This document shows, one piece after another, positions 1-64,000 of a stretch of 64,000 nt of DNA. This DNA is from Haloarcula sp. DT43. GTDB taxonomy: Archaea; Halobacteriota; Halobacteria; Halobacteriales; Haloarculaceae. Position 1 is the stretch's first letter. Every line of letters begins with the position of its first letter. The stretch spans positions 558,001 through 622,000 of the forward strand of contig NZ_JAYMGZ010000001.1 in NCBI RefSeq assembly GCF_037078405.1, read 5' to 3'. Position numbers and translations under genes: made by a program. The notes beneath the pieces are model-generated. The model saw nothing but the letters and a program-made list of their open reading frames with translations. It ran no database searches and was not told the origin of the DNA.

Positions 1-516
1 GCGGTCGTCGTCGTCGCGCCACAGGCGGTTCTGATGGGCGGTCCCTCGCTGGGGTCGCTCCCGCTCTCGGCCGCCGGCGTCGACTACGTGCTCACGTTCG
101 CCGTCCGCGTGACCGCGTGTGTCGGCTTCCTGTCCGTCCTGCTGTTGACGACCCGCTTCGCCGACCTGCTGGCGGCGTTCCGTCGACTCCGGGCCCCCGC
201 CATCGCCGTCTCCCTGCTCGGCATCACGTACCGCTACCTGCTCCTCTTTTTCGCCGAACTGGAGCGGATGGTCCGGGCCCGCCGGAGCCGGACCGTCGCG
301 GAGCCGAGCCTCCGGCGGAACTGGCGCGACTCGGGGCACTTCGTCGGCTCGTTTCTCGTCCGGAGCCTGGAACGCGGCGAGCGGGTCCAGCGGGCCGCCC
401 GCGCCCGCGGCGGCACCGGCTCGACGCCGGTCCGGCCCCGGGAACCGCTCGGGCGGGCCGACCTCGCCTTCGGGCTGGTCGTCGCGCTCGCCGTCGCGGT
501 GGTGGTGGTCGCGTGA
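1..516 (+). CDS. ECF/CbiQ-type transporter T component (5' end cut off)
   Basis: Transmembrane coupling subunit of an energy-coupling-factor ABC importer (cobalt, nickel or vitamin class). The frame is open from base 1, so the true start lies outside the window; 171 residues are visible. Several hydrophobic segments are seen, then an Arg-rich cytoplasmic stretch and an ARARG element, the type of Ala-Arg-Gly motif that EcfT/CbiQ proteins use to couple to their ATPases, then a last membrane segment. The stop overlaps the GTG start of the following ATPase gene by three bases, as expected for a translationally coupled pair. The substrate cannot be told because the S component or CbiM is not in view. 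Confidence 0.82.
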   Translation, partial: AVVVVAPQAVLMGGPSLGSLPLSAAGVDYVLTFAVRVTACVGFLSVLLLTTRFADLLAAFRRLRAPAIAVSLLGITYRYLLLFFAELERMVRARRSRTVAEPSLRRNWRDSGHFVGSFLVRSLERGERVQRAARARGGTGSTPVRPREPLGRADLAFGLVVALAVAVVVVA

Positions 517-1325
517 CCGCTATCGAAGCCACTGGCCTCCGGTACGCCTACCCCGACGGGACGCTGGCCGTCGACGGCGTCGACGTGACCATCGACCGCG
601 GGGAACGGGTGGCACTGCTCGGCCCGAACGGGGCCGGCAAGTCGACGCTGCTGGAACTGCTCGGGGGCCTGGTCGAGCCCGACGGCGGCCGGGTCCGGTA
701 CTTCGGCGAGACGACCGACGCCGACACCGTCCGCAGCCGGCTGAGCGTCCTCACGCAGAACCCCGCGGACTACCTGTTCAACCCGACCGTCCGCGAGGAC
801 CTCGCCTACGGACCGGCACAGCTCGACTGTGGCCGCGCGGAGGTCGACCGCCGCGTCGAGCGGGTCGCGGACCGGCTGGACCTCCACGGGCTCCTGTCGA
901 AGCCGCCGTTCCGGCTCAGCGGCGGCGAACAGCGCCGGGCCGCCCTCGCCAGCGCCCTCACCGTCGAACCGGACGTCCTGCTGCTCGACGAGCCGGTGAG
1001 CAACGTCGACGCCGCGAACCGCGCGACGGTGCTGGACCTGCTGGACGACCTCGCGGCCGAGGGCGTCACGCTCGTCGTCTCGACGCCGGACACCGAACTC
1101 GTTCCCCACGTCGCCGACCGGGTGCTGTTGCTCGATGCGACCGGTACGGTCACCGCGAGAGGGGCCGCCCGTGACGTACTGACCGACACCGACCTGCTCA
1201 GAGACTGTGACCTCCGCCCGCCACAGGTCGTCAGGCTGTTCGAGGGGCGGACGGCGGACGTGCCACTCACCGTCTCCGAGGCCGCCGGACGGCTCGACGC
1301 GGGGCGTCCGGACACCGTCGAGTGA
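513..1325 (+). CDS. ECF/CbiO-type ABC transporter ATP-binding protein
   Basis: Cytoplasmic ATPase that powers the importer whose T component is encoded just upstream (overlapping stop and GTG start). The 270-residue protein has Walker A GPNGAGKST at residues 37-45, a Q-loop (TQNP), the signature LSGGEQ, and Walker B LLLDEP with D159 and E160. The GTG start at 513 is chosen because the conserved ABC domain begins right after it; a longer upstream frame is only read-through of the cbiQ-like gene. Oddity: the H-loop, normally THD in this family, reads STPD with Pro192 where the switch histidine is expected, so catalysis may be asymmetric or weak unless a nearby His (VPHVAD) substitutes. Confidence 0.9.
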   Translation: MTAIEATGLRYAYPDGTLAVDGVDVTIDRGERVALLGPNGAGKSTLLELLGGLVEPDGGRVRYFGETTDADTVRSRLSVLTQNPADYLFNPTVREDLAYGPAQLDCGRAEVDRRVERVADRLDLHGLLSKPPFRLSGGEQRRAALASALTVEPDVLLLDEPVSNVDAANRATVLDLLDDLAAEGVTLVVSTPDTELVPHVADRVLLLDATGTVTARGAARDVLTDTDLLRDCDLRPPQVVRLFEGRTADVPLTVSEAAGRLDAGRPDTVE

Positions 1326-1353
1326 CGCCGCACCGGGGCGACCGGCCGCCGCG

Positions 1354-1881
1354 TCACTCAGACCCGTCGAGCAGGCGACCGTGGACGTCTATTTCACCGT
1401 TCCGAATCCGCGTGCTGCTGATTCGCGTCCCGTCTTCGGCGACGACGAACGGCGGCGTGTGGACTTCGAGCGGTCGGCGGCCCGCGTCCAGCCGCTGCCG
1501 ATTGAGTTCGTGGGCGCGTCGCTGCGCCTTCGCTTCCGGCGAGGCGACGAGGGCATCCACGTCCGCCCGGGTCGCGGCCGGACCCTGCGTGTCGTCCAGC
1601 CGGAGCACTTCGTAAGTGGCGGTGTAGGCCTCGCTCAGTTCGCGCAGTTCGGTCTCGAGGGCGTCCCGTCGGTCGTCGTACGCACCCAACTGCTCGGCGT
1701 GTGTCGGGTCGCTTCGCGTCTCGGTCGCCAGGTCGGAACTCGTCAGCCCGACGATGACGTGGCCGTCGCCGGGGCCGTCGTGGCTCGCGGTCTGAAACGC
1801 CTTGTGCAGGAGCGCCCGGTGACCGTTGTGAATCGGTGTGAACGTCCCGCCGAGAATCGCTGTCCGGTCCGCGTCTGCCAT
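1354..1881 (-). CDS. coaD: Phosphopantetheine adenylyltransferase
   Basis: Transfers AMP from ATP to 4'-phosphopantetheine, giving dephospho-CoA, the penultimate step of coenzyme A synthesis. The 175-residue protein carries the nucleotidyltransferase signature GGTFTPIHNGH at residues 11-21 (HxGH class) and ISSTRIR near residue 155, the counterpart of the family's second nucleotide-binding motif. The start at 1881 (MADADRT) puts the GGTF motif right after the first strand; an in-frame ATG six codons upstream is less likely. Length fits the archaeal, eukaryote-like PPAT family. It is transcribed alone, divergently from the next gene. Confidence 0.88.
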   Translation of the reverse strand: MADADRTAILGGTFTPIHNGHRALLHKAFQTASHDGPGDGHVIVGLTSSDLATETRSDPTHAEQLGAYDDRRDALETELRELSEAYTATYEVLRLDDTQGPAATRADVDALVASPEAKAQRRAHELNRQRLDAGRRPLEVHTPPFVVAEDGTRISSTRIRNGEIDVHGRLLDGSE

Positions 1882-2017
1882 ACGCGACTGTCCCGCCAAC
1901 AGTATATATAATTGCGGTCCGTGGCGGGGCGGCGCGTGCGCGGCGTCGACACTGGGCGTGGCCCGGTAACACTCGCGTCAGCAGTAACTCAAGTACCTCC
2001 GGAACGTACTCGGAGTA

Positions 2018-3007
2018 ATGACTGCCGCCACCCCCACGCCGGGTATCCACCACGTCACGTGTATCGCGAGCGACCCCCAGCAGAACATGGACTTCTGGGT
2101 CGAGACGCTCGGGCTCAGGCTCGTCAAGCGCTCTATCAACCAGGACGACCCCAGCACGTACCACTTCTTCTTCGCCGACGCCGCGGGGAACCCCGGAACG
2201 AGCATGACCTTCTTCCCGTGGGAGAACCACTCCCAGGGGAAGGTCGGCTCCGGACAGGTCTCACGCACCGCGTTCCGGGTGCCCGAGGGGAGCCTCGACT
2301 ACTGGGAGGGCCGTTTCGACGAGTACGGCGTCGACTACGACGACCGCGTCGAGCGGTTCGGCGAGACCGTCCTCCCGTTCCGGGACCCGGACGGGCTGCC
2401 GGTCGAACTGGTCGAAGTCGAGATTCCCGGGGACGACCCCACCGAACCGTGGACGGAGTTCGTCCCCGAGGACGCCGCTATCCGGGGGTTCCACTCCGTG
2501 ACGCTGTGGCTCGCCGACCCCGAACCCACGGAGGACCTGCTCCGGACGATGGGGCTCGAAGAGGTCGGCACCGAGCAGGCACAGGGCGACACGCCCGGCG
2601 ACCAGCGGACCCGCTTTGCCGCGCCAGGGTCCGTCGGGAAGTACGTCGACGTGTTGCCGACCATCGAGGGCGGGCGGCAGGGCCACGGCACGGTCCACCA
2701 CGTCGCCTTCCAGACGCCGACAGACGAGGACCAGCAGTCGATGCGCGAGGCCGTCCGCGGGGCGGGGCTGCGCCCCACGTCGCAGATAGACCGCCACTGG
2801 TTCCGGTCGGTGTACTTCCGTGAGTTCGGCGGCGTCCTGTTCGAACTCGCCACGAGCGGCCCCGGCTACGACAGCGACGAACCGCTCGACGACCTCGGCG
2901 GTCGGCTGGTGCTCCCCGGGAAGTTCGAGGACCGCCGCGAGGAAATCGAAGCCGGCCTCACTGACGTGACGATTCCCCGAGCGGAGTCGGCCGAAGCCGA
3001 CGACTAA
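2018..3007 (+). CDS. VOC-superfamily ring-cleaving dioxygenase-like protein
   Basis: A 329-residue protein of two tandem glyoxalase/extradiol-dioxygenase (VOC) modules, similar in layout to bacterial MhqO/YdfO hydroquinone-type dioxygenases. Module starts are marked by IHHVTCIA near residue 11, GFHSVTLW near residue 165 and VHHVAFQT near residue 227; these histidines, with a glutamate near the end (VLFELATSG), are the usual metal ligands. The natural substrate is not known in haloarchaea; a role in aromatic or quinone detoxification is inferred from the family only. It is monocistronic, with AT-poor flanks and the start at the first ATG after a short spacer. Confidence 0.8.
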   Translation: MTAATPTPGIHHVTCIASDPQQNMDFWVETLGLRLVKRSINQDDPSTYHFFFADAAGNPGTSMTFFPWENHSQGKVGSGQVSRTAFRVPEGSLDYWEGRFDEYGVDYDDRVERFGETVLPFRDPDGLPVELVEVEIPGDDPTEPWTEFVPEDAAIRGFHSVTLWLADPEPTEDLLRTMGLEEVGTEQAQGDTPGDQRTRFAAPGSVGKYVDVLPTIEGGRQGHGTVHHVAFQTPTDEDQQSMREAVRGAGLRPTSQIDRHWFRSVYFREFGGVLFELATSGPGYDSDEPLDDLGGRLVLPGKFEDRREEIEAGLTDVTIPRAESAEADD

Positions 3008-3088
3008 CGCCGTGAGACGGCCGGTATACGTCGCCTTCTACCTGTTAGCCTGTGAGTAAATATGAGGGCCCGGAGCGACCGGTGGGAC

Positions 3089-3460
3089 ATGGCCACCGAG
3101 GGGCAGGAGTACGTCATCGCGCCGTGGGGAGAGGGCGATTGTGAGACGACCGTCGTCACCGCCGAACTGCCGTCGCGGGACCTCACGGTCCAGCTGGAAG
3201 TCCCGACGGACGTGCTGGACCGTATGGCACAGCTCGGCGACGAACACGACATCCCGGTCACGGAGGCGCTCGCGGAGCGGCTCGAAATCAACCGGGCCTG
3301 GATGTCCCTCTGTGCTGCGAAGTCGGCCGACGACGTGGCGATGGTCCAGCAACACCTCACAAACGCCTGCGAGTACCTCTCGGGGGTCGAGACGCTCGAC
3401 ACGGCCGACCTCGAAGCCGACATCGACCACCTCTGGACCAGCGAACTCGGCAGCGCGTAA
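3089..3460 (+). CDS. Hypothetical haloarchaeal protein
   Basis: A 123-residue acidic soluble protein that I cannot assign to a function. The N-terminal half looks beta-rich (VIAPWGEGDCETTVV, then LTVQLEVP), the C-terminal half helical, with a tail of Asp/Glu-rich helices ending near WTSELGSA. The start at 3089 (MATEGQEY) is preferred to an ATG nine codons upstream because the upstream segment is basic and unlike the rest. It lies between the VOC gene and the convergent nitric oxide reductase gene, whose stop is 18 bases beyond its own. No signal peptide or membrane segment is seen. Confidence 0.65.
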   Translation: MATEGQEYVIAPWGEGDCETTVVTAELPSRDLTVQLEVPTDVLDRMAQLGDEHDIPVTEALAERLEINRAWMSLCAAKSADDVAMVQQHLTNACEYLSGVETLDTADLEADIDHLWTSELGSA

Positions 3461-3478
3461 CGGCCCTGCCCGGCCCTC

Positions 3479-5761
3479 TCAGTCGTCGCTCATCACGCCC
3501 TCGGCGACGGCCATGTCCTCGACCGTGGGGTCGTCCTCGGACGCCCGGAGGACGAACCGCTTGCGGACCAGGTCGGCCGCGTAGATGGCCGTCCCGAGGA
3601 TGATGATCGTGTCACCGGGGAGCCGCGCCCAGAACAGCGTCTGGACGAGCGGCTGGTTGTAGAACGCGAGGCTCCGGGCCGCGGCGTAGCTCCCGGTGAA
3701 GGCGGCCTCCAGCTGGAGGAAGCCCACAGGCAGGACGGAGACGAACACCATCAGCGTCAGGCCGACGTTCCAGCACCAGAACGCGGCTCGGAGCCAGGAG
3801 CCGTCCCAGCGACCGGGCTCGATGGCCAACTGGAGCATGTAGGTGACCATCCCCAGCGCGAGGAAGCCGAAGGCCCCGAACATCGCGGCGTGGGCGTGGC
3901 CGACGGTGAGGTAGGTGCCGTGCTCGTAGTAGTTGATGAGCGGGAGGTTGATGAAGAACCCGAGCACGCCGGCCCCGACGAAGTTCCAGACGCCGCTGGC
4001 GATGATGAACATGAACGGGAGCTTGTAGGGGAACCCGCCGGTTTCGGACATCGCCCGGTACTGGCCCAGCGCCTCGTAGAGGATGAACACGAGCGGGAGC
4101 AGCTCCAGCGTCGAGAACACGCTCCCGATGGGGACCCACATGTCGGGCATGCCGACCCACCAGTAGTGGTGGGAGACGCCGACGACGCCCGTGCTCATCA
4201 CCAGCAGGGCCTGGAGCATGACCGCCTTCTCGGCGCTGCGGCGGCTGAGCAGGTTCATCGACACCAGCGTCAGCCCGATGATGGCGACGATGAAGAACTC
4301 GAAGGCTCCTTCGACCCACATGTGGACGACCCACCAGCGCCAGAACTCCGTGACGGCGATGTTGGTCTCCGGGGTGAAGAAGAACCCGGCGGTAAACAGG
4401 AGCGCGATGGAGCCGCCGGCGTACAGTATCATGTGGGCGAGCCCGAACACCGGCTCACGGTCGAGCAGCGGCTTCAGGCCGCGAATCGAGAGGACGGCCC
4501 ACAGGCCGAAGCCGACGAGCAGCCCGACTTGCCAGAGCTTCCCGACTTCGAGGTACTCCAGCCCTTCGTTGCCGACGAGCCACCAGAGGTCGCCGAAGTA
4601 ACCGTGCGAGCCGAGCCAGATGCCCCCGAGGCCGCCGACGGTGACGACGACGATGGCCCCGAGCAGTCCGTCGATGTACGTCGACTGGCGCTTTGGCTCG
4701 TGGCCGGTCAGCAAGGGCGGGAGGAACAGGCCCGCGCCGAGCCAGGTCGCGGCTATCCAGAGGATGCCCAGGTCGATGTGCCAGGTCTTCGCCATGGCGA
4801 AGGGCAGTAGCTGGAGGATATGAACGCCGAAGATTTCCTCGATGCCGAAGAAGCCGGCCCGCTCGATGTAGAAGTGCGCGAGCAATCCGCCCAGTAACAC
4901 CTGCGCGAGGAACAGCCCGGCGGCGACCGGGATGAACCGCAGGGCGGCCCGCTGGCTGGGGAAGATGCTCACGTCGCCCGGCTCGGGTACCGAGAGGTCC
5001 CCGGCGGACGGTTCCGGGAGGCTGACGGCGTTGTAGAGCCAGATGCCGCCACCGGCGGCGGCGACGAGGAGGACCATGGCGACGACGCTCCAGGTCATCG
5101 CCGCGCCCGTCGCGTCGTTGCCGGCGGCCGGCTCGTAGGGCCAGTCGTTCGTGTAGGAGTGGTCGCCGCCCGGGCGGTCGGTGTGGGAGAACCACGCCGT
5201 CCACATGGCGAAGTCGGCGAACTGCCGGGCGTCGGCCTCGGAGTCGATCATCCCCTCGGGGACGCCCCGCTCGTGGCTCCCCTCGTGGTACCGGTCGACG
5301 TACTCCTGGCGGACCTGCTGGTGGGCGTACAGCTCTGCGGCGGAGTACTCGATGTTTCCGCCGTCGTACTCCCCGCTGAGGTCCTGCTTGACGTCGTCGT
5401 CGACGGCGGCTTGCTGAGCCGTCGACAGCGAGTCGTACGTGGTCCCGTAGCGCTCTTCAGCGTAGTAGGTCCGCATGTGCTGGGTCTTCAGCGCCAGCGC
5501 GTCGGCGGTGTAGTCCGCGCCGTAGTACGCGCCGTTGCCGAGAATCGACCCGTGGTTCATCAGCCCGTTCTTCTGGAACGCCTTCTTGCCCTCACGGATG
5601 TCCTCCCCCGTGACGAGCGTCTCGCCGTCGGGTCCGACGACTTCCTCGGGGATAGGCGGCGCTTCCTGGTACGCAATCCACGCGCCGGCCCCCATGACGA
5701 CGAGGTTGAAGACGAACGCGACAGCGATTACCTTCGCGATTGTCTTGCGTTTGAGCTCCAT
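3479..5761 (-). CDS. norB: Quinol-dependent nitric oxide reductase (qNOR), single-subunit
   Basis: Membrane haem-copper-type oxidoreductase that reduces NO to N2O with quinol as donor. At 760 residues it matches qNOR, which fuses the NorC-like domain to NorB: an N-terminal anchor (residues 8-30), a soluble outer domain to about 215, then about a dozen membrane segments. Metal ligands are visible: H328 in KTWH, a HMWVEG segment near 480, the HH pair at 531-532 (SHHYWW), and H622 and H624 (GHAHAAMFG). The Glu in VEGAFEFF fits the conserved glutamates near FeB in NOR. It stands alone; no other denitrification gene is in the window. A TATA-like stretch lies about 25 bases before the ATG on the minus strand. 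Confidence 0.92.
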   Translation of the reverse strand: MELKRKTIAKVIAVAFVFNLVVMGAGAWIAYQEAPPIPEEVVGPDGETLVTGEDIREGKKAFQKNGLMNHGSILGNGAYYGADYTADALALKTQHMRTYYAEERYGTTYDSLSTAQQAAVDDDVKQDLSGEYDGGNIEYSAAELYAHQQVRQEYVDRYHEGSHERGVPEGMIDSEADARQFADFAMWTAWFSHTDRPGGDHSYTNDWPYEPAAGNDATGAAMTWSVVAMVLLVAAAGGGIWLYNAVSLPEPSAGDLSVPEPGDVSIFPSQRAALRFIPVAAGLFLAQVLLGGLLAHFYIERAGFFGIEEIFGVHILQLLPFAMAKTWHIDLGILWIAATWLGAGLFLPPLLTGHEPKRQSTYIDGLLGAIVVVTVGGLGGIWLGSHGYFGDLWWLVGNEGLEYLEVGKLWQVGLLVGFGLWAVLSIRGLKPLLDREPVFGLAHMILYAGGSIALLFTAGFFFTPETNIAVTEFWRWWVVHMWVEGAFEFFIVAIIGLTLVSMNLLSRRSAEKAVMLQALLVMSTGVVGVSHHYWWVGMPDMWVPIGSVFSTLELLPLVFILYEALGQYRAMSETGGFPYKLPFMFIIASGVWNFVGAGVLGFFINLPLINYYEHGTYLTVGHAHAAMFGAFGFLALGMVTYMLQLAIEPGRWDGSWLRAAFWCWNVGLTLMVFVSVLPVGFLQLEAAFTGSYAAARSLAFYNQPLVQTLFWARLPGDTIIILGTAIYAADLVRKRFVLRASEDDPTVEDMAVAEGVMSDD

Positions 5762-5922
5762 GTGGTTGGGACTCTATTACCCCAAAATAAGAAGGGGGCA
5801 AGACGTTCTCACCCGCTGGCGACGGGACGGAACATGTTCGCCCTGAACAGGACCGGTGGCGCCTCCACCGGACCTGGTGTGGTATCACAAGGTAGATTAC
5901 TGCCTGTCCCTGCCACTGTGGC

Positions 5923-6495
5923 ATGCGCCGCCGCCACCTCCTCCGGACGCTCGGGGCGTCAGCACTCGCCGGGAGCGCGGGCTGTACCGGGCAGTCGAAC
6001 GACGCGACGCCGGCCTTCGTGGCGTCCAGCCCCGCGTTCAGTTCCGGGGACGAACTCCCCGCCCGGTTCACCTGCGACGGGGCCGGGGTCTCCCCGCCCT
6101 TTGTTATCGAGCGCGTCCCGAAGCCGACGGCGGCGCTGGCCGTCACTGCCGAGTACGACGGCGGCGTGTTCAGCCAGCCGGTGTTCTGGACGCTGTGGAA
6201 CGTCCCGCCGGAGACAGAGCGGATTCCGGCCGGGCTTCCGCGCGAGCCGACCCTCGATACCCTCGGCGGCGCGCGACAGGGGACACAGCCCCCCAACGAG
6301 CCGGGGTACGAACCGCCGTGTCCGCCCGCCGGCCAGCCCTACGAGCACCGCTTTCAGGTGTTCGCGCTCGGCGAGGAACTGGCGCTCGACGGCGGGGCGG
6401 ACCAGGAGCCGGCGACGGAGGCCATCGCCAACGCGCTCATCGCGAGCACCCGCATCACCGTCGACTACACTCACCCGGTTCCGACCGACGGTTAG
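5923..6495 (+). CDS. YbhB/YbcL-family (PEBP-like) lipoprotein
   Basis: A 190-residue protein of the phosphatidylethanolamine-binding/Raf-kinase-inhibitor-like family; its cellular role in archaea is unknown. The N-terminus has a twin-arginine signal (MRRRHLLRTLGA) followed by a lipobox ending at Cys21, so it is predicted to be exported folded by Tat and anchored by a lipid. The family motif is recognisable as CPPAGQPYEHRFQVFAL near residue 130, corresponding to the PCPPxGxHRY block that lines the ligand pocket. It is monocistronic and is followed by a 180-base intergenic region before the zinc-finger gene. Confidence 0.85.
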   Translation: MRRRHLLRTLGASALAGSAGCTGQSNDATPAFVASSPAFSSGDELPARFTCDGAGVSPPFVIERVPKPTAALAVTAEYDGGVFSQPVFWTLWNVPPETERIPAGLPREPTLDTLGGARQGTQPPNEPGYEPPCPPAGQPYEHRFQVFALGEELALDGGADQEPATEAIANALIASTRITVDYTHPVPTDG

Positions 6496-6624
6496 GCGAC
6501 GCCTGACGGACGCGGCCAGCGGCGGACCCGACGGACTGCTCGTTTCTGTGGTGTCGAGAGTATGCCGCGTAGACGGCCGGCTGTGGCCGGTGCAAGTCAC
6601 CGGGCTGTCACTATTTGTGGTAAT

Positions 6625-6652
6625 GTTTAACAATACCATTAAACCTATATAC
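6625..6652 (+). promoter_or_regulatory. Promoter with inverted-repeat operator before the HVO_0416-type gene
   Basis: A perfect inverted repeat GTTTAA (6625-6630) and TTAAAC (6639-6644), with an 8-base spacer, abuts a TATA-like element ACCTATATAC (6643-6652). The TATA element is about 25 bases before the ATG at 6676, so the transcript should be nearly leaderless, and the repeat sits where a regulator would compete with TFB/TBP binding. Operator function is inferred. Confidence 0.5.
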
Positions 6653-6675
6653 TGGTGTGATATACCATAGCATGT

Positions 6676-6855
6676 ATGGCGTCCGCACCGAGCAGTGACG
6701 ATATGTTCGACGAGTTCCTCTCCCAGCGTGGTCACGAAGTCGACCAGAGCGGTTGGGAAGAGAGCTATAACAAGAAGCAGTGCCCAGATTGCGGCGGCCT
6801 TCACGAGTCGACAGCGGCCCAGTGCTCGGTGTGCGGCTGGACACCGGTACGGTAA
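6676..6855 (+). CDS. HVO_0416-family small zinc-finger protein
   Basis: A 59-residue protein recognisable from the conserved core WEESYNKKQCPDCGGLH and the second knuckle CSVCGWTP, giving two CxxC pairs (four cysteines) that should bind one zinc ion. The N-terminal third is acidic and probably helical (MFDEFLSQRGH). This is a widespread small haloarchaeal family of unknown function; single-zinc micro-proteins of this kind have been linked to regulation, but nothing here shows a partner. It is transcribed alone from a strong-looking promoter (TATA at 6643-6652) with an inverted repeat beside it. The gene is too short for routine gene calling and is easily missed. Confidence 0.86.
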   Translation: MASAPSSDDMFDEFLSQRGHEVDQSGWEESYNKKQCPDCGGLHESTAAQCSVCGWTPVR

Positions 6856-6981
6856 GGAACTCCGCTTTTCGGTTTCGTCGGAGCGAGACACACGACCGTC
6901 AGTGTCGACTGTGGCGCTTCTCGCTCACCATGTAACACGGGAGCGGATAGCTGGTCGGCCGGCGACTGGTCGCCGCCCCCT

Positions 6982-7479
6982 CTAGAACGCGTCCAGCGCC
7001 GCGTGGAGAAACAGTCCGACTGCGAGATGCTGGTGCGCCGACTCCGCGATACGTTCCTCCGCAGCGGCAGCGTCCGCGACGCCGTACTGTTTCGTCTGGA
7101 CGAGTTCGTGTACTCGGAGCGTGCCGTCCGCTTCCAGTTCGTGTAGCCGGGGGTACACTGTCCCCGGACTCAGTTCGGCACCGAACTGTGACTCCAGTTC
7201 GTCCATCAGTCCGGTGCCGTGGGTGCCACCATCGGCGACTGCAATCGTCGCCAGTAGAATCTCCTCCAGGCTCTGTGTGACTAAGCCGTCCTCGACCGCG
7301 AGGTCGCCGCCGTCGAGGTCGTCGATGACCGAATCCAACACCGACTCCGGGATGGCGTCACGACTGGGTGGGTCGTGCGATTCCGGGCGCTCCGTGCCGT
7401 CGAACGGGGTCACTCGCTCGTCGGCCGTCTGGCCCTGTGGTCTACCCGTCGTCACGCGACGGAGGTCGTCTCCGGACAT
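6982..7479 (-). CDS. PadR-family winged-helix transcriptional regulator
   Basis: A 165-residue DNA-binding protein. The C-terminal 100 residues form a PadR-like winged helix: LEEILLATIAV, HGTGLMDELESQFG, then the recognition-helix block LSPGTVYPRLHELEADGTLRV, and a C-terminal helix HLAVGLFLHAAL that should mediate dimerisation. The first 65 residues are polar, Asp/Pro-rich and probably disordered. RosR of Halobacterium, a PadR-type oxidative-stress regulator, has a similar core, but equivalence is only a guess. The start at 7479 is the methionine followed by SGDDLRR; a TATA-like element on the minus strand at 7527-7535 implies a leader of about 25 bases. It is divergent from the next wHTH gene. 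Confidence 0.78.
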   Translation of the reverse strand: MSGDDLRRVTTGRPQGQTADERVTPFDGTERPESHDPPSRDAIPESVLDSVIDDLDGGDLAVEDGLVTQSLEEILLATIAVADGGTHGTGLMDELESQFGAELSPGTVYPRLHELEADGTLRVHELVQTKQYGVADAAAAEERIAESAHQHLAVGLFLHAALDAF

Positions 7480-7580
7480 GGTCTCACCTGAACGCGCTCC
7501 GCGGTGACGGGTACAGGGGCAGTCATGATATAAACAGGGCAGTGTTTTCTGAGCGTGAAACCACCTCAGCGCTCGAAAAC

Positions 7581-7609
7581 GCTTATATAACGCGACACGA
7601 ATCTTCGTG
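7581..7609 (+). promoter_or_regulatory. TATA box and palindrome before the first wHTH gene
   Basis: TATA-like element GCTTATATAA at 7581-7590, about 25 bases before the GTG start at 7612, so a leaderless transcript is expected. A perfect palindrome CACGAA-TC-TTCGTG occupies 7596-7609, between the TATA element and the start codon, the usual place for a repressor site; autoregulation by the encoded wHTH protein is a reasonable inference. Confidence 0.55.
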
Positions 7610-7611
7610 TA

Positions 7612-7962
7612 GTGGCTGAGGAACAGAGCATCGAGGAGATTCTCGACACTATCGGCGACCAGCACGCACGCCGCGTGCTCGCCGCCATCAGTCGGGAACC
7701 GCAGTCGGCGAAGGAACTGGCCGAGGAGTGTGACCTCTCGTTGCCGACGGTGTATCGGCGCATCGAACTGCTCGACGAGTACGACCTCGTCACGGACCGG
7801 ACGCTCGTCGCCGAGGACGGCAACCACTACAAGGTGTACGAGTCGAACTTCGAGTCGACGGTCATCTCGCTCGAAGACGAGGAGTACAAGGTCCGCATCT
7901 ACCGGGAGGAGAATCTCCCGGACCGGTTCAGTCAGCTCTGGGACGAGCTGAACCCCGAATGA
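7612..7962 (+). CDS. ArsR-like winged-helix regulator, paired with DUF7521 protein
   Basis: A 116-residue cytoplasmic winged-helix protein. Helix-turn-helix block: HARRVLAAISREP, KELAEECDLSLPTVYRRIELL, then DLVTDR, with a basic recognition helix; the C-terminal part is an acidic beta/helix region (VISLEDEEYKVRIYRE). It starts with GTG at 7612. The next gene, 28 bases downstream, encodes a small membrane protein of the DUF7521 type. The same two-gene arrangement recurs at 56412-57106 with clear sequence similarity in both genes, so the two products probably work together, for example as a membrane sensor and its DNA-binding partner. The target genes are not known. Confidence 0.8.
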   Translation: MAEEQSIEEILDTIGDQHARRVLAAISREPQSAKELAEECDLSLPTVYRRIELLDEYDLVTDRTLVAEDGNHYKVYESNFESTVISLEDEEYKVRIYREENLPDRFSQLWDELNPE

Positions 7963-7990
7963 GTCCCGCCGTACCTGGAGGCCCGACCGC

Positions 7991-8290
7991 ATGACGACCG
8001 GCGTCGCTATCGCCCGTGGCGTGCTCATCCTGATGCGGATGGTGGTGTTCGGGCTGACGCTCGGCATCACGCTGATTAGCTTCCAGGCCTACCGGAAACG
8101 CCCGTCGGAACGGCTCCAGTACGCGTTCATCGGCTTCGCGTTCATCAGCATGGGCGTCGCCATCTCCAGCGTCATCACGCAACTGAGCGCCGGTGAGACG
8201 GGGGCCCTCGCCCGCGTGTTCTTCCAGATGGCGGAGACGATACCGTTCATCATCGGGTTCGCGATGCTGTACGTCTCGCTGTACCGCTGA
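7991..8290 (+). CDS. DUF7521-type small membrane protein
   Basis: A 99-residue integral membrane protein with three predicted membrane helices (about residues 8-30, 45-65 and 75-97) and short charged loops (YRKRPSERL between the first two). It follows the wHTH gene by 28 bases and is presumably co-transcribed. The similar protein at 56825-57106 has the same length and helix spacing and also follows a wHTH gene. No catalytic motif is visible. The family number is from memory and should be treated as probable; the membrane topology and pairing are directly evident. Confidence 0.75.
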   Translation: MTTGVAIARGVLILMRMVVFGLTLGITLISFQAYRKRPSERLQYAFIGFAFISMGVAISSVITQLSAGETGALARVFFQMAETIPFIIGFAMLYVSLYR

Positions 8291-8368
8291 GTCCCCGGTC
8301 CGACGCGTATCGGTCGTCGTCCCGCTAAAGCACGTCGTTTATTTGGCCCCGGGCCCACTACATGTTCA

Positions 8369-10210
8369 ATGACTGATTCGACCACCGAGGTTGTCCGCCT
8401 GTTCGGTGGGCCCGGTAGCGGGAAGACGACGGCGCTGCTCGACCGCGTGGACGAACTGCTGGAAGACGACGACGTGGACTTCCGCGACGTGCTGGTCGTC
8501 TCGTACACGCGTGCGGCGGCCGCCGAGATACGCGAGCGCCTCGCCGAGCGCCTCGGCCTGTCCCCGCGGGCGCTCCGGGGCAACGTCTGTACGATGCACG
8601 CGAAGGCCTACGAACTGCTGAACCTCTCGCGTGGCGACGTCGTCGGCGAGGACGACAAGGAGGCCTTCTGCGAGGAGTTCGGCATCGACTACGAGGACGA
8701 GTACGAGGGCTCGCGCCGCCGCTCGGCCCGCTCGACCACTCTCGGGAACAAGATTATCGCGACCAGTCAGTGGCTCCAGCGGACCCGCCGGGACGTGGCC
8801 GACTGGTACGACGTCCCCTTCAAGTGGGACGACGAGGAGGTCCGGCTCCCGCCGGAAATCGACGACAACGCCCAGACCGGCAACAAGTACACCCCGACCT
8901 GGCCGACCGACGACGACCGCGTCGACGTGCCGAGCGTCATCCGTGGCTGGCGCACCTACAAGGGCGAGAACGACCTGACCGGCTTCGCCGACATGCTCGA
9001 ACGGGTCGCCCAGCGCTCGCTGCTGCCCAACGTCGACTACCTCATCATCGACGAGTTCCAGGACATCACGACCCTGCAGTACGACGTCTACCAGGAGTGG
9101 AAGCCCCACATGGAGCGGGTGCTCATCGCCGGCGACGACGACCAGGTCGTCTACGCCTGGCAGGGCGCGGACCCCGACCTCCTGCTGGAAGAAGACGTGA
9201 CCCAGGACGAGGTGTTGCCCAACTCCTACCGGCTCCCCTCGCGCATCCTGAACGTCGTCAACCGCGAGGTCCGCCACATCGAGAAGCGCCAGGAGAAGGA
9301 CCTCAACCCCCGCAAGGAGGGCGGCCGCGTCGAGGCGGTCCAGAACCCCTCGATGTTCGACCTCTCGCGCAACGTCACCCGGACCATCGAGCAGTCCGAC
9401 GAGACGGTGATGGTCCTGTTCCGGGCGCGCTACCAGATGTTCCAGTTCATCGACGAGTTCATCGACAACGGGATTCCCTTCTCCTGTCTCACCGACCAGC
9501 GGATGTGGACCGACCGGCTCACCCAGTACGTCAACGGGCTCGAAGCCGTCGAGGCCGACGAGCCGCTCACGGTGCTCGAGGCCCGCCGGCTGGCCGACAT
9601 GCTCGTCGACTCCGCGTTCGGGACCGGCGAGCGCGACGACCTCTTCGACGCGCTCGAAGAGATAGACGAGGCCCACGAGGACCAGGACATCGCCGACATC
9701 GAAATCGAACCCGACGTGGTCCGGGAACACGTCCCCTTCCTCCCCGACGCCGCCTCCGCGGGCGACATGCTCCGGAAGGTGACCAACTTCCAGGAGCGGA
9801 CCGTCGACGCCTACTTCACCGGCGACTACACCGGGATGGACGCCGACCGCGTCCGCGTCGGCACCATCCACTCCGCGAAGGGCCGCGAGGCCGACCACGT
9901 GTTCGTCGCCACGGACCTCACGGAGAAGGTGGTCGAGCAGATGGCCGCGACGGTCGACCAGCAGGGCATCGAAGTGCCCGGCGTCGACGAGTTCACCAAA
10001 CACACGAGTCCCGTGCCGACGCTGACCGACAACGAACGCCGCGTGTTCTACGTCGGGATGTCACGCGCCCGGGAGCGACTCGTTCTGCTGGAGAACCTCG
10101 TCGACGGCGCGCCGACCCTGCCCATCGACGTGTTGCTGGAAAACGAGCCCAGCGACCGCTCCATCGACGAACTGCTCGACGAGGCCGGCGAGACCATCGC
10201 CGCCGACTGA
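8369..10210 (+). CDS. UvrD/Rep-like superfamily 1 DNA helicase
   Basis: A 613-residue SF1A helicase, probably a 3'-5' DNA unwinding enzyme used in repair or replication restart. Motifs in order: Walker [10 protein letters not shown] at residues 13-21, motif II DEFQD at 228-232, motif III GDDDQ at 255-259, motif V ([15 protein letters not shown]) near 490 and motif VI ([10 protein letters not shown]) near 563. It is shorter than bacterial UvrD (about 720) but of the usual size for the haloarchaeal family. An Asp/Glu-rich insert between motifs IV and V (about residues 425-460) fits salt adaptation. It is transcribed alone with its ATG 8 bases after a TACATGTTCA stretch. Confidence 0.92.
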
Positions 10211-10366
10211 GCCGGTCACCGCCTTCCCGTCGCCGCGGCGTTCGTCGCCGAGGTGCCGGTACCGCCAGCCGCGGAACCACTCGGTGTCGAAGTGTTCCAG
10301 CAGGTCCGCGGGGTCGGCGTCGAACAGCGACCCCCGTCTCTCGGCGTACGTAGTGTTCGTTGACAT
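10061..10366 (-). CDS. Doubtful small hypothetical protein, antisense to the helicase end
   Basis: An open frame of 101 codons on the minus strand whose first half lies in the 226-base intergenic region. The first 40 residues ([18 protein letters not shown], then [18 protein letters not shown]) look like real protein with a good acidic/aromatic composition, and an AT-rich ATATTT element lies about 10 bases before the ATG. The second half runs antisense through the helicase 3' end and has a low-complexity Gly/Val composition typical of shadow frames. It may be a genuine short gene, or the 5' remnant of one. I recognise no family. Confidence 0.33.
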
Positions 10367-10436
10367 GACACCAAATATTCTGCTGGCGCGTGGCGACTGT
10401 CAGAGAGCATTAGTGACCGGCTACCGTAGTGCCGGT

Positions 10437-11111
10437 ATGGTCGACCGCCCGCTCAAACAACGGTTCGTCCTCGACACGTCGCTGTTTCTCACCCCCGAAA
10501 TCAGGAGCGGCGACGAGGACCTGGAGGCGGCCTGCCTGGAACTGCTCGTTCTCATCTCGGAGGCGAAACTGGTCCACAACATCTCCTGTTACATGCCGCC
10601 GTCGATACAGGCGGAACTGACGACGATGCTCGAAGACCGAGCCATCAGTGACGAGGTGCTGACGAAACTGGACACGTGGGTCATCACGAAGTCCCCGGCC
10701 CACCACGAGGTACGGATTCCGGCGGACCTCGTCTACGAGTTCATCGACGAGATGTCGGAGCGGGTAGACCGCGGCCTTCGCGTCTCCGAGAAGGCCGTGC
10801 GGAAAGCCGAGGAATCGCGGGCCGAAACGGTCGAGGAACACGACCACATGACGGAGGTGGACAAGGTCATCTCGGACCTGCGCGACGAGTACCGGGACAC
10901 GCTCCGGCAGGGCGTGCTCGACTCCCGCGAGGACTTCGACCTCCTGATACTCGCACAGGAACTGGACGCCGGCGTCGTCACGGAGGACCAGGGCATCATC
11001 AACTGGGCCGAGGACTTCGGACTGCGGTATCTCAAGGGGCGGAACTTCCCGTCGCTTCTCAGGGAGTACCTCGCGGCCGACGACCCGGACCGCTGGCGCG
11101 ACGAGACTTAG
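10437..11111 (+). CDS. RNA ligase partner protein (PIN domain)
   Basis: A 224-residue protein matching the archaeal 'RNA ligase partner' PIN family (MJ_0950-like). The N-terminus [15 protein letters not shown] supplies the first PIN aspartate (D13); further acidic residues are in [20 protein letters not shown] near 170-190, together a nuclease-type metal site. A long charged central helix (residues 105-150) is typical of the family. In many archaea the gene sits next to a PAB1020-type RNA ligase; here no ligase gene is adjacent or in the window. The start at 10437 is the ATG just before VDRPLKQRF; upstream in-frame sequence is intergenic. Confidence 0.85.
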
Positions 11112-11359
11112 TCGTCGTCACGGTCTGGCGATTGTCCGCCGGGGAGCGCGTTGCGCGCCCGCCCGGCGATTGCGCCGGGGATGTCCGTCGGGGAGGGAGC
11201 GACCCACTCGATGACCAGTAAGGCGACGGCTAACCCGAGAAAGACCGCGCCGACCGCCGTCTGGCCGCGGGCGACGTTGTCGACGCCGAGGAGGGTGACC
11301 CGCGCGGCGAGTACGACCGCGACCATCAGCTCGATTGTCCCGATGAGTCCCCGTGCCAT
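11108..11359 (-). CDS. Small haloarchaeal membrane protein
   Basis: An 83-residue protein with two membrane helices (about residues 5-22 and 28-50: [16 protein letters not shown]) and a polar C-terminal tail ending in DRDDD. The start at 11359 ([10 protein letters not shown]) places the first helix at the N-terminus; nine extra upstream codons are possible but basic. It converges on the PIN gene with a 4-base overlap of the stops. It resembles a small haloarchaeal membrane family (DUF7533-like, from memory). No function can be given. Confidence 0.68.
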
Positions 11360-11455
11360 CGGTCGCTGTAGACGGTGCCCGAACAAAAGCGTCGCGGCCC
11401 CGCGGTGGTCGCTGTCGGGGAACGTTCAAGTCGCCGCCGGCTGAACGTCGTCGGT

Positions 11456-11947
11456 ATGCACGTCGGTATCGTCTCGGACACGCACGACAACACGTCGCTG
11501 GTCGAGGCCGCAGTCGAGACGTTCGCGGACGCGGGCTGTGAGACGGTCGTCCACTGCGGCGACTTCGTGGCCCCGTTCTCGGTGACGCCGTTCGACCGCG
11601 ACTGGTCGTTCTACGCCGTCCGCGGCAACAACGACGGCGAGTGGGCGGTCCAATCGACGGTCGAGGACTTTGGCACGTACTTCGGCGAGATGGGCGAGCT
11701 GACCGTCGACGGACACGACATCGCGGTGTATCACGGCACCAGCGGCGAACTCGTCGACGCGCTGGTCGAGTGTGGCAGCTACGACTACGTGCTCCACGGG
11801 CACACCCACGAACGCGGCCACGAGGAGCGCGGGGGGACGGAGCGAATCAATCCCGGTGGTATCTCGATTCCGCCGGCACCGGGGCCGTTCTCCGTCGCGA
11901 CGCTCTCGACGGACACCGGCGAAATCGAGTTCCACGAACTGGAGTGA
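11456..11947 (+). CDS. YfcE/MJ0936-family metallophosphoesterase
   Basis: A 163-residue phosphodiesterase of the calcineurin-like fold. All metal-binding blocks are present: D8 and H10 in SDTH, CGDF near residue 34, the RGNND block near 60, HGT near 95, and HGHTH near 120. The MJ0936/YfcE group hydrolyses phosphodiester model substrates with Mn2+ or Ni2+; the physiological substrate is unknown. The start is the ATG at 11456, directly before HVGIVSDTH; longer upstream frames are read-through. It converges on the GAPDH gene three bases beyond its stop. Confidence 0.88.
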   Translation: MHVGIVSDTHDNTSLVEAAVETFADAGCETVVHCGDFVAPFSVTPFDRDWSFYAVRGNNDGEWAVQSTVEDFGTYFGEMGELTVDGHDIAVYHGTSGELVDALVECGSYDYVLHGHTHERGHEERGGTERINPGGISIPPAPGPFSVATLSTDTGEIEFHELE

Positions 11948-11950
11948 GAA

Positions 11951-13015
11951 TCAGTCGTCGGCGTGACTGTCGACGCGCTGTGGGCTGCCGTCGTGTTCGA
12001 CGAGTCCGCGGCCGACGCCGAGAGCTTCGTCGGTGCGGCGGATGCTCTTCTCGGCGCTCGCGGTCCGCCCGGAGAGCGCGCGGACGGCGTCGATGTTCTC
12101 GGGCACCACGTCGGCTTCCTGGTGGATGGCCTGGAACAGGTAGAGGTCCCGGCCCTCGACCGTGATGGACTCGGCCCAGATGCAGTTCTCCCACACGTCG
12201 CCGCGCGGGCGGCCGGCGTCGCGGGTGTACTCCTTGAGCTTCCCCGCGCCGTCGATGCCGAGCGTCTCAGGGATGAGAAACAGGCGCGACTCGTCGGCGA
12301 GCAGGGACGTGACTTCCTCCGTCGTGGGCTCGCTCTCCAGCGTGACGTTGACGCTGTGGGTGTGCATCTGCGTCGTCGGGACCTTCATCCCCATCGTGTC
12401 GATGTCGAGGTCGGGGAAAATCGTCTGGACGTCGGGACCGTGGTGGGAGGGGATTTCGACGGGGTCCGGCAGCGTGTCGTTGATGGGGCCGCGACCGGTC
12501 TGGCCCGGGTCGGCACCGCGCCGGACCAGCGTCACGCGCGATTTCTCGACGCCGTAGGATTCCTTCAGCGGCGAGAGCAGTCGTGAGAGGCCGGTCGTGT
12601 TACATGAGACGACGCGAGCGGTGTCCGCGCCGACCGCCTGTTCGTAGTTGGCGCGAGCGTTGAAGCTCACGTCCGCCACGTCGGGGTCCTCCCCACCCTG
12701 GAAGATGGCTGGCGTGTCGTGTTCGGCGTACAGCGGCGCGTTGGCCGCGCCGATGCCGCCCGGTGTGGTGTCGACGACCACGTCGCTCGTCTCGATGAGG
12801 TCGTGGACTGTGCCGGCCGTCGCGAGGTCAGCGTCGTCGAACGGTTCGCGCCCGTCCGCGGCGTAAAGGTCGTAGCCGCGGTCGTCCGCGATAGTTGCCT
12901 CGAAGTTCGGCGAGCGCTTCGCTACGCCCGCAACTGTCATATCTGGCTGGACACGCACCGCGTCAGCGACGCGTTTCCCGATGGTGCCGAAGCCGTTGAT
13001 GCCCACGTGGAGCAT
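11951..13015 (-). CDS. gap: Type II (archaeal) glyceraldehyde-3-phosphate dehydrogenase
   Basis: A 354-residue phosphorylating GAPDH of the archaeal class, NAD(P)-dependent, interconverting glyceraldehyde 3-phosphate and 1,3-bisphosphoglycerate. Visible are the Rossmann motif GINGFGTIG at 5-13, catalytic Cys138 in VSCNTTGL, and the HHG block at 191-193. In Haloferax the type II enzyme works in gluconeogenesis while a bacterial-type GAPDH serves glycolysis; the same split is likely but is inferred. The C-terminal 20 residues are a poorly conserved acidic tail. The promoter has a TATA-like element near 13040-13046 and a palindrome between it and the start. Confidence 0.93.
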
Positions 13016-13024
13016 GGATGTCCA

Positions 13025-13046
13025 TATCTCCGGGGAGAGTATATTC
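13025..13046 (-). promoter_or_regulatory. GAPDH promoter: TATA element and palindrome
   Basis: On the minus strand a TATA-like AATATAC (about 13040-13046) lies some 27 bases before the ATG, so the mRNA is expected to be leaderless. Between them is a perfect inverted repeat TCTCC-GG-GGAGA (13027-13038, plus-strand reading). Read on the minus strand the block is TACT, seven bases, then GAGATA, close to the TACT-N7/8-GAGTA site described for the haloarchaeal sugar regulator TrmB. Regulator identity is inferred. Confidence 0.5.
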
Positions 13047-13196
13047 TTTGTGATTAAAATTTGGAGAAATTAACTCAGATAGTTGTACCTCTGCTGTTTG
13101 TGAACTTTTAACATAAAACGTCCGAAATCGCTGAGATATCGCGCGGTTTGGCGGCGGGCTATCAAGAGTTATTCGGTCGGAGAGCACAGCAACGGT

Positions 13197-14156
13197 ATGG
13201 ACAACTCGTCGCTTCGCGCCCCCGCAGAGACCGCCGTCAAACAGTGTCTGAACCTCCAGCCCGACGAATCCTGCGCGGTAATCACCGACGACCTGCGGAA
13301 AGCCATCGGGGAGGCGCTGTACCGCGTCGCCGCCGAGGTTACCGACGACGCGGTCTTCGTTCGCTACCCGCCGGGTGAGCAACACGGCGTGGAGCCGCCC
13401 GCGCCGGTCGCCGGCGCGATGGCGACCGCCGACGTGGTGCTCGCGCCGACGACCAAGAGCCTGAGCCACACCCAGGCCCGGACCGACGCCAACGACGCCG
13501 GCGCTCGGGTCGCAACGCTGCCCGGCATCAGCGAGGGCGTGTTCCTGATGGGGTTAGACGCCGACTACCACCGCATCGAACAGCACTGCGAGGACGTGCT
13601 GGCCCAGATCGAAGCCGCCGCGGAAATCCGGGTCACCTCGCCACAGGGCACCGACATCACCTTCGGCGTCGGCGACCGCGAGTGGCACATGGACACCGGT
13701 ATCGTCCACGAACCCGGCGAGATGTCGAACCTCCCCGCCGGCGAGGTGTTCCTCGCCCCGGAGACGGCCGACGGCACGTTCGTCGTCGACGGGACGATGC
13801 GTCCCCACGGCAAACTCGACGGCAAACGGCTCACGTTCGACGTCGAGGACGGCTACGTCACGGACATCGACGACCCCGACATCCGCACCGAGGTCGAGGA
13901 GGCCGCCGAGGAGGTCGGGCGCGACGCCTACAACCTCGCCGAACTCGGCATCGGCACGAACGTCGCCGTGACCGAACTCGTCGGCTCCGTCCTGCTGGAC
14001 GAGAAGGCCGGCGGGACGGTCCACATCGCCATCGGCGACGACCACGCGATGGGCGGGGACGTCCACGCGCCGATTCACCTGGACGGGATTCTGACGGAAC
14101 CGACCGTGTACGCGGATGGGGAGGTCGTGGACCTCCCACGAGCGAACGGCGACTGA
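13197..14156 (+). CDS. M29-like aminopeptidase
   Basis: A 319-residue protein of the aminopeptidase T (peptidase family M29) type, expected to be a cytoplasmic metal-dependent exopeptidase. Family features include LSHTQART near residue 85, GTDITFGVGDR near 155, PAGEVFLAPE near 180, DGTM, and the C-terminal ELGIGTN block followed by KAGGTVHIAIGDDHAMGG near 270-290, which holds the conserved histidines. The length is shorter than bacterial aminopeptidase T (about 410), as usual for the haloarchaeal branch. It is divergent from the GAPDH gene across a 181-base AT-rich region. Confidence 0.82.
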   Translation: MDNSSLRAPAETAVKQCLNLQPDESCAVITDDLRKAIGEALYRVAAEVTDDAVFVRYPPGEQHGVEPPAPVAGAMATADVVLAPTTKSLSHTQARTDANDAGARVATLPGISEGVFLMGLDADYHRIEQHCEDVLAQIEAAAEIRVTSPQGTDITFGVGDREWHMDTGIVHEPGEMSNLPAGEVFLAPETADGTFVVDGTMRPHGKLDGKRLTFDVEDGYVTDIDDPDIRTEVEEAAEEVGRDAYNLAELGIGTNVAVTELVGSVLLDEKAGGTVHIAIGDDHAMGGDVHAPIHLDGILTEPTVYADGEVVDLPRANGD

Positions 14157-14245
14157 CGGGAGCCGTGAGCTGGCGAGGAAGTGAAACTTCCCCGGGTAGA
14201 GTGAGCGGTCAGGCCGCGACGGTCGCGCGGACGACGACCGCCTCG

Positions 14246-14626
14246 CTATGCGTGTACGCGCTCTCCGTTCGCGGCGTAGACGACGATGAGCACCGCCCAG
14301 ACGAGCGACCCGGCGAGGACGAGGTCGAACGGCACCGCGTAGCCGAGGTTCCACGCGAGGACGAGCCCGTGTACTGTGGCCATGAACGCCATCGTTGCGA
14401 CGGTGATAGTGGTCCCCACCTGTGGGACATCGGGCGGGTCGTAGCGGAACGCTCCCTTCAGCACCACGAGCGTTGCGACCATCAGCGCCGGCAGCAGCGC
14501 GACGATGCAGGCGCTCGCTATCTCGGCGCGGTTCTTCCGGGGACCCCGGCAGTTGTTCCGTCGGTTCAATAAGTTCTGTGTGGCCGTGCGGGTGAGAACC
14601 ACGAGCAGCGGCGTGGCGACGACCAT
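14246..14626 (-). CDS. Hypothetical four-helix membrane protein
   Basis: A 126-residue protein with about four hydrophobic helices (residues 2-12 weak, 38-58, 72-90 and 100-118) separated by short charged loops; a basic patch RRNNCRGPRKNR follows the first. No motif I recognise. Its start codon lies 27 bases before the divergently transcribed zinc-finger gene, so the two share a very small promoter region. Function unknown; topology suggests an integral membrane protein with cytoplasmic basic loop. Confidence 0.65.
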   Translation of the reverse strand: MVVATPLLVVLTRTATQNLLNRRNNCRGPRKNRAEIASACIVALLPALMVATLVVLKGAFRYDPPDVPQVGTTITVATMAFMATVHGLVLAWNLGYAVPFDLVLAGSLVWAVLIVVYAANGERVHA

Positions 14627-14653
14627 TTACGGGAGCGCGGTCAACTCCGGTGT

Positions 14654-15307
14654 ATGACAGACGCTACACCGGGCGACCGCATCGCCCTCCCGTGTCCGGC
14701 CTGTTCGCCGGACCTGGAAACGGTTCACGAGGTGCTGAAGCCGGGCGGCCACGTGACGGTCCGCTGTACGGACTGTGACCACGTCCACAAGGAGCAACTG
14801 CCCGACGAGGAGACGCTGGAGCGAAGCGTCGTCGTCTCCCAGGACGGGGACTCCTTCACCGCGGAGGTCGACGTCCCGGCCGGCGAGGAGCTGTCCGTCG
14901 GCGAGGAGTTCCTGCTGGAGACGGAGGAAGCCGTCGTGACCGCGCGCATCACCAGCCTGGAGACCGCGGACGGCCGCGAGGACGAGGCGGTCGCCGACGA
15001 CGTCCAGACCATCTGGTCGCGCGCGGTCGGGAACGTCGCGGTCAACGTGACGATGCACCCGAAAGACGGGACCCACGACGAGACGGAGAGCTTCAAGCTC
15101 CACGTCCCCGGCGACTACGAGTTCGTCGTCGGCGAGACCGAGGAGTTCGGCGAGGAGGAGTTCACTGTCGAGGGGATTCACGTCCGCGACGACGCCCACG
15201 GCTACGACCACCAGAACATGGACCACGACGGCGACATGGGTATCGCCAAGGACATCAACCGGCTGTACGTCAGGGACGAGTCGACCACGGCGTGGTCAGC
15301 GTGGTAG
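14654..15307 (+). CDS. HVO_0476-family zinc-finger protein
   Basis: A 217-residue soluble acidic protein. The N-terminus carries two CxxC pairs, CPAC near residue 14 and CTDC near residue 39, forming a zinc ribbon; the rest alternates short beta strands with Glu-rich loops, and a His-rich stretch (DDAHGYDHQNMDHDGD) lies near residue 190. It is a conserved haloarchaeal family of unknown function. The stop is one base before the isoaspartyl methyltransferase ATG, and the same neighbourhood (GAPDH, peptidase, this family, methyltransferases) is familiar from other haloarchaea, so a role in protein maintenance is a fair but unproven guess. Confidence 0.85.
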   Translation: MTDATPGDRIALPCPACSPDLETVHEVLKPGGHVTVRCTDCDHVHKEQLPDEETLERSVVVSQDGDSFTAEVDVPAGEELSVGEEFLLETEEAVVTARITSLETADGREDEAVADDVQTIWSRAVGNVAVNVTMHPKDGTHDETESFKLHVPGDYEFVVGETEEFGEEEFTVEGIHVRDDAHGYDHQNMDHDGDMGIAKDINRLYVRDESTTAWSAW

Positions 15308-15308
15308 G

Positions 15309-15932
15309 ATGGTCGACTGGGATCGACAGCGGTCGCGGCTGGCCGACCGCTTGCGCTCGCGCGTCTCCGACGAGGCCGTCCTCGCGGCGATAAGGTCCGT
15401 TCCGCGCCACCTGTTCGTCCCGGACGAGGAGCGACACAGCGCCTATGCCGACCGCCCCCTCCCCATCGGGTCGGGCCAGACGATTTCTGCGCCGCACATG
15501 GTCGCACTCATGGCCGAGTTGCTCGACCTGTCCCCGGGCGACCGGGTGCTCGAAATCGGGACCGGCTGTGGCTACCACGCCGCGGTGACCGCCGAACTGG
15601 TCGGTCCCGAGAACGTCTACAGCGTGGAGTACCACGCGCCGCTGGCCGACGCGGCCCGCGAGACGCTGGCGGCGACCGGCTACGGCGAGGTTTCGGTGCG
15701 AGTCGGCGACGGCAAGCACGGGTGGTCCGAGTACGCGCCCTACGACCGTACGTACCTGGCCTGCGCCGCCCCGGAGTTCCCCGGCCCGCTCGTCGACCAG
15801 ACCCGCGACGGCGGCGTCCTCCTGGCTCCGCTGGGCGACGGCCGACAGCGCCTTGTCCGGGCGACAAAGCGGGCCGACGGCACGCTCGACAGGGCCGACC
15901 ACGGCGGCGTCCGGTTCGTCCCGCTGCAGTAG
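15309..15932 (+). CDS. pcm: Protein-L-isoaspartate O-methyltransferase
   Basis: A 207-residue SAM-dependent enzyme that methylates L-isoaspartyl residues in aged proteins to start their repair. It has the family signature GSGQTISAPHMVALM near residue 55, the SAM-binding motif VLEIGTGCGYHAAVTAEL near 79, and the PYDRTYLACAAPEFP block near 143. Length fits the archaeal family. It follows the HVO_0476-type gene by one base and is followed 60 bases later by a diverged paralogue, so the three probably form one operon. Confidence 0.93.
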   Translation: MVDWDRQRSRLADRLRSRVSDEAVLAAIRSVPRHLFVPDEERHSAYADRPLPIGSGQTISAPHMVALMAELLDLSPGDRVLEIGTGCGYHAAVTAELVGPENVYSVEYHAPLADAARETLAATGYGEVSVRVGDGKHGWSEYAPYDRTYLACAAPEFPGPLVDQTRDGGVLLAPLGDGRQRLVRATKRADGTLDRADHGGVRFVPLQ

Positions 15933-15992
15933 GTTTTCGAGGGACGTGGCCGGTGTCGCGCCATTGATATAGTTCCGGCCGAAAATACTGGT

Positions 15993-16724
15993 ATGGACCC
16001 GGCGGTACTGCGGGACGACATGGTCGACAGCCTGCAACACGACAGCAAGGGTGTCGTCCGGAGCGCGTGGCTGTCGACAGCGATGCGTGCCGTCCCCCGC
16101 GAGGCCTTTGTCGGCGAGCAACAGGCCTACTCCGACCGTCCGTTCGAACGCCTCGGCACGCGCGTGCTCTCGCCCAGCACCGCCGGCCGAGTGCTGGAGG
16201 CCCTGTCGCCCGAGGAAGACGACGACGTACTCGTGGTCGGTGCCGGCGTCGGCTACACGGCCGCAGTGCTGGCGGAACACGTCGGCGCGGCCAACGTACA
16301 GGCGATAGACATCACGCGGCGGCTCGTCGTCGAAGCGCGCCAGAACCTGGCGAAAGCGGGCTACGACGCCGTCCTCGTGGACCGTCGCGACGGGGACGAC
16401 GGGCTGCCCGAGTACGCGCCCTACGACCGCATTCTGCTGGAAGCCGCCGCAATCGACCCGCCCAGGGCACTCCTCCAGCAACTGACCGACGACGGGCGGC
16501 TGGTGATGCCGCTGGGCACCGGCGAGCAGTCGCTGGCCGTCGTCGACGCCGACGGGTCGGTCGAACGACACGGCACCGTCGCCTTCCAGCCGATGCTCGT
16601 CGAGGGCGAGCAGGCAGACACCGTCGAGCGAAACCGGACTCACCGCGAGGACCGCGAGCACGCCCGGCGGGCAGCCCAGTCCCGCGCCGGCTGGGAGCAG
16701 GAGTGGATAGACTGGGACGGCTAG
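15993..16724 (+). CDS. Diverged isoaspartyl methyltransferase paralogue
   Basis: A 243-residue protein clearly related to the upstream pcm product but changed at key points. The SAM-binding strand-loop is kept (VLVVGAGVGYTAAVLAEH near residue 75), as is APYDRILLEAAAIDPP near 140. In contrast the substrate-recognition signature (QTISAPHM in true enzymes) reads GTRVLSPSTAGRVLE, and a 35-residue charged C-terminal extension (EDREHARRAAQSRAGWEQEW) is added. It may bind SAM but act on another substrate, or serve as a partner of the upstream enzyme. The stop overlaps the convergent next gene by four bases. Confidence 0.83.
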   Translation: MDPAVLRDDMVDSLQHDSKGVVRSAWLSTAMRAVPREAFVGEQQAYSDRPFERLGTRVLSPSTAGRVLEALSPEEDDDVLVVGAGVGYTAAVLAEHVGAANVQAIDITRRLVVEARQNLAKAGYDAVLVDRRDGDDGLPEYAPYDRILLEAAAIDPPRALLQQLTDDGRLVMPLGTGEQSLAVVDADGSVERHGTVAFQPMLVEGEQADTVERNRTHREDREHARRAAQSRAGWEQEWIDWDG

Positions 16725-17167
16725 GGCGACCTGACGACGAGCAGATCGGTGTTCGAGCGCGCGTCCTCGTAGCTACTGCCCGCCGGCGGTTTCACCTCGA
16801 ACGTGACCGTGCCGTCCTGTTGGTTCGGCCCGAGCGACGGCGACAGCGAGAGGGTCGCGTTCCCCGCGCCGTCTGTCTCCCCCGTCGTGACCGACGAGAG
16901 CGTCGCCGTGCCGCTCTTTGCGACCACCGTCGCGCCGGACACGGGCGCGCCCTTCGAGTCGACGACGGTGACGACCACGTCCTGTGTCCCCGGGTCGGTA
17001 ACTTCCGGATGCGGTTCGACGTCGACTTCGGTCACTTGGAGCGTCTCGATTCCGGAGATGGTGCTCATCATCACGGAGAGGCAGGCCACGCCGACCACCA
17101 GCGCGATGACGAGGCGAATCGGCAGCCCTTCGATGGCACGTTCGTCGCGCCACAGCGAGTCTGACAT
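16721..17167 (-). CDS. Membrane-anchored Ig-like domain protein
   Basis: A 148-residue protein with a short polar N-terminus, one membrane helix (about residues 17-38: LPIRLVIALVVGVACLSVMM) and an outward beta domain resembling bacterial Ig-like (Big_1/invasin-type) folds: VVVTVVDSKGAPVSGATVVAK, then TGETDGAGNATLSL. The layout, helix near the start followed by a beta-sandwich, is reminiscent of pilin-like haloarchaeal surface proteins, but no clear prepilin cleavage site is seen. The start at 17167 is chosen because upstream in-frame codons are antisense to the neighbouring ATPase gene. Function unknown. Confidence 0.72.
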   Translation of the reverse strand: MSDSLWRDERAIEGLPIRLVIALVVGVACLSVMMSTISGIETLQVTEVDVEPHPEVTDPGTQDVVVTVVDSKGAPVSGATVVAKSGTATLSSVTTGETDGAGNATLSLSPSLGPNQQDGTVTFEVKPPAGSSYEDARSNTDLLVVRSP

Positions 17168-17242
17168 GGGACGGTGTGGTTCCGGATTCGCACTTGAACC
17201 CTCGGACGAACGTTCAAGTACCGGAACGGACCAACCGCCGGC

Positions 17243-18295
17243 ATGGTCGTCATCGGACGCGACGGTGTGACGGGGGCGACGGCGCGGCTGGGCCACTATC
17301 GGGCCCGTGACGGGAGCCGCGGTGCTGCGGTCGACCTCGACGTCGACCGGCCACACGTCGGCCTCGTCGTCGGCAAGCGCGGGTCGGGGAAGACGTACAC
17401 GCTCGGGGTCCTCGCCGAGGGGTTGCTGGCCGCCGAGGGGGTCGCGCCCGTCGTCGTCGACCCGATGGGTGCGTTCGCGCCGCTGGACGCCGCGGACGCG
17501 TCGGCGACAGTGGTCGACCCCGGTGTCCGTGCGGACGCGCTCGGCCCGCGCCAGTGGTGCACGGTGCTGGGGCTCGACCCGGAACAGGGTGCCGGCGCGC
17601 TCGTGTGGCGCGCGGCCAGCGAGCGCGAGACGCTCGACGGGATGCGTGCGTGGGTGACCGACGCGGAGACGACAGCGAGCGCGGGCCGAGCGGCGGCGAA
17701 CCACCTCGCGCTGGCCGCGTCCTGGGACGTGTTCGACTCGGCGGGCATCGAGACGGAGGCACTGTGTAGCGACGAATTGACGGTGCTCGACCTGTCCGAC
17801 CTCGGTTCGCGGCCGGCGGGCGCAGTCCTGGCCGCCGTCGCCACCGCGCTGTACGACGCTCGCCTGGCCGAACGGACGAGCCGCCTGCCCTGGCTGCTGG
17901 TCGACGAGGCTCACGCGTTTACTGACGGGGTCGCCCGGCGGCCGCTCCGTCGGCTCGTCACGCGGGGCCGCCAGCCCGGCGTCAGTTGCGTGCTGGCGAC
18001 ACAGCGACCCAGCGCCGTGCCGGCGACGACCGTCTCCCAGGCCGACCTGCTCGTGGCTCACCGGCTGACGAGCGCGGCCGACATCGACGCGTTGCAGGCG
18101 GTCCAGCCCACGTACCTCGACGGCGACTTCGCGGCCCGACTGCCCGAGGCGACGGGTGACGCGCTCGTCGTCGACGACAGCACCGAGTCCGTCCACCGCG
18201 TGACGGTCCGCGAGCGGCGGACGCCCCACGGCGGCGAGACGCCGCGGGCAAGCGCCCTCGACGGTGTCGAGGCCCGAACCGACGGCGGGTTCTGA
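17243..18295 (+). CDS. HerA/VirB4-like P-loop ATPase
   Basis: A 350-residue ATPase of the HerA/FtsK-like class (DUF87-type). Walker A GKRGSGKT is at residues 44-51, Walker B LLVDEAHAF near 215, followed by the arginine-rich block RRPLRRLVTRGRQPGVSCVLATQRPSAVP, typical of HerA-like DNA-translocating ATPases. Compared with true HerA (about 500 residues) it lacks a long N-terminal barrel, and no NurA nuclease gene is adjacent, so a role in end resection is unlikely; these short haloarchaeal versions have unknown clients. It is divergent from the Ig-like gene, 75 bases apart. Confidence 0.82.
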   Translation: MVVIGRDGVTGATARLGHYRARDGSRGAAVDLDVDRPHVGLVVGKRGSGKTYTLGVLAEGLLAAEGVAPVVVDPMGAFAPLDAADASATVVDPGVRADALGPRQWCTVLGLDPEQGAGALVWRAASERETLDGMRAWVTDAETTASAGRAAANHLALAASWDVFDSAGIETEALCSDELTVLDLSDLGSRPAGAVLAAVATALYDARLAERTSRLPWLLVDEAHAFTDGVARRPLRRLVTRGRQPGVSCVLATQRPSAVPATTVSQADLLVAHRLTSAADIDALQAVQPTYLDGDFAARLPEATGDALVVDDSTESVHRVTVRERRTPHGGETPRASALDGVEARTDGGF

Positions 18296-18326
18296 ACTCG
18301 CGCTCGCACGACCGATGCGACGGGAC

Positions 18327-18686
18327 TCACACTACCTGGGTGAGCCCATAGGCCAGTCCGATTGCGGCCAGCGCACAGACGAGGGTGCCGACGGCGTTGA
18401 GCACGGCCAGCGCCACGTACCCGTCCTCCCACAGCCGGACCGTCCCGACGGAAAAGGAGGAGAACGTCGTGAACGACCCGCACGCGCCAACGCCGACCAG
18501 CAGCGCCGCGTCGCCGGCCACGCCGGCGAAGGTCAGCAATCCGAGGACGAAGCTCCCGACGACGTTCACGGTGAACGTCCCGAGCGGGAACGTCTCCCGC
18601 TGGACGGCTCCCGCCAGGTAGTGGCGACAGACCGCGCCGATAGCGCCGCCGGTTCCGACCAGGTGCGCCGGCTCGATAGCCACCAT
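18327..18686 (-). CDS. crcB: CrcB/Fluc fluoride channel subunit
   Basis: A 119-residue four-helix membrane protein that exports fluoride. It has GGAIGAVCRHYL at the start, NVVGSFVLG in helix 2 and the GSFTTFSSFS block in helix 3, which carries the phenylalanines lining the fluoride path. It is the second of two crcB genes; its ATG overlaps the stop of the first by one base. Paired crcB genes usually give subunits of opposite orientation that assemble as a dimer, as in Bacillus Fluc pairs. The two proteins are about equally distant from the family. Confidence 0.92.
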   Translation of the reverse strand: MVAIEPAHLVGTGGAIGAVCRHYLAGAVQRETFPLGTFTVNVVGSFVLGLLTFAGVAGDAALLVGVGACGSFTTFSSFSVGTVRLWEDGYVALAVLNAVGTLVCALAAIGLAYGLTQVV

Positions 18687-19069
18687 CAGCGCTCACCCCT
18701 GGCGGATAGACGGACGGCTAGGCGGCCGACGAGGACGCCCGCAAACCCCAGGGCGTAACTTCCGATGACGTTTGCGACGGCCCACTCGGGCGTCAGCACG
18801 GTTTCCACCGCGAACGTGCTGTAGGTGGTAAACGAGGAGATGAAGCCCGTCGACGCGGCCAGTTTCGTCTCGCTGGCCAACGCACCGACCTGCAGTCCCT
18901 CGTACACCAGGACGCCGAGCGCGAAACTGCCGAGGGCGTTGACCAACAACGTCCCCTGTAACCCCGGCAGAAAGAGGCCGACGAAGTACCGAAGGTTCGA
19001 GCCGGCGAACCCGCCGAGACCCACGAGAACGATGGTTTCGACCGTCACGAGCGGGTGGGTCTCTGCCAT
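18686..19069 (-). CDS. crcB: CrcB/Fluc fluoride channel subunit (partner)
   Basis: A 127-residue four-helix membrane protein, partner of the downstream crcB gene. Family blocks: GLGGFAGSNLRYF in helix 1, NALGSFALGVLVYE in helix 2, and GFISSFTTYSTFAVE in helix 3. The order of charges (RLAVRLSARGER at the C-terminus here, none in the partner) suggests opposite membrane orientation, consistent with an obligate heterodimer. The ATG at 19069 is two bases after the stop of the preceding hypothetical gene, so all three are one transcription unit. Confidence 0.92.
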   Translation of the reverse strand: MAETHPLVTVETIVLVGLGGFAGSNLRYFVGLFLPGLQGTLLVNALGSFALGVLVYEGLQVGALASETKLAASTGFISSFTTYSTFAVETVLTPEWAVANVIGSYALGFAGVLVGRLAVRLSARGER

Positions 19070-19071
19070 CC

Positions 19072-19458
19072 TCACGCCCCGAGTATCTCCGCCAACCGCG
19101 CTTCGCCGAGCGTGTCGACGAGCTGTGCGAGCTCGATGACCCTGTCCTCGCCGAGCGTGTCGACGAGTTCGCGTATCTCCGCCGGGTCGAACGTCCGCGC
19201 GACGTACCCGAGGTTCTCCACCATTCGCGTCGTCCGGTCCAGCGTCTCCTCGTCGGGCCGCAGCGTCAGCGGTCGATTGGTGAACTTGCCGTCCTCGTTG
19301 AAGTAACAGAACCGCAACTCGGCGGTGTCGCTGTCGTCCGGGTCGACGACCTGCAGAACGCCGTACCCACTGTCCCACTCGTCGAGTTCGACCTCCAGCA
19401 ACGTTTCGTAGCGGGTCACACGTCCCGGTTCCGGACACGGCGACTTATAGATTGGCAT
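19072..19458 (-). CDS. Hypothetical protein heading the crcB operon
   Basis: A 128-residue soluble acidic protein, not assigned. The first 85 residues are conserved-looking and beta-rich (PIYKSPCPEPGRVTRYETLL, LQVVDPDDSDTAELRFCYF, GKFTNRPLTLRP). The C-terminal third contains a short tandem repeat, ELVDTLGEDRVIELAQ then QLVDTLGEARLAEILG, two copies of a helix with the core LVDTLGE. The start at 19458 (MPIYKSPC) is chosen because the extra upstream 22 codons are hydrophobic, Cys-rich and AT-rich. It is two bases from the crcB gene, so a fluoride-linked role is possible but unproven. Confidence 0.66.
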   Translation of the reverse strand: MPIYKSPCPEPGRVTRYETLLEVELDEWDSGYGVLQVVDPDDSDTAELRFCYFNEDGKFTNRPLTLRPDEETLDRTTRMVENLGYVARTFDPAEIRELVDTLGEDRVIELAQLVDTLGEARLAEILGA

Positions 19459-19661
19459 CTGAGATACTACACAAGCGATATCCATTAGGAAACACAACAA
19501 AATAGACTTTGCTGGCCGCTTCACGCACCGTCAGTCGCAGTGCAGGAATAATATTGGTACAGGTGTTATTCGGGGTCGACCGTCGCTCCGTGCCGGTAAC
19601 GCGGCCGCTGCGTCCAGTGTGTCGACTGCCCCGCACAGACGTTCACTTTTGGGAATGAAAT

Positions 19662-19673
19662 TATTTTTATATC
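19662..19673 (+). promoter_or_regulatory. Promoter of the SMC-like/rdfA operon
   Basis: A strong AT-rich TATA element (TATTTTTATATC, 19662-19673) about 27 bases before the ATG at 19695. The transcript should have a very short leader. Confidence 0.6.
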
Positions 19674-19694
19674 CTCTCCGACAACAGCAGGCCA

Positions 19695-21656
19695 ATGCCA
19701 GAATCAAAGCAAGACTCTAGTGTCGCCCATTTCGATGTGACCAACATCGGCGGGATAGACGAGACGACGGTCGATATTCCGCCGGGTGTGACGGTTCTGA
19801 CGGGCAAGAACGCGACCAACCGGACGTCGTTTCTGCAGTCTATCATGGCGGCGATGGGGAGCACGCAGGCGACGCTGAAAGGCGACGCCGACGAGGGCAG
19901 CGTCACCCTCAGCTACGGGAACGAGATGTACGAACGGACGCTCACGCGGGCGGGCGACGCCGTCCAGTTCGACGGGGCGGGCTACCTCGACGACCCCGAA
20001 GTCGCAGACCTGTTCGCGTTCCTGCTCGAAACCAACGAGGCCCGTCGCTCCGTCGCACGGGGCGACGACCTCCGCGAGATAATCATGCGGCCGGTCGACA
20101 TCGACGCCATCCGGTCGGAGGTCGAACGGCTGGAAGCGGAGAAAGGCGACATCAACGACGAACTCGCCACCATCGAGTCCCGCCAGCGCGACCTCCCGGA
20201 CCTCGAACAGCGCCGGACCGAACTCCGCGAGCAGATAGCGGACAAGCGCGAGGAACTGGCCGAGCGCGAGGAGGAAATCGACAACAGCAGCCGGGATATC
20301 GAGGAGAGCCGGCAGGAACAGGACGTGCTCGAAGAGAAGCTCGAAGAGCTCCGGTCGACGCGGTCGGACCTCGAATCCGTCCGCCGGGACATCGAGGCCC
20401 AGGAGGAGAGCATCGCCTCGCTGAAACGCGAACGGTCCGACCTCGACGACGAACTGGACGAGCTCCCGGAGACACCGATGGGCGACCACCAGCACCTCGA
20501 AGACGAAATCGCGGGCCTGCGCGACCAGCGACAGCGACTGAACAGCGAGATATCCGACCTCCAGAGCCTCATCCAGTACAACGAGGAGCGCCTCGAAGAG
20601 GAGGACTACGACGTCATCCAGTCGCTGGACGACGCGCCCGGCGGCTCCGACGGGGACGTGACGGAGCAACTCCTCGAAAGCGAGGACGAGGAGTCGGTCG
20701 TCTGCTGGACGTGTGGCTCGACGGTCGACCGCGAGCAGATAGAGGACACCGTCGACCGCCTGCAGGACCTCCGCCGGCAGAAGGTCGAGGACCTCAACGA
20801 TATCAAGTCGGAACTGGACGACCTCAAGGCCGACCAGCGCGAGGCCGAGAAGAAACAGCGCCGCCGCGAGAACGTCGAGCGGAAGATACAGGAGACGGAG
20901 ACGGAGATAGACCGCCGCGAAGAGCAGATTGCCTCGCTGAAAGACCGGCGCGAGGAGCTGACCAGCGACGTCGAATCGCTGGAAGACGAGGTCGACAACC
21001 TCGAGTCCGAGGACTTCGACGAAATCCTCTCGCTCCACCGTGAGGCCAACCAGCTCGAGTTCGAAATCGACAGCCTGGAGTCCGACCTCGACGACGTCTC
21101 GGCCGAAATCGAGGAAATCGAGGCGATGGTCCAGCGGGCCGACGACCTCCGCGAGGAACGCGACGCGCTGGTGGACGAACTCACCGACAAGCGGACGAAA
21201 ATCGACCAGATAGAGGCCAACGCCGTCGACCAGTTCAACGACCACATGGACGCCATCCTCGGCATCCTGGAGTACGAGAACCTCGAACGCATCTGGATAG
21301 AACGCGTCGAGCAGACCGTCCGCGAGGGCCGTCAGAAGGTCGACCGCACGGTGTTCGAACTCCACATCGTCCGGACAACCGAGAACGGCGCGGCCTACGA
21401 AGACACCATCGAGCACCTGAGCGAGAGCGAGCGCGAGGTGACGGGCCTCATCTTCGCCCTGGCGGGCTATCTGGTCCACGACCTCCACGAATCGGTCCCG
21501 TTCATGCTGCTCGACTCCCTGGAGGCCATCGACTCGGCGCGCATCGCCGAACTCGTCGAGTACTTCGCCGACTACGCCGAGCACCTGGTCGTCGCCCTCC
21601 TGCCGGAGGACGCCCAAGCGCTGGACGACGACTTCAACCGCATCACTTCGATCTAA
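19695..21656 (+). CDS. Archaea-specific SMC-related protein with zinc hook (Sph-type)
   Basis: A 653-residue SMC/Rad50-like ATPase. The N-terminal head has the unusual Walker A GKNATNRTS at 37-45, typical of the haloarchaeal Sph group. Two long Glu/Arg-rich coiled coils (about 130-300 and 345-500) flank a CWTC zinc hook at 337-340, which should dimerise two molecules. The C-terminal head carries the signature-like LSESEREVTGLIFALAG and Walker B FMLLDSLEAID with D607. The next gene, 45 bases on, encodes an RdfA-type protein. In Haloferax volcanii an Sph gene (sph3) lies by rdfA, and both have been reported as cell-shape determinants, so this pair likely has that role. Confidence 0.9.
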   Translation: MPESKQDSSVAHFDVTNIGGIDETTVDIPPGVTVLTGKNATNRTSFLQSIMAAMGSTQATLKGDADEGSVTLSYGNEMYERTLTRAGDAVQFDGAGYLDDPEVADLFAFLLETNEARRSVARGDDLREIIMRPVDIDAIRSEVERLEAEKGDINDELATIESRQRDLPDLEQRRTELREQIADKREELAEREEEIDNSSRDIEESRQEQDVLEEKLEELRSTRSDLESVRRDIEAQEESIASLKRERSDLDDELDELPETPMGDHQHLEDEIAGLRDQRQRLNSEISDLQSLIQYNEERLEEEDYDVIQSLDDAPGGSDGDVTEQLLESEDEESVVCWTCGSTVDREQIEDTVDRLQDLRRQKVEDLNDIKSELDDLKADQREAEKKQRRRENVERKIQETETEIDRREEQIASLKDRREELTSDVESLEDEVDNLESEDFDEILSLHREANQLEFEIDSLESDLDDVSAEIEEIEAMVQRADDLREERDALVDELTDKRTKIDQIEANAVDQFNDHMDAILGILEYENLERIWIERVEQTVREGRQKVDRTVFELHIVRTTENGAAYEDTIEHLSESEREVTGLIFALAGYLVHDLHESVPFMLLDSLEAIDSARIAELVEYFADYAEHLVVALLPEDAQALDDDFNRITSI

Positions 21657-21701
21657 CCCCAGTAGCCTTTTAATTCCGGTTACCGTACGTGGGGACAACA
21701 G

Positions 21702-22319
21702 ATGGCGAATACGACAGACGGGCGGCCGTCGAGCAAAGTCGCTCGACTCATCGACGAGTACGAACTCGATGGGCTCGGTGCGGAGATGGAGGCTCGCTGG
21801 ACCGGCGACGGCGAAGAGCGCATGAGCCTCCGTGACCTCGCGGAGTTTTTCAACAAGCGACTCCTCGAGCGCGCGCTGGTCGATGCGGGGCTGAGCGCGC
21901 TCGAAAGCGACGTGGAATCGACCTACGAGAACCTCACCGGCGACGACATCAGCACGGGTGTCCGGACCGACACCGTCAACCGACTCGAACGCAACGGCGT
22001 CGACGTCGACGCCCTCGAAACCGACTTCGTCACCTATCAGGCCATCCGGTCGTACCTGAAGGAGTGGCGCGGCGCGGAGTATCAGGGGCTGTCCGACGAC
22101 GAGAAAATCGAGAAGGACCTCGAGAGCATCCAACGACTGCTGACCCGGACGCTGTCGGTCACCGACCAGCGCATCGAGAAACTCCGGGATACGGGCCGAG
22201 TCGACATCGAGGACTTCGAGGTGTTTCTGGACGCACAGGTGCTGTGCCAGTCGTGCGGGAGCCAGTACGCCGTCGCGGAGTTCTTCGAGCAGGGCGGCTG
22301 TGAGTGCCAGCAGGACTGA
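21702..22319 (+). CDS. rdfA: Rod-determining factor RdfA-like protein
   Basis: A 205-residue cytoplasmic protein of the RdfA family, required for the rod form of the cell in Haloferax. It begins with SSKVARLIDEYELDGLGAEMEARWTG, a hallmark of the family, followed by a largely helical acidic body. The C-terminus has a zinc-ribbon-like end, CQSCGSQYAVAEFF then GGCECQ, with four cysteines. It follows the SMC-like gene closely and presumably shares its transcript. A long imperfect hairpin starts 40 bases after the stop. Assignment as orthologue rather than one of several haloarchaeal paralogues cannot be settled from sequence alone. Confidence 0.85.
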   Translation: MANTTDGRPSSKVARLIDEYELDGLGAEMEARWTGDGEERMSLRDLAEFFNKRLLERALVDAGLSALESDVESTYENLTGDDISTGVRTDTVNRLERNGVDVDALETDFVTYQAIRSYLKEWRGAEYQGLSDDEKIEKDLESIQRLLTRTLSVTDQRIEKLRDTGRVDIEDFEVFLDAQVLCQSCGSQYAVAEFFEQGGCECQQD

Positions 22320-22358
22320 GCACTGGGCGGCCGCTTGGAGATGCGGCTGAGGCTGAGT

Positions 22359-22401
22359 AATAAGCGATTTTTGTTGTGAAACGCAACGAAAACGGCTTAT
22401 T
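22359..22401 (+). terminator. 20-bp imperfect hairpin after rdfA
   Basis: Arms 22359-22378 and 22382-22401 pair almost throughout (7 perfect pairs AATAAGC/GCTTATT, two mismatches, then 11 pairs including two G-U wobbles) around a three-base AAA loop. The left arm has a run of five T. It lies 40 bases after the rdfA stop and 112 bases before the next gene's start, so it could end the SMC/rdfA transcript, or serve as a protein-binding site. Confidence 0.5.
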
Positions 22402-22512
22402 TCGGGGTCAGATGTGCACGAACGGAACCGGTGTGTCGGTCCGGGACCCGACCGGTACTGCTGGCGTCCGAGTCACGCAGGGCTGAAGCGTGCGGCGCTC
22501 GTGGACAGCGGT

Positions 22513-23616
22513 ATGAACCCGGCCGAACTGCGGGCCTCGATTCCGGCGCTCGAACGGTGTACGTACTTCAACACGGGCGCGAGCGGGCCGACGCCCCGCC
22601 CCGTCGTCGACGCCGCCACGTCGTTTCTCGAACGGCACGCCTTCGATGCGCCTGCCGGCGACGGCCCCTACGCGGTCGCGTGGGACGCCATCGCGGCGGC
22701 CCGCGAGGTCGTCGCCGGCCACATCGGGACCGAGGCCGCCAACGTCGCGTTCACTCGCAGCACCGCCGACGGGGTCAACATGGTCGCCGGGGCTATCGAC
22801 TGGCAGCCCGGCGACGTGGTGGTCCGGACCGACCTCGAACACCCGGCCTGTACGCTCCCCTGGGACCGGCTTGCCGACACCCACGACATCGAGGTCCGTG
22901 TGCTGGAAACCGACGGCGGGCGGCTCGACATGGCAGACGTGAAAGACGCCGTGGCCGATGCCAGGCTCGTGGCACTGAGTTCGCTCACCTGGACACACGG
23001 GACCAGACTCCCGGTCGCGGACGTGGTCGACGCGGCCCACGACGCCGGCGCGCAGGTGCTCGTCGACGCCGTCCAGTCTGTCGGCCAACACCCCGTCGAC
23101 GTGACCGAGTGGGGCGCGGACTTCGTGGTCGCGGCGGGCCACAAGTGGCTGCTGGGCGTCTGGGGCGGTGGGTTCCTCTACGTCGACCCCGACGCGTATG
23201 GCCGATTGCGCCAGACCCGCATCGGCTACCGTAGCGTCGAGAGTCCCGATGCGGAGGCGTACGAGTACTACGAGGGCGCGCGCCGCTTCGAGGTCGGCAC
23301 CACCTCGCCGGTCCCCTACGTCGCGCTCGCAAACGCCGTCGAGACAATCGAGGCCGTCGGCCTCGATACGGTTCAGTCCCGCGTCGAACGACTGACCGAC
23401 CGCCTCAAGGACGGCCTCGGCGACCGCTTATTGAGTCCCCGCGCATACGAGTCCGGCCTCGTGACGTTCGCCGCGGACGACCCCGAGGCGACCGTCGAGC
23501 GCCTCGCGGCGGACGGCATCGTCGTCAGGTCCCTCCCCCACCCTGAAGCGGTTCGGGCGTCCGTCCACGCGTTCAACACCGCCGACGACGTCGACCGTCT
23601 GCTCGACGCGCTGTAG
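22513..23616 (+). CDS. Class V aminotransferase family protein
   Basis: A 367-residue PLP-dependent enzyme of the class V (cysteine desulfurase/isopenicillin epimerase-like) group. Blocks: TYFNTGASGPTPRPV near residue 17, RSTADGVNMVAG near 79, DAVQSVGQHPVDV near 191 and the PLP-lysine block AAGHKWLLGVWGGGFLY near 212. The usual catalytic Cys loop of cysteine desulfurases is not obvious, so an aminotransferase or epimerase role is likelier. The start at 22513 is the ATG before NPAELRASIP; the long upstream frame is intergenic. It follows a 193-base gap holding the hairpin. Confidence 0.85.
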   Translation: MNPAELRASIPALERCTYFNTGASGPTPRPVVDAATSFLERHAFDAPAGDGPYAVAWDAIAAAREVVAGHIGTEAANVAFTRSTADGVNMVAGAIDWQPGDVVVRTDLEHPACTLPWDRLADTHDIEVRVLETDGGRLDMADVKDAVADARLVALSSLTWTHGTRLPVADVVDAAHDAGAQVLVDAVQSVGQHPVDVTEWGADFVVAAGHKWLLGVWGGGFLYVDPDAYGRLRQTRIGYRSVESPDAEAYEYYEGARRFEVGTTSPVPYVALANAVETIEAVGLDTVQSRVERLTDRLKDGLGDRLLSPRAYESGLVTFAADDPEATVERLAADGIVVRSLPHPEAVRASVHAFNTADDVDRLLDAL

Positions 23617-23683
23617 TCCCGGCAACGCAGTCGGGCCTCGCCACGCCCGGACTTTCTTGCTCCGGCCGGCCCTCGGCTCCCGT

Positions 23684-24973
23684 ATGGAGACACGCCCTGT
23701 CGTGACGTGCTTCCTGCGCAGCGAGGGCGAGGTGCTGCTGTTGCGCCGGAGCGACGCGGTCGGCTCCTACCGGGGCCAGTGGGGCGGGGTCGCGGGCCAC
23801 GTCGCCGATGACGCCGGGCGGGACCCGGAGACGGCCGCGCGGGCCGAAATCGACGAGGAGACCGGGCTGACCGGCGCGGCGACGCTGGTCCGGCAGGGCG
23901 ACCCGTTCCGGGTCGCGGATGCCGACCGGGGCGTCCGGTGGGTCGTCCATCCGTTCCTGTTCGACTGCGAGGCCCGCACGGTAACGACGAACGAGGAGAC
24001 GACCGAGACCGCGTGGGTCCACCCGCCTGAGATACTGTCCCGGGAGACGGTCCCGCGGCTGTGGACCGCCTGGGACCGCGTTCGGCCCCGCGTCGCCACC
24101 GTCCGCGAGGACCGGACCCACGGCTCGGCGTGGCTGTCGCTCCGGGCGCTGGAGGTGCTCCGCGACGAGGCCGCCCTGGCGGAGGCCGGGCGGCGCGACG
24201 ACCTGGAGACGGCCGAACGGGACGGCGACGACTGGGACGCCCTCGCCGCGCTCGCGGCCGAGATACGCGAGGTGCGCCCCTCGATGGTCGTCGTCGCCAA
24301 CCGGGTCGACCGGGCGATGGCCGCCGTCAGCGACGAATCGCCGGCGGCGGTCGAGCGGGCCGCCACGGAGGCGCTGAACCACGCGGTGACCGCCGACCGC
24401 GTGGCCGCCGCCGTCGCCGCCGAGCGCGTCGGCGGCCGCCTCGCCACGCTCTCCCGTTCAGGGACCGTCCGTGCGGTGGTCGACGCCGCCGCGCCCGAGG
24501 CCGTACTCGTCGCCGAGTCGCGGCCCGGCGGTGAGGGCGTCGGCGTCGCCGAGGCGCTCGCCGACGACGTGGCGGTGACGCTGACCACCGACGCGGCCGT
24601 CGGCCACGAACTCGACGCCTGGAACGCCGACGCGCTCGTCGTGGGTGCTGACCGGGTCCTTCCGGACGGTCGGGTGGTCAACAAGGCCGGAACCCGCTCG
24701 ACGGCGCTGTCGGCGGCCGCCGCGGACGCGGACTGCTACGCGGTGTGTGCGACGGACAAGATTGCGCCGCACGCGGCGTGGGACAGGGAGGAACGGGAGC
24801 CGCGGGAGGTGTACGACGGCGACGCGGACATCGCCGTGTCGAACCCGACCTTCGACGTGACGCCGGCCGCCGCGGTGACGGTCGTCACCGAGCGCGGCGC
24901 GTTAGCGGGGGACGACATCGCGGAGATAGCGGCGGCCCACCGGGCGCGGGGCGAGTGGGCCGAACGCGGGTGA
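23684..24973 (+). CDS. NUDIX hydrolase fused to eIF2B-like sugar-phosphate isomerase domain
   Basis: A 429-residue two-domain protein. Residues 1-140 are a NUDIX hydrolase (GQWGGVAGHV, then AEIDEETGL; the usual Arg before EU is Ala). Residues 180-425 are an eIF2B/ribose-1,5-bisphosphate isomerase-like domain, with the family blocks VVGADRVLPDGRVVNKAGT near 320 and VSNPTFDVTPAAAV near 385. In archaea the isomerase domain acts on ribose-1,5-bisphosphate from nucleotide breakdown, and the NUDIX part may supply or clear a nucleotide substrate; both are inferences. Start: the ATG before ETRPVVTC. Confidence 0.83.
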   Translation: METRPVVTCFLRSEGEVLLLRRSDAVGSYRGQWGGVAGHVADDAGRDPETAARAEIDEETGLTGAATLVRQGDPFRVADADRGVRWVVHPFLFDCEARTVTTNEETTETAWVHPPEILSRETVPRLWTAWDRVRPRVATVREDRTHGSAWLSLRALEVLRDEAALAEAGRRDDLETAERDGDDWDALAALAAEIREVRPSMVVVANRVDRAMAAVSDESPAAVERAATEALNHAVTADRVAAAVAAERVGGRLATLSRSGTVRAVVDAAAPEAVLVAESRPGGEGVGVAEALADDVAVTLTTDAAVGHELDAWNADALVVGADRVLPDGRVVNKAGTRSTALSAAAADADCYAVCATDKIAPHAAWDREEREPREVYDGDADIAVSNPTFDVTPAAAVTVVTERGALAGDDIAEIAAAHRARGEWAERG

Positions 24974-24991
24974 CGGAACCGCGCGACCCTC

Positions 24992-25738
24992 TCACTGCTC
25001 GTCCAGCACGACCGGGACGCCGGCCTCGGCCACGTCGGCGGCGAACTCGCGTGAGTCGGCTTCGAGGTTCGAGAAGGTGTTGTAGTGGACCGGGAGGACG
25101 AGGTCCGGGTCGATGGTCGCGGCCAGGGCGGCGGCCTCGTGGCGGTCCATCGTCGCCCGCGGGCCGATGGGCGGACACAGCAGCGAGACGTCGAGCGTCC
25201 GGTGGCCGGGCAGCACGTCCGAATCGCCGGGGTAGAACGCCCGGATCCCCTCGACGGCTATCATGAAGCCACAGCCGAAGCCCTCCGGGTGGTAGGGCGT
25301 GCCGTCGGGGAGCGTGTGCGGGCCGTCCGGCTCGTTGTACGCCGGCGTCGACCAGATGGGGACGTCGCCGACCGTCGTCTGCGATTTCATCCCGACCTCG
25401 ACGACGTCGTACGGGAGCGAGGACAGCGGCGGGAGGTCCCGGTCGCCGACCCGTTCGTCGATGCCCTCGTAGGCGACGACTGTCGCGTCCTCGCTCGCGA
25501 CCCGCTCGATGCCGTCGGGGTCGTAGTGGTGGACGTGTGTCACGCACACCACGTCGCCGTCCTCCGGTCGGTAGTCGCTGCTCGGCGGGTGGCCGATGCC
25601 GTCGCTGTGTGGCTCCCACTCGCCGGTGAGCACGCCGTACCGGCCCGGGTCGACGTACACGACCGTGTCGTCGCCGGCGAACCGGAGCGTGGCGTACCCC
25701 AGCCAGTCGACGGTCAGCCCGTCGTGTCGAACTGTCAT
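24992..25738 (-). CDS. UlaG-like MBL-fold metal-dependent hydrolase
   Basis: A 248-residue metallo-beta-lactamase-fold protein. The metal motif appears as VTHVHHYDPDGI near residue 67 (HxHxxD), with GDSD near 175 and PVHYNTFSNLE near 219 as later ligand positions. It begins with a TVDWLGYATLRF block as in UlaG-like members, which include lactonases and hydrolases of cyclic phosphates. The substrate is unknown. The gene converges on the NUDIX fusion gene 18 bases downstream and is divergent from the M50 protease. Confidence 0.82.
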   Translation of the reverse strand: MTVRHDGLTVDWLGYATLRFAGDDTVVYVDPGRYGVLTGEWEPHSDGIGHPPSSDYRPEDGDVVCVTHVHHYDPDGIERVASEDATVVAYEGIDERVGDRDLPPLSSLPYDVVEVGMKSQTTVGDVPIWSTPAYNEPDGPHTLPDGTPYHPEGFGCGFMIAVEGIRAFYPGDSDVLPGHRTLDVSLLCPPIGPRATMDRHEAAALAATIDPDLVLPVHYNTFSNLEADSREFAADVAEAGVPVVLDEQ

Positions 25739-25835
25739 TGGGGGTCCGTACGCGCTACACCCTGAATAAGCCCGCTACTCGCCGGCGTCGGCTCCCGGCA
25801 GAAGATATACCCGACCGCTCCCCGTCTGCCCGTCT

Positions 25836-26972
25836 GTGCGAAACTTCCACATCACGACGGTATGGGGGATTCCAATACGGGTCAATATCTCGCTGCTGGT
25901 CTTCCTGCCGGTGCTGGCCTGGATTATCGGCAGCGGGGCGCAGATAGCGGTATACGCGGGCATCGTGAGCACGCTGTCGGGCGTGCCCCTCGACCTCACG
26001 GTGCTGACCGCGGGACAGACGCCGTGGGTCATCGGGGCCGCCGCGGCCGTCGGCCTGTTCGTCAGCGTCGCCCTCCACGAACTCGGTCACGCCTGGGCGG
26101 CGATGCGCTACGGGCTCCGGGTCGAATCAATCACGCTCTGGATTCTCGGCGGCCTCGCTAGCCTCGAATCCATGCCCAAAGAGTGGAACCGTGAACTGGT
26201 CATCGCCCTGGCGGGCCCGGCCGTGAGCGTCCTCGTCGGCCTCGTCTGCTACGCCGCGCTCGTGGCCCTGCCGGCGAGCGCGCAACTGACGCTGTTCGTC
26301 GTCGGTTGGCTGGCCGTCACGAACCTCGTCCTGGCGGCGTTCAACATGCTCCCCTCGTTCCCGATGGACGGCGGCCGCGTCCTCCGGGCGCTGCTGGCGC
26401 GAAAGCGGCCCTACGCGACGGCGACCCGCATCGCCGCCCGCGTCGGCACCGGGTTCGCCGTCTTGTTCGCCGTCGTCGGAGTCCTGTCGTTTAGCCCGAT
26501 GTTGCTGTTGCTCGCGCTGTTCGTCTACGGTGCCGCGTCGGGCGAGTCCCGCTCGGTCGCGCTGGCGGCGCTGCTCGACGGGATGACTGTCGAGGACGTG
26601 GCCAGTCCGCTCTCGGCGACTATCGAGGCCGACGCCACCGTCGAGGACCTCGTCGACCGGATGTTCGCCGACCGCCGGACGGAGTTCGCGGTCACGCGCG
26701 GCGGCGACGTGGTCGGCGTCGTCACCGTCGGCGACTTCAGGGAACTCTCGACGGCCGAACGCGAGGCCGACACCGTCGCCGACCTGATGGAGACGGACCT
26801 CCCGAGGTTCCCCGCGGCGATGGCCGCCTTCGACGCGCTCGTGGCCCTCGACACTGCCCGGGCCACCGCCGCCTTCGTCGACGGTCCGGAGGGGACCCGC
26901 GTGGTCTCCCGGGACGACTTCTCCAGCGCGATGGAGATGCGTCGGCTGGTCGGCTCGTCGGAGCCGTTCTAG
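25836..26972 (+). CDS. Site-2 protease (M50) with C-terminal CBS pair
   Basis: A 378-residue intramembrane zinc metalloprotease. Six or so membrane helices; the zinc motif HELGHAWAA near residue 80 and the third-ligand motif NMLPSFPMDGGRVLRALLA near 170. The C-terminal 130 residues form two CBS repeats (TVEDVASPLSATIEADATVEDL), which often bind adenine nucleotides and could gate activity. The start is GTG at 25836, chosen since the first helix follows at once. Targets are unknown; in haloarchaea such proteases may release membrane-bound regulators. Confidence 0.88.
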   Translation: MRNFHITTVWGIPIRVNISLLVFLPVLAWIIGSGAQIAVYAGIVSTLSGVPLDLTVLTAGQTPWVIGAAAAVGLFVSVALHELGHAWAAMRYGLRVESITLWILGGLASLESMPKEWNRELVIALAGPAVSVLVGLVCYAALVALPASAQLTLFVVGWLAVTNLVLAAFNMLPSFPMDGGRVLRALLARKRPYATATRIAARVGTGFAVLFAVVGVLSFSPMLLLLALFVYGAASGESRSVALAALLDGMTVEDVASPLSATIEADATVEDLVDRMFADRRTEFAVTRGGDVVGVVTVGDFRELSTAEREADTVADLMETDLPRFPAAMAAFDALVALDTARATAAFVDGPEGTRVVSRDDFSSAMEMRRLVGSSEPF

Positions 26973-27059
26973 CGGCCGCGAGCAACCCGGCCGACCCTCC
27001 CAAGCGGCCAGACGGCCGGAACCCTCGGCCGCTAGAACGCGCCGGTCGTACTCAACCGG

Positions 27060-27593
27060 TCACCGCTGTGCACACGACAGGTCGACGCTGGTGAACCGTC
27101 CGGGATTGCCGGCGCTCGCACCGATGTCGACGCGGTCCAGCGTGTTCTCCTGGCCGCAGTACATCGTTGCCCAGGCGGCGACGCGGTCGTCCTGACGGAT
27201 GACGACGAGGAGTGTCGCGTCGGCGACCGGGGCCGACAGCTGGGTTTCAGCCCGGTCACCGGGCGACAGCTGAAACCGGCTGGAACTGCCCGCTTCGACC
27301 CCCGGCGGGAGGCGAACGTCGGTGACGTTCCGCCAGGCGAAGGCGTAGACGCCGCGTACCGACGAGAGGTTCGTCACCGGCTGTGAGACGCCGCTCTCGT
27401 ATGCCACGCTGAGCTGACTGAGCCGGTCGGGGATGAGCAGTACCTCGGCTGTGTAGGGCCCGTCGCCGTCGTTCTCGACTGCAACCGTGACGCTCGTCTG
27501 CCCCTCGGTCGGCGTGGCCGGTCCGTCGGTTGCACAGCCCGCTGTCACGACGACGAGGGCGAGCACTGCAACGACGAGACGGTCTCGTGTCAT
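27060..27593 (-). CDS. Hypothetical surface lipoprotein
   Basis: A 177-residue exported protein. The N-terminus is a signal sequence with a lipobox ending at Cys20 (LVVVTAGC), then a Thr/Pro linker and a beta-rich domain (QTSVTVAVENDGDGPYTAEVLL) with no match I can name; it looks like an Ig/FxLD-type extracellular fold. One Cys pair in the C-terminal half (MYCGQ and LSCAQR) might form a disulfide. The start at 27593 is the methionine directly before TRDRLVVAV; upstream in-frame codons are arginine/proline-rich antisense sequence. It is divergent from the ZIP transporter gene. Confidence 0.7.
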   Translation of the reverse strand: MTRDRLVVAVLALVVVTAGCATDGPATPTEGQTSVTVAVENDGDGPYTAEVLLIPDRLSQLSVAYESGVSQPVTNLSSVRGVYAFAWRNVTDVRLPPGVEAGSSSRFQLSPGDRAETQLSAPVADATLLVVIRQDDRVAAWATMYCGQENTLDRVDIGASAGNPGRFTSVDLSCAQR

Positions 27594-27738
27594 ATCGGTG
27601 TTTGTTTGCACGGGGGCTACATCTGTTTGGTCCCGCCATCCAGACGCCGGCGTCATCGGGGGCGGGATTCGACAGCGTCGACGACGCGGCATCCGACTGT
27701 CGACACACCCAAGAGGGGGCGACGTCCACTACTGGACG

Positions 27739-28593
27739 ATGCAATCCGGGCTCGTCGAACTGTTCGCCGACCTCGTCGGTACCGACCCGCTCATAAACGG
27801 CCTCGTCGGCGGCGTCGTCATCGCGCTGATGAACCTCCTCGGCGCGTCGCTCGTGTTCGTCTGGCGCGACCCCTCCGAACGGGCGCTCGACGCGGCGCTT
27901 GGCTTCGCCGCCGGCGTGATGCTCGCCGCCGCGTTCACGAGCCTCATCCTGCCCGGTATCGAGGAGTACTCCGGCGGGAACCCGATTCCGACGCTCGTCG
28001 GCGTCGCGCTCGGCGCGCTCTTTCTGGACCGGGCAGACGTGCTCGTTCCCCACGCACACTACCTCCTGACCGGCCGCCGGCGGACCGATGCTGCCAATCC
28101 CAGTCAGTCCCTGCCGGTTGACGAGGCGCGGCTGACGGGCGTCGTCCTGTTCATCCTCGCCATCACGCTGCACAACATGCCGGAGGGCCTCGCCGTCGGC
28201 GTCGGCTTCGGCGCGGCCGGCGGCGACCCGGCCCGACTGGGCGGCGCGCTCTCGCTGATGCTTGCCATCGGCATCCAGAACATCCCCGAGGGGCTCGCCG
28301 TCTCCGTCGCGGCAATCAACGCCGGCCTCGACCGCCGCCTCTACGCCGCCTTCGCCGGCGTCCGCGCGGGCGTCGTGGAGATTCCGCTCGCGGTGCTGGG
28401 GGCCGTCGCGGTCACGCTCGTCGAGCCGCTCCTGCCATACGCGATGGGCTTTGCGGCGGGCGCGATGCTGTTCGTGATTTCCGACGAGATAATCCCCGAG
28501 ACGCACCAGCACGGCTACGAACGGGTCGCCACGCTCGGCCTGATGGTCGGCGTGGTCGTCATGCTGTATCTGGACATCTCGCTGGCCGCCTGA
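27739..28593 (+). CDS. ZIP-family divalent metal transporter
   Basis: A 284-residue membrane protein of eight helices that imports Zn2+ or related metals. The transport-site motifs are HNMPEGLAVGVG near residue 144 and QNIPEGLAVSVA near 179, and ISDEIIPETHQHG near 249 adds the C-terminal metal-binding end. The large cytoplasmic His-rich loop of eukaryotic ZIPs is replaced by a short LLTGRRRTD loop. The start at 27739 is the ATG after a spacer; the long upstream in-frame sequence is not coding. It is convergent with the CPCC-type gene. Confidence 0.9.
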   Translation: MQSGLVELFADLVGTDPLINGLVGGVVIALMNLLGASLVFVWRDPSERALDAALGFAAGVMLAAAFTSLILPGIEEYSGGNPIPTLVGVALGALFLDRADVLVPHAHYLLTGRRRTDAANPSQSLPVDEARLTGVVLFILAITLHNMPEGLAVGVGFGAAGGDPARLGGALSLMLAIGIQNIPEGLAVSVAAINAGLDRRLYAAFAGVRAGVVEIPLAVLGAVAVTLVEPLLPYAMGFAAGAMLFVISDEIIPETHQHGYERVATLGLMVGVVVMLYLDISLAA

Positions 28594-28613
28594 GCCGGCG
28601 GCCGAGCGCGTTC

Positions 28614-28913
28614 TCACGCCTCGTAGGGCCAGTTCGGGTCGCGGTCGATGCCGTCCGGCGACTCGCAGTCACCGGCTTCGTCGGGCGAACACGCCCCGTG
28701 CTCGCGGAAGTTCTCCCGTGCCTCGGTCAGCGACACGTGGTTCGTATCGCTGACGAACGCCGCGTCCCCGAACTGGATGGGGTCGTCGAGCCAGTGACAC
28801 ACCGGACACATCTCGTAGGACCCCGGCCGGCCCTCCGGCAGCGTCTGGTAGCCACAGCACGGGCAGTAGCCGAGCTCCCGTGCGGCTGGATTACCGGGTG
28901 TCTCGGTCGCCAT
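28614..28913 (-). CDS. CPCC-family cysteine-rich protein
   Basis: A 99-residue small protein with the CPCC signature: YCPCCGYQTLPEGRPGSYEMCPVCHW, two zinc-binding pairs spaced 21 residues apart, then a conserved acidic block (DDPIQFGD) and NHVSLTEARENFREHG. The rest is acidic, with two further cysteines (GACSPDEAGDC). The family is widespread in bacteria and archaea and of unknown function. The start at 28913 is the methionine before ATETPGN; the longer frame is less likely. Confidence 0.82.
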   Translation of the reverse strand: MATETPGNPAARELGYCPCCGYQTLPEGRPGSYEMCPVCHWLDDPIQFGDAAFVSDTNHVSLTEARENFREHGACSPDEAGDCESPDGIDRDPNWPYEA

Positions 28914-28982
28914 ACTCCGTGGTATGTGTCTACACATCAAAGAATTATCGCCCGGCGGTCGCGCCCACGTCCCGGCGAGACG

Positions 28983-29267
28983 CTACTCCGACTGCGCGTC
29001 CTCGACCTTCCCGGCGTACTCCTCCAGTTCGGCGGCCAGTTCGCGGGCCTGGGCCGCCGACAGCGTCACCGAGTCCGCGTGGGGTTTCACCGCGTCGAGG
29101 TCCGTGTTGTCCATCTCCAACTGGAGTTCGACGTGGTCCGGGTTCTTCCGTGGCGCGGTCACGTTCAGGACGGCCAGGGCCTCCTCCTCGAAGCCGTGGC
29201 CCTCTACCTCACCGTCGAGCAGGTCGAAGGTCGTGTACGCGTTGACCTTCATGATGCGGTCGACCAT
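28983..29267 (-). CDS. Small haloarchaeal DUF6360-like protein
   Basis: A 94-residue soluble protein with alternating strands (VNAYTTFDLLDG, ALAVLNVTAPRKN, HVELQLEMDN) and a C-terminal acidic helix (SAAQARELAAELEEYAGKV). The pattern matches a small conserved haloarchaeal family (DUF6360 from memory). Function unknown. A start at MKVNAYTT, five codons in, is equally possible. It lies between the CPCC gene and the nicotinate phosphoribosyltransferase gene on the same strand, 34 bases after the latter. Confidence 0.72.
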   Translation of the reverse strand: MVDRIMKVNAYTTFDLLDGEVEGHGFEEEALAVLNVTAPRKNPDHVELQLEMDNTDLDAVKPHADSVTLSAAQARELAAELEEYAGKVEDAQSE

Positions 29268-29301
29268 ACGCGGCGTAGGCGGGCCGGCGACTTAACGCCC
29301 G

Positions 29302-30462
29302 TTACTCGTCCCCGACGCCCTCGTAGCCGACCTGTTCGGCGTCCGCCGCCGCCCGGTCGACGGCCGCGTCGAGGTCGAACTCCCGGACGACTTCGCCGTC
29401 ACGAACCAGTGGCTCCATGAGCGACTCGGCCCCGGCCGGTCCCTCGCGGTCGGCCAGCCCGACGTGGTGGCCGCCCGCTCCGGTCCGGTACACCGACTTC
29501 TTGCCGGTGAGCTTGCCCCGCTTGGCCGCCGGCTCGCCGTCTACCTCGACGATGTCCAGCGCGAAGTCGAGCGGGTCGGCGTTGGCGACGTAGCTCCCGA
29601 CGCCGAAGCCGTCGGCCACGTCCCGGAGTTCCCGCAACGTCGTCGGCGTCAGCCCCCCGGAGAGGAACAGGTCCACGTCCTCGTGGCCGTAGGCGTCCAG
29701 CGTCCACCGGACCTCGCGGACGATGTGGCGGAAGTCGCCGCGGCGGGAGCCGGTCGTGTCCAGGCGGACGCCCGCGAGGTCGTCGATGGCCTCGGCCGCC
29801 CGCAGCGCCTCGTCGGCCTCGTCGCTGTAGGTGTCGGTCAGCGCGATGCGCGGCGTCTCCTCGGGGACGGCCTCGTCGAACGCTCGCCACGCCGCCTCCT
29901 GGTTGCCCCGGCCGAAACATATCATCAGCGCGTGGGGCATCGTCCCGCCGGCCTCCCGCCCGATGACCTCGCCCGCGGCGACGTTCGAGATACCGTCGAG
30001 CCCGCCCAGCAGCGCCGCCCGCTCGACCATCGCGCCGATGGAGGGGTGGACGTGACGGGACCCGAAGGACAGCACCGACGACTCCGGCGCGGCGTGGCGC
30101 GCTTCCAGCGCCCGCGTGGCGATGCCGGTCGGGTGCGACAGGAATCCGAGCAGCGCCGTCTCCAGGCGGCAGAACTCCCGGTACGGCCCCTCGATGCGCA
30201 GCACCGGGCCGCCGTCGAACAGTTGGCCCTCGGGAAGCGCGTCGGCGTCGACGGCGCGCCCGTCGAGCAATTGTGCAGCGTCTTTCAGCCCGGCCAGCAG
30301 CTTCCAGGTCCCCGTGGCGAACTGGTTGGCCGTCACTTCGGCGACGACGTCCGGGTTCTTGCCCGCGTGCTCTAGCGCCTCCATCGTCCGGTCGAAGTAG
30401 GCGTCGGTCGCCCGCCCCTCGCGGATGGCCTCGGGCGTGACGACGTCGAACTCCTCGGTCAT
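29302..30462 (-). CDS. pncB: Nicotinate phosphoribosyltransferase
   Basis: A 386-residue enzyme that makes nicotinate mononucleotide from nicotinate and PRPP in the Preiss-Handler branch of NAD synthesis. Conserved segments: PIRGPY-like RIEGPYREF near residue 92, SFGSRHVHPSIGAMVERAAL near 132, the VRLDTTGSRRGD substrate block near 230 and the PRPP-site FLSGGLTPTTL near 265. A nicotinamidase-like hydrolase at 34321-34893 would supply nicotinate, so the two may form a salvage route although they are four kilobases apart. The gene is divergent from the DUF3592 gene. Confidence 0.9.
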   Translation of the reverse strand: MTEEFDVVTPEAIREGRATDAYFDRTMEALEHAGKNPDVVAEVTANQFATGTWKLLAGLKDAAQLLDGRAVDADALPEGQLFDGGPVLRIEGPYREFCRLETALLGFLSHPTGIATRALEARHAAPESSVLSFGSRHVHPSIGAMVERAALLGGLDGISNVAAGEVIGREAGGTMPHALMICFGRGNQEAAWRAFDEAVPEETPRIALTDTYSDEADEALRAAEAIDDLAGVRLDTTGSRRGDFRHIVREVRWTLDAYGHEDVDLFLSGGLTPTTLRELRDVADGFGVGSYVANADPLDFALDIVEVDGEPAAKRGKLTGKKSVYRTGAGGHHVGLADREGPAGAESLMEPLVRDGEVVREFDLDAAVDRAAADAEQVGYEGVGDE

Positions 30463-30588
30463 TGTCCCGTGTTCGGCCGTGCGAGGGAAAAAGCGGTCCG
30501 GTCGACGGTCGCGCGTCGACGCTCCCGGGGCACGCCGGCGGAGCGTCGTCCCAAACGCTTTCTACGCCGCCACCGGTACCCGCCGGGC

Positions 30589-31386
30589 GTGCTCAGCCCC
30601 CGCCGCTCTGTCGCCCTCCTGCTCGCGCTCGGGCTGCTCGCCGCCGGCATCGGCCTCGGCGGCTCGCAGTACCGAACCGCGACCGGCTACGCCGCGACGA
30701 CGGGCACGGTTGAGGACGCCCGGCTGGACAGCTACGCCGAACTCGGCCGCCCCACGCTCGGCGGCAACCGGTACTACCGGCCGAACGTGACCTACACGTA
30801 CCGCGTCGACGGCCGGACCTACACCGGCCGCGACGTCGCGTTCGGCACCGACGTAGACACGAACCAGCGGGACCGCGCCGCGCGGGTGGTGTCGAACTAC
30901 GACGAGGGCTCGTCGGTCACCGTTCACTACGACCCGGACGACCCCGCTGACGCCTACCTCGCCCAGCGCTTCGACTTCTTCCCCGCCGGCGTGCTGGTCG
31001 CGCTCGGCCTCCTGCTGCTCGGCGACGCGCTGACGCCGCGAACGCGGTGGCTCCGCTTCGTCCTGTCGAAGATTCCGCTCAATCAGAACGAACGGAGTCC
31101 GCTGTCCTCGCCCGACACCGACGAGCGTGTTCCCGACGACCCGACGCGGATACTCGACCGGAACGACGCCGCGAGCGGCGGGTCCAACGGCGACGACCCG
31201 GACCCAGATGCCCCGGTCGGCGGCCGCTGGGCCGTCGCGCTGTGGGCGCTCTGTGGCCTCGCCGCGCTCGGGACGGTCGGCGGCTACCTCGCTGTCTCGA
31301 ACCCGCCCCACGACCTGACCGCCTACGCGACGGCCGTCGTCAGCGTCGCGGGGTTCGGTCGGTTCGCGTACCGACGCGTCACCTGA
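30589..31386 (+). CDS. DUF3592-containing membrane protein
   Basis: A 265-residue protein with a first membrane helix (residues 8-24), an outward domain with the DUF3592 pattern (TGTVEDARLDS, then YRPNVTYTYRVDGRTYTGR and SVTVHYDPDDPADAYL), a second helix near 125, a polar Asp-rich loop, and two C-terminal helices. DUF3592 proteins are of unknown function. GTG at 30589 (VLSPRRSV) is preferred over the earlier GTG at 30469, since the extra 40 residues are basic and proline-rich. It converges on the Hvo_1808-type genes, 8 bases apart. Confidence 0.75.
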   Translation: MLSPRRSVALLLALGLLAAGIGLGGSQYRTATGYAATTGTVEDARLDSYAELGRPTLGGNRYYRPNVTYTYRVDGRTYTGRDVAFGTDVDTNQRDRAARVVSNYDEGSSVTVHYDPDDPADAYLAQRFDFFPAGVLVALGLLLLGDALTPRTRWLRFVLSKIPLNQNERSPLSSPDTDERVPDDPTRILDRNDAASGGSNGDDPDPDAPVGGRWAVALWALCGLAALGTVGGYLAVSNPPHDLTAYATAVVSVAGFGRFAYRRVT

Positions 31387-31393
31387 GGCCCGC

Positions 31394-32743
31394 TCACCCC
31401 TCGGCTCGGTGGATGTCGTTCAGGTCGCCCACTCCCGGCCCGTTGACGATGCGGACGGTCCTGCCCGACCGGACCACGCGGAAGGCGTCGCTGAACTGGT
31501 CGCCCTCGGGGACGACGTAGACGTTCTCGCGGGGCTGGCGGGCGTCGTGTTCTTCGGTCAGCGCCGCCCGATACGCCTGCCCGAACTCCCGGGCGTCCTC
31601 CTCGGTGTCCCAGCGCGTCTGCCAGACGTAGCCGTAGCCGCCCGAGCCGTCGCGGTAGGGCACGACGAGGTCGCCGGCCCAGCCCTCGGAGGCCTCGCTC
31701 TCGTAGCTGTAGCGGTCGCCGTCGGTCTGGCCGTTGTGATAGACCGTCGCGTAGATGGACGCTTCCCCGACTGTGTCGCCGACCGGGTCGTGGTCGAAGC
31801 GGCTCCACTCGTCGGTTGAGCGGTCCGGGACGCTGACGTTCACGGGCTTCTCGTCGGGGTACCTCTCGGGGTGGAGTACCTGCTCGGTGCTGTCCGGGAA
31901 GTCGTCGTGGAGCGCGTCGACGGCGTCCCAGCCCCCGTCGGCGCGCACTTGGTCGACGAACCGCGGGCCGGTGACGTAGGGCTGGTAGAGGACGGTGAAC
32001 AGCCCCTCGTTGTAGCTCGGCTCCTGGCTGCCGCTGTCCCCGTCGCCGCTGCTCTCCGAGGTGCGGTCCGGGAGTGCGATACACGCCCACTGGTCGCCAC
32101 AGCGGCGCTCGTAGAGGACCCGGACGTAGTTGGCCTCGCCCTCGGTGACGCCCTGTCGGGAGAGCTGGGTGTCCTGTGTCTCCGCTGAGCCGTTCAGGCC
32201 GAACTGCTGGTCCTGCAGGGCGTGGACGAGTTCGTGTGACAGCGTCCGCCGGTCTATCTGGGGCGTCTCCGTCGGGCTGACGACGACGATTTCGTCGCGG
32301 CTCGGCGAGTAGTAGCCCTGGACCGTCGTCGAGAGCGTGTTGCCGATCTCCTCGCTACTGCCCGAGTCCTCGCCGATGAGCAGGAGCGCCTCCCACACCT
32401 GGTCGTTCCAGGGGTCCTGTGGGCGGCTGCTGCCGCTTCCGCTGCTCCCCGACCGGTTCCGGTACTCGGCCCGCGAGACGACCGACACCGGCACCGACTG
32501 TTCGAACTCCCGGTCCCGTATCTGCTCGACGCGGGCCATCGTCCGGGCGACGACGGCCTCCCGCTCGCTCTCGTTCAGCCCGTCGCCGGTCGTCACCGAC
32601 ACTGGGTCGTCGTACCAGTAGCCGTTCTCGTAGCCGATGGCGTCCCCGCCGGTCGGCGACTCGGGGTGGTCGCTGCCGCCGAAGGTCGGGACCGTACAGC
32701 CCGCGAGGACGACCGCCAGCGCGACCAGCAGTGCCCTACGCAT
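31394..32743 (-). CDS. Hvo_1808-family surface lipoprotein with HExxH motif (copy 1)
   Basis: A 449-residue lipoprotein: signal sequence with lipobox ending at Cys16 (LAGC), a Ser/Gly-rich linker, then a large extracellular domain. The block HELVHALQDQQFGL near residue 170 is a zincin-type HExxH, followed 20 residues on by TEGEANYVRVLYERRCG, where a glutamate could be the third zinc ligand; two cysteines follow (RRCGDQWACIA). The Hvo_1808 family has no assigned activity, but these residues point to a secreted metallopeptidase. The ATG overlaps the stop of copy 2 by 8 bases, so the two are co-transcribed. Confidence 0.85.
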   Translation of the reverse strand: MRRALLVALAVVLAGCTVPTFGGSDHPESPTGGDAIGYENGYWYDDPVSVTTGDGLNESEREAVVARTMARVEQIRDREFEQSVPVSVVSRAEYRNRSGSSGSGSSRPQDPWNDQVWEALLLIGEDSGSSEEIGNTLSTTVQGYYSPSRDEIVVVSPTETPQIDRRTLSHELVHALQDQQFGLNGSAETQDTQLSRQGVTEGEANYVRVLYERRCGDQWACIALPDRTSESSGDGDSGSQEPSYNEGLFTVLYQPYVTGPRFVDQVRADGGWDAVDALHDDFPDSTEQVLHPERYPDEKPVNVSVPDRSTDEWSRFDHDPVGDTVGEASIYATVYHNGQTDGDRYSYESEASEGWAGDLVVPYRDGSGGYGYVWQTRWDTEEDAREFGQAYRAALTEEHDARQPRENVYVVPEGDQFSDAFRVVRSGRTVRIVNGPGVGDLNDIHRAEG

Positions 32744-34187
32744 CGTGGACCGCCTCCAGGTCGGCGGCCGTCGGCGCGTTCACGACGGTCACCGTGTCCC
32801 CGTCGACCCGGACCGCGACGGCGTCGGCGTAGGGACTGCCCTCCTCGATGACCCAGTGGCCCGCCGCGGTTCTGCTGCCGCCCCAGTGAGCGATGACCCG
32901 CTCCCAGGCGTCGGCGAACTCGCGGGCGTCGGCCTCGCTCGCCCACGCCGTCTTCCAGACGTAGGCCGTCTCCGCGCCGTTGTCGTAGACGTGCATCCGG
33001 CCGCCCTGCCAGCCATCGGTCGCGGGCAGGTCGTAGTTGTACGGGCCGTCGGCGTCCAGCGAGCCGTCCTCGTAGTTGATGACGTCTCCCGTCCGGACGA
33101 CGCTGGACTCGTTGTAGTCGTCCGCGATGGTGTAGGCCATCGACCCGGCGATGGCCGACGGGCCCACGACGGCGTAGTCGGGCCGGTCGCGGTCGTTCGA
33201 GGGTCTGACCCGCTCCCAGTCGTCGCCCGACCGGTCTGCAAGCGAGACGGACGCGGGTTCCCACTCGGGGTAGCGCCCGGGATAGGTCACTTCGACGGCC
33301 CCGTCGGGGTACTCGTCGTAGGCGTCGTCGACGGTGCGCCAGCCGCCGCGCTCACGCAAGTCCGCAATCAGTCCCGGCCCGTCGCTGTACGGGAAGTACT
33401 GCATGAAGTTGATGCCGAAGTGGCGGTCGCCGCCGCTCGCCGCGTCGGGCCTGTCGATACACTCCCACGCCTCGCCACAGCGGGCCGTGTACGCCTGCGT
33501 GACCGCGACGGCGTCACCTTCGACGAGGCCGTTCCGGCCCTGGACCTGGTCCCGCGTCCGCGCGTCGCTCCCCAGGCCGAACTGCTGGTCCTGCAGGGCG
33601 TGGACCAGTTCGTGGGCCAGCGTTCCCCGGCTTATCGTCGGCGTCTCGGAGTCGCTGACGACGACGATTTCGCCGCGCTGGCTGCTGTAGTAGCCCAGCA
33701 CGCTCTCGCCGCGGTTGCTCCGCTGGACGGCGATGGAATCGCGGTCTTCGCCGACGAAGAACAGCGCCTCGAACTTCGCGTTGTCAAACTGGCGCAGGGA
33801 CTCGCCGACCTCGCCGCCGGTGTCGTTGCGGTACTCGGCCCGCGAGACGACCGACACCGGGACCGTCTCCTCGAACTCCAGGCCGCGAAGCCGCTCGACG
33901 CGGGCCATCGTCCGGGCGACGACGGCCTCCTGTTCCGTCTCGTTCAGCCCGTCCTCGGTCGTCACCGACAGCGACTCGTTGTACCAGTAGCCGTTCTCGT
34001 AGCCCAGCCGGTCCGTCCCGGGTGCTGCCGGGGCGGAGCCGTCGCTCCCGTAGTCGGTCGCGGGCCCGCTCGGCGTCAGGCTGTCCTCGCCTGACTCCGT
34101 CCGGTCGGACGACACACTGGGGACCTGACAGCCGGCAAGCAACAGCGCGACGGCACAGAGAACGACGAGGGCGGAAGGGCGGCGCAT
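32736..34187 (-). CDS. Hvo_1808-family surface lipoprotein with HExxH motif (copy 2)
   Basis: A 483-residue paralogue of the next gene, upstream in the same operon. Signal peptide with lipobox ending at Cys20, a Ser/Thr/Gly linker, then the same core: LGYENGYWYNESLSV, an MARVERLRGLEFEE block, HELVHALQDQQFGL near residue 205, VEGDAVAVTQAYTARCG about 25 residues later, and a paired Cys (EAWECID). Copies 1 and 2 are recognisably homologous along the whole domain but diverged, so the duplication is not recent. The metallopeptidase role is inferred from HExxH; no other evidence of activity is visible. Confidence 0.85.
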   Translation of the reverse strand: MRRPSALVVLCAVALLLAGCQVPSVSSDRTESGEDSLTPSGPATDYGSDGSAPAAPGTDRLGYENGYWYNESLSVTTEDGLNETEQEAVVARTMARVERLRGLEFEETVPVSVVSRAEYRNDTGGEVGESLRQFDNAKFEALFFVGEDRDSIAVQRSNRGESVLGYYSSQRGEIVVVSDSETPTISRGTLAHELVHALQDQQFGLGSDARTRDQVQGRNGLVEGDAVAVTQAYTARCGEAWECIDRPDAASGGDRHFGINFMQYFPYSDGPGLIADLRERGGWRTVDDAYDEYPDGAVEVTYPGRYPEWEPASVSLADRSGDDWERVRPSNDRDRPDYAVVGPSAIAGSMAYTIADDYNESSVVRTGDVINYEDGSLDADGPYNYDLPATDGWQGGRMHVYDNGAETAYVWKTAWASEADAREFADAWERVIAHWGGSRTAAGHWVIEEGSPYADAVAVRVDGDTVTVVNAPTAADLEAVHDA

Positions 34188-34320
34188 CTACCGCAAGGAC
34201 GGTCACCACAGTAAAAAGTCACACGCTAGGTGCGGTCGCTCGTGCCCGCGGGACGCCGCTCCCGACCGTTCCTGCCGCTACGGGGTAACTTTCGTACTCA
34301 CGCCGTCCCAAGGATTGCCC

Positions 34321-34893
34321 ATGGAACTCGACCCAGCACAGACCGCGCTCGTCGTGGTGGACATGCAGAACGGCTTCTGTCACCCCGACGGGACCCTCTA
34401 CGCACCGGCCAGCGAAGCGGCAATCGAACCCTGTGCCGAACTCGTCGACCGCGCCCGTGAGGCCGGTTCGAGCGTCGTCTTCACCCGCGACGTGCACCCG
34501 CCCGACCAGTTCGAGGACGCCCACTACTACGACGAGTTCGACCGGTGGGGCGAACACGTCGTCGAGGGGTCGTGGGAGGCCGAACTCGCCGACGGCCTCG
34601 ACCCCGAAGAGGCGGACCTTGTCGTGGTCAAGCACACCTACGACGCCTTCTACCGGACGGAACTGGAGGGGTGGCTCGACGCCCACGGTATCGAGGACCT
34701 CGTCATCTGTGGCACGCTCGCCAACGTCTGCGTCCTCCACACCGCCTCCAGCGCCGGCCTGCGGGACTATCGCCCGCTCCTCGTGGAAGACGCCGTCGGC
34801 TTCATCGAGGAGGACCACCGCGAGTACGCGCTGGAACACGCCGACTGGCTGTTCGGCGAGGTGACCGACAGCGACGACCTCGACTTCGCCTGA
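34321..34893 (+). CDS. Nicotinamidase/isochorismatase-type cysteine hydrolase
   Basis: A 190-residue cysteine hydrolase. The catalytic triad is readable: Asp in LVVVDMQNGF near residue 14, Lys in VVKHTYDAF near 103, and Cys in GTLANVCVLHTA near 138. The DVHPPDQFEDAHYY block supplies the metal-site Asp and His of nicotinamidases. Nicotinamidase activity (nicotinamide to nicotinate) is the best guess and would fit the nicotinate phosphoribosyltransferase nearby, but other isochorismatase-fold amidases share these residues. The ATG at 34321 is preferred to a TTG two codons earlier. Confidence 0.85.
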   Translation: MELDPAQTALVVVDMQNGFCHPDGTLYAPASEAAIEPCAELVDRAREAGSSVVFTRDVHPPDQFEDAHYYDEFDRWGEHVVEGSWEAELADGLDPEEADLVVVKHTYDAFYRTELEGWLDAHGIEDLVICGTLANVCVLHTASSAGLRDYRPLLVEDAVGFIEEDHREYALEHADWLFGEVTDSDDLDFA

Positions 34894-34935
34894 TTAGCGA
34901 GGGACGCCCACGCCGAGTGCTACGGGGAGCCGCAG

Positions 34936-35778
34936 CTACGTGGCGTCGTCGGCCGCGGCCCGCTCGATTGTCACCCGCACCTCGTCGCCGACCGCGAGGT
35001 CGATGCCCTCGCCGACGAGTTTCGCGCCGAAGCGCTCGCGGCCACAGAATAGCGCGATGCCGGTCACCGGCTCGCCGTTCGCCAGCACGGTCAGGTCGTC
35101 CCACGCGACCGTGCGACCGTCGGCCCTCCCGACGCGCGTTCCGGCGAGAGCGGCCCGCTCGGTCCCGTCACCGCCGAGCACCCCACCGCCCGTGTAGTGG
35201 GGCAGGCCGCCGTCGAGGACTCCCGGGCCGGCCTCGTTCCCGATGCCGGCGAAGGAGTCGCCCGATGCCGGATGGGCCGGCTCGTCCAGCCGCACCCATG
35301 TCTCGCCGCCCTCGACGACCGTACCGGTGCCGTCCCAGGACAGCGGCGTCACGTCGACGGCCGCCTCGACCGGCAGCGACCCCGACGCCCGGTATGGGTT
35401 CGCGTCCGGGGCCCGAAACCCCAGGTGGATGTGGTTTGGCACCCACGGCGCGAAGAACCCGGCCCGGACCAGCGCGCCGAGGTCGTCGCCGACGGCGACC
35501 GTCTCGCCGGGGTCGACGGCCGGGTCGACGTGTAGCAGCCGCGCCACGGCGTCGCCGGTGTCGACCAGGATGAGGTGGTCGTGTTCGGCGGCGTAGGCCT
35601 TCGGCGGGGCCCGGACCGTCTTCGTGTCCAGTACCTCGCCGGCCACCGGGGACGGCGCGCGCTCGCCGTCAGGGTAGATGTCGATGGCACACCCCTCGTC
35701 GTGGGCGTCGAACGGCGAGTTGTACAGGGAGAACCGGTAGTACTGGACGAGTACGTCCCGGGGTATCGTGACGGCCAT
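34936..35778 (-). CDS. M23-like peptidase-fold protein without signal peptide
   Basis: A 280-residue protein whose N-terminal 130 residues have the zinc-site layout of M23/LytM peptidases: DAHDEGCAIDIYP near residue 25 (H and D spaced as HxxxxxxD) and the later NHIHLGF near 115 (HxH). Between them is the SPVAGEVLD segment usual for the fold (hydrophobic strand with Gly). The C-terminal 150 residues are a beta-rich part with no recognised family, ending TIERAAADDAT. There is no signal peptide, and haloarchaea lack peptidoglycan, so it may act on another substrate inside the cell or be a binding protein. It converges with the nicotinamidase-like gene. Confidence 0.65.
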   Translation of the reverse strand: MAVTIPRDVLVQYYRFSLYNSPFDAHDEGCAIDIYPDGERAPSPVAGEVLDTKTVRAPPKAYAAEHDHLILVDTGDAVARLLHVDPAVDPGETVAVGDDLGALVRAGFFAPWVPNHIHLGFRAPDANPYRASGSLPVEAAVDVTPLSWDGTGTVVEGGETWVRLDEPAHPASGDSFAGIGNEAGPGVLDGGLPHYTGGGVLGGDGTERAALAGTRVGRADGRTVAWDDLTVLANGEPVTGIALFCGRERFGAKLVGEGIDLAVGDEVRVTIERAAADDAT

Positions 35779-35980
35779 CGCCGCCGATTAGGGGTGGACC
35801 GGTATGGCTCTGTCGTCCGAGGGTTCAAGCGCGGTGCCGGGACCACCGCTTCGCGTGCGCTGACGACAGCCGCGGCGGGGGCAGCGGGAGCGCGACACGT
35901 CCCGCCGCGACGGCCGTGTGTCGCCTGTTCGCCCTACTGTGGCGGACCGCTTTAGCCCCGCGAGTCCGTACTGACCGGAT

Positions 35981-36664
35981 ATGCGCCTGCTACAGGGTCG
36001 CACCGACGACCCGGAGACGGACTTCGAGCGGACCCGCGAGATGGCGGACCGCGTCGCCGAGGACCGCGAGCCGGCCCTGCGTGTCTGGCGACCGCACAGG
36101 CAGGTCGCGTTCGGCCGCCGGGACGCCACCAGCGACGGCTACGAGCGGGGCCGTCGGGCCGCCCGCGAGCGGGGGTACACCGTCATCGAGCGCGCCGTGG
36201 GGGGTCGCGCCGTCGCCTACACCGGGTCGACCGTCTCGTTTGCCCTCGCCGTCCCGTCCGCGGACCCGCGTGGGACCATCGAGAACCGCTACGAACGAGT
36301 CGAAGATGCCCTGCAGCGCGCGCTCGACGACTGCGGCGTCACCGCCCGGCCGGGCGAACCCACCGATTCGTTCTGTCCGGGGAGCCACTCGCTCCGGGCC
36401 GGGGGCAAAATCGCCGGACTCGCCCAGCGCGTCCGACAGTCGGTCGCCGTCGTCGGCGGTATCGTCGTCGTTCGGGACCACGAAGCCATCGCCGAGGTGC
36501 TGGCTCCCGTCTACGACGCGCTCGACGTTCCGTTCGACCCACAGAGCGTCGGGAGCGTCGCCAACGCCGGAGGGACCGCCGACCCCGGTCGGGTCGTCAC
36601 GGCGCTGGAGCAGTCGCTGGCCGACGGCCACGAGGTGTCGGTGAGCACTATCCGAGAGACTTAG
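35981..36664 (+). CDS. Lipoate/octanoate protein ligase-family protein
   Basis: A 227-residue protein of the biotin/lipoyl-ligase (BPL/LplA/LipM) fold. It shows RVWRPHRQVAFGRRDAT, a GGRAVAYTGSTVSFALA block, FCPGSHSLRAGGKIAGLAQRV near residue 130 (with the acyl-transfer lysine in GGKIAG), and VGGIVVV. A Cys sits just before the lysine block as in LipM octanoyltransferases, so either lipoate ligase or octanoyltransferase is possible. Haloarchaea carry lipoylated 2-oxoacid dehydrogenase complexes that need such an enzyme. The dihydroorotase gene follows 24 bases later. Confidence 0.8.
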   Translation: MRLLQGRTDDPETDFERTREMADRVAEDREPALRVWRPHRQVAFGRRDATSDGYERGRRAARERGYTVIERAVGGRAVAYTGSTVSFALAVPSADPRGTIENRYERVEDALQRALDDCGVTARPGEPTDSFCPGSHSLRAGGKIAGLAQRVRQSVAVVGGIVVVRDHEAIAEVLAPVYDALDVPFDPQSVGSVANAGGTADPGRVVTALEQSLADGHEVSVSTIRET

Positions 36665-36688
36665 GCGTCCGCCCGGCCGATGGGGCGT

Positions 36689-38020
36689 ATGCTCATCCGC
36701 AACGCGACGCTGCCGGACGGCCACCAGCGCGACGTCCGGGTGCGTGGCGAGTCCGTCGTCGAGGTCGGCCGCGACCTGGACGCGTCGGACCAGCACGTCA
36801 TTGAAGCGACCGGCAAGCGCCTCTTTCCCGGCATGATTGACGCGCACGTCCACTTCCGCCAGCCGGGCTACCCACACAAGGAGACGTGGGAGACCGGCTC
36901 GCGGTCCGCGGCGGCCGGTGGCGTCACGACCGTCGTCGACCAGCCCAACACCGACCCGCCGACCGTCGACGGCGAGGCGTTCGACCAGAAGGCAGAGTTC
37001 GCCGCCGATTCGGTCGTCGACTGGGGCATCAACGGCGGTGTCACGGCCGACTGGATTCCCAACGTCCTCCTGCGCCGCCGGCTGTTCGCGCTCGGCGAGG
37101 TGTTCCTTGCGGACTCGACCGGTGACATGGGCATCGAGGCCGACCTGTTCGCCGACGCGCTGGAGGCCGCCGCCGACAACGACGTGCCGGTCACGGTCCA
37201 CGCCGAGGACGCCGACTACTTCAATGACGACGCCCGCGCCCGCGACGACGCCGACGCCTGGAGCGCGTTCCGCACCGCCAAGGCGGAGGCGAAAGCCGTC
37301 GAGCGGGCCTGTGCTGTCGCCCAGGAACACGACACGACGATTCACGTCGCTCACACGTCCACGCCGGAGGGCGTCGACATCGCCAGCGACGCCGGGATGA
37401 CGACCGAGGTGACGCCACACCACCTGTTGCTCTCCCGGCGCGACCTCTCCGAGCTGGGGACGTTCGGACGGATGAACCCGCCCCTGCGCCGCGAGAAGCG
37501 CCGCCAGAAGCTCTACGAGCGGGTCGCCGACGGCACGGTCGACATGATTGCGACCGACCACGCGCCCCACACCCGCGAGGAGAAGGACGCCAGCATCTGG
37601 GACGCGCCGTCGGGCGTCCCCGGCGTCGAGACGGCCCTCCCGCTCCTGCTCGCCGAGGCCCGCGATTCGGACAGCGACCTCACGTACGAGCGCGTCCGGG
37701 ACCTCACGGCGCGCAACCCGGCCGACGTGTTCGGCATCCCGCAGAAGGGGACCATCGAGGCCGGCAAGGACGCCGACCTCGTGCTCGTCGACACCACCGA
37801 GACGAGCGAGGTTCGCGGCGACGCGCTGCACTCGAAATGCGACTGGACGCCCTTCGAGGGCTTCGACGCGGTGTTCCCCGAGTGGACGATGGTCCGCGGG
37901 ACCGTCGTGTACGAGCGCGGCGACGCGCTGGAGGGCGAGGACACGGCCCCCCAGGAGGACGTGTTCTACGACCACCAGGGGCAGAACGTCCGTGGCGCGG
38001 ACAGCGAGCGACTCGAGTAG
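36689..38020 (+). CDS. pyrC: Dihydroorotase
   Basis: A 443-residue zinc amidohydrolase that closes carbamoyl-aspartate to dihydroorotate in pyrimidine synthesis. Metal-site motifs: DAHVHFRQPGYPHKETWETG near residue 48 (HxH), HAEDADYF and HVAHTSTPEG for later histidines, and the catalytic Asp in IATDHAPHTREE near 289. Two ATGs are possible, at 36680 and 36689; the second (MLIRNATL) is chosen as the family usually starts at that residue. It lies 24 bases after the lipoate ligase-like gene. Class I type with the usual length. Confidence 0.92.
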   Translation: MLIRNATLPDGHQRDVRVRGESVVEVGRDLDASDQHVIEATGKRLFPGMIDAHVHFRQPGYPHKETWETGSRSAAAGGVTTVVDQPNTDPPTVDGEAFDQKAEFAADSVVDWGINGGVTADWIPNVLLRRRLFALGEVFLADSTGDMGIEADLFADALEAAADNDVPVTVHAEDADYFNDDARARDDADAWSAFRTAKAEAKAVERACAVAQEHDTTIHVAHTSTPEGVDIASDAGMTTEVTPHHLLLSRRDLSELGTFGRMNPPLRREKRRQKLYERVADGTVDMIATDHAPHTREEKDASIWDAPSGVPGVETALPLLLAEARDSDSDLTYERVRDLTARNPADVFGIPQKGTIEAGKDADLVLVDTTETSEVRGDALHSKCDWTPFEGFDAVFPEWTMVRGTVVYERGDALEGEDTAPQEDVFYDHQGQNVRGADSERLE

Positions 38021-38065
38021 CGCCGCGACGACGGACGACGACCCCGAGCCGGCCGAGCCACCGGA

Positions 38066-38491
38066 CTACGACCGCTCGCGCACCCTCGTCAGCCGGTAGG
38101 CCGGCACGTCGAAGACGACGCCGTAGAGGACCCGGTTCACGACAGCGCCGACGCCGAACCCCGAGAGCGCGGCCGCGAGCACGACCGTCATCGGCGCGCC
38201 GGCGAGCGCCACGAGGCCGGCGCCGGCGACCACGAGGACGACGAACGCCGCGAGCGCGGCGACCTCCGGGTAGACGCCCGGGACCGCGTCGTGTTCGACG
38301 ACGGCGACCGCGACGCCCGTCAGGAGCCCGACCCCGACGACCACCGGCAGCATGTCGAACAGGGCCGTCCCCGCCTCCGCGTAGCCGAGCACCGCCCCGC
38401 CGATGCCGACGGCCAGGTCCGTCCGCAGAACTCTCTGTGTCGCCTCGCGGGTCGACAGCGACGGCTGCGTGTTGGGGTCGACGTCGCTCAT
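38066..38491 (-). CDS. Hypothetical four-helix membrane protein
   Basis: A 141-residue integral membrane protein with four predicted helices (about residues 24-45, 47-66, 76-98 and 101-120) after a polar N-terminus, and a short basic C-terminal tail (YRLTRVRERS). The start at 38491 (MSDVDPNTQ) is chosen because the upstream part of the frame is basic and runs into the spacer. No family recognised. It is downstream of the DUF5806-type gene on the same strand, 115 bases on. Confidence 0.62.
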   Translation of the reverse strand: MSDVDPNTQPSLSTREATQRVLRTDLAVGIGGAVLGYAEAGTALFDMLPVVVGVGLLTGVAVAVVEHDAVPGVYPEVAALAAFVVLVVAGAGLVALAGAPMTVVLAAALSGFGVGAVVNRVLYGVVFDVPAYRLTRVRERS

Positions 38492-38606
38492 CCCGACTGC
38501 CGCTGTGGCCCGTTCGGGGGCCGCCCGGACACGCGTTTCTCGCAGCTGTCTCTCGGGGTTTCGTGGCAAGACCGGTCCCCGGTTCCAGCACGCGGCGTCA
38601 CGCGTC

Positions 38607-39281
38607 TCACTCGTCGACCTGGAACTCGTTGCCACACTCCGGACAGCACACCTCGTCGTGTCGCAGTGCGGCCGACTGCTCGCGGACCTCCCGCATCACC
38701 GACGAGATGCGGTCCTCGGCCTCCATCTCGTCCTCGACGGCGAGGTCGACGCCCTCGACCTCCAGCAGGAACTTCGCCACCTCCGTGGCCTCGTACATCA
38801 CGTCGTCGAGGTCCTCGGCGGTGAAGAAGTCACACATCGCCCCGTAGAGGAAGGTCGCGCCGGCCTTCCGGACCTTGTCCTCGAAGGCCGAGCGGGCCTG
38901 GTTGACGGCTTGCGGCGTGTACGTGTCGGTCATAAACGGGACGAGTTCGGGGAGGTTCTCGCCGATTTTCGTCATCTCGACGCCCGTCTCCGTCCGGAAG
39001 TCGGCACACAGGCGGGCGATGGCCCACTCGCGGGCGGTGATGTAGGTCCGGTCCCGAAGGAAGTCGTTGGCGCGGTCGTAGGTCCCGCCCTCGATTTTCT
39101 TGAACCGGTCGTACTTCTGTACGTCCGTGGGAACGTCGGTGGCCGCCGCGTCGCCGGCGGACTCGGTCGCCGCCCCGTCAGTGACTTCGCTCTCGGTCCC
39201 GTCGTCCGCCGACTCGCGTCCGGCCGCCGCGTCGTCTGCCGCTCCCGCATCCGTCTCGTCCGGCGGTGCGCCCTCAGTCAT
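38607..39281 (-). CDS. DUF5806-family protein with extra C-terminal CPEC motif
   Basis: A 224-residue haloarchaeal protein. After about 50 residues of acidic low-complexity sequence, the conserved core begins with VPTDVQKYDRFKK and continues as YITAREWAIARLCADFRTETG and MYEATEVAKFLLEVEG, mostly helical. The C-terminus carries CCPECGNEF, a single zinc-type CxxC knuckle that I would not expect in the core family; two cysteines in the core (LCADF, YGAMCDFF) could complete a metal site. Function unknown. Start: ATG before TEGAPPDE. Confidence 0.75.
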   Translation of the reverse strand: MTEGAPPDETDAGAADDAAAGRESADDGTESEVTDGAATESAGDAAATDVPTDVQKYDRFKKIEGGTYDRANDFLRDRTYITAREWAIARLCADFRTETGVEMTKIGENLPELVPFMTDTYTPQAVNQARSAFEDKVRKAGATFLYGAMCDFFTAEDLDDVMYEATEVAKFLLEVEGVDLAVEDEMEAEDRISSVMREVREQSAALRHDEVCCPECGNEFQVDE

Positions 39282-39396
39282 AGACGAGACTGCGTGCCCG
39301 CGGCGAAAAAGGGTATCGCCGCCGTCCCGCGTGCCGTGTCCATTGATAGCACTTCGGCCAGGTGGCTTTTTCACCACTGCCACGCATGGCCCGACT

Positions 39397-39768
39397 ATGA
39401 AACTCCTGCTCGGTGTCGGGGGCAGCGACCTGTCCTACCAGGCACTGACCGAAACACTCGACCGCGTATCGGAGACGGGTGACGAACTGACAATCGTCAC
39501 CTTCGAGAACGAGGACGTCGACGCCGACCCCGAGGCGGTCCGACAGCGGGTCCGAGAGCACATCGCCGAGAGCGGGCTCGACCCGGCGCTGCGGCACATC
39601 GAGGGGTCGTCGCCGGGCAGCGAACTGGTGAACATCGCCGAGAGCGAGGGGTTCGATAGAATCGTCCTCGGCGGCGGCGGCCGCTCGCCGCTCGGGAAGA
39701 TACAGCTCGGTCCCATCGTCGAGTTCGTCCTGTTGAACGCACAGACGCCGGTGACTCTCATCCGATGA
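39397..39768 (+). CDS. Universal stress protein (short)
   Basis: A 123-residue UspA-fold protein. It begins with MKLLLGVGGSDLSYQALTETL and ends with the family's GGGGRSPLGKIQLGPIVEFVLLNAQTPVTLIR segment, the ATP-binding loop having Gly residues at the usual places. It is somewhat shorter than typical (140). The stop overlaps the ATG of the acetyltransferase gene (ATGA), so the two are one operon. It is one of three Usp genes within two kilobases. Confidence 0.86.
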   Translation: MKLLLGVGGSDLSYQALTETLDRVSETGDELTIVTFENEDVDADPEAVRQRVREHIAESGLDPALRHIEGSSPGSELVNIAESEGFDRIVLGGGGRSPLGKIQLGPIVEFVLLNAQTPVTLIR

Positions 39769-40286
39769 CTCGCACGTACCCAGACGAACCCGCGGGAGAG
39801 TTCCCACAGCCGCCGCGGACGATAACCGACCGCGAGGACCGCTCCATCGACGTCATTCCCGCCGACGACGCCGACACCGAGAGCCTCGTCGAGATGTATC
39901 TCGACTTCGACTCGGCCGACCGGGCCCAGGGCATCCCGCCGGTCAAAGAGGAGGCTATCCGCGAGTGGCTCGAAACCATACTCGACGGCGACTGCGTCAA
40001 CGTCGTCGCCAAACACGACGACACCGTCGCCGGCCACGCGACGCTGGTCCCGGACAACGAGGGCGAGCACGAACTCGCCATCTTCGTGTTACAGGCCTAC
40101 CAGGGGGCCGGCATCGGGACGGCGTTGGTCGAGACGCTGCTCGGGCACGGCCGGGCCGAGGGCATCGACCACGTCTGGCTCACCGTCGAGCGGTGGAACG
40201 AGCCGGCGATAGCGCTGTACGAGAAGGTCGGGTTCGAGATAAGCAGCGCCGAGAGCTTCGAGATAGAGATGGCGATTCGCCTCTAG
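39765..40286 (+). CDS. GNAT-family N-acetyltransferase
   Basis: A 173-residue acetyl-CoA-dependent transferase. A 40-residue acidic/proline-rich N-terminus precedes the GNAT fold, with AIFVLQAYQGAGIGTALVETLL near residue 106 (the Q-x-x-G-x-G acetyl-CoA motif) and ERWNEPAIALYEKVGFEI at the end. The substrate is unknown. It overlaps the upstream Usp gene by four bases and the convergent Usp gene at its 3' end by four bases. Coupled Usp and GNAT genes suggest that acetylation may be tied to stress state, but this is inference. Confidence 0.86.
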   Translation: MTRTYPDEPAGEFPQPPRTITDREDRSIDVIPADDADTESLVEMYLDFDSADRAQGIPPVKEEAIREWLETILDGDCVNVVAKHDDTVAGHATLVPDNEGEHELAIFVLQAYQGAGIGTALVETLLGHGRAEGIDHVWLTVERWNEPAIALYEKVGFEISSAESFEIEMAIRL

Positions 40287-40714
40287 ACGGTCAGGACCGG
40301 CTGGCTGGCGTACTCGATGACGTACGTCGCCGCGCGCCCGACGGCCTCTTCCCCCTTCTCGCGCGGGACGACGATGAAATCCGCGTCGACGTCTTCGCCC
40401 ACGTCGAGGATGACGCTCCCGGGCGTCTGCATCAGTCGCGTCTCGGAGAACGCGGTCGCGGACGACGTCTCGAACGCGCCGTCGTGGGCCTCGCGGAACG
40501 TCTCGTGGATGCGCTCGGTGAACGCCCGGTGCTCCTCGGCGATTGCGGCCGCGCTCACGTCGCCGTTCTCGATGTTCCGGTGGAGCCGTTCGTCGATGAC
40601 AAACAGCAGGTGGAGGTCGGCGTCGTACCGTTCCGCGACGGCAATCGCGTACTCGGCCGCCCGTTCCGACTGGTCGCTGCCGTCGACCGGCACGAGTACG
40701 AGGTCGATGTCCAT
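40283..40714 (-). CDS. Universal stress protein without the ATP glycine loop
   Basis: A 143-residue UspA-fold protein: IDLVLVPVDGSDQSERAAEYAIAVAERY at the start and YVIEYASQPVLTV at the end. The loop that binds ATP in many Usp proteins (GxxGx9GS) is replaced by PREKGEEAVGRAATY, so it is likely a UspA-type member that does not bind ATP. It overlaps the acetyltransferase gene by four bases at its 3' end. It is divergent from the next Usp gene by 111 bases. Confidence 0.88.
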   Translation of the reverse strand: MDIDLVLVPVDGSDQSERAAEYAIAVAERYDADLHLLFVIDERLHRNIENGDVSAAAIAEEHRAFTERIHETFREAHDGAFETSSATAFSETRLMQTPGSVILDVGEDVDADFIVVPREKGEEAVGRAATYVIEYASQPVLTV

Positions 40715-40825
40715 CACTCGCCACTGCGACCCCGGCCGGCAAAAATCCACCGAGGTTCGCGCCGGGGGCGCGACGCCGTGGGCTGGACCAACAGTGTATT
40801 TAGTCGTGCCTTCGATGCGTGGTGT

Positions 40826-41290
40826 ATGTTCGATACGGTGGTCATCGCCACGGACGGCTCCGGCAGCGCAGAGCGGGCCGTCGAAGCGGCGCTGGACCTG
40901 GCGGCGCGCTTCGACGCGACTGTCCACGGGCTGTACGTCGTCGACACCGGCGAGGTCGAGGCGACGCCCGAAGAGGTCCGGGAGGTGCTGGAGCGCGCGC
41001 TGGCGACCACTGGCGGTCGCGCCCTCTCGTTCATCCGGGAGGCCGCCGACGCCGACGCCGACGAGGAGCTCATCACCGCCGTCCGGCAGGGCGACCCGGC
41101 CGACGAAATCTGCAAGTACGCGAAGGAACACGACGCCGACGTCATCGCCAGCGGGACCCGCGGCCGCCACGGCGAACACGGCTTCCTGCTGGGGAGCGTC
41201 GCCGAGGAGCTCGTCCGGCAGGCCCCGATGCCGGTGCTGACGGTCCGCCAGCTCGAAGGCGAACCCAACCCCGAGCGGACCGAAGTCTGA
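40826..41290 (+). CDS. Universal stress protein with ATP-binding motif
   Basis: A 154-residue UspA-fold protein with the full ATP loop GTRGRHGEHGFLLGS near residue 115 (G-x2-G-x9-G-S) and the usual start FDTVVIATDGSGSAERAVEAAL. A Glu-rich tail (LEGEPNPERTEV) ends the protein. It is the last of three neighbouring Usp genes, the other two on the opposite sides of a GNAT gene; they differ in the ATP loop and so probably have distinct roles. Confidence 0.9.
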   Translation: MFDTVVIATDGSGSAERAVEAALDLAARFDATVHGLYVVDTGEVEATPEEVREVLERALATTGGRALSFIREAADADADEELITAVRQGDPADEICKYAKEHDADVIASGTRGRHGEHGFLLGSVAEELVRQAPMPVLTVRQLEGEPNPERTEV

Positions 41291-41344
41291 CGCCGCCGCC
41301 CCAGCGCGGCCCCGCGTCCGGCCGACTGACCACACATTTGACAG

Positions 41345-41355
41345 TATATTTATAT
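41345..41355 (+). promoter_or_regulatory. Promoter of the hybrid sensor kinase
   Basis: TATA-like TATATTTATAT at 41345-41355, about 30 bases before the ATG at 41381. A short leader is expected. Confidence 0.6.
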
Positions 41356-41380
41356 TTCCCTGGCGCATATCGCTTGAGAG

Positions 41381-44062
41381 ATGCATCGCAAAGTCCGCGT
41401 GCTCCACGTTGACGACGACCCGGAGTTCGCCGAGATGGCCGCCACGTTTCTCGAACGTGAGGGCGACGCGTTCACCGTCGAGACGGCGACTGACGTGCGT
41501 CAGGGGCTCGCACGGCTCTCCGAGGCCGCGTTCGACTGCGTCGTCTCGGACTACGACATGCCCGAGACGAACGGCATCGAGTTTCTGGAGGTCGTCCGCG
41601 AGACGTATCCGGACCTCCCGTTCGTCCTCTACACGGGCAAAGGGAGCGAGGAAGTCGCCAGCGAGGCCGTCTCCAAGGGCGTCAGCGATTACCTGCAGAA
41701 GGGACACGGCACCGACCGCTACACCCTGCTGGCGAACCGAATCGAGAACCTCGTCGCACAGCGGCGTGCGGAAGCGGGGCTGGAATCGCGTATCGAACAG
41801 CAGTCGGCGCTGGCGGCGCTGGGGAAACACGCCCTCTCTGGCTCTGGCCTCCAGGCGCTGTTCGAGGAGGCGGTCGAACTCGTCTCGGACACGCTGGGCA
41901 CGGAGTACTCGGAGGTGCTCGAATACCGGCCCGACAGCGCCGACCTCCTGTTGCGGGCCGGCGTCGGCTGGCAGGAGGGACTGGTCGGCACCGCGACCGT
42001 CGGGGCCGGGCTGGACTCACAGGCCGGCTTCACGCTCAAGACCGAGGAGCCGGTCGTCGTCGACGACCTTGCCACGGAGGAGCGCTTCAGCGGCCCGCCG
42101 CTGTTGCTGGACCACGACGTGGTGAGCGGCATCAGCATCGTCATCGGCAACACCGACGACCCGTGGGGCGTCCTGGGCACGCACTCGACGGACCAGACTA
42201 CCTTCACGGACGACGACGTGACGTTCGTCCAGAACGTCGCCAATCTGCTGGGGAGCGCCATCCAACGCCACCGCTCCGAACAGCGCCGCCGCGAGAGCGA
42301 GCGCCGGTTCCGCGAGATAGCGGAGGTGAGTCCGGACACGATATTCCGCCTGGATACCGACGGCGTCTTCAGGTTCGTCTCCCCCGTCGTCGAATCGCTT
42401 CTCGGCTACACGCCCGACGAACTCGTCGACACCCCGTTCCAGGACTACGTTCCCGAGGGGAGCATGGAGACGGCAGTCGGTGGGTTCACCAGGGTCGCGG
42501 CCGGCGAGACCGTCCGTGAACTCGAACTGCGCCTCATCGACGCCGACGGGGACCTCGTCGAGGTCGAGGTCAGCGCCAGCCCGGTCACACACGACGGCTC
42601 GGTCCGGTTCGTCCAGGGGCTCGTCCGGGACATCACCGGGCGAAAGGAGCGGGAACGGAACCTCCAGCGCTACCACGAGTACACCGACGACATGCTGGAC
42701 GCCATCGAGGACGTGCTGTTCGTCTACGACGAGTCCGGGACGCTCCAGCGGTGGAACGAGAGCCTCTCGGCCGTGACCGGCTACGACGACGACGAAATCG
42801 CGACGATGAACGGGATCGACTTCGTCTCCGAGTCGGACCGGGCGGCCACGGCCGCGGCCATCCGCGAGGTGTTCGAGACGGGACACGCGCGTCTCAAGGC
42901 GTCACTCATGACCAAAGACGGGACGGAGATACCCTACGAGTACGTCGCCAACCGCATCGTCCACCCGGACGGGACGCCGCTGCTGGTCGGTATCGGCCGT
43001 GACATCACCGACCGGACCGAGCGCGAGCGGCGACTCCGGCGGCTCAAGGCACAGTACGAGGCCCTCATCGAGAACCTCCCCGAGATGGGCGTGTTCCTCT
43101 TCGACCACGACTGCCGATACACCGTCGCCGGCGGCGGGGAAATCCGCTCTGTGGGGCTCACGTCGGCCGACTTCGAGGGGACGACGCCACACGACCTGTT
43201 CCCGGAGGCGATTGCCGACGAGCTCGAACACTACTACCGCGAGGCGCTCGACGGCCGCTCCCACCGGTTCGAACAGCAGTACCAGGACAGCCAGTATCAG
43301 ATTCAGACGGTTCCCGTCCGGGACGACGACGGCGAGGTCATCTCCGGGCTGGCGGTCTCGGAGGACGTCACGGAGCGCAGACAGCGCCAGCGGACGCTCG
43401 AACGCCAGAACGAGCGGCTGCGGGAGTTCGCCGGCGTAGTCAGCCACGACCTCCGGAACCCGCTGAACGTCGCACAGGGCCGCCTCGAACTGGCCCGGAC
43501 CGAGTGTGACAGCGACCACCTCGACGACGTCGCCGCGGCAATCGAGCGGAGCCACAGGCTCATCGACGACCTGTTGACGCTCGCCAGCAGCGGGGACGAG
43601 GTCACCGAGACGGACGCGCTGGCTCTCGGGGCAGTCGTCGAGGGGTGCTGGCAGAACGTCCCCACCGGCGACGCGACGCTCGTGGTCCGGACCGAGCAGA
43701 CGGTCGTGGCTGACCGGGGGCGACTCGAACAGATGCTCGAAAACCTCATCCGGAACGCCGTCGAACACGCACGGCCCGGTCCCGAGGTCCCTGCCGACGC
43801 CCCGGAGCGCGAGGGGAGCGACCTGACGGTGACCGTCGGCGCGCTCACCGACGGGTTCTACGTCGCGGACACCGGCACCGGCATCCCGCCCGAGGACCGC
43901 GAGGACATCTTCGAGGCCGGCTATTCGACCGCTACCGACGGGACCGGGTTCGGACTCCGCATCGTCGAGCAAATCGCCGACGCCCACGGGTGGACCGTCA
44001 CCGTGACAGACAGCGAGTCCGGCGGCGCGCGGTTCGAATTCCGGGGCGTCGAGACGACGTGA
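41381..44062 (+). CDS. Hybrid sensor: receiver-GAF-PAS-PAS-PAS-histidine kinase
   Basis: An 893-residue cytoplasmic signalling protein with no membrane helix. Order: receiver domain (1-125) with phosphoacceptor D57 in SDYDMP and the conserved Lys in TGKGSEE; GAF domain (about 145-290); three PAS domains (about 305-425, 430-545 and 550-665); HisKA with H689 in VVSHDLRNP; and an ATPase domain (about 740-890) with LENLIRNAVEHA, DTGTGIPP and TGFGLRIV. The N-terminal receiver followed by a kinase is common in haloarchaea. The input is unknown; GAF and PAS may sense redox, light or small molecules. It is transcribed alone. Confidence 0.92.
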   Translation: MHRKVRVLHVDDDPEFAEMAATFLEREGDAFTVETATDVRQGLARLSEAAFDCVVSDYDMPETNGIEFLEVVRETYPDLPFVLYTGKGSEEVASEAVSKGVSDYLQKGHGTDRYTLLANRIENLVAQRRAEAGLESRIEQQSALAALGKHALSGSGLQALFEEAVELVSDTLGTEYSEVLEYRPDSADLLLRAGVGWQEGLVGTATVGAGLDSQAGFTLKTEEPVVVDDLATEERFSGPPLLLDHDVVSGISIVIGNTDDPWGVLGTHSTDQTTFTDDDVTFVQNVANLLGSAIQRHRSEQRRRESERRFREIAEVSPDTIFRLDTDGVFRFVSPVVESLLGYTPDELVDTPFQDYVPEGSMETAVGGFTRVAAGETVRELELRLIDADGDLVEVEVSASPVTHDGSVRFVQGLVRDITGRKERERNLQRYHEYTDDMLDAIEDVLFVYDESGTLQRWNESLSAVTGYDDDEIATMNGIDFVSESDRAATAAAIREVFETGHARLKASLMTKDGTEIPYEYVANRIVHPDGTPLLVGIGRDITDRTERERRLRRLKAQYEALIENLPEMGVFLFDHDCRYTVAGGGEIRSVGLTSADFEGTTPHDLFPEAIADELEHYYREALDGRSHRFEQQYQDSQYQIQTVPVRDDDGEVISGLAVSEDVTERRQRQRTLERQNERLREFAGVVSHDLRNPLNVAQGRLELARTECDSDHLDDVAAAIERSHRLIDDLLTLASSGDEVTETDALALGAVVEGCWQNVPTGDATLVVRTEQTVVADRGRLEQMLENLIRNAVEHARPGPEVPADAPEREGSDLTVTVGALTDGFYVADTGTGIPPEDREDIFEAGYSTATDGTGFGLRIVEQIADAHGWTVTVTDSESGGARFEFRGVETT

Positions 44063-44155
44063 GCGGTGCACGGACCGACGGCCGCGGCCGCGCCGTCCCC
44101 GGTCTGTCACGGTCGAACCCGACGGCTTCTTGACGCCGCGCCCGCTTGCTGGGGC

Positions 44156-45247
44156 ATGGACGATTGGCTCATCGACGACGAACGCCTCTCTATCGGCCGC
44201 AAATCGGTACTCCCCGGGGAGGGGTTCTTCGTCCCGGATTCCTACGAGGAAGAGCAAGCCGAAGCCGAAGCCGCCGAGACGCTTGAGGACGCCGGCGTCG
44301 TCGTCATCGCCGACCCCGACGCCGACGGACTCGCCTGTACCGCGCTGATTCGGCAGGCCCATGGCGAGGGCGCGCTGTTGCCCGCCGGCCCGCACGAACT
44401 CACCGAGGCCCTGGAGTGGACCGCCGAGTACGCCGACCCCGGCGCGACCGTCTTCATCTGTGACCTCTGTCCCGACCGCGAGTCCGACATCGCGCCGCTG
44501 GACGCGCTGGTCGACGCCGTCGAGCGGGTGGTCTGGTTCGACCACCACCAGTGGCCCGATGACCTCGCCGACGACGTGGACGCCGCGGGCGTCGAACGCA
44601 CCGTCGGCGACTCCGACGAGGTGTGCACCGCCGACGTGGCGCTGGCCGAACTCGACCACGACTTCGACGAGCAGTGGGCGGACCTCGCTGCTGTCACCCG
44701 TGACCACGACCTCTGGATACGCGACGACCCCCGTAGCGACGACCTCGCGGACCTCTCCTACTGGAGCGAACCCGAGGAGTACATCGAGGCGGTCCGCGAA
44801 CACGGCCCCGACCTCTCCCCGGAGTACCACGAGTTCCTCGACGAGAAGCGCGTCGAGAAGGAGGCGCTCATCGAGAAGGCCGTCGACCGGGCGGAACTCC
44901 GCGAGGTCGGCGAGTGGACGGTCGGCGTCACCTACGGCCGCTGTTCACAGAACGAGGTCGCCGAGGCCCTGCGCGAGCAGGGGGCCGACGCGGCCGTCAT
45001 CGTCAAGCCCGCCGGCTCCGCCTCGATTCGCGGTACAGAGAACTTCGAGCGCGCCCACGAGGTCGCCCAGCAGGTCAACGGTGGCGGCCACCCGAAGGCC
45101 GCCGGTTGCAAGCCCGACATCTACGACGACATGATGGACTACGCCCACCACTGGACGACGCAGGGGGCGGTGGCGAAGCAGGCCATCGTGGACGCGTTCC
45201 GACGGCTGCCCGAAGACGAAGAAGAAGGAATGGACACCGACCGGTAA
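44156..45247 (+). CDS. DHH-family phosphoesterase
   Basis: A 363-residue phosphoesterase. DHH domain: VVIADPDADGLACTALIRQ near residue 47 and VVWFDHHQWPDD near 125 (the DHH signature). C-terminal DHHA1-like domain: VNGGGHPKAAGC near 310. The layout fits archaeal RecJ-like or nanoRNase/oligoribonuclease relatives; which substrate applies cannot be read from sequence. The start at 44156 is the ATG before DDWLIDDE; the upstream frame is intergenic. The gene is followed by a 240-base spacer. Confidence 0.87.
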   Translation: MDDWLIDDERLSIGRKSVLPGEGFFVPDSYEEEQAEAEAAETLEDAGVVVIADPDADGLACTALIRQAHGEGALLPAGPHELTEALEWTAEYADPGATVFICDLCPDRESDIAPLDALVDAVERVVWFDHHQWPDDLADDVDAAGVERTVGDSDEVCTADVALAELDHDFDEQWADLAAVTRDHDLWIRDDPRSDDLADLSYWSEPEEYIEAVREHGPDLSPEYHEFLDEKRVEKEALIEKAVDRAELREVGEWTVGVTYGRCSQNEVAEALREQGADAAVIVKPAGSASIRGTENFERAHEVAQQVNGGGHPKAAGCKPDIYDDMMDYAHHWTTQGAVAKQAIVDAFRRLPEDEEEGMDTDR

Positions 45248-45487
45248 CCGGAGTCCGTCGCGAACGAAGTGAGCGCCGCTTTTGCCAGTCAATACGGAAC
45301 TTGGTGTCGGGCGAGGAGTGGGTGCGAAACTCGAACGGGCGCGGAACCGACAACAGCAGTCGGATCGCCCGTTAGGGATACTTCCTCGCCGGATTGGGAC
45401 TCGCGTTGCTCGTCGTCGGAACGTGGCCCGGGAACTGAACGGCCGAGTAACGTTTATACGCCCGCCATCCGGACTCCCGACCGTCAG
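45248..45487 (+). other. Spacer with a possible remnant of a membrane-protein gene
   Basis: No convincing gene is seen. Immediately after an in-frame TAG at 45373-45375 there is a short stretch (45376-45438) that reads GYFLAGLGLALLVVGTWPGN and then stops; it looks like the last helix of a membrane protein cut off from its 5' part. The spacer also holds a GCGAACGAAGTGAGCG-type element (45258-45275 region) of the kind often scattered between haloarchaeal genes, and a TATA-like GTTTATACG just before the next gene. Confidence 0.35.
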
Positions 45488-45925
45488 ATGTCCACCGCCC
45501 TCCCCGCGTGGCTCCCCGACCGAACGGCGGTCACCGAGAAACTCTCTTCCGCCGTCGTCGTCGGAGTCGTTTGGTACGTTCTCAATCGGTCGCCAATTTA
45601 TGCCGTCGCCGTCGCGGCCGTGTTCTTCGCCGTACAACTGCTCGCCGAGCTCGCCGAGGCCACAGTCGGCGACTACGCCGACCACGTGGTCTTCGGACTG
45701 CTCCTCGGTGGCTTCGTGGGGTACAATGCCTCGGTAGGCAGCCCGGTCTGGGTCGTCGCGCCGGGAGCGCTCCTCGGCGGTTGGTTCCTCCTCGACGGCG
45801 TTCAGAACCTCCGGCACGGCGTCACTCGTGACGAGGTAGAGATTAAGTATACCTACGAAGGAAGTATGGCCATCGGCCTGCCGAAGGCACTGCTCGTCCG
45901 GCTGGCACAGCCGTTCCTGCTGTGA
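45488..45925 (+). CDS. Hypothetical four-helix membrane protein
   Basis: A 145-residue integral membrane protein with four hydrophobic helices (about residues 17-35, 37-55, 67-85 and 90-108) and a soluble C-terminus with GVTRDEVEIKYTYEG. The start at 45488 (MSTALPAWL) follows a TATA-like element (TTTATACG near 45454). It converges on the DUF5807-type gene, one base apart. Function unknown. Confidence 0.66.
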   Translation: MSTALPAWLPDRTAVTEKLSSAVVVGVVWYVLNRSPIYAVAVAAVFFAVQLLAELAEATVGDYADHVVFGLLLGGFVGYNASVGSPVWVVAPGALLGGWFLLDGVQNLRHGVTRDEVEIKYTYEGSMAIGLPKALLVRLAQPFLL

Positions 45926-45926
45926 G

Positions 45927-46358
45927 CTACTCCCCGGCGACCCACTTATCGCTGTACCGTTCCCCACAGGCACACACCGCGTAGGCGTGGACCACGTCGC
46001 CCTCGGCGTAGAGGCCGCCCACGTCCTCGTTCTGTTCCTCGGCGAATGCGAAGACGAACCGCGTCGTGTGGTCGACGTCCGGTTCCTCCTCGGCGACCGG
46101 ACAGTTCGCGCCGGTCAGGTCGTCGCTGATGTCACCCTCGGTGCCCATCGCCTGCTGGGCCAGTCCCATCGGGTCGATGCCGGTCGCCGACTGGAACGCG
46201 TTCCGGCCGTCCTCGCCCGGCAGGACGAGGACGTGGCCGTCCTCGACCTCGTCGGCATACTCGGCCAGCGCGCCGGGGTTCGAGACGGCGTCCTCGTGGA
46301 GGAAGAAGAGCACGTCTTCGGGCCGCTCGCCCGCCAGGAACTCCGCGTGTTTGGTCAT
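45927..46358 (-). CDS. DUF5807-family haloarchaeal protein
   Basis: A 143-residue soluble acidic protein. Recognisable segments are EFLAGERPEDVLFFLHEDAV, HVLVLPGEDGRNAFQSATG and a C-terminal AYAVCACGERYSDKWVAGE, with a Cys in GANCPVAEEEPD. The family (DUF5807) is conserved in haloarchaea with no known function. Three cysteines (GANC, AVCAC) could bind a metal. The start at 46358 is the ATG before TKHAEFLAG; the longer frame adds nine unconserved codons. It is divergent from the dUTPase-like gene. Confidence 0.76.
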   Translation of the reverse strand: MTKHAEFLAGERPEDVLFFLHEDAVSNPGALAEYADEVEDGHVLVLPGEDGRNAFQSATGIDPMGLAQQAMGTEGDISDDLTGANCPVAEEEPDVDHTTRFVFAFAEEQNEDVGGLYAEGDVVHAYAVCACGERYSDKWVAGE

Positions 46359-46462
46359 GCAGGGAGGGAATCGCTCGCCGGCCAAAAGTGACCCGTTCCG
46401 CCCGCAGGCCGATGCCCCGGCGTGGCCCCACTTTTAGGCCCGCTCGGCGAGTACCGTCGCGC

Positions 46463-46903
46463 ATGACCGACTTCGGCGCGTACGTCACGGACATCGTCCA
46501 CGAACCGACTCAGACTGACAGCCCGGGGTTCGACCTGACAGTGGCCTCGGTGTACGAAATCGTCGAGCCGGGGCGCATCGACTTCGGCGGCGGCGAACTC
46601 GACGCGGCCGGCGTCGCGCCCCACGCCAGCGAGAAGCGAGACCCGGAAGACGACTACGAGTGGTGGACGCTGCGGGGCGGCCAGTACCTCGTCGAGTACA
46701 ACGAGTCGCTGACCGGCGAGGCGACGGTGACGTTCCAGCCGCGGACGGAACTGCTCGAACGCGGCGCGACCCACCCGACGCTGCACGTCGACGTGCTCCC
46801 GCGCGTGCCGCTGTCGGTCGGCGGTGCGGGACTGCGGCTCAAGGAGAACGCCAGAATCAGCACGATTGTCGGGGCCGAGGAGCCGCCGTCGGACGGCGAG
46901 TGA
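46463..46903 (+). CDS. dCTP deaminase/dUTPase-like fold protein
   Basis: A 146-residue protein of the dUTPase/dCTP-deaminase superfamily: GFDLTVASVYEI near residue 23 matches the conserved PxGxDL block, and HVDVLPRVPLSVGGAGLRLKENARISTI near 110 matches the Gly/Ser-rich core. The canonical catalytic residues of dCTP deaminase (HxE-type Glu) are not obvious, so it may be a dUTPase-like nucleotidohydrolase or a relative of unknown specificity. The CheF gene converges with its stop eight bases away. Confidence 0.68.
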   Translation: MTDFGAYVTDIVHEPTQTDSPGFDLTVASVYEIVEPGRIDFGGGELDAAGVAPHASEKRDPEDDYEWWTLRGGQYLVEYNESLTGEATVTFQPRTELLERGATHPTLHVDVLPRVPLSVGGAGLRLKENARISTIVGAEEPPSDGE

Positions 46904-46910
46904 GGCCGGC

Positions 46911-47789
46911 TCAGGCGTTCACGTCTTCGAGGTGACGGCTGGCGACGACCTGGCCGGTCGGCGTGAGCGCCGGTCCGTCGGTCCCGTCCTGCACGAGGCC
47001 GTCAGCGGAGAGGTCCTGGAGAATCATCGACACCTCCGAGGAGTCTTTGCCGAGGATGCTCGCCAGCGGCATCCCGTCCATGTCGCCGGTCGAGTACATC
47101 GCCACCAGCACCTCCTTCTTGTCCTTCGTGAGTTCGACGTCCTTGAGTTCCTCCATGAGGTCGGCGTACTCGCGGCGGAGGTAGCGCCCGAGGATGGACA
47201 TCTTGCGGTTCGACGCCATCGCGGCCAGCGTCGTCATCGCCGTCCCGTCTTTCATGTGCCGGACCGTCAGCACCGGCCGGCCCTTCCCGTTTATCTCCCG
47301 CGTGTTCCGGTCGAAGTCCGACACCGTCTTGAGGTCGACCGTGAACGACCCGTCGCTGCGCCGGAACTCGACGCTGCCGGGCGTGAGAAACAGTTTCGCG
47401 GTCCGGAACGGCTCGTCGGTGACGCGCCCACCGACGCGAGCCCGCTCCTTGACCGTCGTTTCGGTGCCGTTGACGACGGCCTTGAAAAGCACGGTGCCGA
47501 ACTTCTCGATTTTCTCGTCGTCGGCCTCGATGGCCGCCACCAGCCGCTTTCCATTACGCTCGAAGGCAATCGTCACCGTCGAGTCGAAGAAATCGCCCAG
47601 GTCCGGCGGGACCTGCCCGATGGCGATGTCGAAGATGGATTCCAGCGGAATCGTGAGCTTGTCGTCCTCGCTGGCGGCCAGTACCAGCCGCTTCTGGGAG
47701 AGGACGACACGGCCCTTTATCGGGTCACCCCGGCCGGCCACCTCGGAGTTAAATTTGCCGACGAAATCCGCGATCACTGATTCCGACAT
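46911..47789 (-). CDS. CheF-family chemotaxis protein (copy 1)
   Basis: A 292-residue archaeal chemotaxis adaptor. Proteins of this family (DUF439) bind CheY and the archaellum in Halobacterium and are needed for switching. It starts MSESVIADFVGKFNSEV, shows GRVVLSQKRLVLAAS and LTIPLESIFDIAIGQV blocks, a SMILQDLSADGLVQDG region near the end, and no membrane helix. It is the last of the minus-strand che genes; the DUF7112 gene lies 87 bases upstream. The other copy is at 48757-49620 and is only partly similar, as is usual for the CheF1/CheF2 pair. Confidence 0.88.
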   Translation of the reverse strand: MSESVIADFVGKFNSEVAGRGDPIKGRVVLSQKRLVLAASEDDKLTIPLESIFDIAIGQVPPDLGDFFDSTVTIAFERNGKRLVAAIEADDEKIEKFGTVLFKAVVNGTETTVKERARVGGRVTDEPFRTAKLFLTPGSVEFRRSDGSFTVDLKTVSDFDRNTREINGKGRPVLTVRHMKDGTAMTTLAAMASNRKMSILGRYLRREYADLMEELKDVELTKDKKEVLVAMYSTGDMDGMPLASILGKDSSEVSMILQDLSADGLVQDGTDGPALTPTGQVVASRHLEDVNA

Positions 47790-47876
47790 TCGTCCGTTAC
47801 CCGATGTACAGCAGCACTGATATTGAGCGTTTCGCGCGAGTATCAGCAGCAAAAATCGGACGCCGGGGACGCGGCG

Positions 47877-48305
47877 TCAGCCGTCGAGGTCCCGGGCGAT
47901 GTCGGACAGCGAGGCGTCCGGCCCGCCGGTCGCCGTGTAGACGACGCGTTTGCCCGGCGTCCGGAGGCCGTACTCCTCGCCGTCGGTGACCACGTCGAGG
48001 TGTGCCGAGCCGCCCAGCGAGACGTCGCCGTCGGCGACCCACTCGGCGAGGCGGTTCGTCCCCGCCCGCTCGCGGGCCAGCCGGCGGTTGTCGGCGACGT
48101 GTGAGACGACCGGCTCGCCGTCGAGGCTCGTCTCGACGACGGCGTGGTACCGGTCGCCGTCGAGCGCCAGGCGGAGGGTGTCGCCGTCGTCGAAGCCCAG
48201 GCCCGCCGGTAACAGGACCCGCGGGCGGTCGGTCCGGCCGACCGACTCGACGGGAACGCGATGCGTCTCGACGGCGTCGTGGTCGCTGGGAACGCGGTCC
48301 GGCAC
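47877..48305 (-). CDS. DUF7112-like haloarchaeal protein
   Basis: A 142-residue soluble protein with a beta-rich pattern (HRVPVESVGRTDRPRVLLPAGLG, DTLRLALDGDRYHAVVET) and a C-terminal VVYTATGGPDASLSDIARDL. I relate it to DUF7112 from memory. It lies between ribosomal protein S6e (5 bases upstream) and cheF copy 1, so it is probably co-transcribed with S6e. Possibly a ribosome-linked or taxis-linked protein; neither can be shown. Confidence 0.68.
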   Translation of the reverse strand: MPDRVPSDHDAVETHRVPVESVGRTDRPRVLLPAGLGFDDGDTLRLALDGDRYHAVVETSLDGEPVVSHVADNRRLARERAGTNRLAEWVADGDVSLGGSAHLDVVTDGEEYGLRTPGKRVVYTATGGPDASLSDIARDLDG

Positions 48306-48310
48306 GTGAC

Positions 48311-48697
48311 TTACTCGTCGTCGCCGAGGAGGTCGTCCACGTCTTCGCTGCCGCGGGCCGTAATCTTCGCGTTAATCTGGCGCGTGTCGTCGCTGACCTC
48401 GCGGCCGCGGACGGTGATGCGCTTGCGCTCGCCGTCGGTGGTCGGCTCGAAGCCGACGCCGCCGTCGGACATGATTTCCTTCGTCGCGACGCCGCGAACG
48501 TCGGGCCGCATCGGTCGGCCGGAGGTGTCCGAGCCGCCGGTCAGCTCAAGCGTGTAGCCGTCGAGGCCGACAGCGCCGCCGTCGACCTCGTCGCCGAGCT
48601 CGCGGCCGATAAAGCGGTTCGCGTCCTGTCCGTCCACGTCTATCTGGTAGGTGTGGCCGCTCTCCGGGTCGGAGACGGCGACCGTGAATTCTGCCAT
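48311..48697 (-). CDS. rps6e: 30S ribosomal protein S6e
   Basis: A 128-residue protein of the small ribosomal subunit. It begins [20 protein letters not shown] and has the conserved [24 protein letters not shown] and the C-terminal [18 protein letters not shown]. It is embedded in the minus-strand chemotaxis block, 59 bases after cheF copy 2 and 5 before the DUF7112 gene. S6e is a typical core archaeal ribosomal protein; the chemotaxis neighbourhood is its unusual feature. Start: the ATG before AEFTV; an upstream ATG four codons earlier is also possible. Confidence 0.93.
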
Positions 48698-48756
48698 ACC
48701 TGTTCTCAATCAACCGCGCTTCAAAAACGCGTCGAACCGTCCGTCGGTCTCGCCGG

Positions 48757-49620
48757 CTACTGGTCGGCCATCGCGTCGCTCGCAATCGACCGGCCACGGG
48801 CTTCCAGCTGGACCTCGCGGCGCGTCCGGACCGGTTCGAGTATCTCCGACTCGATGAGCCGGTCGTACACGGCCTCGACTTCCTCGATGTCCATGTCGAC
48901 GAAGTCCGGTATCTTGAACGGCGAGATGCCGGAGTACAGCGCCATCAGCACCTGCGTCTCCTTGTCGGAGAGGTCCACGTCGTCGGCGGCGTTGCGCTGC
49001 TCACCCTGCCGGACGAGCCCCTCGATGAGCGAGACGTGTCGGGGCGTCCCTGAGATGTGGGTCTCGACGCTGGTCCCCTCGATGGTGTGTTCGACCTCCA
49101 ACAGGGGGCGCTCGTCCCCGCGAATCGTCTTCTCCTTGCGCTCGACGGTCCCCACGTCGTCGATGTCCAGTTCGACGAACGTGCCGCTGGCGATGGCCAG
49201 GTTGATGCAGTCGCCGTCGAGCTTGAGTCGCCCCTTCTCCCAGCCGCCGTCCTGGACGACGCCGCCTTTGACCGCGGGGTGGTTGACGAGGACGACGGTC
49301 TGGTCCAGCAGCGTGCTGTAGAGGTTTTCCTGGAACGCCTCGGCCTGCTTCGCCGAGACGAGCGTCACGTCCCGGCCGGCCTGAATCTTGATGTAGCTGT
49401 CTACCTGTGCCAGCGGCTGGTTCATCTGGCTGGCCGTGACGCTGGTGACCTTCGACAGCGGGATGGTCCGCTTGCCGTCGTTGGTCGCCAGGACCAGCCG
49501 CTTGTTCGAGAGGAGAATCCGACCGGGTAGCCACTCGATGTCGTTGCGTTTGCGCCCGTCCGAGACGACCTGGACGAACTTCCCCTTCGTATCGACCAGT
49601 GCGTGTTCTCCGTCGCTCAT
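48757..49620 (-). CDS. CheF-family chemotaxis protein (copy 2)
   Basis: A 287-residue DUF439/CheF protein, the other copy of the family in this window. It starts MSDGEHALVDTKGKFVQVV; key blocks are GRILLSNKRLVLATN, TIPLSKVTSV, and ALYSGISPFKIPDFVDMDIEEVEAVYDRLIES, the C-terminal helical domain. The family links CheY to the archaellum. It lies 59 bases after the HEAT-repeat gene and 59 before S6e, on the same strand as cheB-cheA-cheR, so one long transcript is plausible. Confidence 0.88.
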   Translation of the reverse strand: MSDGEHALVDTKGKFVQVVSDGRKRNDIEWLPGRILLSNKRLVLATNDGKRTIPLSKVTSVTASQMNQPLAQVDSYIKIQAGRDVTLVSAKQAEAFQENLYSTLLDQTVVLVNHPAVKGGVVQDGGWEKGRLKLDGDCINLAIASGTFVELDIDDVGTVERKEKTIRGDERPLLEVEHTIEGTSVETHISGTPRHVSLIEGLVRQGEQRNAADDVDLSDKETQVLMALYSGISPFKIPDFVDMDIEEVEAVYDRLIESEILEPVRTRREVQLEARGRSIASDAMADQ

Positions 49621-49679
49621 CGGTTAGCCAGCTATCGTCCCCACGTACGCTCCGCCGCGTCTTAATCCACTCGGCCGAC

Positions 49680-50912
49680 TCATCCGCGGCCACCGAGCTT
49701 CGAGATGGCCGAAAAGGCCTTTTTCCGTATCACGTCGTGTTCCGTCTCGTCGATGAGCTTGTCCAGCGTCTTCCGGGAGCGCTCGCCCCCGACTTTCCCG
49801 AGCGTGAAGATGGCCTGTCCGCGGACCTCGGGGTCGACGCCGTCGTTCTGGACGATGTTGAGCAGCCGCCGCTCGACCATGTTGTCGTCGTCGCCGAGTT
49901 CGGCGAGGCTGGTGGCGGCGAACTGCCGGAGCATCTGGTCGTCGTCGTCGAGCGCGTCGACGAGCGAGTCGATGACGCGGTCCCGCTCCTCCCGGCTCGT
50001 GACCCGGCCGAGCATCCAGGCGGTGTTGCGCCGCTGGGCGGCCTGCGTGCTCTCTTCGAGAATCTCGACCAGCGGCACGACGACGCTCCGGTCGTCCGTG
50101 TTCGAGAGCTTCTCGACGACGGTGTCCCGTATCTCGTGGCTCTGGTCGGTCGGGACGTTCGACAGGAGCTCGATGAGCGAGTACACCGCGGTCCGCCGGA
50201 CGGCGGCCGAGTCGTCCGAGAGCGCCTCGATGAGGTAGTCGACCGGGCGGTCGTTGCCGAAGTTCCCGAACGCGCCGACGGCGATGCGTCGGACCCGCTC
50301 GTCGTCGTCCTCGTACAGCGGGAGCAGCGCCTGGAGCGCCTGCCGGTTCCCGATGTTGCCCAGCGCGTCGGCGGCCTCGCGCCTGACGGCGGCTTTCGGG
50401 TCCGTCAGGACGTTCTCGATCGGGTTCGTCGCCCGCGAGTCGCCGATTTTACCGGCCGACCGGGCCGCTCGCGCCCGCACCCGCGGGTCGGGGTCCTCGA
50501 ACCGCTCGGCGAGCTTCGGGACCGCGTCGGCCTGGTCGAGGGTGCCGAGGCCGTTGGCCGCCGCCATCCGGAGCTCCGGCACGTCCGCATCGAGCACCTG
50601 CATGTACGCCTTCGCCTTCACCCAGTCGGCGGCGTCGTCTTCGAGGTCGACGCCGGCCATCCCGCCGATGAGTTGCGTGATGGCGTCGTCGCCGAGTTCG
50701 TCCAGCGAGTCGATTGCCGCGCCGGTGACCGCGTCGCTGTCGCTCTGGGCCGCGCTCACGAGCGCGTTGACCACGTCGCGGCGGTCGTCGTGGTCGTCGA
50801 AGTTCCCCAGTAGCTCCGCGGCGCGGGCCTTGACCCGCTGGTTGTCGCTCTCCCGGAGGAGGCGGATGAGTTCCTGTACCTTGCCGTCCCGTTCCAGTTC
50901 GTAGAGGCTCAT
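49680..50912 (-). CDS. HEAT-repeat chemotaxis adaptor
   Basis: A 410-residue all-helical protein built of about 10-12 HEAT/PBS repeats (for example VKARAAELLGNF, VRARAARSAGKIG, AVRREAADALGNIG). It is similar in place and type to Halobacterium OE2401F, a HEAT_PBS protein shown to interact with CheY and CheF. It starts MSLYELERDGKVQELI; the ATG at 50912 is chosen because the upstream frame lies in the CheR gene. It is 5 bases after the cheR stop. Expected role: scaffold at the archaellar motor. Confidence 0.87.
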   Translation of the reverse strand: MSLYELERDGKVQELIRLLRESDNQRVKARAAELLGNFDDHDDRRDVVNALVSAAQSDSDAVTGAAIDSLDELGDDAITQLIGGMAGVDLEDDAADWVKAKAYMQVLDADVPELRMAAANGLGTLDQADAVPKLAERFEDPDPRVRARAARSAGKIGDSRATNPIENVLTDPKAAVRREAADALGNIGNRQALQALLPLYEDDDERVRRIAVGAFGNFGNDRPVDYLIEALSDDSAAVRRTAVYSLIELLSNVPTDQSHEIRDTVVEKLSNTDDRSVVVPLVEILEESTQAAQRRNTAWMLGRVTSREERDRVIDSLVDALDDDDQMLRQFAATSLAELGDDDNMVERRLLNIVQNDGVDPEVRGQAIFTLGKVGGERSRKTLDKLIDETEHDVIRKKAFSAISKLGGRG

Positions 50913-50917
50913 TGGCG

Positions 50918-51727
50918 CTACACTCGCCGGTAGATACGGTGTCGTTTGTCGACCGCCTCGAAGGCGTCGCGACACTCCGTCGGCAGCGTCTCGGTCATGC
51001 CTATCATGAGGTAGCCGTCCTCGCGGAGCGACCCCCGAATCGTCTCGAAGATGGGCACCTTGAACTCCGAGTCGATGTAGATGAGGAGGTTCCGGCAAAA
51101 CACCATATCGAAGTCCCGCTTGGGGTCGCCACGGATGAGGTCGTGTTGCTCGAAGGTGACCATCTCCTTGACCCGGTCCCGGACCCGAAAGGTGTCCCCC
51201 TCCTGTTGTATGTACTTGGAGTAGTCATCCAGGGGCTCCAGTTCCTCGGCGATGTCGGTCGTCTGTGAGGTGGCGTAGGTCCCCTCGCGGGCCTCTTCGA
51301 GGATGTCGGCGTTGATGTCCGTCGCCGTGATTTCGATACGTCGGGCGTCGACTTCGGGGTCGTCGAGCGCGAGCATCGCCGCCGAGTACGGTTCCCGGCC
51401 GTCGGCGCTCGGGGCCGACCAGAGCCGCACACGGCGGTTGTTCGCCGTGAGGTCCCGGAGGACCGGCCGCAGGCGCTCCCACGCGTCCGGGTTCCGGAAG
51501 AAGCCGGTGACGTTTATCGACAGCGAGTCGAGCAGTTCCTCGCGCTCGCCGTCGTCGCGTTCCAGCAGGCGCTGGTAGGACTGGTAGTCGTCGGTGTCGG
51601 TCCGGCGCATCCGCGCGGTGATGCGACGGTCGAGATACGAGTCGTTGTAAAAGCCCGATTCGAAGTCCATCTCCTCGCCGATGAACTCCACGAGGGTCTC
51701 GAAGGTACGTTCGCTGCCTTTGTTCAT
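50918..51727 (-). CDS. cheR: CheR chemotaxis methyltransferase
   Basis: A 269-residue SAM-dependent enzyme that methylates glutamates of transducer proteins. Features: FIGEEMDFESGFYNDSYL at the start, INVTGFFRNPDAWE near residue 75, a LWSAPSADGREPYSAAML block near 110 in place of the usual WSAACATGEEPYS, and DMVFCRNLLIYIDSEF near 200. The changed SAM-site residues are worth noting, but the fold is clear. It overlaps the cheA stop by four bases. Confidence 0.93.
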   Translation of the reverse strand: MNKGSERTFETLVEFIGEEMDFESGFYNDSYLDRRITARMRRTDTDDYQSYQRLLERDDGEREELLDSLSINVTGFFRNPDAWERLRPVLRDLTANNRRVRLWSAPSADGREPYSAAMLALDDPEVDARRIEITATDINADILEEAREGTYATSQTTDIAEELEPLDDYSKYIQQEGDTFRVRDRVKEMVTFEQHDLIRGDPKRDFDMVFCRNLLIYIDSEFKVPIFETIRGSLREDGYLMIGMTETLPTECRDAFEAVDKRHRIYRRV

Positions 51728-53700
51728 AGGGTCACCACGTCGAGGATGTGGACGATGTTGCCGTCGCCGAGCACGGCCGTCCCGGAGAGGCCGGGCGTGC
51801 CCGAGAGGATGCCCTCCAGGGGCTTGACGACGACTTCCTCCTGGCTGTTGACCGAATCACAGTGGAGCGCGACCTGGCGCTCGGACTCGCGGATGCGGAC
51901 GAGCATCCCGTCGCCGTTCGCCGTCTCGCCCTCGATGTCGAAGGTGTCGTCGAGGTGGATGACCGGGTATATCTCGTCGTTGTGCTTGATGACCTCCTGG
52001 CCGTTGACCTGTTTCGCCTCCTCGGTCCCCGTAATCTCGTCGACGTTCTTGATGGGGACGCCGTACTCCTCGCCGCCGACCTTGACGAACAGCACCTTGA
52101 CGATGGCCATCGTCACCGGCAGGCGCAGGGAGACGGTGGTCCCCTCGCCGGGCTCGGAGTCGACGTTGACCGACCCGTCGAGCTGGGAGACCGTGTCGTG
52201 GACCACGTCCATGCCGACCCCGCGACCGCTCGTGTCTGTCACCTCGTCGGCCGTCGAGAAGCCGGGGTGGAACACGAGGTCGTATATCGAGGAGTCGTCC
52301 ATCGCGTCCAGCTCCTCGGGCGAGCGGACGCCCTTCTCGATGGCCTTCTCCCTGATGCCCTCCACGTCGAGTCCGGCCCCGTCGTCCTCGACCTCGATGA
52401 TGACGTGGTCGCGCTCGCGGGAGGCCCGGAGCGTGATGTGGCCGGTGCGTGGCTTGCCCGCCTGTTCGCGCTCCTCTGGCGGCTCGATGCCGTGGTCGAC
52501 CGCGTTGCGCAGGATGTGCATCAGCGGGTCGGAAATCTCCGTGAGGATGGTCCGGTCGAGCTCGATGTCCTCGCCCTCGATTTCGAACTGGATGTCCTTG
52601 TCGAGTTCGCGCGCGAGGTCCCGGACCAGCCGCGGGAACTTCCCGACGACCTTCTTCAGCGGGATGAGCCGCATGTCCATCACCGTGTTCTGGAGGTTCG
52701 CCGTAATCTTGTCCAGCTCGTTCAGCGTCTCGCTGGTCGAGTCGAGGTTGTTCTGCTCGACGCCCCGGCGGAGCTTGATGCGGCTGGTGACCAGTTGCTC
52801 GACGAGCCCGTGGAGGTCGTCGAGCTGGTCGACGTCGACCCGGACGGACTTGATTTCGTCGACGCTGTGTTCCTCTTCCGCCCCAGGGTCGGGGTCCGCG
52901 CTCGCGTCCCCGCCGGCACCGCTGTCGCCGCCGTCGGCGTCGCCGCCGCTCACCAGGTCGTCGGTCACGTCGGTCACGTCGAAGCGCTCGACCTTGCCGG
53001 TCGTCCCCAGTTCGGCGTCGACGGTCGCCGCGTCGGGGCCGTCGAGATACAGGACGAACGTGTCCTCGAACTCGCCGTCCTCGATGTCGGCGCGGCTCGG
53101 GCTCGAATCGAGGACGTCGAACCGCTCCTCGATGGCCTCGACGGCAAGCATCGAGTCGACGCCGAGCATCTCCGACTCCCCGACGCTGATTTCGGCCTGC
53201 AGGACCCGCTCGTCGAACGCGTCGGCGTCGATGTCGGCGTCGGCGGCGCTGGCGGCCGTGGCGAGCGAGTCGTCGCCGCCCGAGTCGTCGTCGGCCGTCG
53301 CATCGGCCTCGCCCGCGGCGGCCCCCTCTTCGAGGACCGCCCGGAGCTCCTCGACCATCTCGTCGGTCTCCGTCTCCGACTCACCGTGCTCCTCGATTTC
53401 CCCGACGATGACCTCTATCTGGTCGACGCCGGCGAAGACGAGGTCCATCAGGTCCGGCGTGACCTCCATCTCGCCCTGGCGCATCTCGTCGAGGAGGTCC
53501 TCCATCGCGTGTGCGAGGTTCGCCGCGTTGTCGAAGCCCATCGCGCCGAAGTTGCCCTTCAGCGTGTGGGCCGTCCGGAATATCGAGTCCATCGCCTCCG
53601 TGTCGGAGGGGTCGGATTCGAGTTCGAGCAGCGAGTTGTTGAGTTCGGTAATCGCTTCTTCGCTTTCACGGATGAATGCATCCAGATACTGGTCGTCCAT
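51724..53700 (-). CDS. cheA: CheA histidine kinase
   Basis: A 658-residue chemotaxis kinase that phosphorylates CheY and CheB. HPt domain with H45 (AHTLKGN), a long acidic linker (120-270) with a P2-like part, a dimerisation helix pair (VDQLDDLHGLVEQLVTSRI near 300), the ATPase domain (HILRNAVDHG, DDGAGLD and GRGVGMDVV) and a CheW-like regulatory end. It is cotranscribed with cheB (2-base gap) and cheR (4-base overlap). Confidence 0.96.
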   Translation of the reverse strand: MDDQYLDAFIRESEEAITELNNSLLELESDPSDTEAMDSIFRTAHTLKGNFGAMGFDNAANLAHAMEDLLDEMRQGEMEVTPDLMDLVFAGVDQIEVIVGEIEEHGESETETDEMVEELRAVLEEGAAAGEADATADDDSGGDDSLATAASAADADIDADAFDERVLQAEISVGESEMLGVDSMLAVEAIEERFDVLDSSPSRADIEDGEFEDTFVLYLDGPDAATVDAELGTTGKVERFDVTDVTDDLVSGGDADGGDSGAGGDASADPDPGAEEEHSVDEIKSVRVDVDQLDDLHGLVEQLVTSRIKLRRGVEQNNLDSTSETLNELDKITANLQNTVMDMRLIPLKKVVGKFPRLVRDLARELDKDIQFEIEGEDIELDRTILTEISDPLMHILRNAVDHGIEPPEEREQAGKPRTGHITLRASRERDHVIIEVEDDGAGLDVEGIREKAIEKGVRSPEELDAMDDSSIYDLVFHPGFSTADEVTDTSGRGVGMDVVHDTVSQLDGSVNVDSEPGEGTTVSLRLPVTMAIVKVLFVKVGGEEYGVPIKNVDEITGTEEAKQVNGQEVIKHNDEIYPVIHLDDTFDIEGETANGDGMLVRIRESERQVALHCDSVNSQEEVVVKPLEGILSGTPGLSGTAVLGDGNIVHILDVVTL

Positions 53701-53702
53701 TG

Positions 53703-54836
53703 TCAGGTCACCTCAGTAGTAATCGTGTCGATAATGCCGTCCGGAATGTCGTCGATGGGCAGGACGGAGTCCACACAGCCCGTCTCGGCGGCTCGCTTCG
53801 GCATGCCGTACACCGCGGACGTGGCCTCGTCCTGTGCGATGGTCTTGCCGCCGGCCTCCTTGATGCGCCGAATCCCGTCCGCGCCGTCCTCGCCCATTCC
53901 GGTGAGGATGAGGCCAACGAGCGGGTCGTCGATTGTCTCCGCGGCCGTCCGCATCGTCACGTCGACCGCCGGACGGACGCTGTTGACCGGGTCGTCCCGC
54001 GTCAGTTTCGTCCGCAGTCGGCCGTTCCGGTAGTTCTTGACCACCATGTGTCGGTCGCCGGCGGCGACGAGCCCCTCGCCGCCGCCGATGCGCGCCCCGT
54101 CGGTGGCCTCCCGGACCTCGTAGTCGCTTCGCGTGTCTATCCGCTCGGCGAAGCGACCGGTGAACCCTTCCGGCATGTGCTGGATGATGAGCACCCGGAG
54201 GTCCGCCTCGATAGGGAGGTTCGCCATCACCTGCTCGACCATCTTCGGGCCGCCGGTCGACGAACCGATGACCAGCGTGGGGTTCTCGACGTAGGTCGTC
54301 CCGGTCGACGGCGCGTCGGCCGCCCGCCGGCTCGTGGCCGAACCGCCGCCCGCTGCCGGAGCCGTCTCTGCGTCCCGCCCGTCGCTGCTCGTCGTGCCGC
54401 TCGTGGTCGTGCCGGCGCTGCTCTTCGTGCCGACGTCGACCGCCGCGACGGAGCTGACCATCTCGACCAGCTGGTCTTTCAGACGGGACATCTCCATCGA
54501 CACCTCCCCGCCGGGTTTGGTGAAGAAGTCGACCGCCCCCTTGTCGAGCGCCTCGAAGGTCACGTCGGCGTTCTCGTCGGTGTGGGCCGACAGCATCAGT
54601 ACCGGCGTCGGGCACTCCGCCATGATGCGCTCCGTCGCCTCGATGCCGTTCATCACCGGCATCTCGACGTCCATCGTCACGACGTCCGGCCGGTGTTCGG
54701 CGACGGCCGACACCGCTTCCTCGCCGTCGCGCGCCTGCGCGACGACGTCGATGTTGCCATCGCTGAGGATATCAGAGATGACACTCCGCATGAAGTGAGA
54801 GTCGTCTGCGACCACGGCGCGGACACCGCCTGCCAT
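53703..54836 (-). CDS. cheB: CheB chemotaxis methylesterase/deamidase
   Basis: A 377-residue response-regulated enzyme that removes methyl groups from transducers. Receiver domain with D56 (VTMDVEMP), a Ser/Thr/Gly/Asp linker (135-185), and the methylesterase domain with the catalytic triad S193 (GSSTGG), H220 (IIQHMPEGF) and D317 (TGMGEDG). It is the first gene of the minus-strand che block; its promoter faces cheW across a 170-base divergent region. Confidence 0.95.
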   Translation of the reverse strand: MAGGVRAVVADDSHFMRSVISDILSDGNIDVVAQARDGEEAVSAVAEHRPDVVTMDVEMPVMNGIEATERIMAECPTPVLMLSAHTDENADVTFEALDKGAVDFFTKPGGEVSMEMSRLKDQLVEMVSSVAAVDVGTKSSAGTTTSGTTSSDGRDAETAPAAGGGSATSRRAADAPSTGTTYVENPTLVIGSSTGGPKMVEQVMANLPIEADLRVLIIQHMPEGFTGRFAERIDTRSDYEVREATDGARIGGGEGLVAAGDRHMVVKNYRNGRLRTKLTRDDPVNSVRPAVDVTMRTAAETIDDPLVGLILTGMGEDGADGIRRIKEAGGKTIAQDEATSAVYGMPKRAAETGCVDSVLPIDDIPDGIIDTITTEVT

Positions 54837-55006
54837 GTCACCAGCGCTCCCGTTCGACAGGAGTCATCGGCGAACGAGACATCCTCATACCTACTTCCAA
54901 ATCGCGGTCGGCCCCGAAATAAATACTCCGCCCACGTAATCAAAGTTGATAGCCCAGCAGGCACCTTTATGCGCCCCTGTCCGCGAGAGTGTGGACAAGA
55001 ACCGCT
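54837..55006. promoter_or_regulatory. Divergent cheB/cheW promoter region with inverted repeat
   Basis: Both genes start from this region. For cheB (minus) a TATA-like TATTTATTT lies at about 54917-54926; for cheW (plus) CTTTAT lies at 54965-54970. Between them is CGTAATCAAAGTTGATAG (54935-54952), holding the palindrome ATCAA-AG-TTGAT (54939-54950). The half-site CGTAATCA differs by one base from the CGTTATCA motif found at three other places downstream. Confidence 0.5.
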
Positions 55007-55441
55007 ATGGCAGCCCAGTCAGCCACCACCGGCCAGGTACTCGAGTTCCAGCTCGGTTCGGAGACGTACTGCGTGAGCATCGACTACGTGACCGAAATCG
55101 TCGACATCGGCGAACTCACGTCCGTCCCGAACGCCCCGCCACACGTTCGCGGCGTCATGGACCTCCGCGGGCGCACGACCTCGATTGTCGACCCCAAGGT
55201 CGTCTTCGGCATCGACGAGGAGGGCACGGAGAAGCGCATCATCGTGTTCGACCCGGAAATCGTCGAGGAACAGGGTGCGGCCGGCTGGCTCGTCGACGAG
55301 GTGTACCAGGTGGTGCAGGTCACGCCGGAGCAGGTCGACCAATCACCCGCGAACGACGCCGGCTCCATCCGGGGCGTCATCAAGCGAGATGACAGTTTCG
55401 TTATCTGGGTGGACCCCGCCGTCGTCCACGCTGGGGACTGA
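55007..55441 (+). CDS. cheW: CheW chemotaxis coupling protein
   Basis: A 144-residue adaptor that joins transducers to CheA. It has QVLEFQLGSETYCVSIDYVTEIVD, SVPNAPPHVRGVMDLRGRTTSIVDPKVVFG and WLVDEVYQVVQV blocks typical of CheW. The start at 55007 (MAAQSATT) is preferred to a GTG six codons earlier. TATA-like CTTTAT at 54965-54970. It is followed 88 bases later by the KaiC-like ATPase. Confidence 0.94.
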   Translation: MAAQSATTGQVLEFQLGSETYCVSIDYVTEIVDIGELTSVPNAPPHVRGVMDLRGRTTSIVDPKVVFGIDEEGTEKRIIVFDPEIVEEQGAAGWLVDEVYQVVQVTPEQVDQSPANDAGSIRGVIKRDDSFVIWVDPAVVHAGD

Positions 55442-55529
55442 TTCCGGTTCTCTGAGCGGTGTACCAGCAAGACTTTTTAACATTCCCGACAGAGAAGTAT
55501 CTAATCAACTTCCAGTTCCTACCGAAACT

Positions 55530-56255
55530 ATGATTGAGCAAACCAAGACGGGGATTGAGGGCCTCGACGACATTCTAAACGGCGGTATCGTGAAGAACTC
55601 GACGACACTGGTCAGCGGCAACCCCGGTGCCGGGAAATCCATCCTCTGTCTCCAGTACATCTACAACGGCGTCGAACAGTTCGACGAGAAGGGTATCTAC
55701 CTCTCGTTCGAGGAAGACGAGTCGGACCTCCGGGAGGCCGCCGAGTCCATCGGCTTCGAAAACTGGCAGGAACACGTCGACAACGGCGACATCAAGGTGT
55801 ACGACAAGCAGGTGCTCCTGCGTGAGAACGACTTCACCTCCTCGCTGGATATCCTGCTCGAAGAGCTCGAGGACGGCGACTACGACCGGCTCGTGCTGGA
55901 CTCGCTCGCCATGTTCGAACTGTTCTTCGAGGACGAGAAGGAGAAACGGACCTACCTCCTGAAGTTCACCGACATCCTCAGCGACAGCGGCCTCACGACG
56001 CTGATGACCAACGAGCAGGGGGCCGTCTTCCCGGACACCGAAATCGGGCTGGAGAACTACCTCACCGACGGCAACATCTACCTCATCCAGACGCCAACCG
56101 ACACCGGCGTGAACCGGTACGTCTGGGTCGCCAAGATGCGAAAGCAGAACATCGAGACCGACATCTACCCGATGGAGATCGACCGGGGTGGCATCGACGT
56201 CCACCAGAACGCCAGCGCCTTCTCGATGATGAGCGAGGAAGAATCACCAATTTAG
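55530..56255 (+). CDS. Single-domain KaiC/RAD55-like ATPase
   Basis: A 241-residue RecA-superfamily ATPase. Walker A GNPGAGKS at 30-37, Walker B DRLVLDSLAMF near 117, and a KaiC-type Gly-Ile-Glu start (TKTGIEGLDDILNGGI). It is a single-domain relative of KaiC and of the regulatory proteins found near signalling and gas-vesicle genes in haloarchaea. The promoter has CTTTTTAAC at 55473-55481. It lies between cheW and the wHTH gene, so a link to motility is likely, but the target is unknown. Confidence 0.84.
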   Translation: MIEQTKTGIEGLDDILNGGIVKNSTTLVSGNPGAGKSILCLQYIYNGVEQFDEKGIYLSFEEDESDLREAAESIGFENWQEHVDNGDIKVYDKQVLLRENDFTSSLDILLEELEDGDYDRLVLDSLAMFELFFEDEKEKRTYLLKFTDILSDSGLTTLMTNEQGAVFPDTEIGLENYLTDGNIYLIQTPTDTGVNRYVWVAKMRKQNIETDIYPMEIDRGGIDVHQNASAFSMMSEEESPI

Positions 56256-56371
56256 GGACAGAAGTAAGCCATTATTACTCCGTAAAACGACGGGTACAGG
56301 GCCACAGAACTCTATTTCCGAACGAACGACGTGTGGCGCGCGTTCGTCCCTTCTCGACCCGATATCACAGG

Positions 56372-56411
56372 CGATAGCTTTATTATCGACTGAATTTATG
56401 ATTTGATAACG
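56372..56411 (+). promoter_or_regulatory. wHTH promoter with TATA element and CGTTATCA-type site
   Basis: TATA-like CTTTATTAT at 56378-56386 is flanked by the inverted repeat CGATA (56372-56376) and TATCG (56384-56388). The site TGATAACG (reverse of CGTTATCA) occupies 56404-56411, ending at the base before the ATG at 56412. A nearly leaderless transcript is expected and autoregulation is a reasonable inference. Confidence 0.45.
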
Positions 56412-56747
56412 ATGGATTCAGGGGAGATTCTTCAGACGCTTGGCAATAAATACAGCGCCGAAATCCTCGACGCGACGGACGAACCGGTCTCCGCACAGGA
56501 GCTCAGCGACGAACTCGGCATCCCCATCGCGACGTGTTACCGCCGAATCGACGAACTGACCGAACACGACCTGCTGGAACTCCACGACAACATCCTCTCC
56601 GACGACCGCCGGCGCATCAAGGTGTACCGGCGGAACGTCGACGAGGTCCGGGTCGACTTCGACGACGAACTGACCATCCACATCGAGGAACGGTCGGAAG
56701 TGACCAACAAACTCGACGAGGCGTGGCGAACCCTGTCCGAGCGATAA
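56412..56747 (+). CDS. ArsR-like winged-helix regulator next to archaellin genes
   Basis: A 111-residue winged-helix protein similar to the one at 7612-7962. Its HTH block reads SAQELSDELGIPIATCYRRIDEL, with a basic recognition helix (CYRR) and an acidic C-terminus. The start is ATG 56412, just after TGATAACG. The next gene, 77 bases downstream, encodes a DUF7521-type membrane protein, and the archaellin gene follows. A role as a regulator of archaellum expression is suggested by position and by the repeated motif, not by any direct evidence. Confidence 0.8.
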   Translation: MDSGEILQTLGNKYSAEILDATDEPVSAQELSDELGIPIATCYRRIDELTEHDLLELHDNILSDDRRRIKVYRRNVDEVRVDFDDELTIHIEERSEVTNKLDEAWRTLSER

Positions 56748-56760
56748 AGACCCTCTTACC

Positions 56761-56805
56761 CCCGTTATCAACAGAGATATTTTCGAGCGTGGATTTAATA
56801 ACGGG
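56761..56805 (+). promoter_or_regulatory. Inverted repeat overlapping the DUF7521 promoter
   Basis: Arm CCCGTTATCAA (56761-56771) and arm TTAATAACGGG (56795-56805) are inverted copies that match at 10 of 11 bases with a 23-base spacer. The right arm contains the TATA-like TTTAATAA (56794-56801), about 25 bases before the start at 56825. Binding at the arms would control the following gene; this is inferred. Confidence 0.5.
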
Positions 56806-56824
56806 TTCGCTGTAGCACAGTACA

Positions 56825-57106
56825 GTGCTGATGATAGAACTTCTCTACGCCATCTCGACGCTGGTGTTCGTCGTGGCCGGACTGACAATGGTCGGGATGG
56901 CCATGCGGGCGTACGTGCAGACATCCCGGCAGGCGATGCTCCACCTCTCGGTCGGGTTCTCGCTGGCTATCGCGGGCGCGGCCGCGACGATGATTAGCGC
57001 GTTCATCAACGACTTCGAGGGCGTGCGGTCGCTGCTGCTGGTCAACAGCGGTTTGACGACTTTCGGATATCTCTTTGTCATGTACAGTCTGGTCACCTAC
57101 GAGTGA
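56825..57106 (+). CDS. DUF7521-type small membrane protein (second copy)
   Basis: A 93-residue membrane protein with three helices (about residues 4-27, 38-58 and 70-90) in the same layout as the protein at 7991-8290, and with a charged first loop (RAYVQTSRQ). It follows a wHTH gene in both cases. GTG at 56825 or ATG at 56831 can be the start; both are shown by the same frame. It sits 243 bases before the archaellin gene. Confidence 0.72.
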   Translation: MLMIELLYAISTLVFVVAGLTMVGMAMRAYVQTSRQAMLHLSVGFSLAIAGAAATMISAFINDFEGVRSLLLVNSGLTTFGYLFVMYSLVTYE

Positions 57107-57349
57107 CTCGCTATTCGAGCGGTCGACTCCTCGCTCGGAACCCCGAAGAATTAATTTTCAATACTGATTCCGGGTTTCACGCCGGTTTCCTACACTGCCG
57201 AGATATCGGCTCTCATCGACGCTGAATACTTTCGGGTATCGCAGCCTAAACCGGCTGAAACACTCGTTATCAGGAATAAAATTTTGAGGGATGGTGTTAT
57301 TAGGTGGTACGTATTTGTTCCGATAGGGTCAGAGCGACCCGGACTACAC
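57107..57349 (+). promoter_or_regulatory. Archaellin promoter region with CGTTATCA site
   Basis: The 243 bases before the archaellin ATG contain no gene. CGTTATCA occurs at 57265-57272, directly followed by an AT-rich AATAAAATTTT stretch (57275-57285) that could be the TATA element; the leader would then be about 40 bases. An AT-rich block also lies near 57155. Confidence 0.45.
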
Positions 57350-58747
57350 ATGTTCGAACGCATTACAAATCCAGAAGACCGAGGCCAAGTGGGTATCGGG
57401 ACCCTCATCGTGTTTATCGCGATGGTGCTCGTCGCCGCAATCGCGGCCGGCGTCCTGATAAACACTGCTGGCTTCCTGCAGAGTTCAGCTGAACAGACCG
57501 GCCAAGAGAGTAGCGACCAAGTGACCAACCAGATTCAGGTAGCGTCGAAGATTGGGTCTGTCGCGGGCTCGGGTCCGACCGAGACCATCGTCTTCGACAG
57601 CTCCGGCGCGTCTACCGGGTCCCCCGGTGAGTTCGCAATTAGCTCCGGGGACTCACTCGAAGTCGCCGTGACGACTTCCGGTGACGCGACCTCCCTTGCC
57701 CTGCAAGATTCGGGCGGGAGCAGTAATCAGGTCGCAGTCCAGGACGGGGACTCGATAGTCTTCGAGAGTGAATCCGCTTCCTCCGTCACCGTGCGTAACG
57801 AGCGCACCGGTGCGACTTTCACTCTGACCAACGACCTCGACCTGGTCGAAACCGCCGGTGGTGGCGCGAGCGCGGACGGTGTCACCCTCCGCCGCACGTA
57901 CACCGACCCGATTAACGGTGACGTGACGCTTCAGACCCTGGAACTCCAGGACGGTCAGGGTAACGACGACGACGTCGTCGTCGAAATCGGCGAGAACACG
58001 GAACAGTACATCCCCCTCACCGGTGACAGCAGCGGGAACATCATCGTGAGCGACGGCGAAGTGCTGACCGCCTCGAGCGCCGGTGACGACTCGACGCTCG
58101 CGCCCAACAACGGCCAGGGTAGCCTGGACGTCGACCCGAACGACAACATCCGAATCGACGTCGTCTCGGAGGACGAGATTCAGCTGACTAACGAAGAGAC
58201 GGGTGCGACCCTCTCCTTCGACCCGTTCAACAGCAACCTCGCTGTGTCCGGGACCGCGGTCACGCTCGAGAACAGTGCCGGAACGACCGCTGCAGCCACC
58301 AGTGGTGGCTCGTTCTCCGGACTTGCGGGTGACGACATCAACTCCGGGCTCTCCACCCCTGCGCTGCTGGTCAACGAAGAGTACAGCGCTGGCGGCGGCG
58401 GTGTCTCCGAAATCAGCATCATCGCTATCAAGGGCTCCGGTGCTGACCAGATTAACCTCGAACAGACGACCATCACCACCATCGGCCCCGACGGTACGAA
58501 CACGCTGACCTACGGTGGCGGCAGTGCCACCGAGGACGAGACGTTCGGTGTCCAGGCCGTCCAGGACGAGGACGACTCGCTCCCGGTGATGACCGACGCT
58601 GACCGCTTCCGCATCATCGTCAACCCCGGCACGCTCGAAACCGGTGAGACGATGACGCTGGAAGTGACCACGGAGTCCGGCGCGACCACCGAAATCCGGA
58701 TCAGCGTGCCCAACACGCTATCGGGCGAAACTGCGGTGCAGGTCTAG
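57350..58747 (+). CDS. arlB: Archaellin with long variable insert
   Basis: A 465-residue archaellum filament subunit. The class III signal is clear: a short basic-acidic leader [12 protein letters not shown], with cleavage expected before [13 protein letters not shown], and the hydrophobic helix that forms the filament core follows. The C-terminus ends with [18 protein letters not shown], usual for haloarchaeal archaellins. Typical archaellins have 190-250 residues; here the central domain (about 70-440) is some 200 residues longer, Ser/Thr/Asp-rich and outward facing. N-glycosylation sequons (NxS/T) are few. It may form a thick, surface-decorated filament. Confidence 0.92.
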
Positions 58748-59264
58748 GCTTCTTTCGACTGCAGCGGCTTTTTCTCTGTTTTCCACCCGCCCAGCGACAG
58801 CCATCCCGTGCAGTTGCCGGGGCTCGTCTGCGCTGGTTTCGTGACGACTCTACTCGTGACTACTGCACCGTGTACCGCGGCGACGTCTCCGCTTTCACGC
58901 CATTTCAACGGCGACGAGCCAACCCACGCTGTGATTCAGTCGGAAGTGCTACGTCGGACAGGATGAATCCGTACCGGCGGTGTTCGCGCACTGCCTCGCG
59001 GTCGGTGCGGGTCCCGCCCCTGACCGCGACGTGAGACAATGCCGCCGGCGCAACGACACGGGGCCACTCGTGGCGCGAACGGCACCACGACTTCAGGGCT
59101 CGTTACGTCGACGGGGGCGACTGCACCAGTCTCCGTACAAATGAACGGCGACGCGTCACAGTGTGGCCGGCCGCCGCCGGCGAACTGGGGCGTCGAGAGC
59201 GCGCTGCCAGTCACGACGGAGCGCGCCGTCACACACGAGGTCCCGGCCGACGTCGGCGAGGCCG
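58748..59264. other. 517-base gene-free region between archaellin genes
   Basis: No convincing gene. Two open frames of about 85-100 codons (59039-59293 plus and 58936-59232 minus) overlap each other and have compositions unlike neighbouring genes. The first 45 bases after the archaellin stop are T-rich (CTTTTTCTCTGTTTTCC) and could be the end of the transcript. I see no clear repeat, tRNA or remnant of a known gene. Confidence 0.5.
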
Positions 59265-59861
59265 TCAGACGGCGACCGTCGTCTTCCCGGTGAGCGACGA
59301 CGGGACGGAGATTCGGACTCTCGTCGTCGCGCCGTCGGGCGAGAGCAACCGTATCGTCCCGCTCTCGCTGGGCCGGAGTTCGACCCCCGTCAGCGCCGCG
59401 AGGTCGATTCGCAGCGCCGCCCGGTCGCCGTCGTCGTTCAGAACCCCCCGCGCCAGCGAGTCGTCGTCGTCCGCGAGCGCGGTAAGCGAAACCTCGGTCG
59501 CGGAGCCCACTGGCGCCTCGGCCCCGCTGCCGATTGTCGTCCCGACGACGACGTCGTTCAGGTCCATGTTTCCGCCCCCCTCCGCCCGCTTGACGACGAG
59601 CGTCACCGCGTCGACGGTCTCGCCGGTGGTATTGACGTGGCCGGTGGACCCGACGACCACGGCCCGCGCGATGACCCGGTCGGCGCTCTTGTCGCTGGCT
59701 GTCGCGGCGTCCGATTGAAAGCCGCCGACGACCTCGAACAGCACCCCGGCCGTCGCCGCGGCGATAAGCAGCGCCGCGATGAGGAGGATTATCGACCCGA
59801 CGGAGCTTTGCGCCCGCCGTTCCCTGGCCGTTCGCTCCCGTCGCCGGTTCGGTTCGCTCAC
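59265..59861 (-). CDS. Archaellin-like protein on the opposite strand
   Basis: A 198-residue protein with a long basic leader (MSEPNRRRERTARERRA), a cleavage site after Ala17 and the helix QSSVGSIILLIAALLIAAATAGVLF, then GFQSDAATASDKSADRVIARAVV, a variable Asp/Gly domain, and a C-terminus VRISVPSSLTGKTTVAV close to that of the long archaellin. It is thus a class III pilin/archaellin relative, with GTG start at 59861. The leader is much more basic than in true archaellins, so it could be a minor subunit or a pseudo-archaellin. It faces away from the next plus-strand operon. Confidence 0.78.
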   Translation of the reverse strand: MSEPNRRRERTARERRAQSSVGSIILLIAALLIAAATAGVLFEVVGGFQSDAATASDKSADRVIARAVVVGSTGHVNTTGETVDAVTLVVKRAEGGGNMDLNDVVVGTTIGSGAEAPVGSATEVSLTALADDDDSLARGVLNDDGDRAALRIDLAALTGVELRPSESGTIRLLSPDGATTRVRISVPSSLTGKTTVAV

Positions 59862-59948
59862 AGTTACGGATACCGACGACCGGCCAAAACCGTGTCGGCT
59901 ACCCCGAGCAGCGACGGAATTATATCATCCCCTCTCCCATGTCTTTGC

Positions 59949-60524
59949 ATGGCCTCGGGGTCAGACGAACCGAATCCGGAAGACGGGAAGATACTCTCCC
60001 CGGAGGAGCTAGACATCGCGGACGACGAGCACGTCACGGAGATAGACGAAGGCCGGTACGTCGTCTCCTCGGACGTGCGGACCGACGATTCGTACGGCAA
60101 TCAGGTGCCGTCTGACTCCACGCCGGACCCGGCACCGGAACCGGAGCCGACTCCCGAACCGGAGACGCCCGAGTTCACCGACGCGAACGTCCACGCGTGG
60201 CTCGCCGAACAGATGGCCGAGTCGAACAGTCGCTACGGGTTCGACGTGACCGCGAAGTTCGACGGGAACGTCGACCAGCAACAGGTCGTCTCCAACGACA
60301 TCATCACCGCCTTCGAGAGCTTCATGCTCTGGTACGGCCGGCAGATGGACGGGTCGACGTCGGTCGAAGACGTGCTCGGCATCCTGCTCTCGGAGTCGAA
60401 CGTCCCGGTCAAACACCCGCCCGAGAGCTTCAAGCGGATGGTCAAGTCGACCGGCCTCTCACCAGACGACAGCATCGCGGACCTCGTCGAGGCTGTCGAG
60501 GCCCGCGACGGCGCGACGTTCTAG
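59949..60524 (+). CDS. DUF7500-like acidic protein upstream of cheY
   Basis: A 191-residue protein. Residues 1-35 contain KILSPEELDIADDEHVTEIDEGRYVVSSD, a hallmark of a haloarchaeal family (DUF7500 from memory), followed by a proline-rich acidic linker and a C-terminal helical domain (WLAEQMAESNSRYGFDVTAKF, VSNDIITAFESFMLWYGRQ). It is near cheY and in the same direction (145 bases). A role in taxis or cell-surface sensing is possible, but nothing in the sequence shows it. Confidence 0.72.
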   Translation: MASGSDEPNPEDGKILSPEELDIADDEHVTEIDEGRYVVSSDVRTDDSYGNQVPSDSTPDPAPEPEPTPEPETPEFTDANVHAWLAEQMAESNSRYGFDVTAKFDGNVDQQQVVSNDIITAFESFMLWYGRQMDGSTSVEDVLGILLSESNVPVKHPPESFKRMVKSTGLSPDDSIADLVEAVEARDGATF

Positions 60525-60631
60525 TTCCGCCGGAAACCGGGCCAGTCGAGCCTGCCACTGCGGCCGGAATCGGCGCGCAGTTGCCCGGTTTCGGTGCCCA
60601 CCGATATCACACGCGATAATTTACGGGACAC

Positions 60632-60641
60632 CTTTATTTAA
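60632..60641 (+). promoter_or_regulatory. Promoter of the cheY-cheC-cheD operon
   Basis: TATA-like CTTTATTTAA at 60632-60641, about 30 bases before the ATG at 60670. A short leader is expected. Confidence 0.6.
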
Positions 60642-60669
60642 CTCATCGCGATATGTAGCCTTGATAGGC

Positions 60670-61029
60670 ATGCCAGACGTACTGATCGCCGACGATTCAG
60701 AGTTTATGCGTAACCTCCTCCGCGAGATTCTCGAAGAAGATCACGAGATCGTCGGGGAGGTCGAAAACGGAGTCGAAGCAGTCGAAGTGTTCAAAGAAGA
60801 GACCCCGGACCTGGTGATGATGGACATCGTGATGCCCATCCGCGATGGCATCGAAGCCACGGACGAAATCAAATCCGCCAATCCCGACGCGAACGTCATC
60901 ATGTGCACAAGCGTCGGCCAAGAAGAGAAGATGAAGGAGGCGGTGAAGGCGGGTGCGGACGGCTACATCACCAAACCGTTCCAGAAACCCAGCGTGATGG
61001 AGGCTATCGAGGACGTCGTCCCCTCATAG
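60670..61029 (+). CDS. cheY: CheY response regulator
   Basis: A 119-residue receiver that carries the phosphoryl signal from CheA to the archaellar motor via CheF. D8 and D9 in ADDSEF, phosphoacceptor D52 in MMDIVMP, T80 in CTSVG and K102 in TKPF are in place. The start at 60670 (MPDVLIADD) is preferred to a TTG three codons upstream. The next gene, cheC, begins directly after the stop. Confidence 0.96.
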   Translation: MPDVLIADDSEFMRNLLREILEEDHEIVGEVENGVEAVEVFKEETPDLVMMDIVMPIRDGIEATDEIKSANPDANVIMCTSVGQEEKMKEAVKAGADGYITKPFQKPSVMEAIEDVVPS

Positions 61030-62247
61030 ATGAACGTCGATATTCAGTCGCTGGGCACGTTCAACCAACTCGCTCACGAGGGAGCGGAACAGGCCACGCG
61101 GTCGATGGGCCAAATGACGGGCATCGACGCCGTCGTCGACGTGACGAAGATAACGCTGCTCGACAGAGCGGACGTCGGCGAGGAGCTCGCCGACCGCGAC
61201 TTCGTCGGCGTCGGGTTCTCCTTCGACGGCGTCCTCGAGGGGGACACCGTCCTCGCGTTCGACGTGGACAGCGCCGGGACGATAACCGAGGAGATGATGC
61301 CCGGCAGCGGCGACGACGCGGCGATGGCCCGTAGCTGCATCGAGGAGGTCGGCAACATCATGATGAGCGGGTTCATCGACGGCTGGGCCGACTACGTCGG
61401 CGCGACCATCGACCACTCGCCGCCGGAGTACATCGAGGGCTCCGGGGCCGAGATTCTCCCCGACGCACCCGAGGACGGCGACCATCAGCAGGTGTTCGTG
61501 TTCAAATCGGAGATAGAGTGGATAGACGAGTCGGTGAACTTCTACATCTACATGCTCCCCGGGTACGAGTCGCTCACGGAGATGATGGTGGAACACGTCG
61601 ATACGGACGGCGACGCCATCCCCATCGACAAGCTCCAGACGTTCAACGAGATGACGACCAGCGGTACCCAGAAGGCCGCCGACAACGTCGAGATGATGAC
61701 CGGCATCCCGACGGAGTCGGAGGTGACCCAGATTAGCTTCGCCCCCATCGAGGACGTGCCGAAACAGATAGGGACGGACACCTTCGTCGGGACGGTCGTC
61801 GAGTTCACCGGGACGCCGAGTGGCTACCTCATGGTGCTTTTCGACGAGGTCTCGGCCATCAACGTCGCGGAGGCGATGATGCCAATCGAGATGGACGGCG
61901 ACGAGCTGACCGACCAGCACAAGGCCGCCATCGAGGAGCTGGGCAACATCATGACAAGCGGGTTCGTCGACGGCTGGGCGAACGTGCTCCAGACGTCCGT
62001 CGAGCACACGCCGCCCCGCGTCGTCCACGACATGGGGCGGGCGATAATGGACCCGCTGGCGGCCCAGGTCGGCCAGTACCAGGAGCACGCGTTCATCATC
62101 GACTCCCAGATGCGGACCGACGACATCGAGTTCCAGGCGGAGATTCACGCCCTGCCGAACGAGAAGGAACTGCGTGCCGCCCTCGACGATCTCGACGTCG
62201 AGCGGGCGACCGAGACTGACGCGGACGTCGAACAGATATTCAAATAA
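61030..62247 (+). CDS. cheC: CheC-type CheY-P phosphatase, two domains
   Basis: A 405-residue protein with two tandem CheC domains (about 1-195 and 205-400). Each carries the ExxN signature: EEVGNIMMSGFIDGWAD near residue 115 and EELGNIMTSGFVDGWAN near 300, so both centres look intact. CheC dephosphorylates CheY-P and binds CheD. It starts immediately after the cheY stop, and its own stop overlaps the cheD ATG by one base, as expected for a complex-forming set. Confidence 0.93.
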   Translation: MNVDIQSLGTFNQLAHEGAEQATRSMGQMTGIDAVVDVTKITLLDRADVGEELADRDFVGVGFSFDGVLEGDTVLAFDVDSAGTITEEMMPGSGDDAAMARSCIEEVGNIMMSGFIDGWADYVGATIDHSPPEYIEGSGAEILPDAPEDGDHQQVFVFKSEIEWIDESVNFYIYMLPGYESLTEMMVEHVDTDGDAIPIDKLQTFNEMTTSGTQKAADNVEMMTGIPTESEVTQISFAPIEDVPKQIGTDTFVGTVVEFTGTPSGYLMVLFDEVSAINVAEAMMPIEMDGDELTDQHKAAIEELGNIMTSGFVDGWANVLQTSVEHTPPRVVHDMGRAIMDPLAAQVGQYQEHAFIIDSQMRTDDIEFQAEIHALPNEKELRAALDDLDVERATETDADVEQIFK

Positions 62248-62768
62248 TGAAAGTATACGACGGCAGCCAAACGGAGAGTCCCGCACAGAGTACGCCGGAG
62301 CGCATCAAAGTCGGCATCGCGGAGTACAAGGTCACGACGGAGCCGGCCCTGCTGACCACCAGCGGCTTGGGTTCCTGTATCGGTATCGGGATACACGACC
62401 CCCGCAACGCGGTCGCCGGACTCGTCCACGTGATGCTCCCGTCGGCGGCTGACATCGACGGCGGGAACTCCGCGAAGTTCGCGGACACGGGCGTCGAAGC
62501 GCTCATCGAGGCCATGGAGGACGCCGGCGCGGCGACGGACACGATGGAGGCCAAAATCGCCGGCGGGAGCGACATGCTCGACTTCTCCGAGAACGGGTCC
62601 TCTATCGGCTCGCGCAACGCCGAGAAAGTCCGTGAGACACTCGACGCGTTCGGCGTCCCAGTCGTCGGCGAGGACCTCGGCGGCGACCACGGCCGGTCGG
62701 TCAAGCTCGAAGCCGACACCGGCAACCTCATTGTCAAAAGCGCGAACACAGACTCGATAACGCTGTGA
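62247..62768 (+). CDS. cheD: CheD receptor deamidase
   Basis: A 173-residue glutamine deamidase that tunes transducer activity. Catalytic Cys44 in GLGSCIGIGI and His61 in LVHVMLP are present, followed by AKIAGGSDMLDF near 105. The first 15 residues are an unconserved acidic extension. It is the third gene of the cheY-cheC-cheD operon and overlaps cheC by one base. CheC binding would remove CheD from receptors. Confidence 0.93.
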   Translation: MKVYDGSQTESPAQSTPERIKVGIAEYKVTTEPALLTTSGLGSCIGIGIHDPRNAVAGLVHVMLPSAADIDGGNSAKFADTGVEALIEAMEDAGAATDTMEAKIAGGSDMLDFSENGSSIGSRNAEKVRETLDAFGVPVVGEDLGGDHGRSVKLEADTGNLIVKSANTDSITL

Positions 62769-62947
62769 CGTGGGGGCCACCCGAAACGCATGAACCCGGC
62801 GTCTGACGGCTGGCTGCCGCCCGTCTGCCGGGGGCGCGCCCACCGACTCCGTTTCACAAGTCCTCGACTGGAATTAATTTGAAATGTAACAGGCTAGTAC
62901 TTGGAGTGTTAATTTACGCTATCTGAGCCAGGAAAATGGGATATTAT

Positions 62948-62979
62948 TATCAAATATGATACGCTAAGGGGAATATTCA
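62948..62979 (+). promoter_or_regulatory. Palindrome and TATA element before arlCE
   Basis: TATCA-AATA-TGATA (62948-62961) is a perfect palindrome, preceded by a T (TTATCA) and followed by CG (TGATACG). An AT-rich GGAATATTC (62971-62979) lies 28 bases before the ATG at 63008 and could be the TATA element. The palindrome's half-site resembles the CGTTATCA motif near archaellin and che genes. Confidence 0.45.
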
Positions 62980-63007
62980 AGAGTAGAAACGGCCTGATAT
63001 ACAAGAG

Positions 63008-64000
63008 ATGAGTAGTCTCGCTCTCGTGCCGCTGGCTCCAGCCGTCTCGCCGGACCTGGTTGGACTGGCACCCGCCCTCTTCGTCTTGCTGACTGGCGGG
63101 TTGATCGGTATGAGCATCAAGAACATGTTCGACTCGATTCTGTCGGACGACGAGGGCGGGAACGCGAACGACGGCGGCGACGGCGACGAGATGGCCGACG
63201 GTGGCGGCCTGATGGCCGACGACGGCGGTGGCGGTGGTGACGACCTCGGCGGCCTCGGCGGCCTCGACGACGGCGGCGACGACATGGGCGGGTTCGGCGA
63301 CGACGAGTTCGGCGACATGGAGGACGCGAGCGGGCCCGACACCGACGAACTGGAACACCGCCTCGACGAACTGGAAAACGAGGTCGGCAGTCTCTCCTCG
63401 ACGGTCAACACGGTGCGGACGGAAAACGAGAGCATCTCCGAGTCTGTCGAGGAGACCGAGGAGAACGTCCGGAAACTGCTCGACATCTACGAGATGGTCA
63501 CCCGCGGCGTCAACCCCTTCGCCGACGACGTCGACGCCGGCATGGGCGGCATGGGTGAGGGCGGCGGGTCCTTCGGGCTGTTCGACGACGACGGAAGCGA
63601 CGACACCGAGGACGACATCGACGACGACGTCGCCAACGCCGACGCAGAGGGCTTTTTCGACGAGGAGCTCACGGAAGGCGGCGACGACATGTCGATGGAC
63701 GACGGCGGCGTCGACGACATGTTCCCCGACGACGGCGACGACATGTCGATGGACGACGGCGGGTCGTTCGACGAGGAGTTCGACGACTTCGACGATGCGG
63801 AGGACGACATGAGCATGGACGACGCGAGTACTGACGACGGAGACAGCGACGACGGAGACAGCGACGACGGTGACGGCGGCAAGTCGTTCGCAGAGCTCAA
63901 AGACGAGTACGAGTCCGGCGACGCCGAGTGGGCCGAGGGCGACGAATCCGAAGAGGGGGCCGACGAGGCCGAAGACCTCCTGGCCGACGACGACGAGGAC
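63008..64000 (+). CDS. arlCE: Archaellum accessory protein ArlC/ArlCE (3' end cut off)
   Basis: 331 residues are visible, in one open frame to the window end. A hydrophobic N-terminus (residues 20-38: GLAPALFVLLTGGLIGMS) precedes a very acidic Gly/Asp/Met-rich segment; the ArlC coiled-coil (TDELEHRLDELENEVGSLSS) near 115-155 ends in DIYEMVTRGVNPFADDV, the family's hallmark. After it come acidic repeats with three DDMSMDD units. The end of the window falls in the linker before the expected ArlD/E part. ArlC forms part of the cytoplasmic motor ring that senses CheY via CheF. Confidence 0.88.
   Translation, partial: MSSLALVPLAPAVSPDLVGLAPALFVLLTGGLIGMSIKNMFDSILSDDEGGNANDGGDGDEMADGGGLMADDGGGGGDDLGGLGGLDDGGDDMGGFGDDEFGDMEDASGPDTDELEHRLDELENEVGSLSSTVNTVRTENESISESVEETEENVRKLLDIYEMVTRGVNPFADDVDAGMGGMGEGGGSFGLFDDDGSDDTEDDIDDDVANADAEGFFDEELTEGGDDMSMDDGGVDDMFPDDGDDMSMDDGGSFDEEFDDFDDAEDDMSMDDASTDDGDSDDGDSDDGDGGKSFAELKDEYESGDAEWAEGDESEEGADEAEDLLADDDED

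Follow-up and report, generated by a model that had tools for sequence, protein, structure and literature searches.

The window analysed here, a stretch of 64,000 nucleotides from the genome of Haloarcula sp. DT43, carries two gene pairs, at 7612-8290 (copy 1) and at 56412-57106 (copy 2), each consisting of a gene for a winged-helix regulator followed by a gene for a small membrane protein of the DUF7521 family. The question raised by copy 1 is whether such a pair is a functional unit, whether it is mobile, and what the membrane protein does for, or with, its regulator. In the reading preferred here, to which a probability of roughly 0.55 is assigned, copy 1 is a paralogue of an ancient, vertically inherited regulator operon, in which the DUF7521 protein would be a membrane sensor controlling its winged-helix partner. 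Family membership, operon structure, linkage, paralogy, the motif difference and the predicted folds were all computed, and the coordinates of the features are collected in the table.

The product of the first gene of copy 1 scores 45.2 bits against PF12840 (HTH_20; cut-off 27), and its AlphaFold2 model (pLDDT 87) shows a winged helix and, after it, a beta hairpin and a C-terminal helix, for which the best match in the PDB is Phr (2P4W, E 2.6e-6), with CzrA/SmtB also among the best. By this match above cut-off and by its ArsR/Phr-like fold, the protein is an ArsR-like winged helix. It shows no Pfam match to the AsnC ligand-binding domain (PF01037) and therefore does not belong to the Lrp/AsnC family, its HTH_AsnC-type match being weak (16.6 bits; cut-off 27); a PADLOC assignment to Csa3/CARF (35 bits) was rejected, as the match reflects the common HTH part. 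Since the TATA box lies about 25 nt ahead of the GTG, the mRNA of this gene is probably leaderless, and the BRE/TATA region CGAAAACGCTTATAT is conserved among the congeners. The product of the second gene reaches 41.0 bits against PF24365 (DUF7521; curated cut-off 27) and is modelled (pLDDT 90) as three long helices, with which a structure search returned no significant match, the best hit (E 0.54), a complex II anchor, being a three-helix bundle of generic type. In the DUF7521 proteins K+R amounts to 3.6 in loop 1 versus 0.1 in loop 2, these loops being basic and neutral, respectively, in copy 1. Following the positive-inside rule, the basic loop 1, which holds AYRR, and the C-terminus would be cytoplasmic, so that the most conserved motif of the family is predicted from the sequence to lie on the cytoplasmic side, with the N-terminus out.

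Table. Features of the two pairs and of their surroundings in the window
Feature	Position	Strand	Basis or remark
PadR-family regulator, divergent from copy 1, conserved neighbour	6985..7479	-	PF03551, 32 bits, cut-off 27
Candidate operator TTTCTGAGCGTGAAA, TTTCA-N5-TGAAA type, between the divergent promoters	7546..7560		De novo search and conservation
TATA box TTATATAA of the copy 1 promoter	7583..7590	+	Read directly
Copy 1 winged-helix DNA-binding protein, ArsR/Phr-like	7612..7962	+	GTG start, 116 aa; PF12840 HTH_20
GGAGG, Shine-Dalgarno sequence of the copy 1 DUF7521 gene	7977..7981	+	Read directly; expected for an internal operon gene
Copy 1 DUF7521 membrane protein, three helices (3-36, 40-65, 72-98)	7991..8290	+	ATG start, 99 aa; PF24365
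CsmR-type site between cheB (-) and cheW (+)	54938..54951		1 mismatch
cirA-like KaiC ATPase	55530..56255	+	PF06745, 167 bits
CsmR-type site TATCACAGGCGATA upstream of csmR	56363..56376		Conserved in Haloarculaceae
Copy 2 winged-helix protein, CsmR orthologue	56412..56747	+	PF12840, 48.6 bits; Haloferax csmR clade
CsmR-type site TATCAACAGAGATA ahead of the DUF7521 gene of copy 2	56766..56779		
Copy 2 DUF7521 membrane protein	56825..57106	+	PF24365, 33.2 bits
Archaellin (arlA)	57350..58747	+	PF01917, 100 bits
CsmR-type site upstream of cheY (60661)	60605..60618		
CsmR-type site before the next arl genes	62948..62961		Exact motif TATCAAATATGATA

A preliminary description of this DNA had held that the two pairs match in both proteins and in gene order. 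The same two Pfam families, PF12840 and then PF24365, are indeed found in the same order at both places, but the membrane proteins match only at the level of the family: the winged-helix proteins share 31% of their residues across 107 aa (E 6e-15), and the DUF7521 proteins are 13% identical in an alignment and give no significant BLASTP match (E 0.12), both of them nevertheless exceeding the Pfam cut-off (41.0 and 33.2 bits), so that the profiles place them in one family rather than leaving them unrelated. Judged from these comparisons, copy 1 and the pair at 56412-57106 are distant paralogues, and the latter is not a recent copy of the former.

The regulator of copy 2 is, by clade, by its archaellin and cirA neighbours and by its binding motif, identified as the orthologue of CsmR (HVO_1209), a protein published in 2026 that regulates both motility and cell shape in Haloferax volcanii and binds TATCA(N4)TGATA, a motif obtained by ChIP-seq (PMC13286277). 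In a tree built from 72 winged-helix proteins, with inner forks that are weak because few columns were available, the copy 2 protein falls into one clade of 23 (SH-aLRT 100) together with the archaellin-linked Haloferax csmR; this clade takes in the Haloferax loci L240 and L245, H. volcanii itself lying outside the set. Copy 1 belongs to a separate group, 17 of whose 19 members form one clade (support 89), and, being outside the CsmR clade and having no CsmR-type site upstream, does not qualify as a CsmR orthologue. A de novo search for inverted repeats in the upstream regions of the csmR clade put TATCA(N4)TGATA at the top (15 of 25, against 4 at most in shuffles), and this recovery of the published motif in front of csmR orthologues validates the method. 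With up to one mismatch the motif occurs six times in the window versus 0.07 expected, all six lying within 54770-62961 and one of them inside the start of cheB, and 45 times in the whole 3.75-Mb genome; the six near-matches in the che/arl region constitute a predicted CsmR regulon in Haloarcula, that is, outside Haloferax. The site before the copy 2 DUF7521 gene is retained in all nine congeners and in most members of the family, and this gene seems to possess a separate promoter along with its CsmR-type site. In some genomes of family f4 (L105, L106, L095), the csmR-linked DUF7521 gene stands on the opposite strand and heads the archaellin genes. The different DNA specificity proposed earlier for the two paralogues is well supported by motif counts, the csmR loci (226 kb) holding 82 CsmR-type motifs and the copy-1-type loci (203 kb) 3.

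The view that the two genes form a functional unit rather than a chance neighbourhood is borne out by their linkage across haloarchaea. A csmR-like winged-helix gene stands immediately upstream in 83 of 100 haloarchaeal DUF7521 loci, a sample made up of the own genome, the best-scoring loci and others down the listed ranking, in which the weakest unlisted hits are under-sampled; the two genes thus co-occur regularly rather than rarely. Outside the own genome, 89 loci gave 72 winged-helix matches immediately upstream of DUF7521 and 1 elsewhere; within that genome, none was obtained at 27 other 3-kb places, the three pair-holding places being excluded. The neighbourhood is thus far beyond chance and marks the pair as a unit, 13 of the 83 paired loci carrying two DUF7521 genes in tandem. 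Over 157 pairs, the genes overlap in 59 and are separated by gaps of at most 30 nt in 44, and in 102 the DUF7521 gene is preceded by a Shine-Dalgarno sequence. The distances between winged-helix proteins correlate with those between their DUF7521 neighbours (Mantel test on 71 pairs, r 0.70, a value of 0.14 being exceeded by none of 5000 permutations); within the own genome the two matrices are uncorrelated (seven pairs, r 0.12, p 0.32), these pairs being saturated and too diverged. Fusions of the two genes, looked for as proof of interaction, were absent from about 200 loci. The pairing is not obligatory: 17 of the 100 DUF7521 loci have no winged-helix neighbour, and no DUF7521 gene adjoins the Haloferax csmR orthologues. 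DUF7521 itself is present in 43 of 44 good genomes of the order and at about 10 places in the own genome (E <0.001), in line with the general small regulatory system of haloarchaea that had been suggested. That this system was undescribed holds for DUF7521 and its pairing with a winged-helix regulator, of which a literature search found no description, and fails for the CsmR branch, which has already been published (PMC13286277).

The suggestion that the unit is mobile did not survive the comparison of neighbourhoods. Orthologues of copy 1 are 76-99% identical throughout its own family and extend into other families, with DUF7521 downstream on the same strand in 47 of 50 copy-1-type loci; within the family, the divergent padR gene stays beside them in the genus of copy 1 and in several further genera, and it does so beyond the family at L126-L129, which belong to a different one. 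In most of the family the pair is followed by uvrD. By these conserved surroundings, copy 1 is assessed as vertically inherited beside the divergent padR. An addiction-like element, in which a winged-helix antitoxin or repressor and a small membrane toxin spread together between replicons, would fit the occurrence of pairs on megaplasmids as well as on chromosomes and the numerous, patchily distributed paralogues. It is nevertheless highly improbable, given that the padR neighbour persists across families and uvrD within the family, that the orthologues track the family in their identity, that neither phage matches for the module nor PHROG or PADLOC matches for DUF7521 were obtained, and that one genome (G003) keeps both genes unlinked, the winged-helix gene at L060 and the DUF7521 gene alone at L336.

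As to the site at which the copy 1 regulator might act, the preliminary description had pointed to the palindrome CACGAATCTTCGTG, which is present letter for letter at 7596-7609 and even extends to ACACGAATCTTCGTGT (7595-7610). As an operator it was nevertheless rejected, for the palindrome lacks conservation in all eight congeners, whose homologous 16-mers pair at only 4-5 of 7 positions, and palindromes with 6-bp arms occur in 12%, and those with 7-bp arms in 3.6%, of random 60-nt stretches of the window; it is probably due to chance. A better operator candidate, on the evidence of comparative sequence, is the inverted repeat at 7546-7560, which is retained in all nine congeners. Its type, TTTCA(N5)TGAAA, was the top inverted repeat of the de novo search (10 of 23 copy-1-type orthologous upstream regions; shuffles at most 5), and a site of this type occurs in 23 of 50 copy-1-type upstream regions, as compared with 1.2% of 170-bp stretches taken at random. 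Across the own genome the motif shows no enrichment (30 versus 26 in the control), so that any copy 1 regulon would be small, and a genome-wide search for such a regulon gave no coherent genes. The lack of enrichment is also compatible with the repeat being the site of the divergent PadR regulator, the copy 1 winged-helix protein acting elsewhere; the repeat sits between both promoters, and padR is also present in most of the orthologues that bear the site. This assignment is considered rather unlikely, as the copy-1-type loci L138 and L141 carry a site with one mismatch where no padR was detected, a weak point in itself. Elsewhere in the own genome (L226:1501-1533, C2), two adjoining TTTC(N7)GAAA-type sites lie in a divergent promoter that serves another winged-helix gene, and these are possibly a second target or the site of another regulator.

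Outside haloarchaea the membrane protein keeps a different company. Relatives of DUF7521 in methanogens and other euryarchaea, which score 22-41 bits with an in-house profile and mostly lie near the Pfam cut-off, stand behind an Lrp/AsnC regulator (PF01037, PF13404) at 16 of 16 loci (L319-L334), and have a third conserved protein on their other side, the three forming a conserved trio; one member of the third protein weakly matches ATC_hydrolase and MetOD1. The kinship of the membrane proteins inside and outside haloarchaea is supported by a profile comparison (E 1.3e-7), and one genome (G212) holds two further loci of the haloarchaeal type, without the Lrp/AsnC trio. Since DUF7521 is found beside two different regulator families, its linkage suggests that it acts with a regulator, and argues that the conserved feature is "regulator plus DUF7521", the family of the regulator varying.

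In the mechanism that is proposed, the copy 1 winged-helix protein would bind as a dimer to an inverted repeat near its own promoter, likely the one at 7546-7560, and would thereby govern its own operon and possibly also the divergent padR gene. The three-helix DUF7521 protein would sense the state of the membrane or of the extracytoplasmic space and bind its cognate winged-helix protein, either holding it at the membrane as a tether or antagonist or altering its DNA binding. The dimerisation, the DNA binding by copy 1, the contact between the partners, the sign of the regulation and the signal are inferred. The model is supported by the linkage in haloarchaea, the Lrp/AsnC linkage beyond them, the correlation of distances, the autoregulatory motifs, the predicted cytoplasmic position of AYRR and the precedents discussed below. 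Counted against it are the 17 DUF7521 loci without such a neighbour, the absence of fusions and of a correlation within the own genome, the working of CsmR in Haloferax without an adjacent DUF7521, the apparent separate promoter and CsmR-type site of the copy 2 DUF7521 gene, and the chance that the copy 1 site is PadR's. The last but one of these observations, a CsmR-type site directly before a DUF7521 gene, is also what would be expected if DUF7521 were a mere regulated effector in envelope, metal or redox homeostasis, with an autoregulated winged-helix repressor or activator receiving no feedback from it, and solo DUF7521 genes beside P-type ATPases, as well as modules beside CopZ/CopA, plastocyanin or MMPL genes, can be read in the same way. 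This chief rival has a real, if minority, claim; against it speak the trailing of one membrane family behind two different regulator families, the fact that every winged-helix type keeps its own DUF7521 type, and the predicted cytoplasmic position of the most conserved motif. A regulator with a dedicated membrane partner is regarded as the more probable of the two readings, both of which fit the data.

Precedents for such a partnership exist in bacteria. The LytTR Regulatory Systems (HdrRM, BrsRM; PMC6193735) likewise consist of a two-gene operon with a DNA-binding regulator followed by a small membrane protein, with several paralogues per genome and an autoregulatory site before the operon; they differ in having direct repeats instead of the inverted repeats seen here and a different membrane protein, and inhibition by DUF7521 is presumed. 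No LytTR domain was matched in the copy 1 proteins with Pfam, and the pair is accordingly not a LytTR Regulatory System. In SdpR/SdpI of Bacillus subtilis the gene of an ArsR-type autorepressor is followed by that of a membrane protein, SdpI, which sequesters the repressor SdpR (PMC1626106); for the DUF7521 module no toxin ligand is known. CsmR resembles copy 1 in its winged-helix family, Phr (2P4W), the heat-shock regulator of Pyrococcus furiosus, being the nearest solved structure of both, but copy 1 falls in a separate clade, is remote from motility genes and has a promoter without the CsmR motif; the CsmR paper reports no membrane partner (PMC13286277). The copy 1 winged-helix protein reaches 23.3 bits with the NCBIfam model of SdpR, far from its cut-off of 100, and DUF7521 gave no match with SdpI models, so that the pair is not a member of this system either. 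With about 200 aa, Phr carries an additional C-terminal part, and to our knowledge a DUF7521 partner is absent from its description.

Few membrane-to-promoter routes are known in archaea outside two-component systems, and if DUF7521 controls its winged-helix partner, a haloarchaeon would possess several such channels. How signals reach CsmR is an open question of the CsmR paper (PMC13286277), and DUF7521 would, on the same condition, be a candidate for this input in species in which it stands beside csmR. What emerges looks like a widespread, largely undescribed coupling of the archaeal membrane to gene control. A more far-reaching idea is advanced tentatively, at somewhat less than even odds: DUF7521 would be the hallmark of a class of transcription control in archaea that is coupled to the membrane and predates the haloarchaea. 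In it, a dedicated three-helix sensor or antagonist would work with a soluble winged-helix regulator, ArsR/Phr-like in haloarchaea and Lrp/AsnC, with the third conserved protein, in methanogens and other euryarchaea. Each cell would have many parallel channels of this kind, and through one of them, the input to CsmR, motility and cell shape would be reached.

Several loci vary the arrangement or its surroundings. Copper as a common theme was rejected as a general explanation, CopZ/CopA neighbours being present at only 5 of the 83 pair loci. In the own genome, a winged-helix gene and two DUF7521 genes directly precede CopZ and a heavy-metal P-type ATPase (L004:808-3240, C8), and a similar trio adjoins a plastocyanin gene on a Haloarcula plasmid (L312). 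An MMPL-like transporter lies beside DUF7521 at L008, again in the own genome, and at L314, the upstream winged-helix gene of L008 being seemingly broken or strongly diverged (18-bit partial match). At four further loci (L041, L149, L151, L153) a solo DUF7521 gene without a winged-helix neighbour is located near the end of a P-type ATPase gene.
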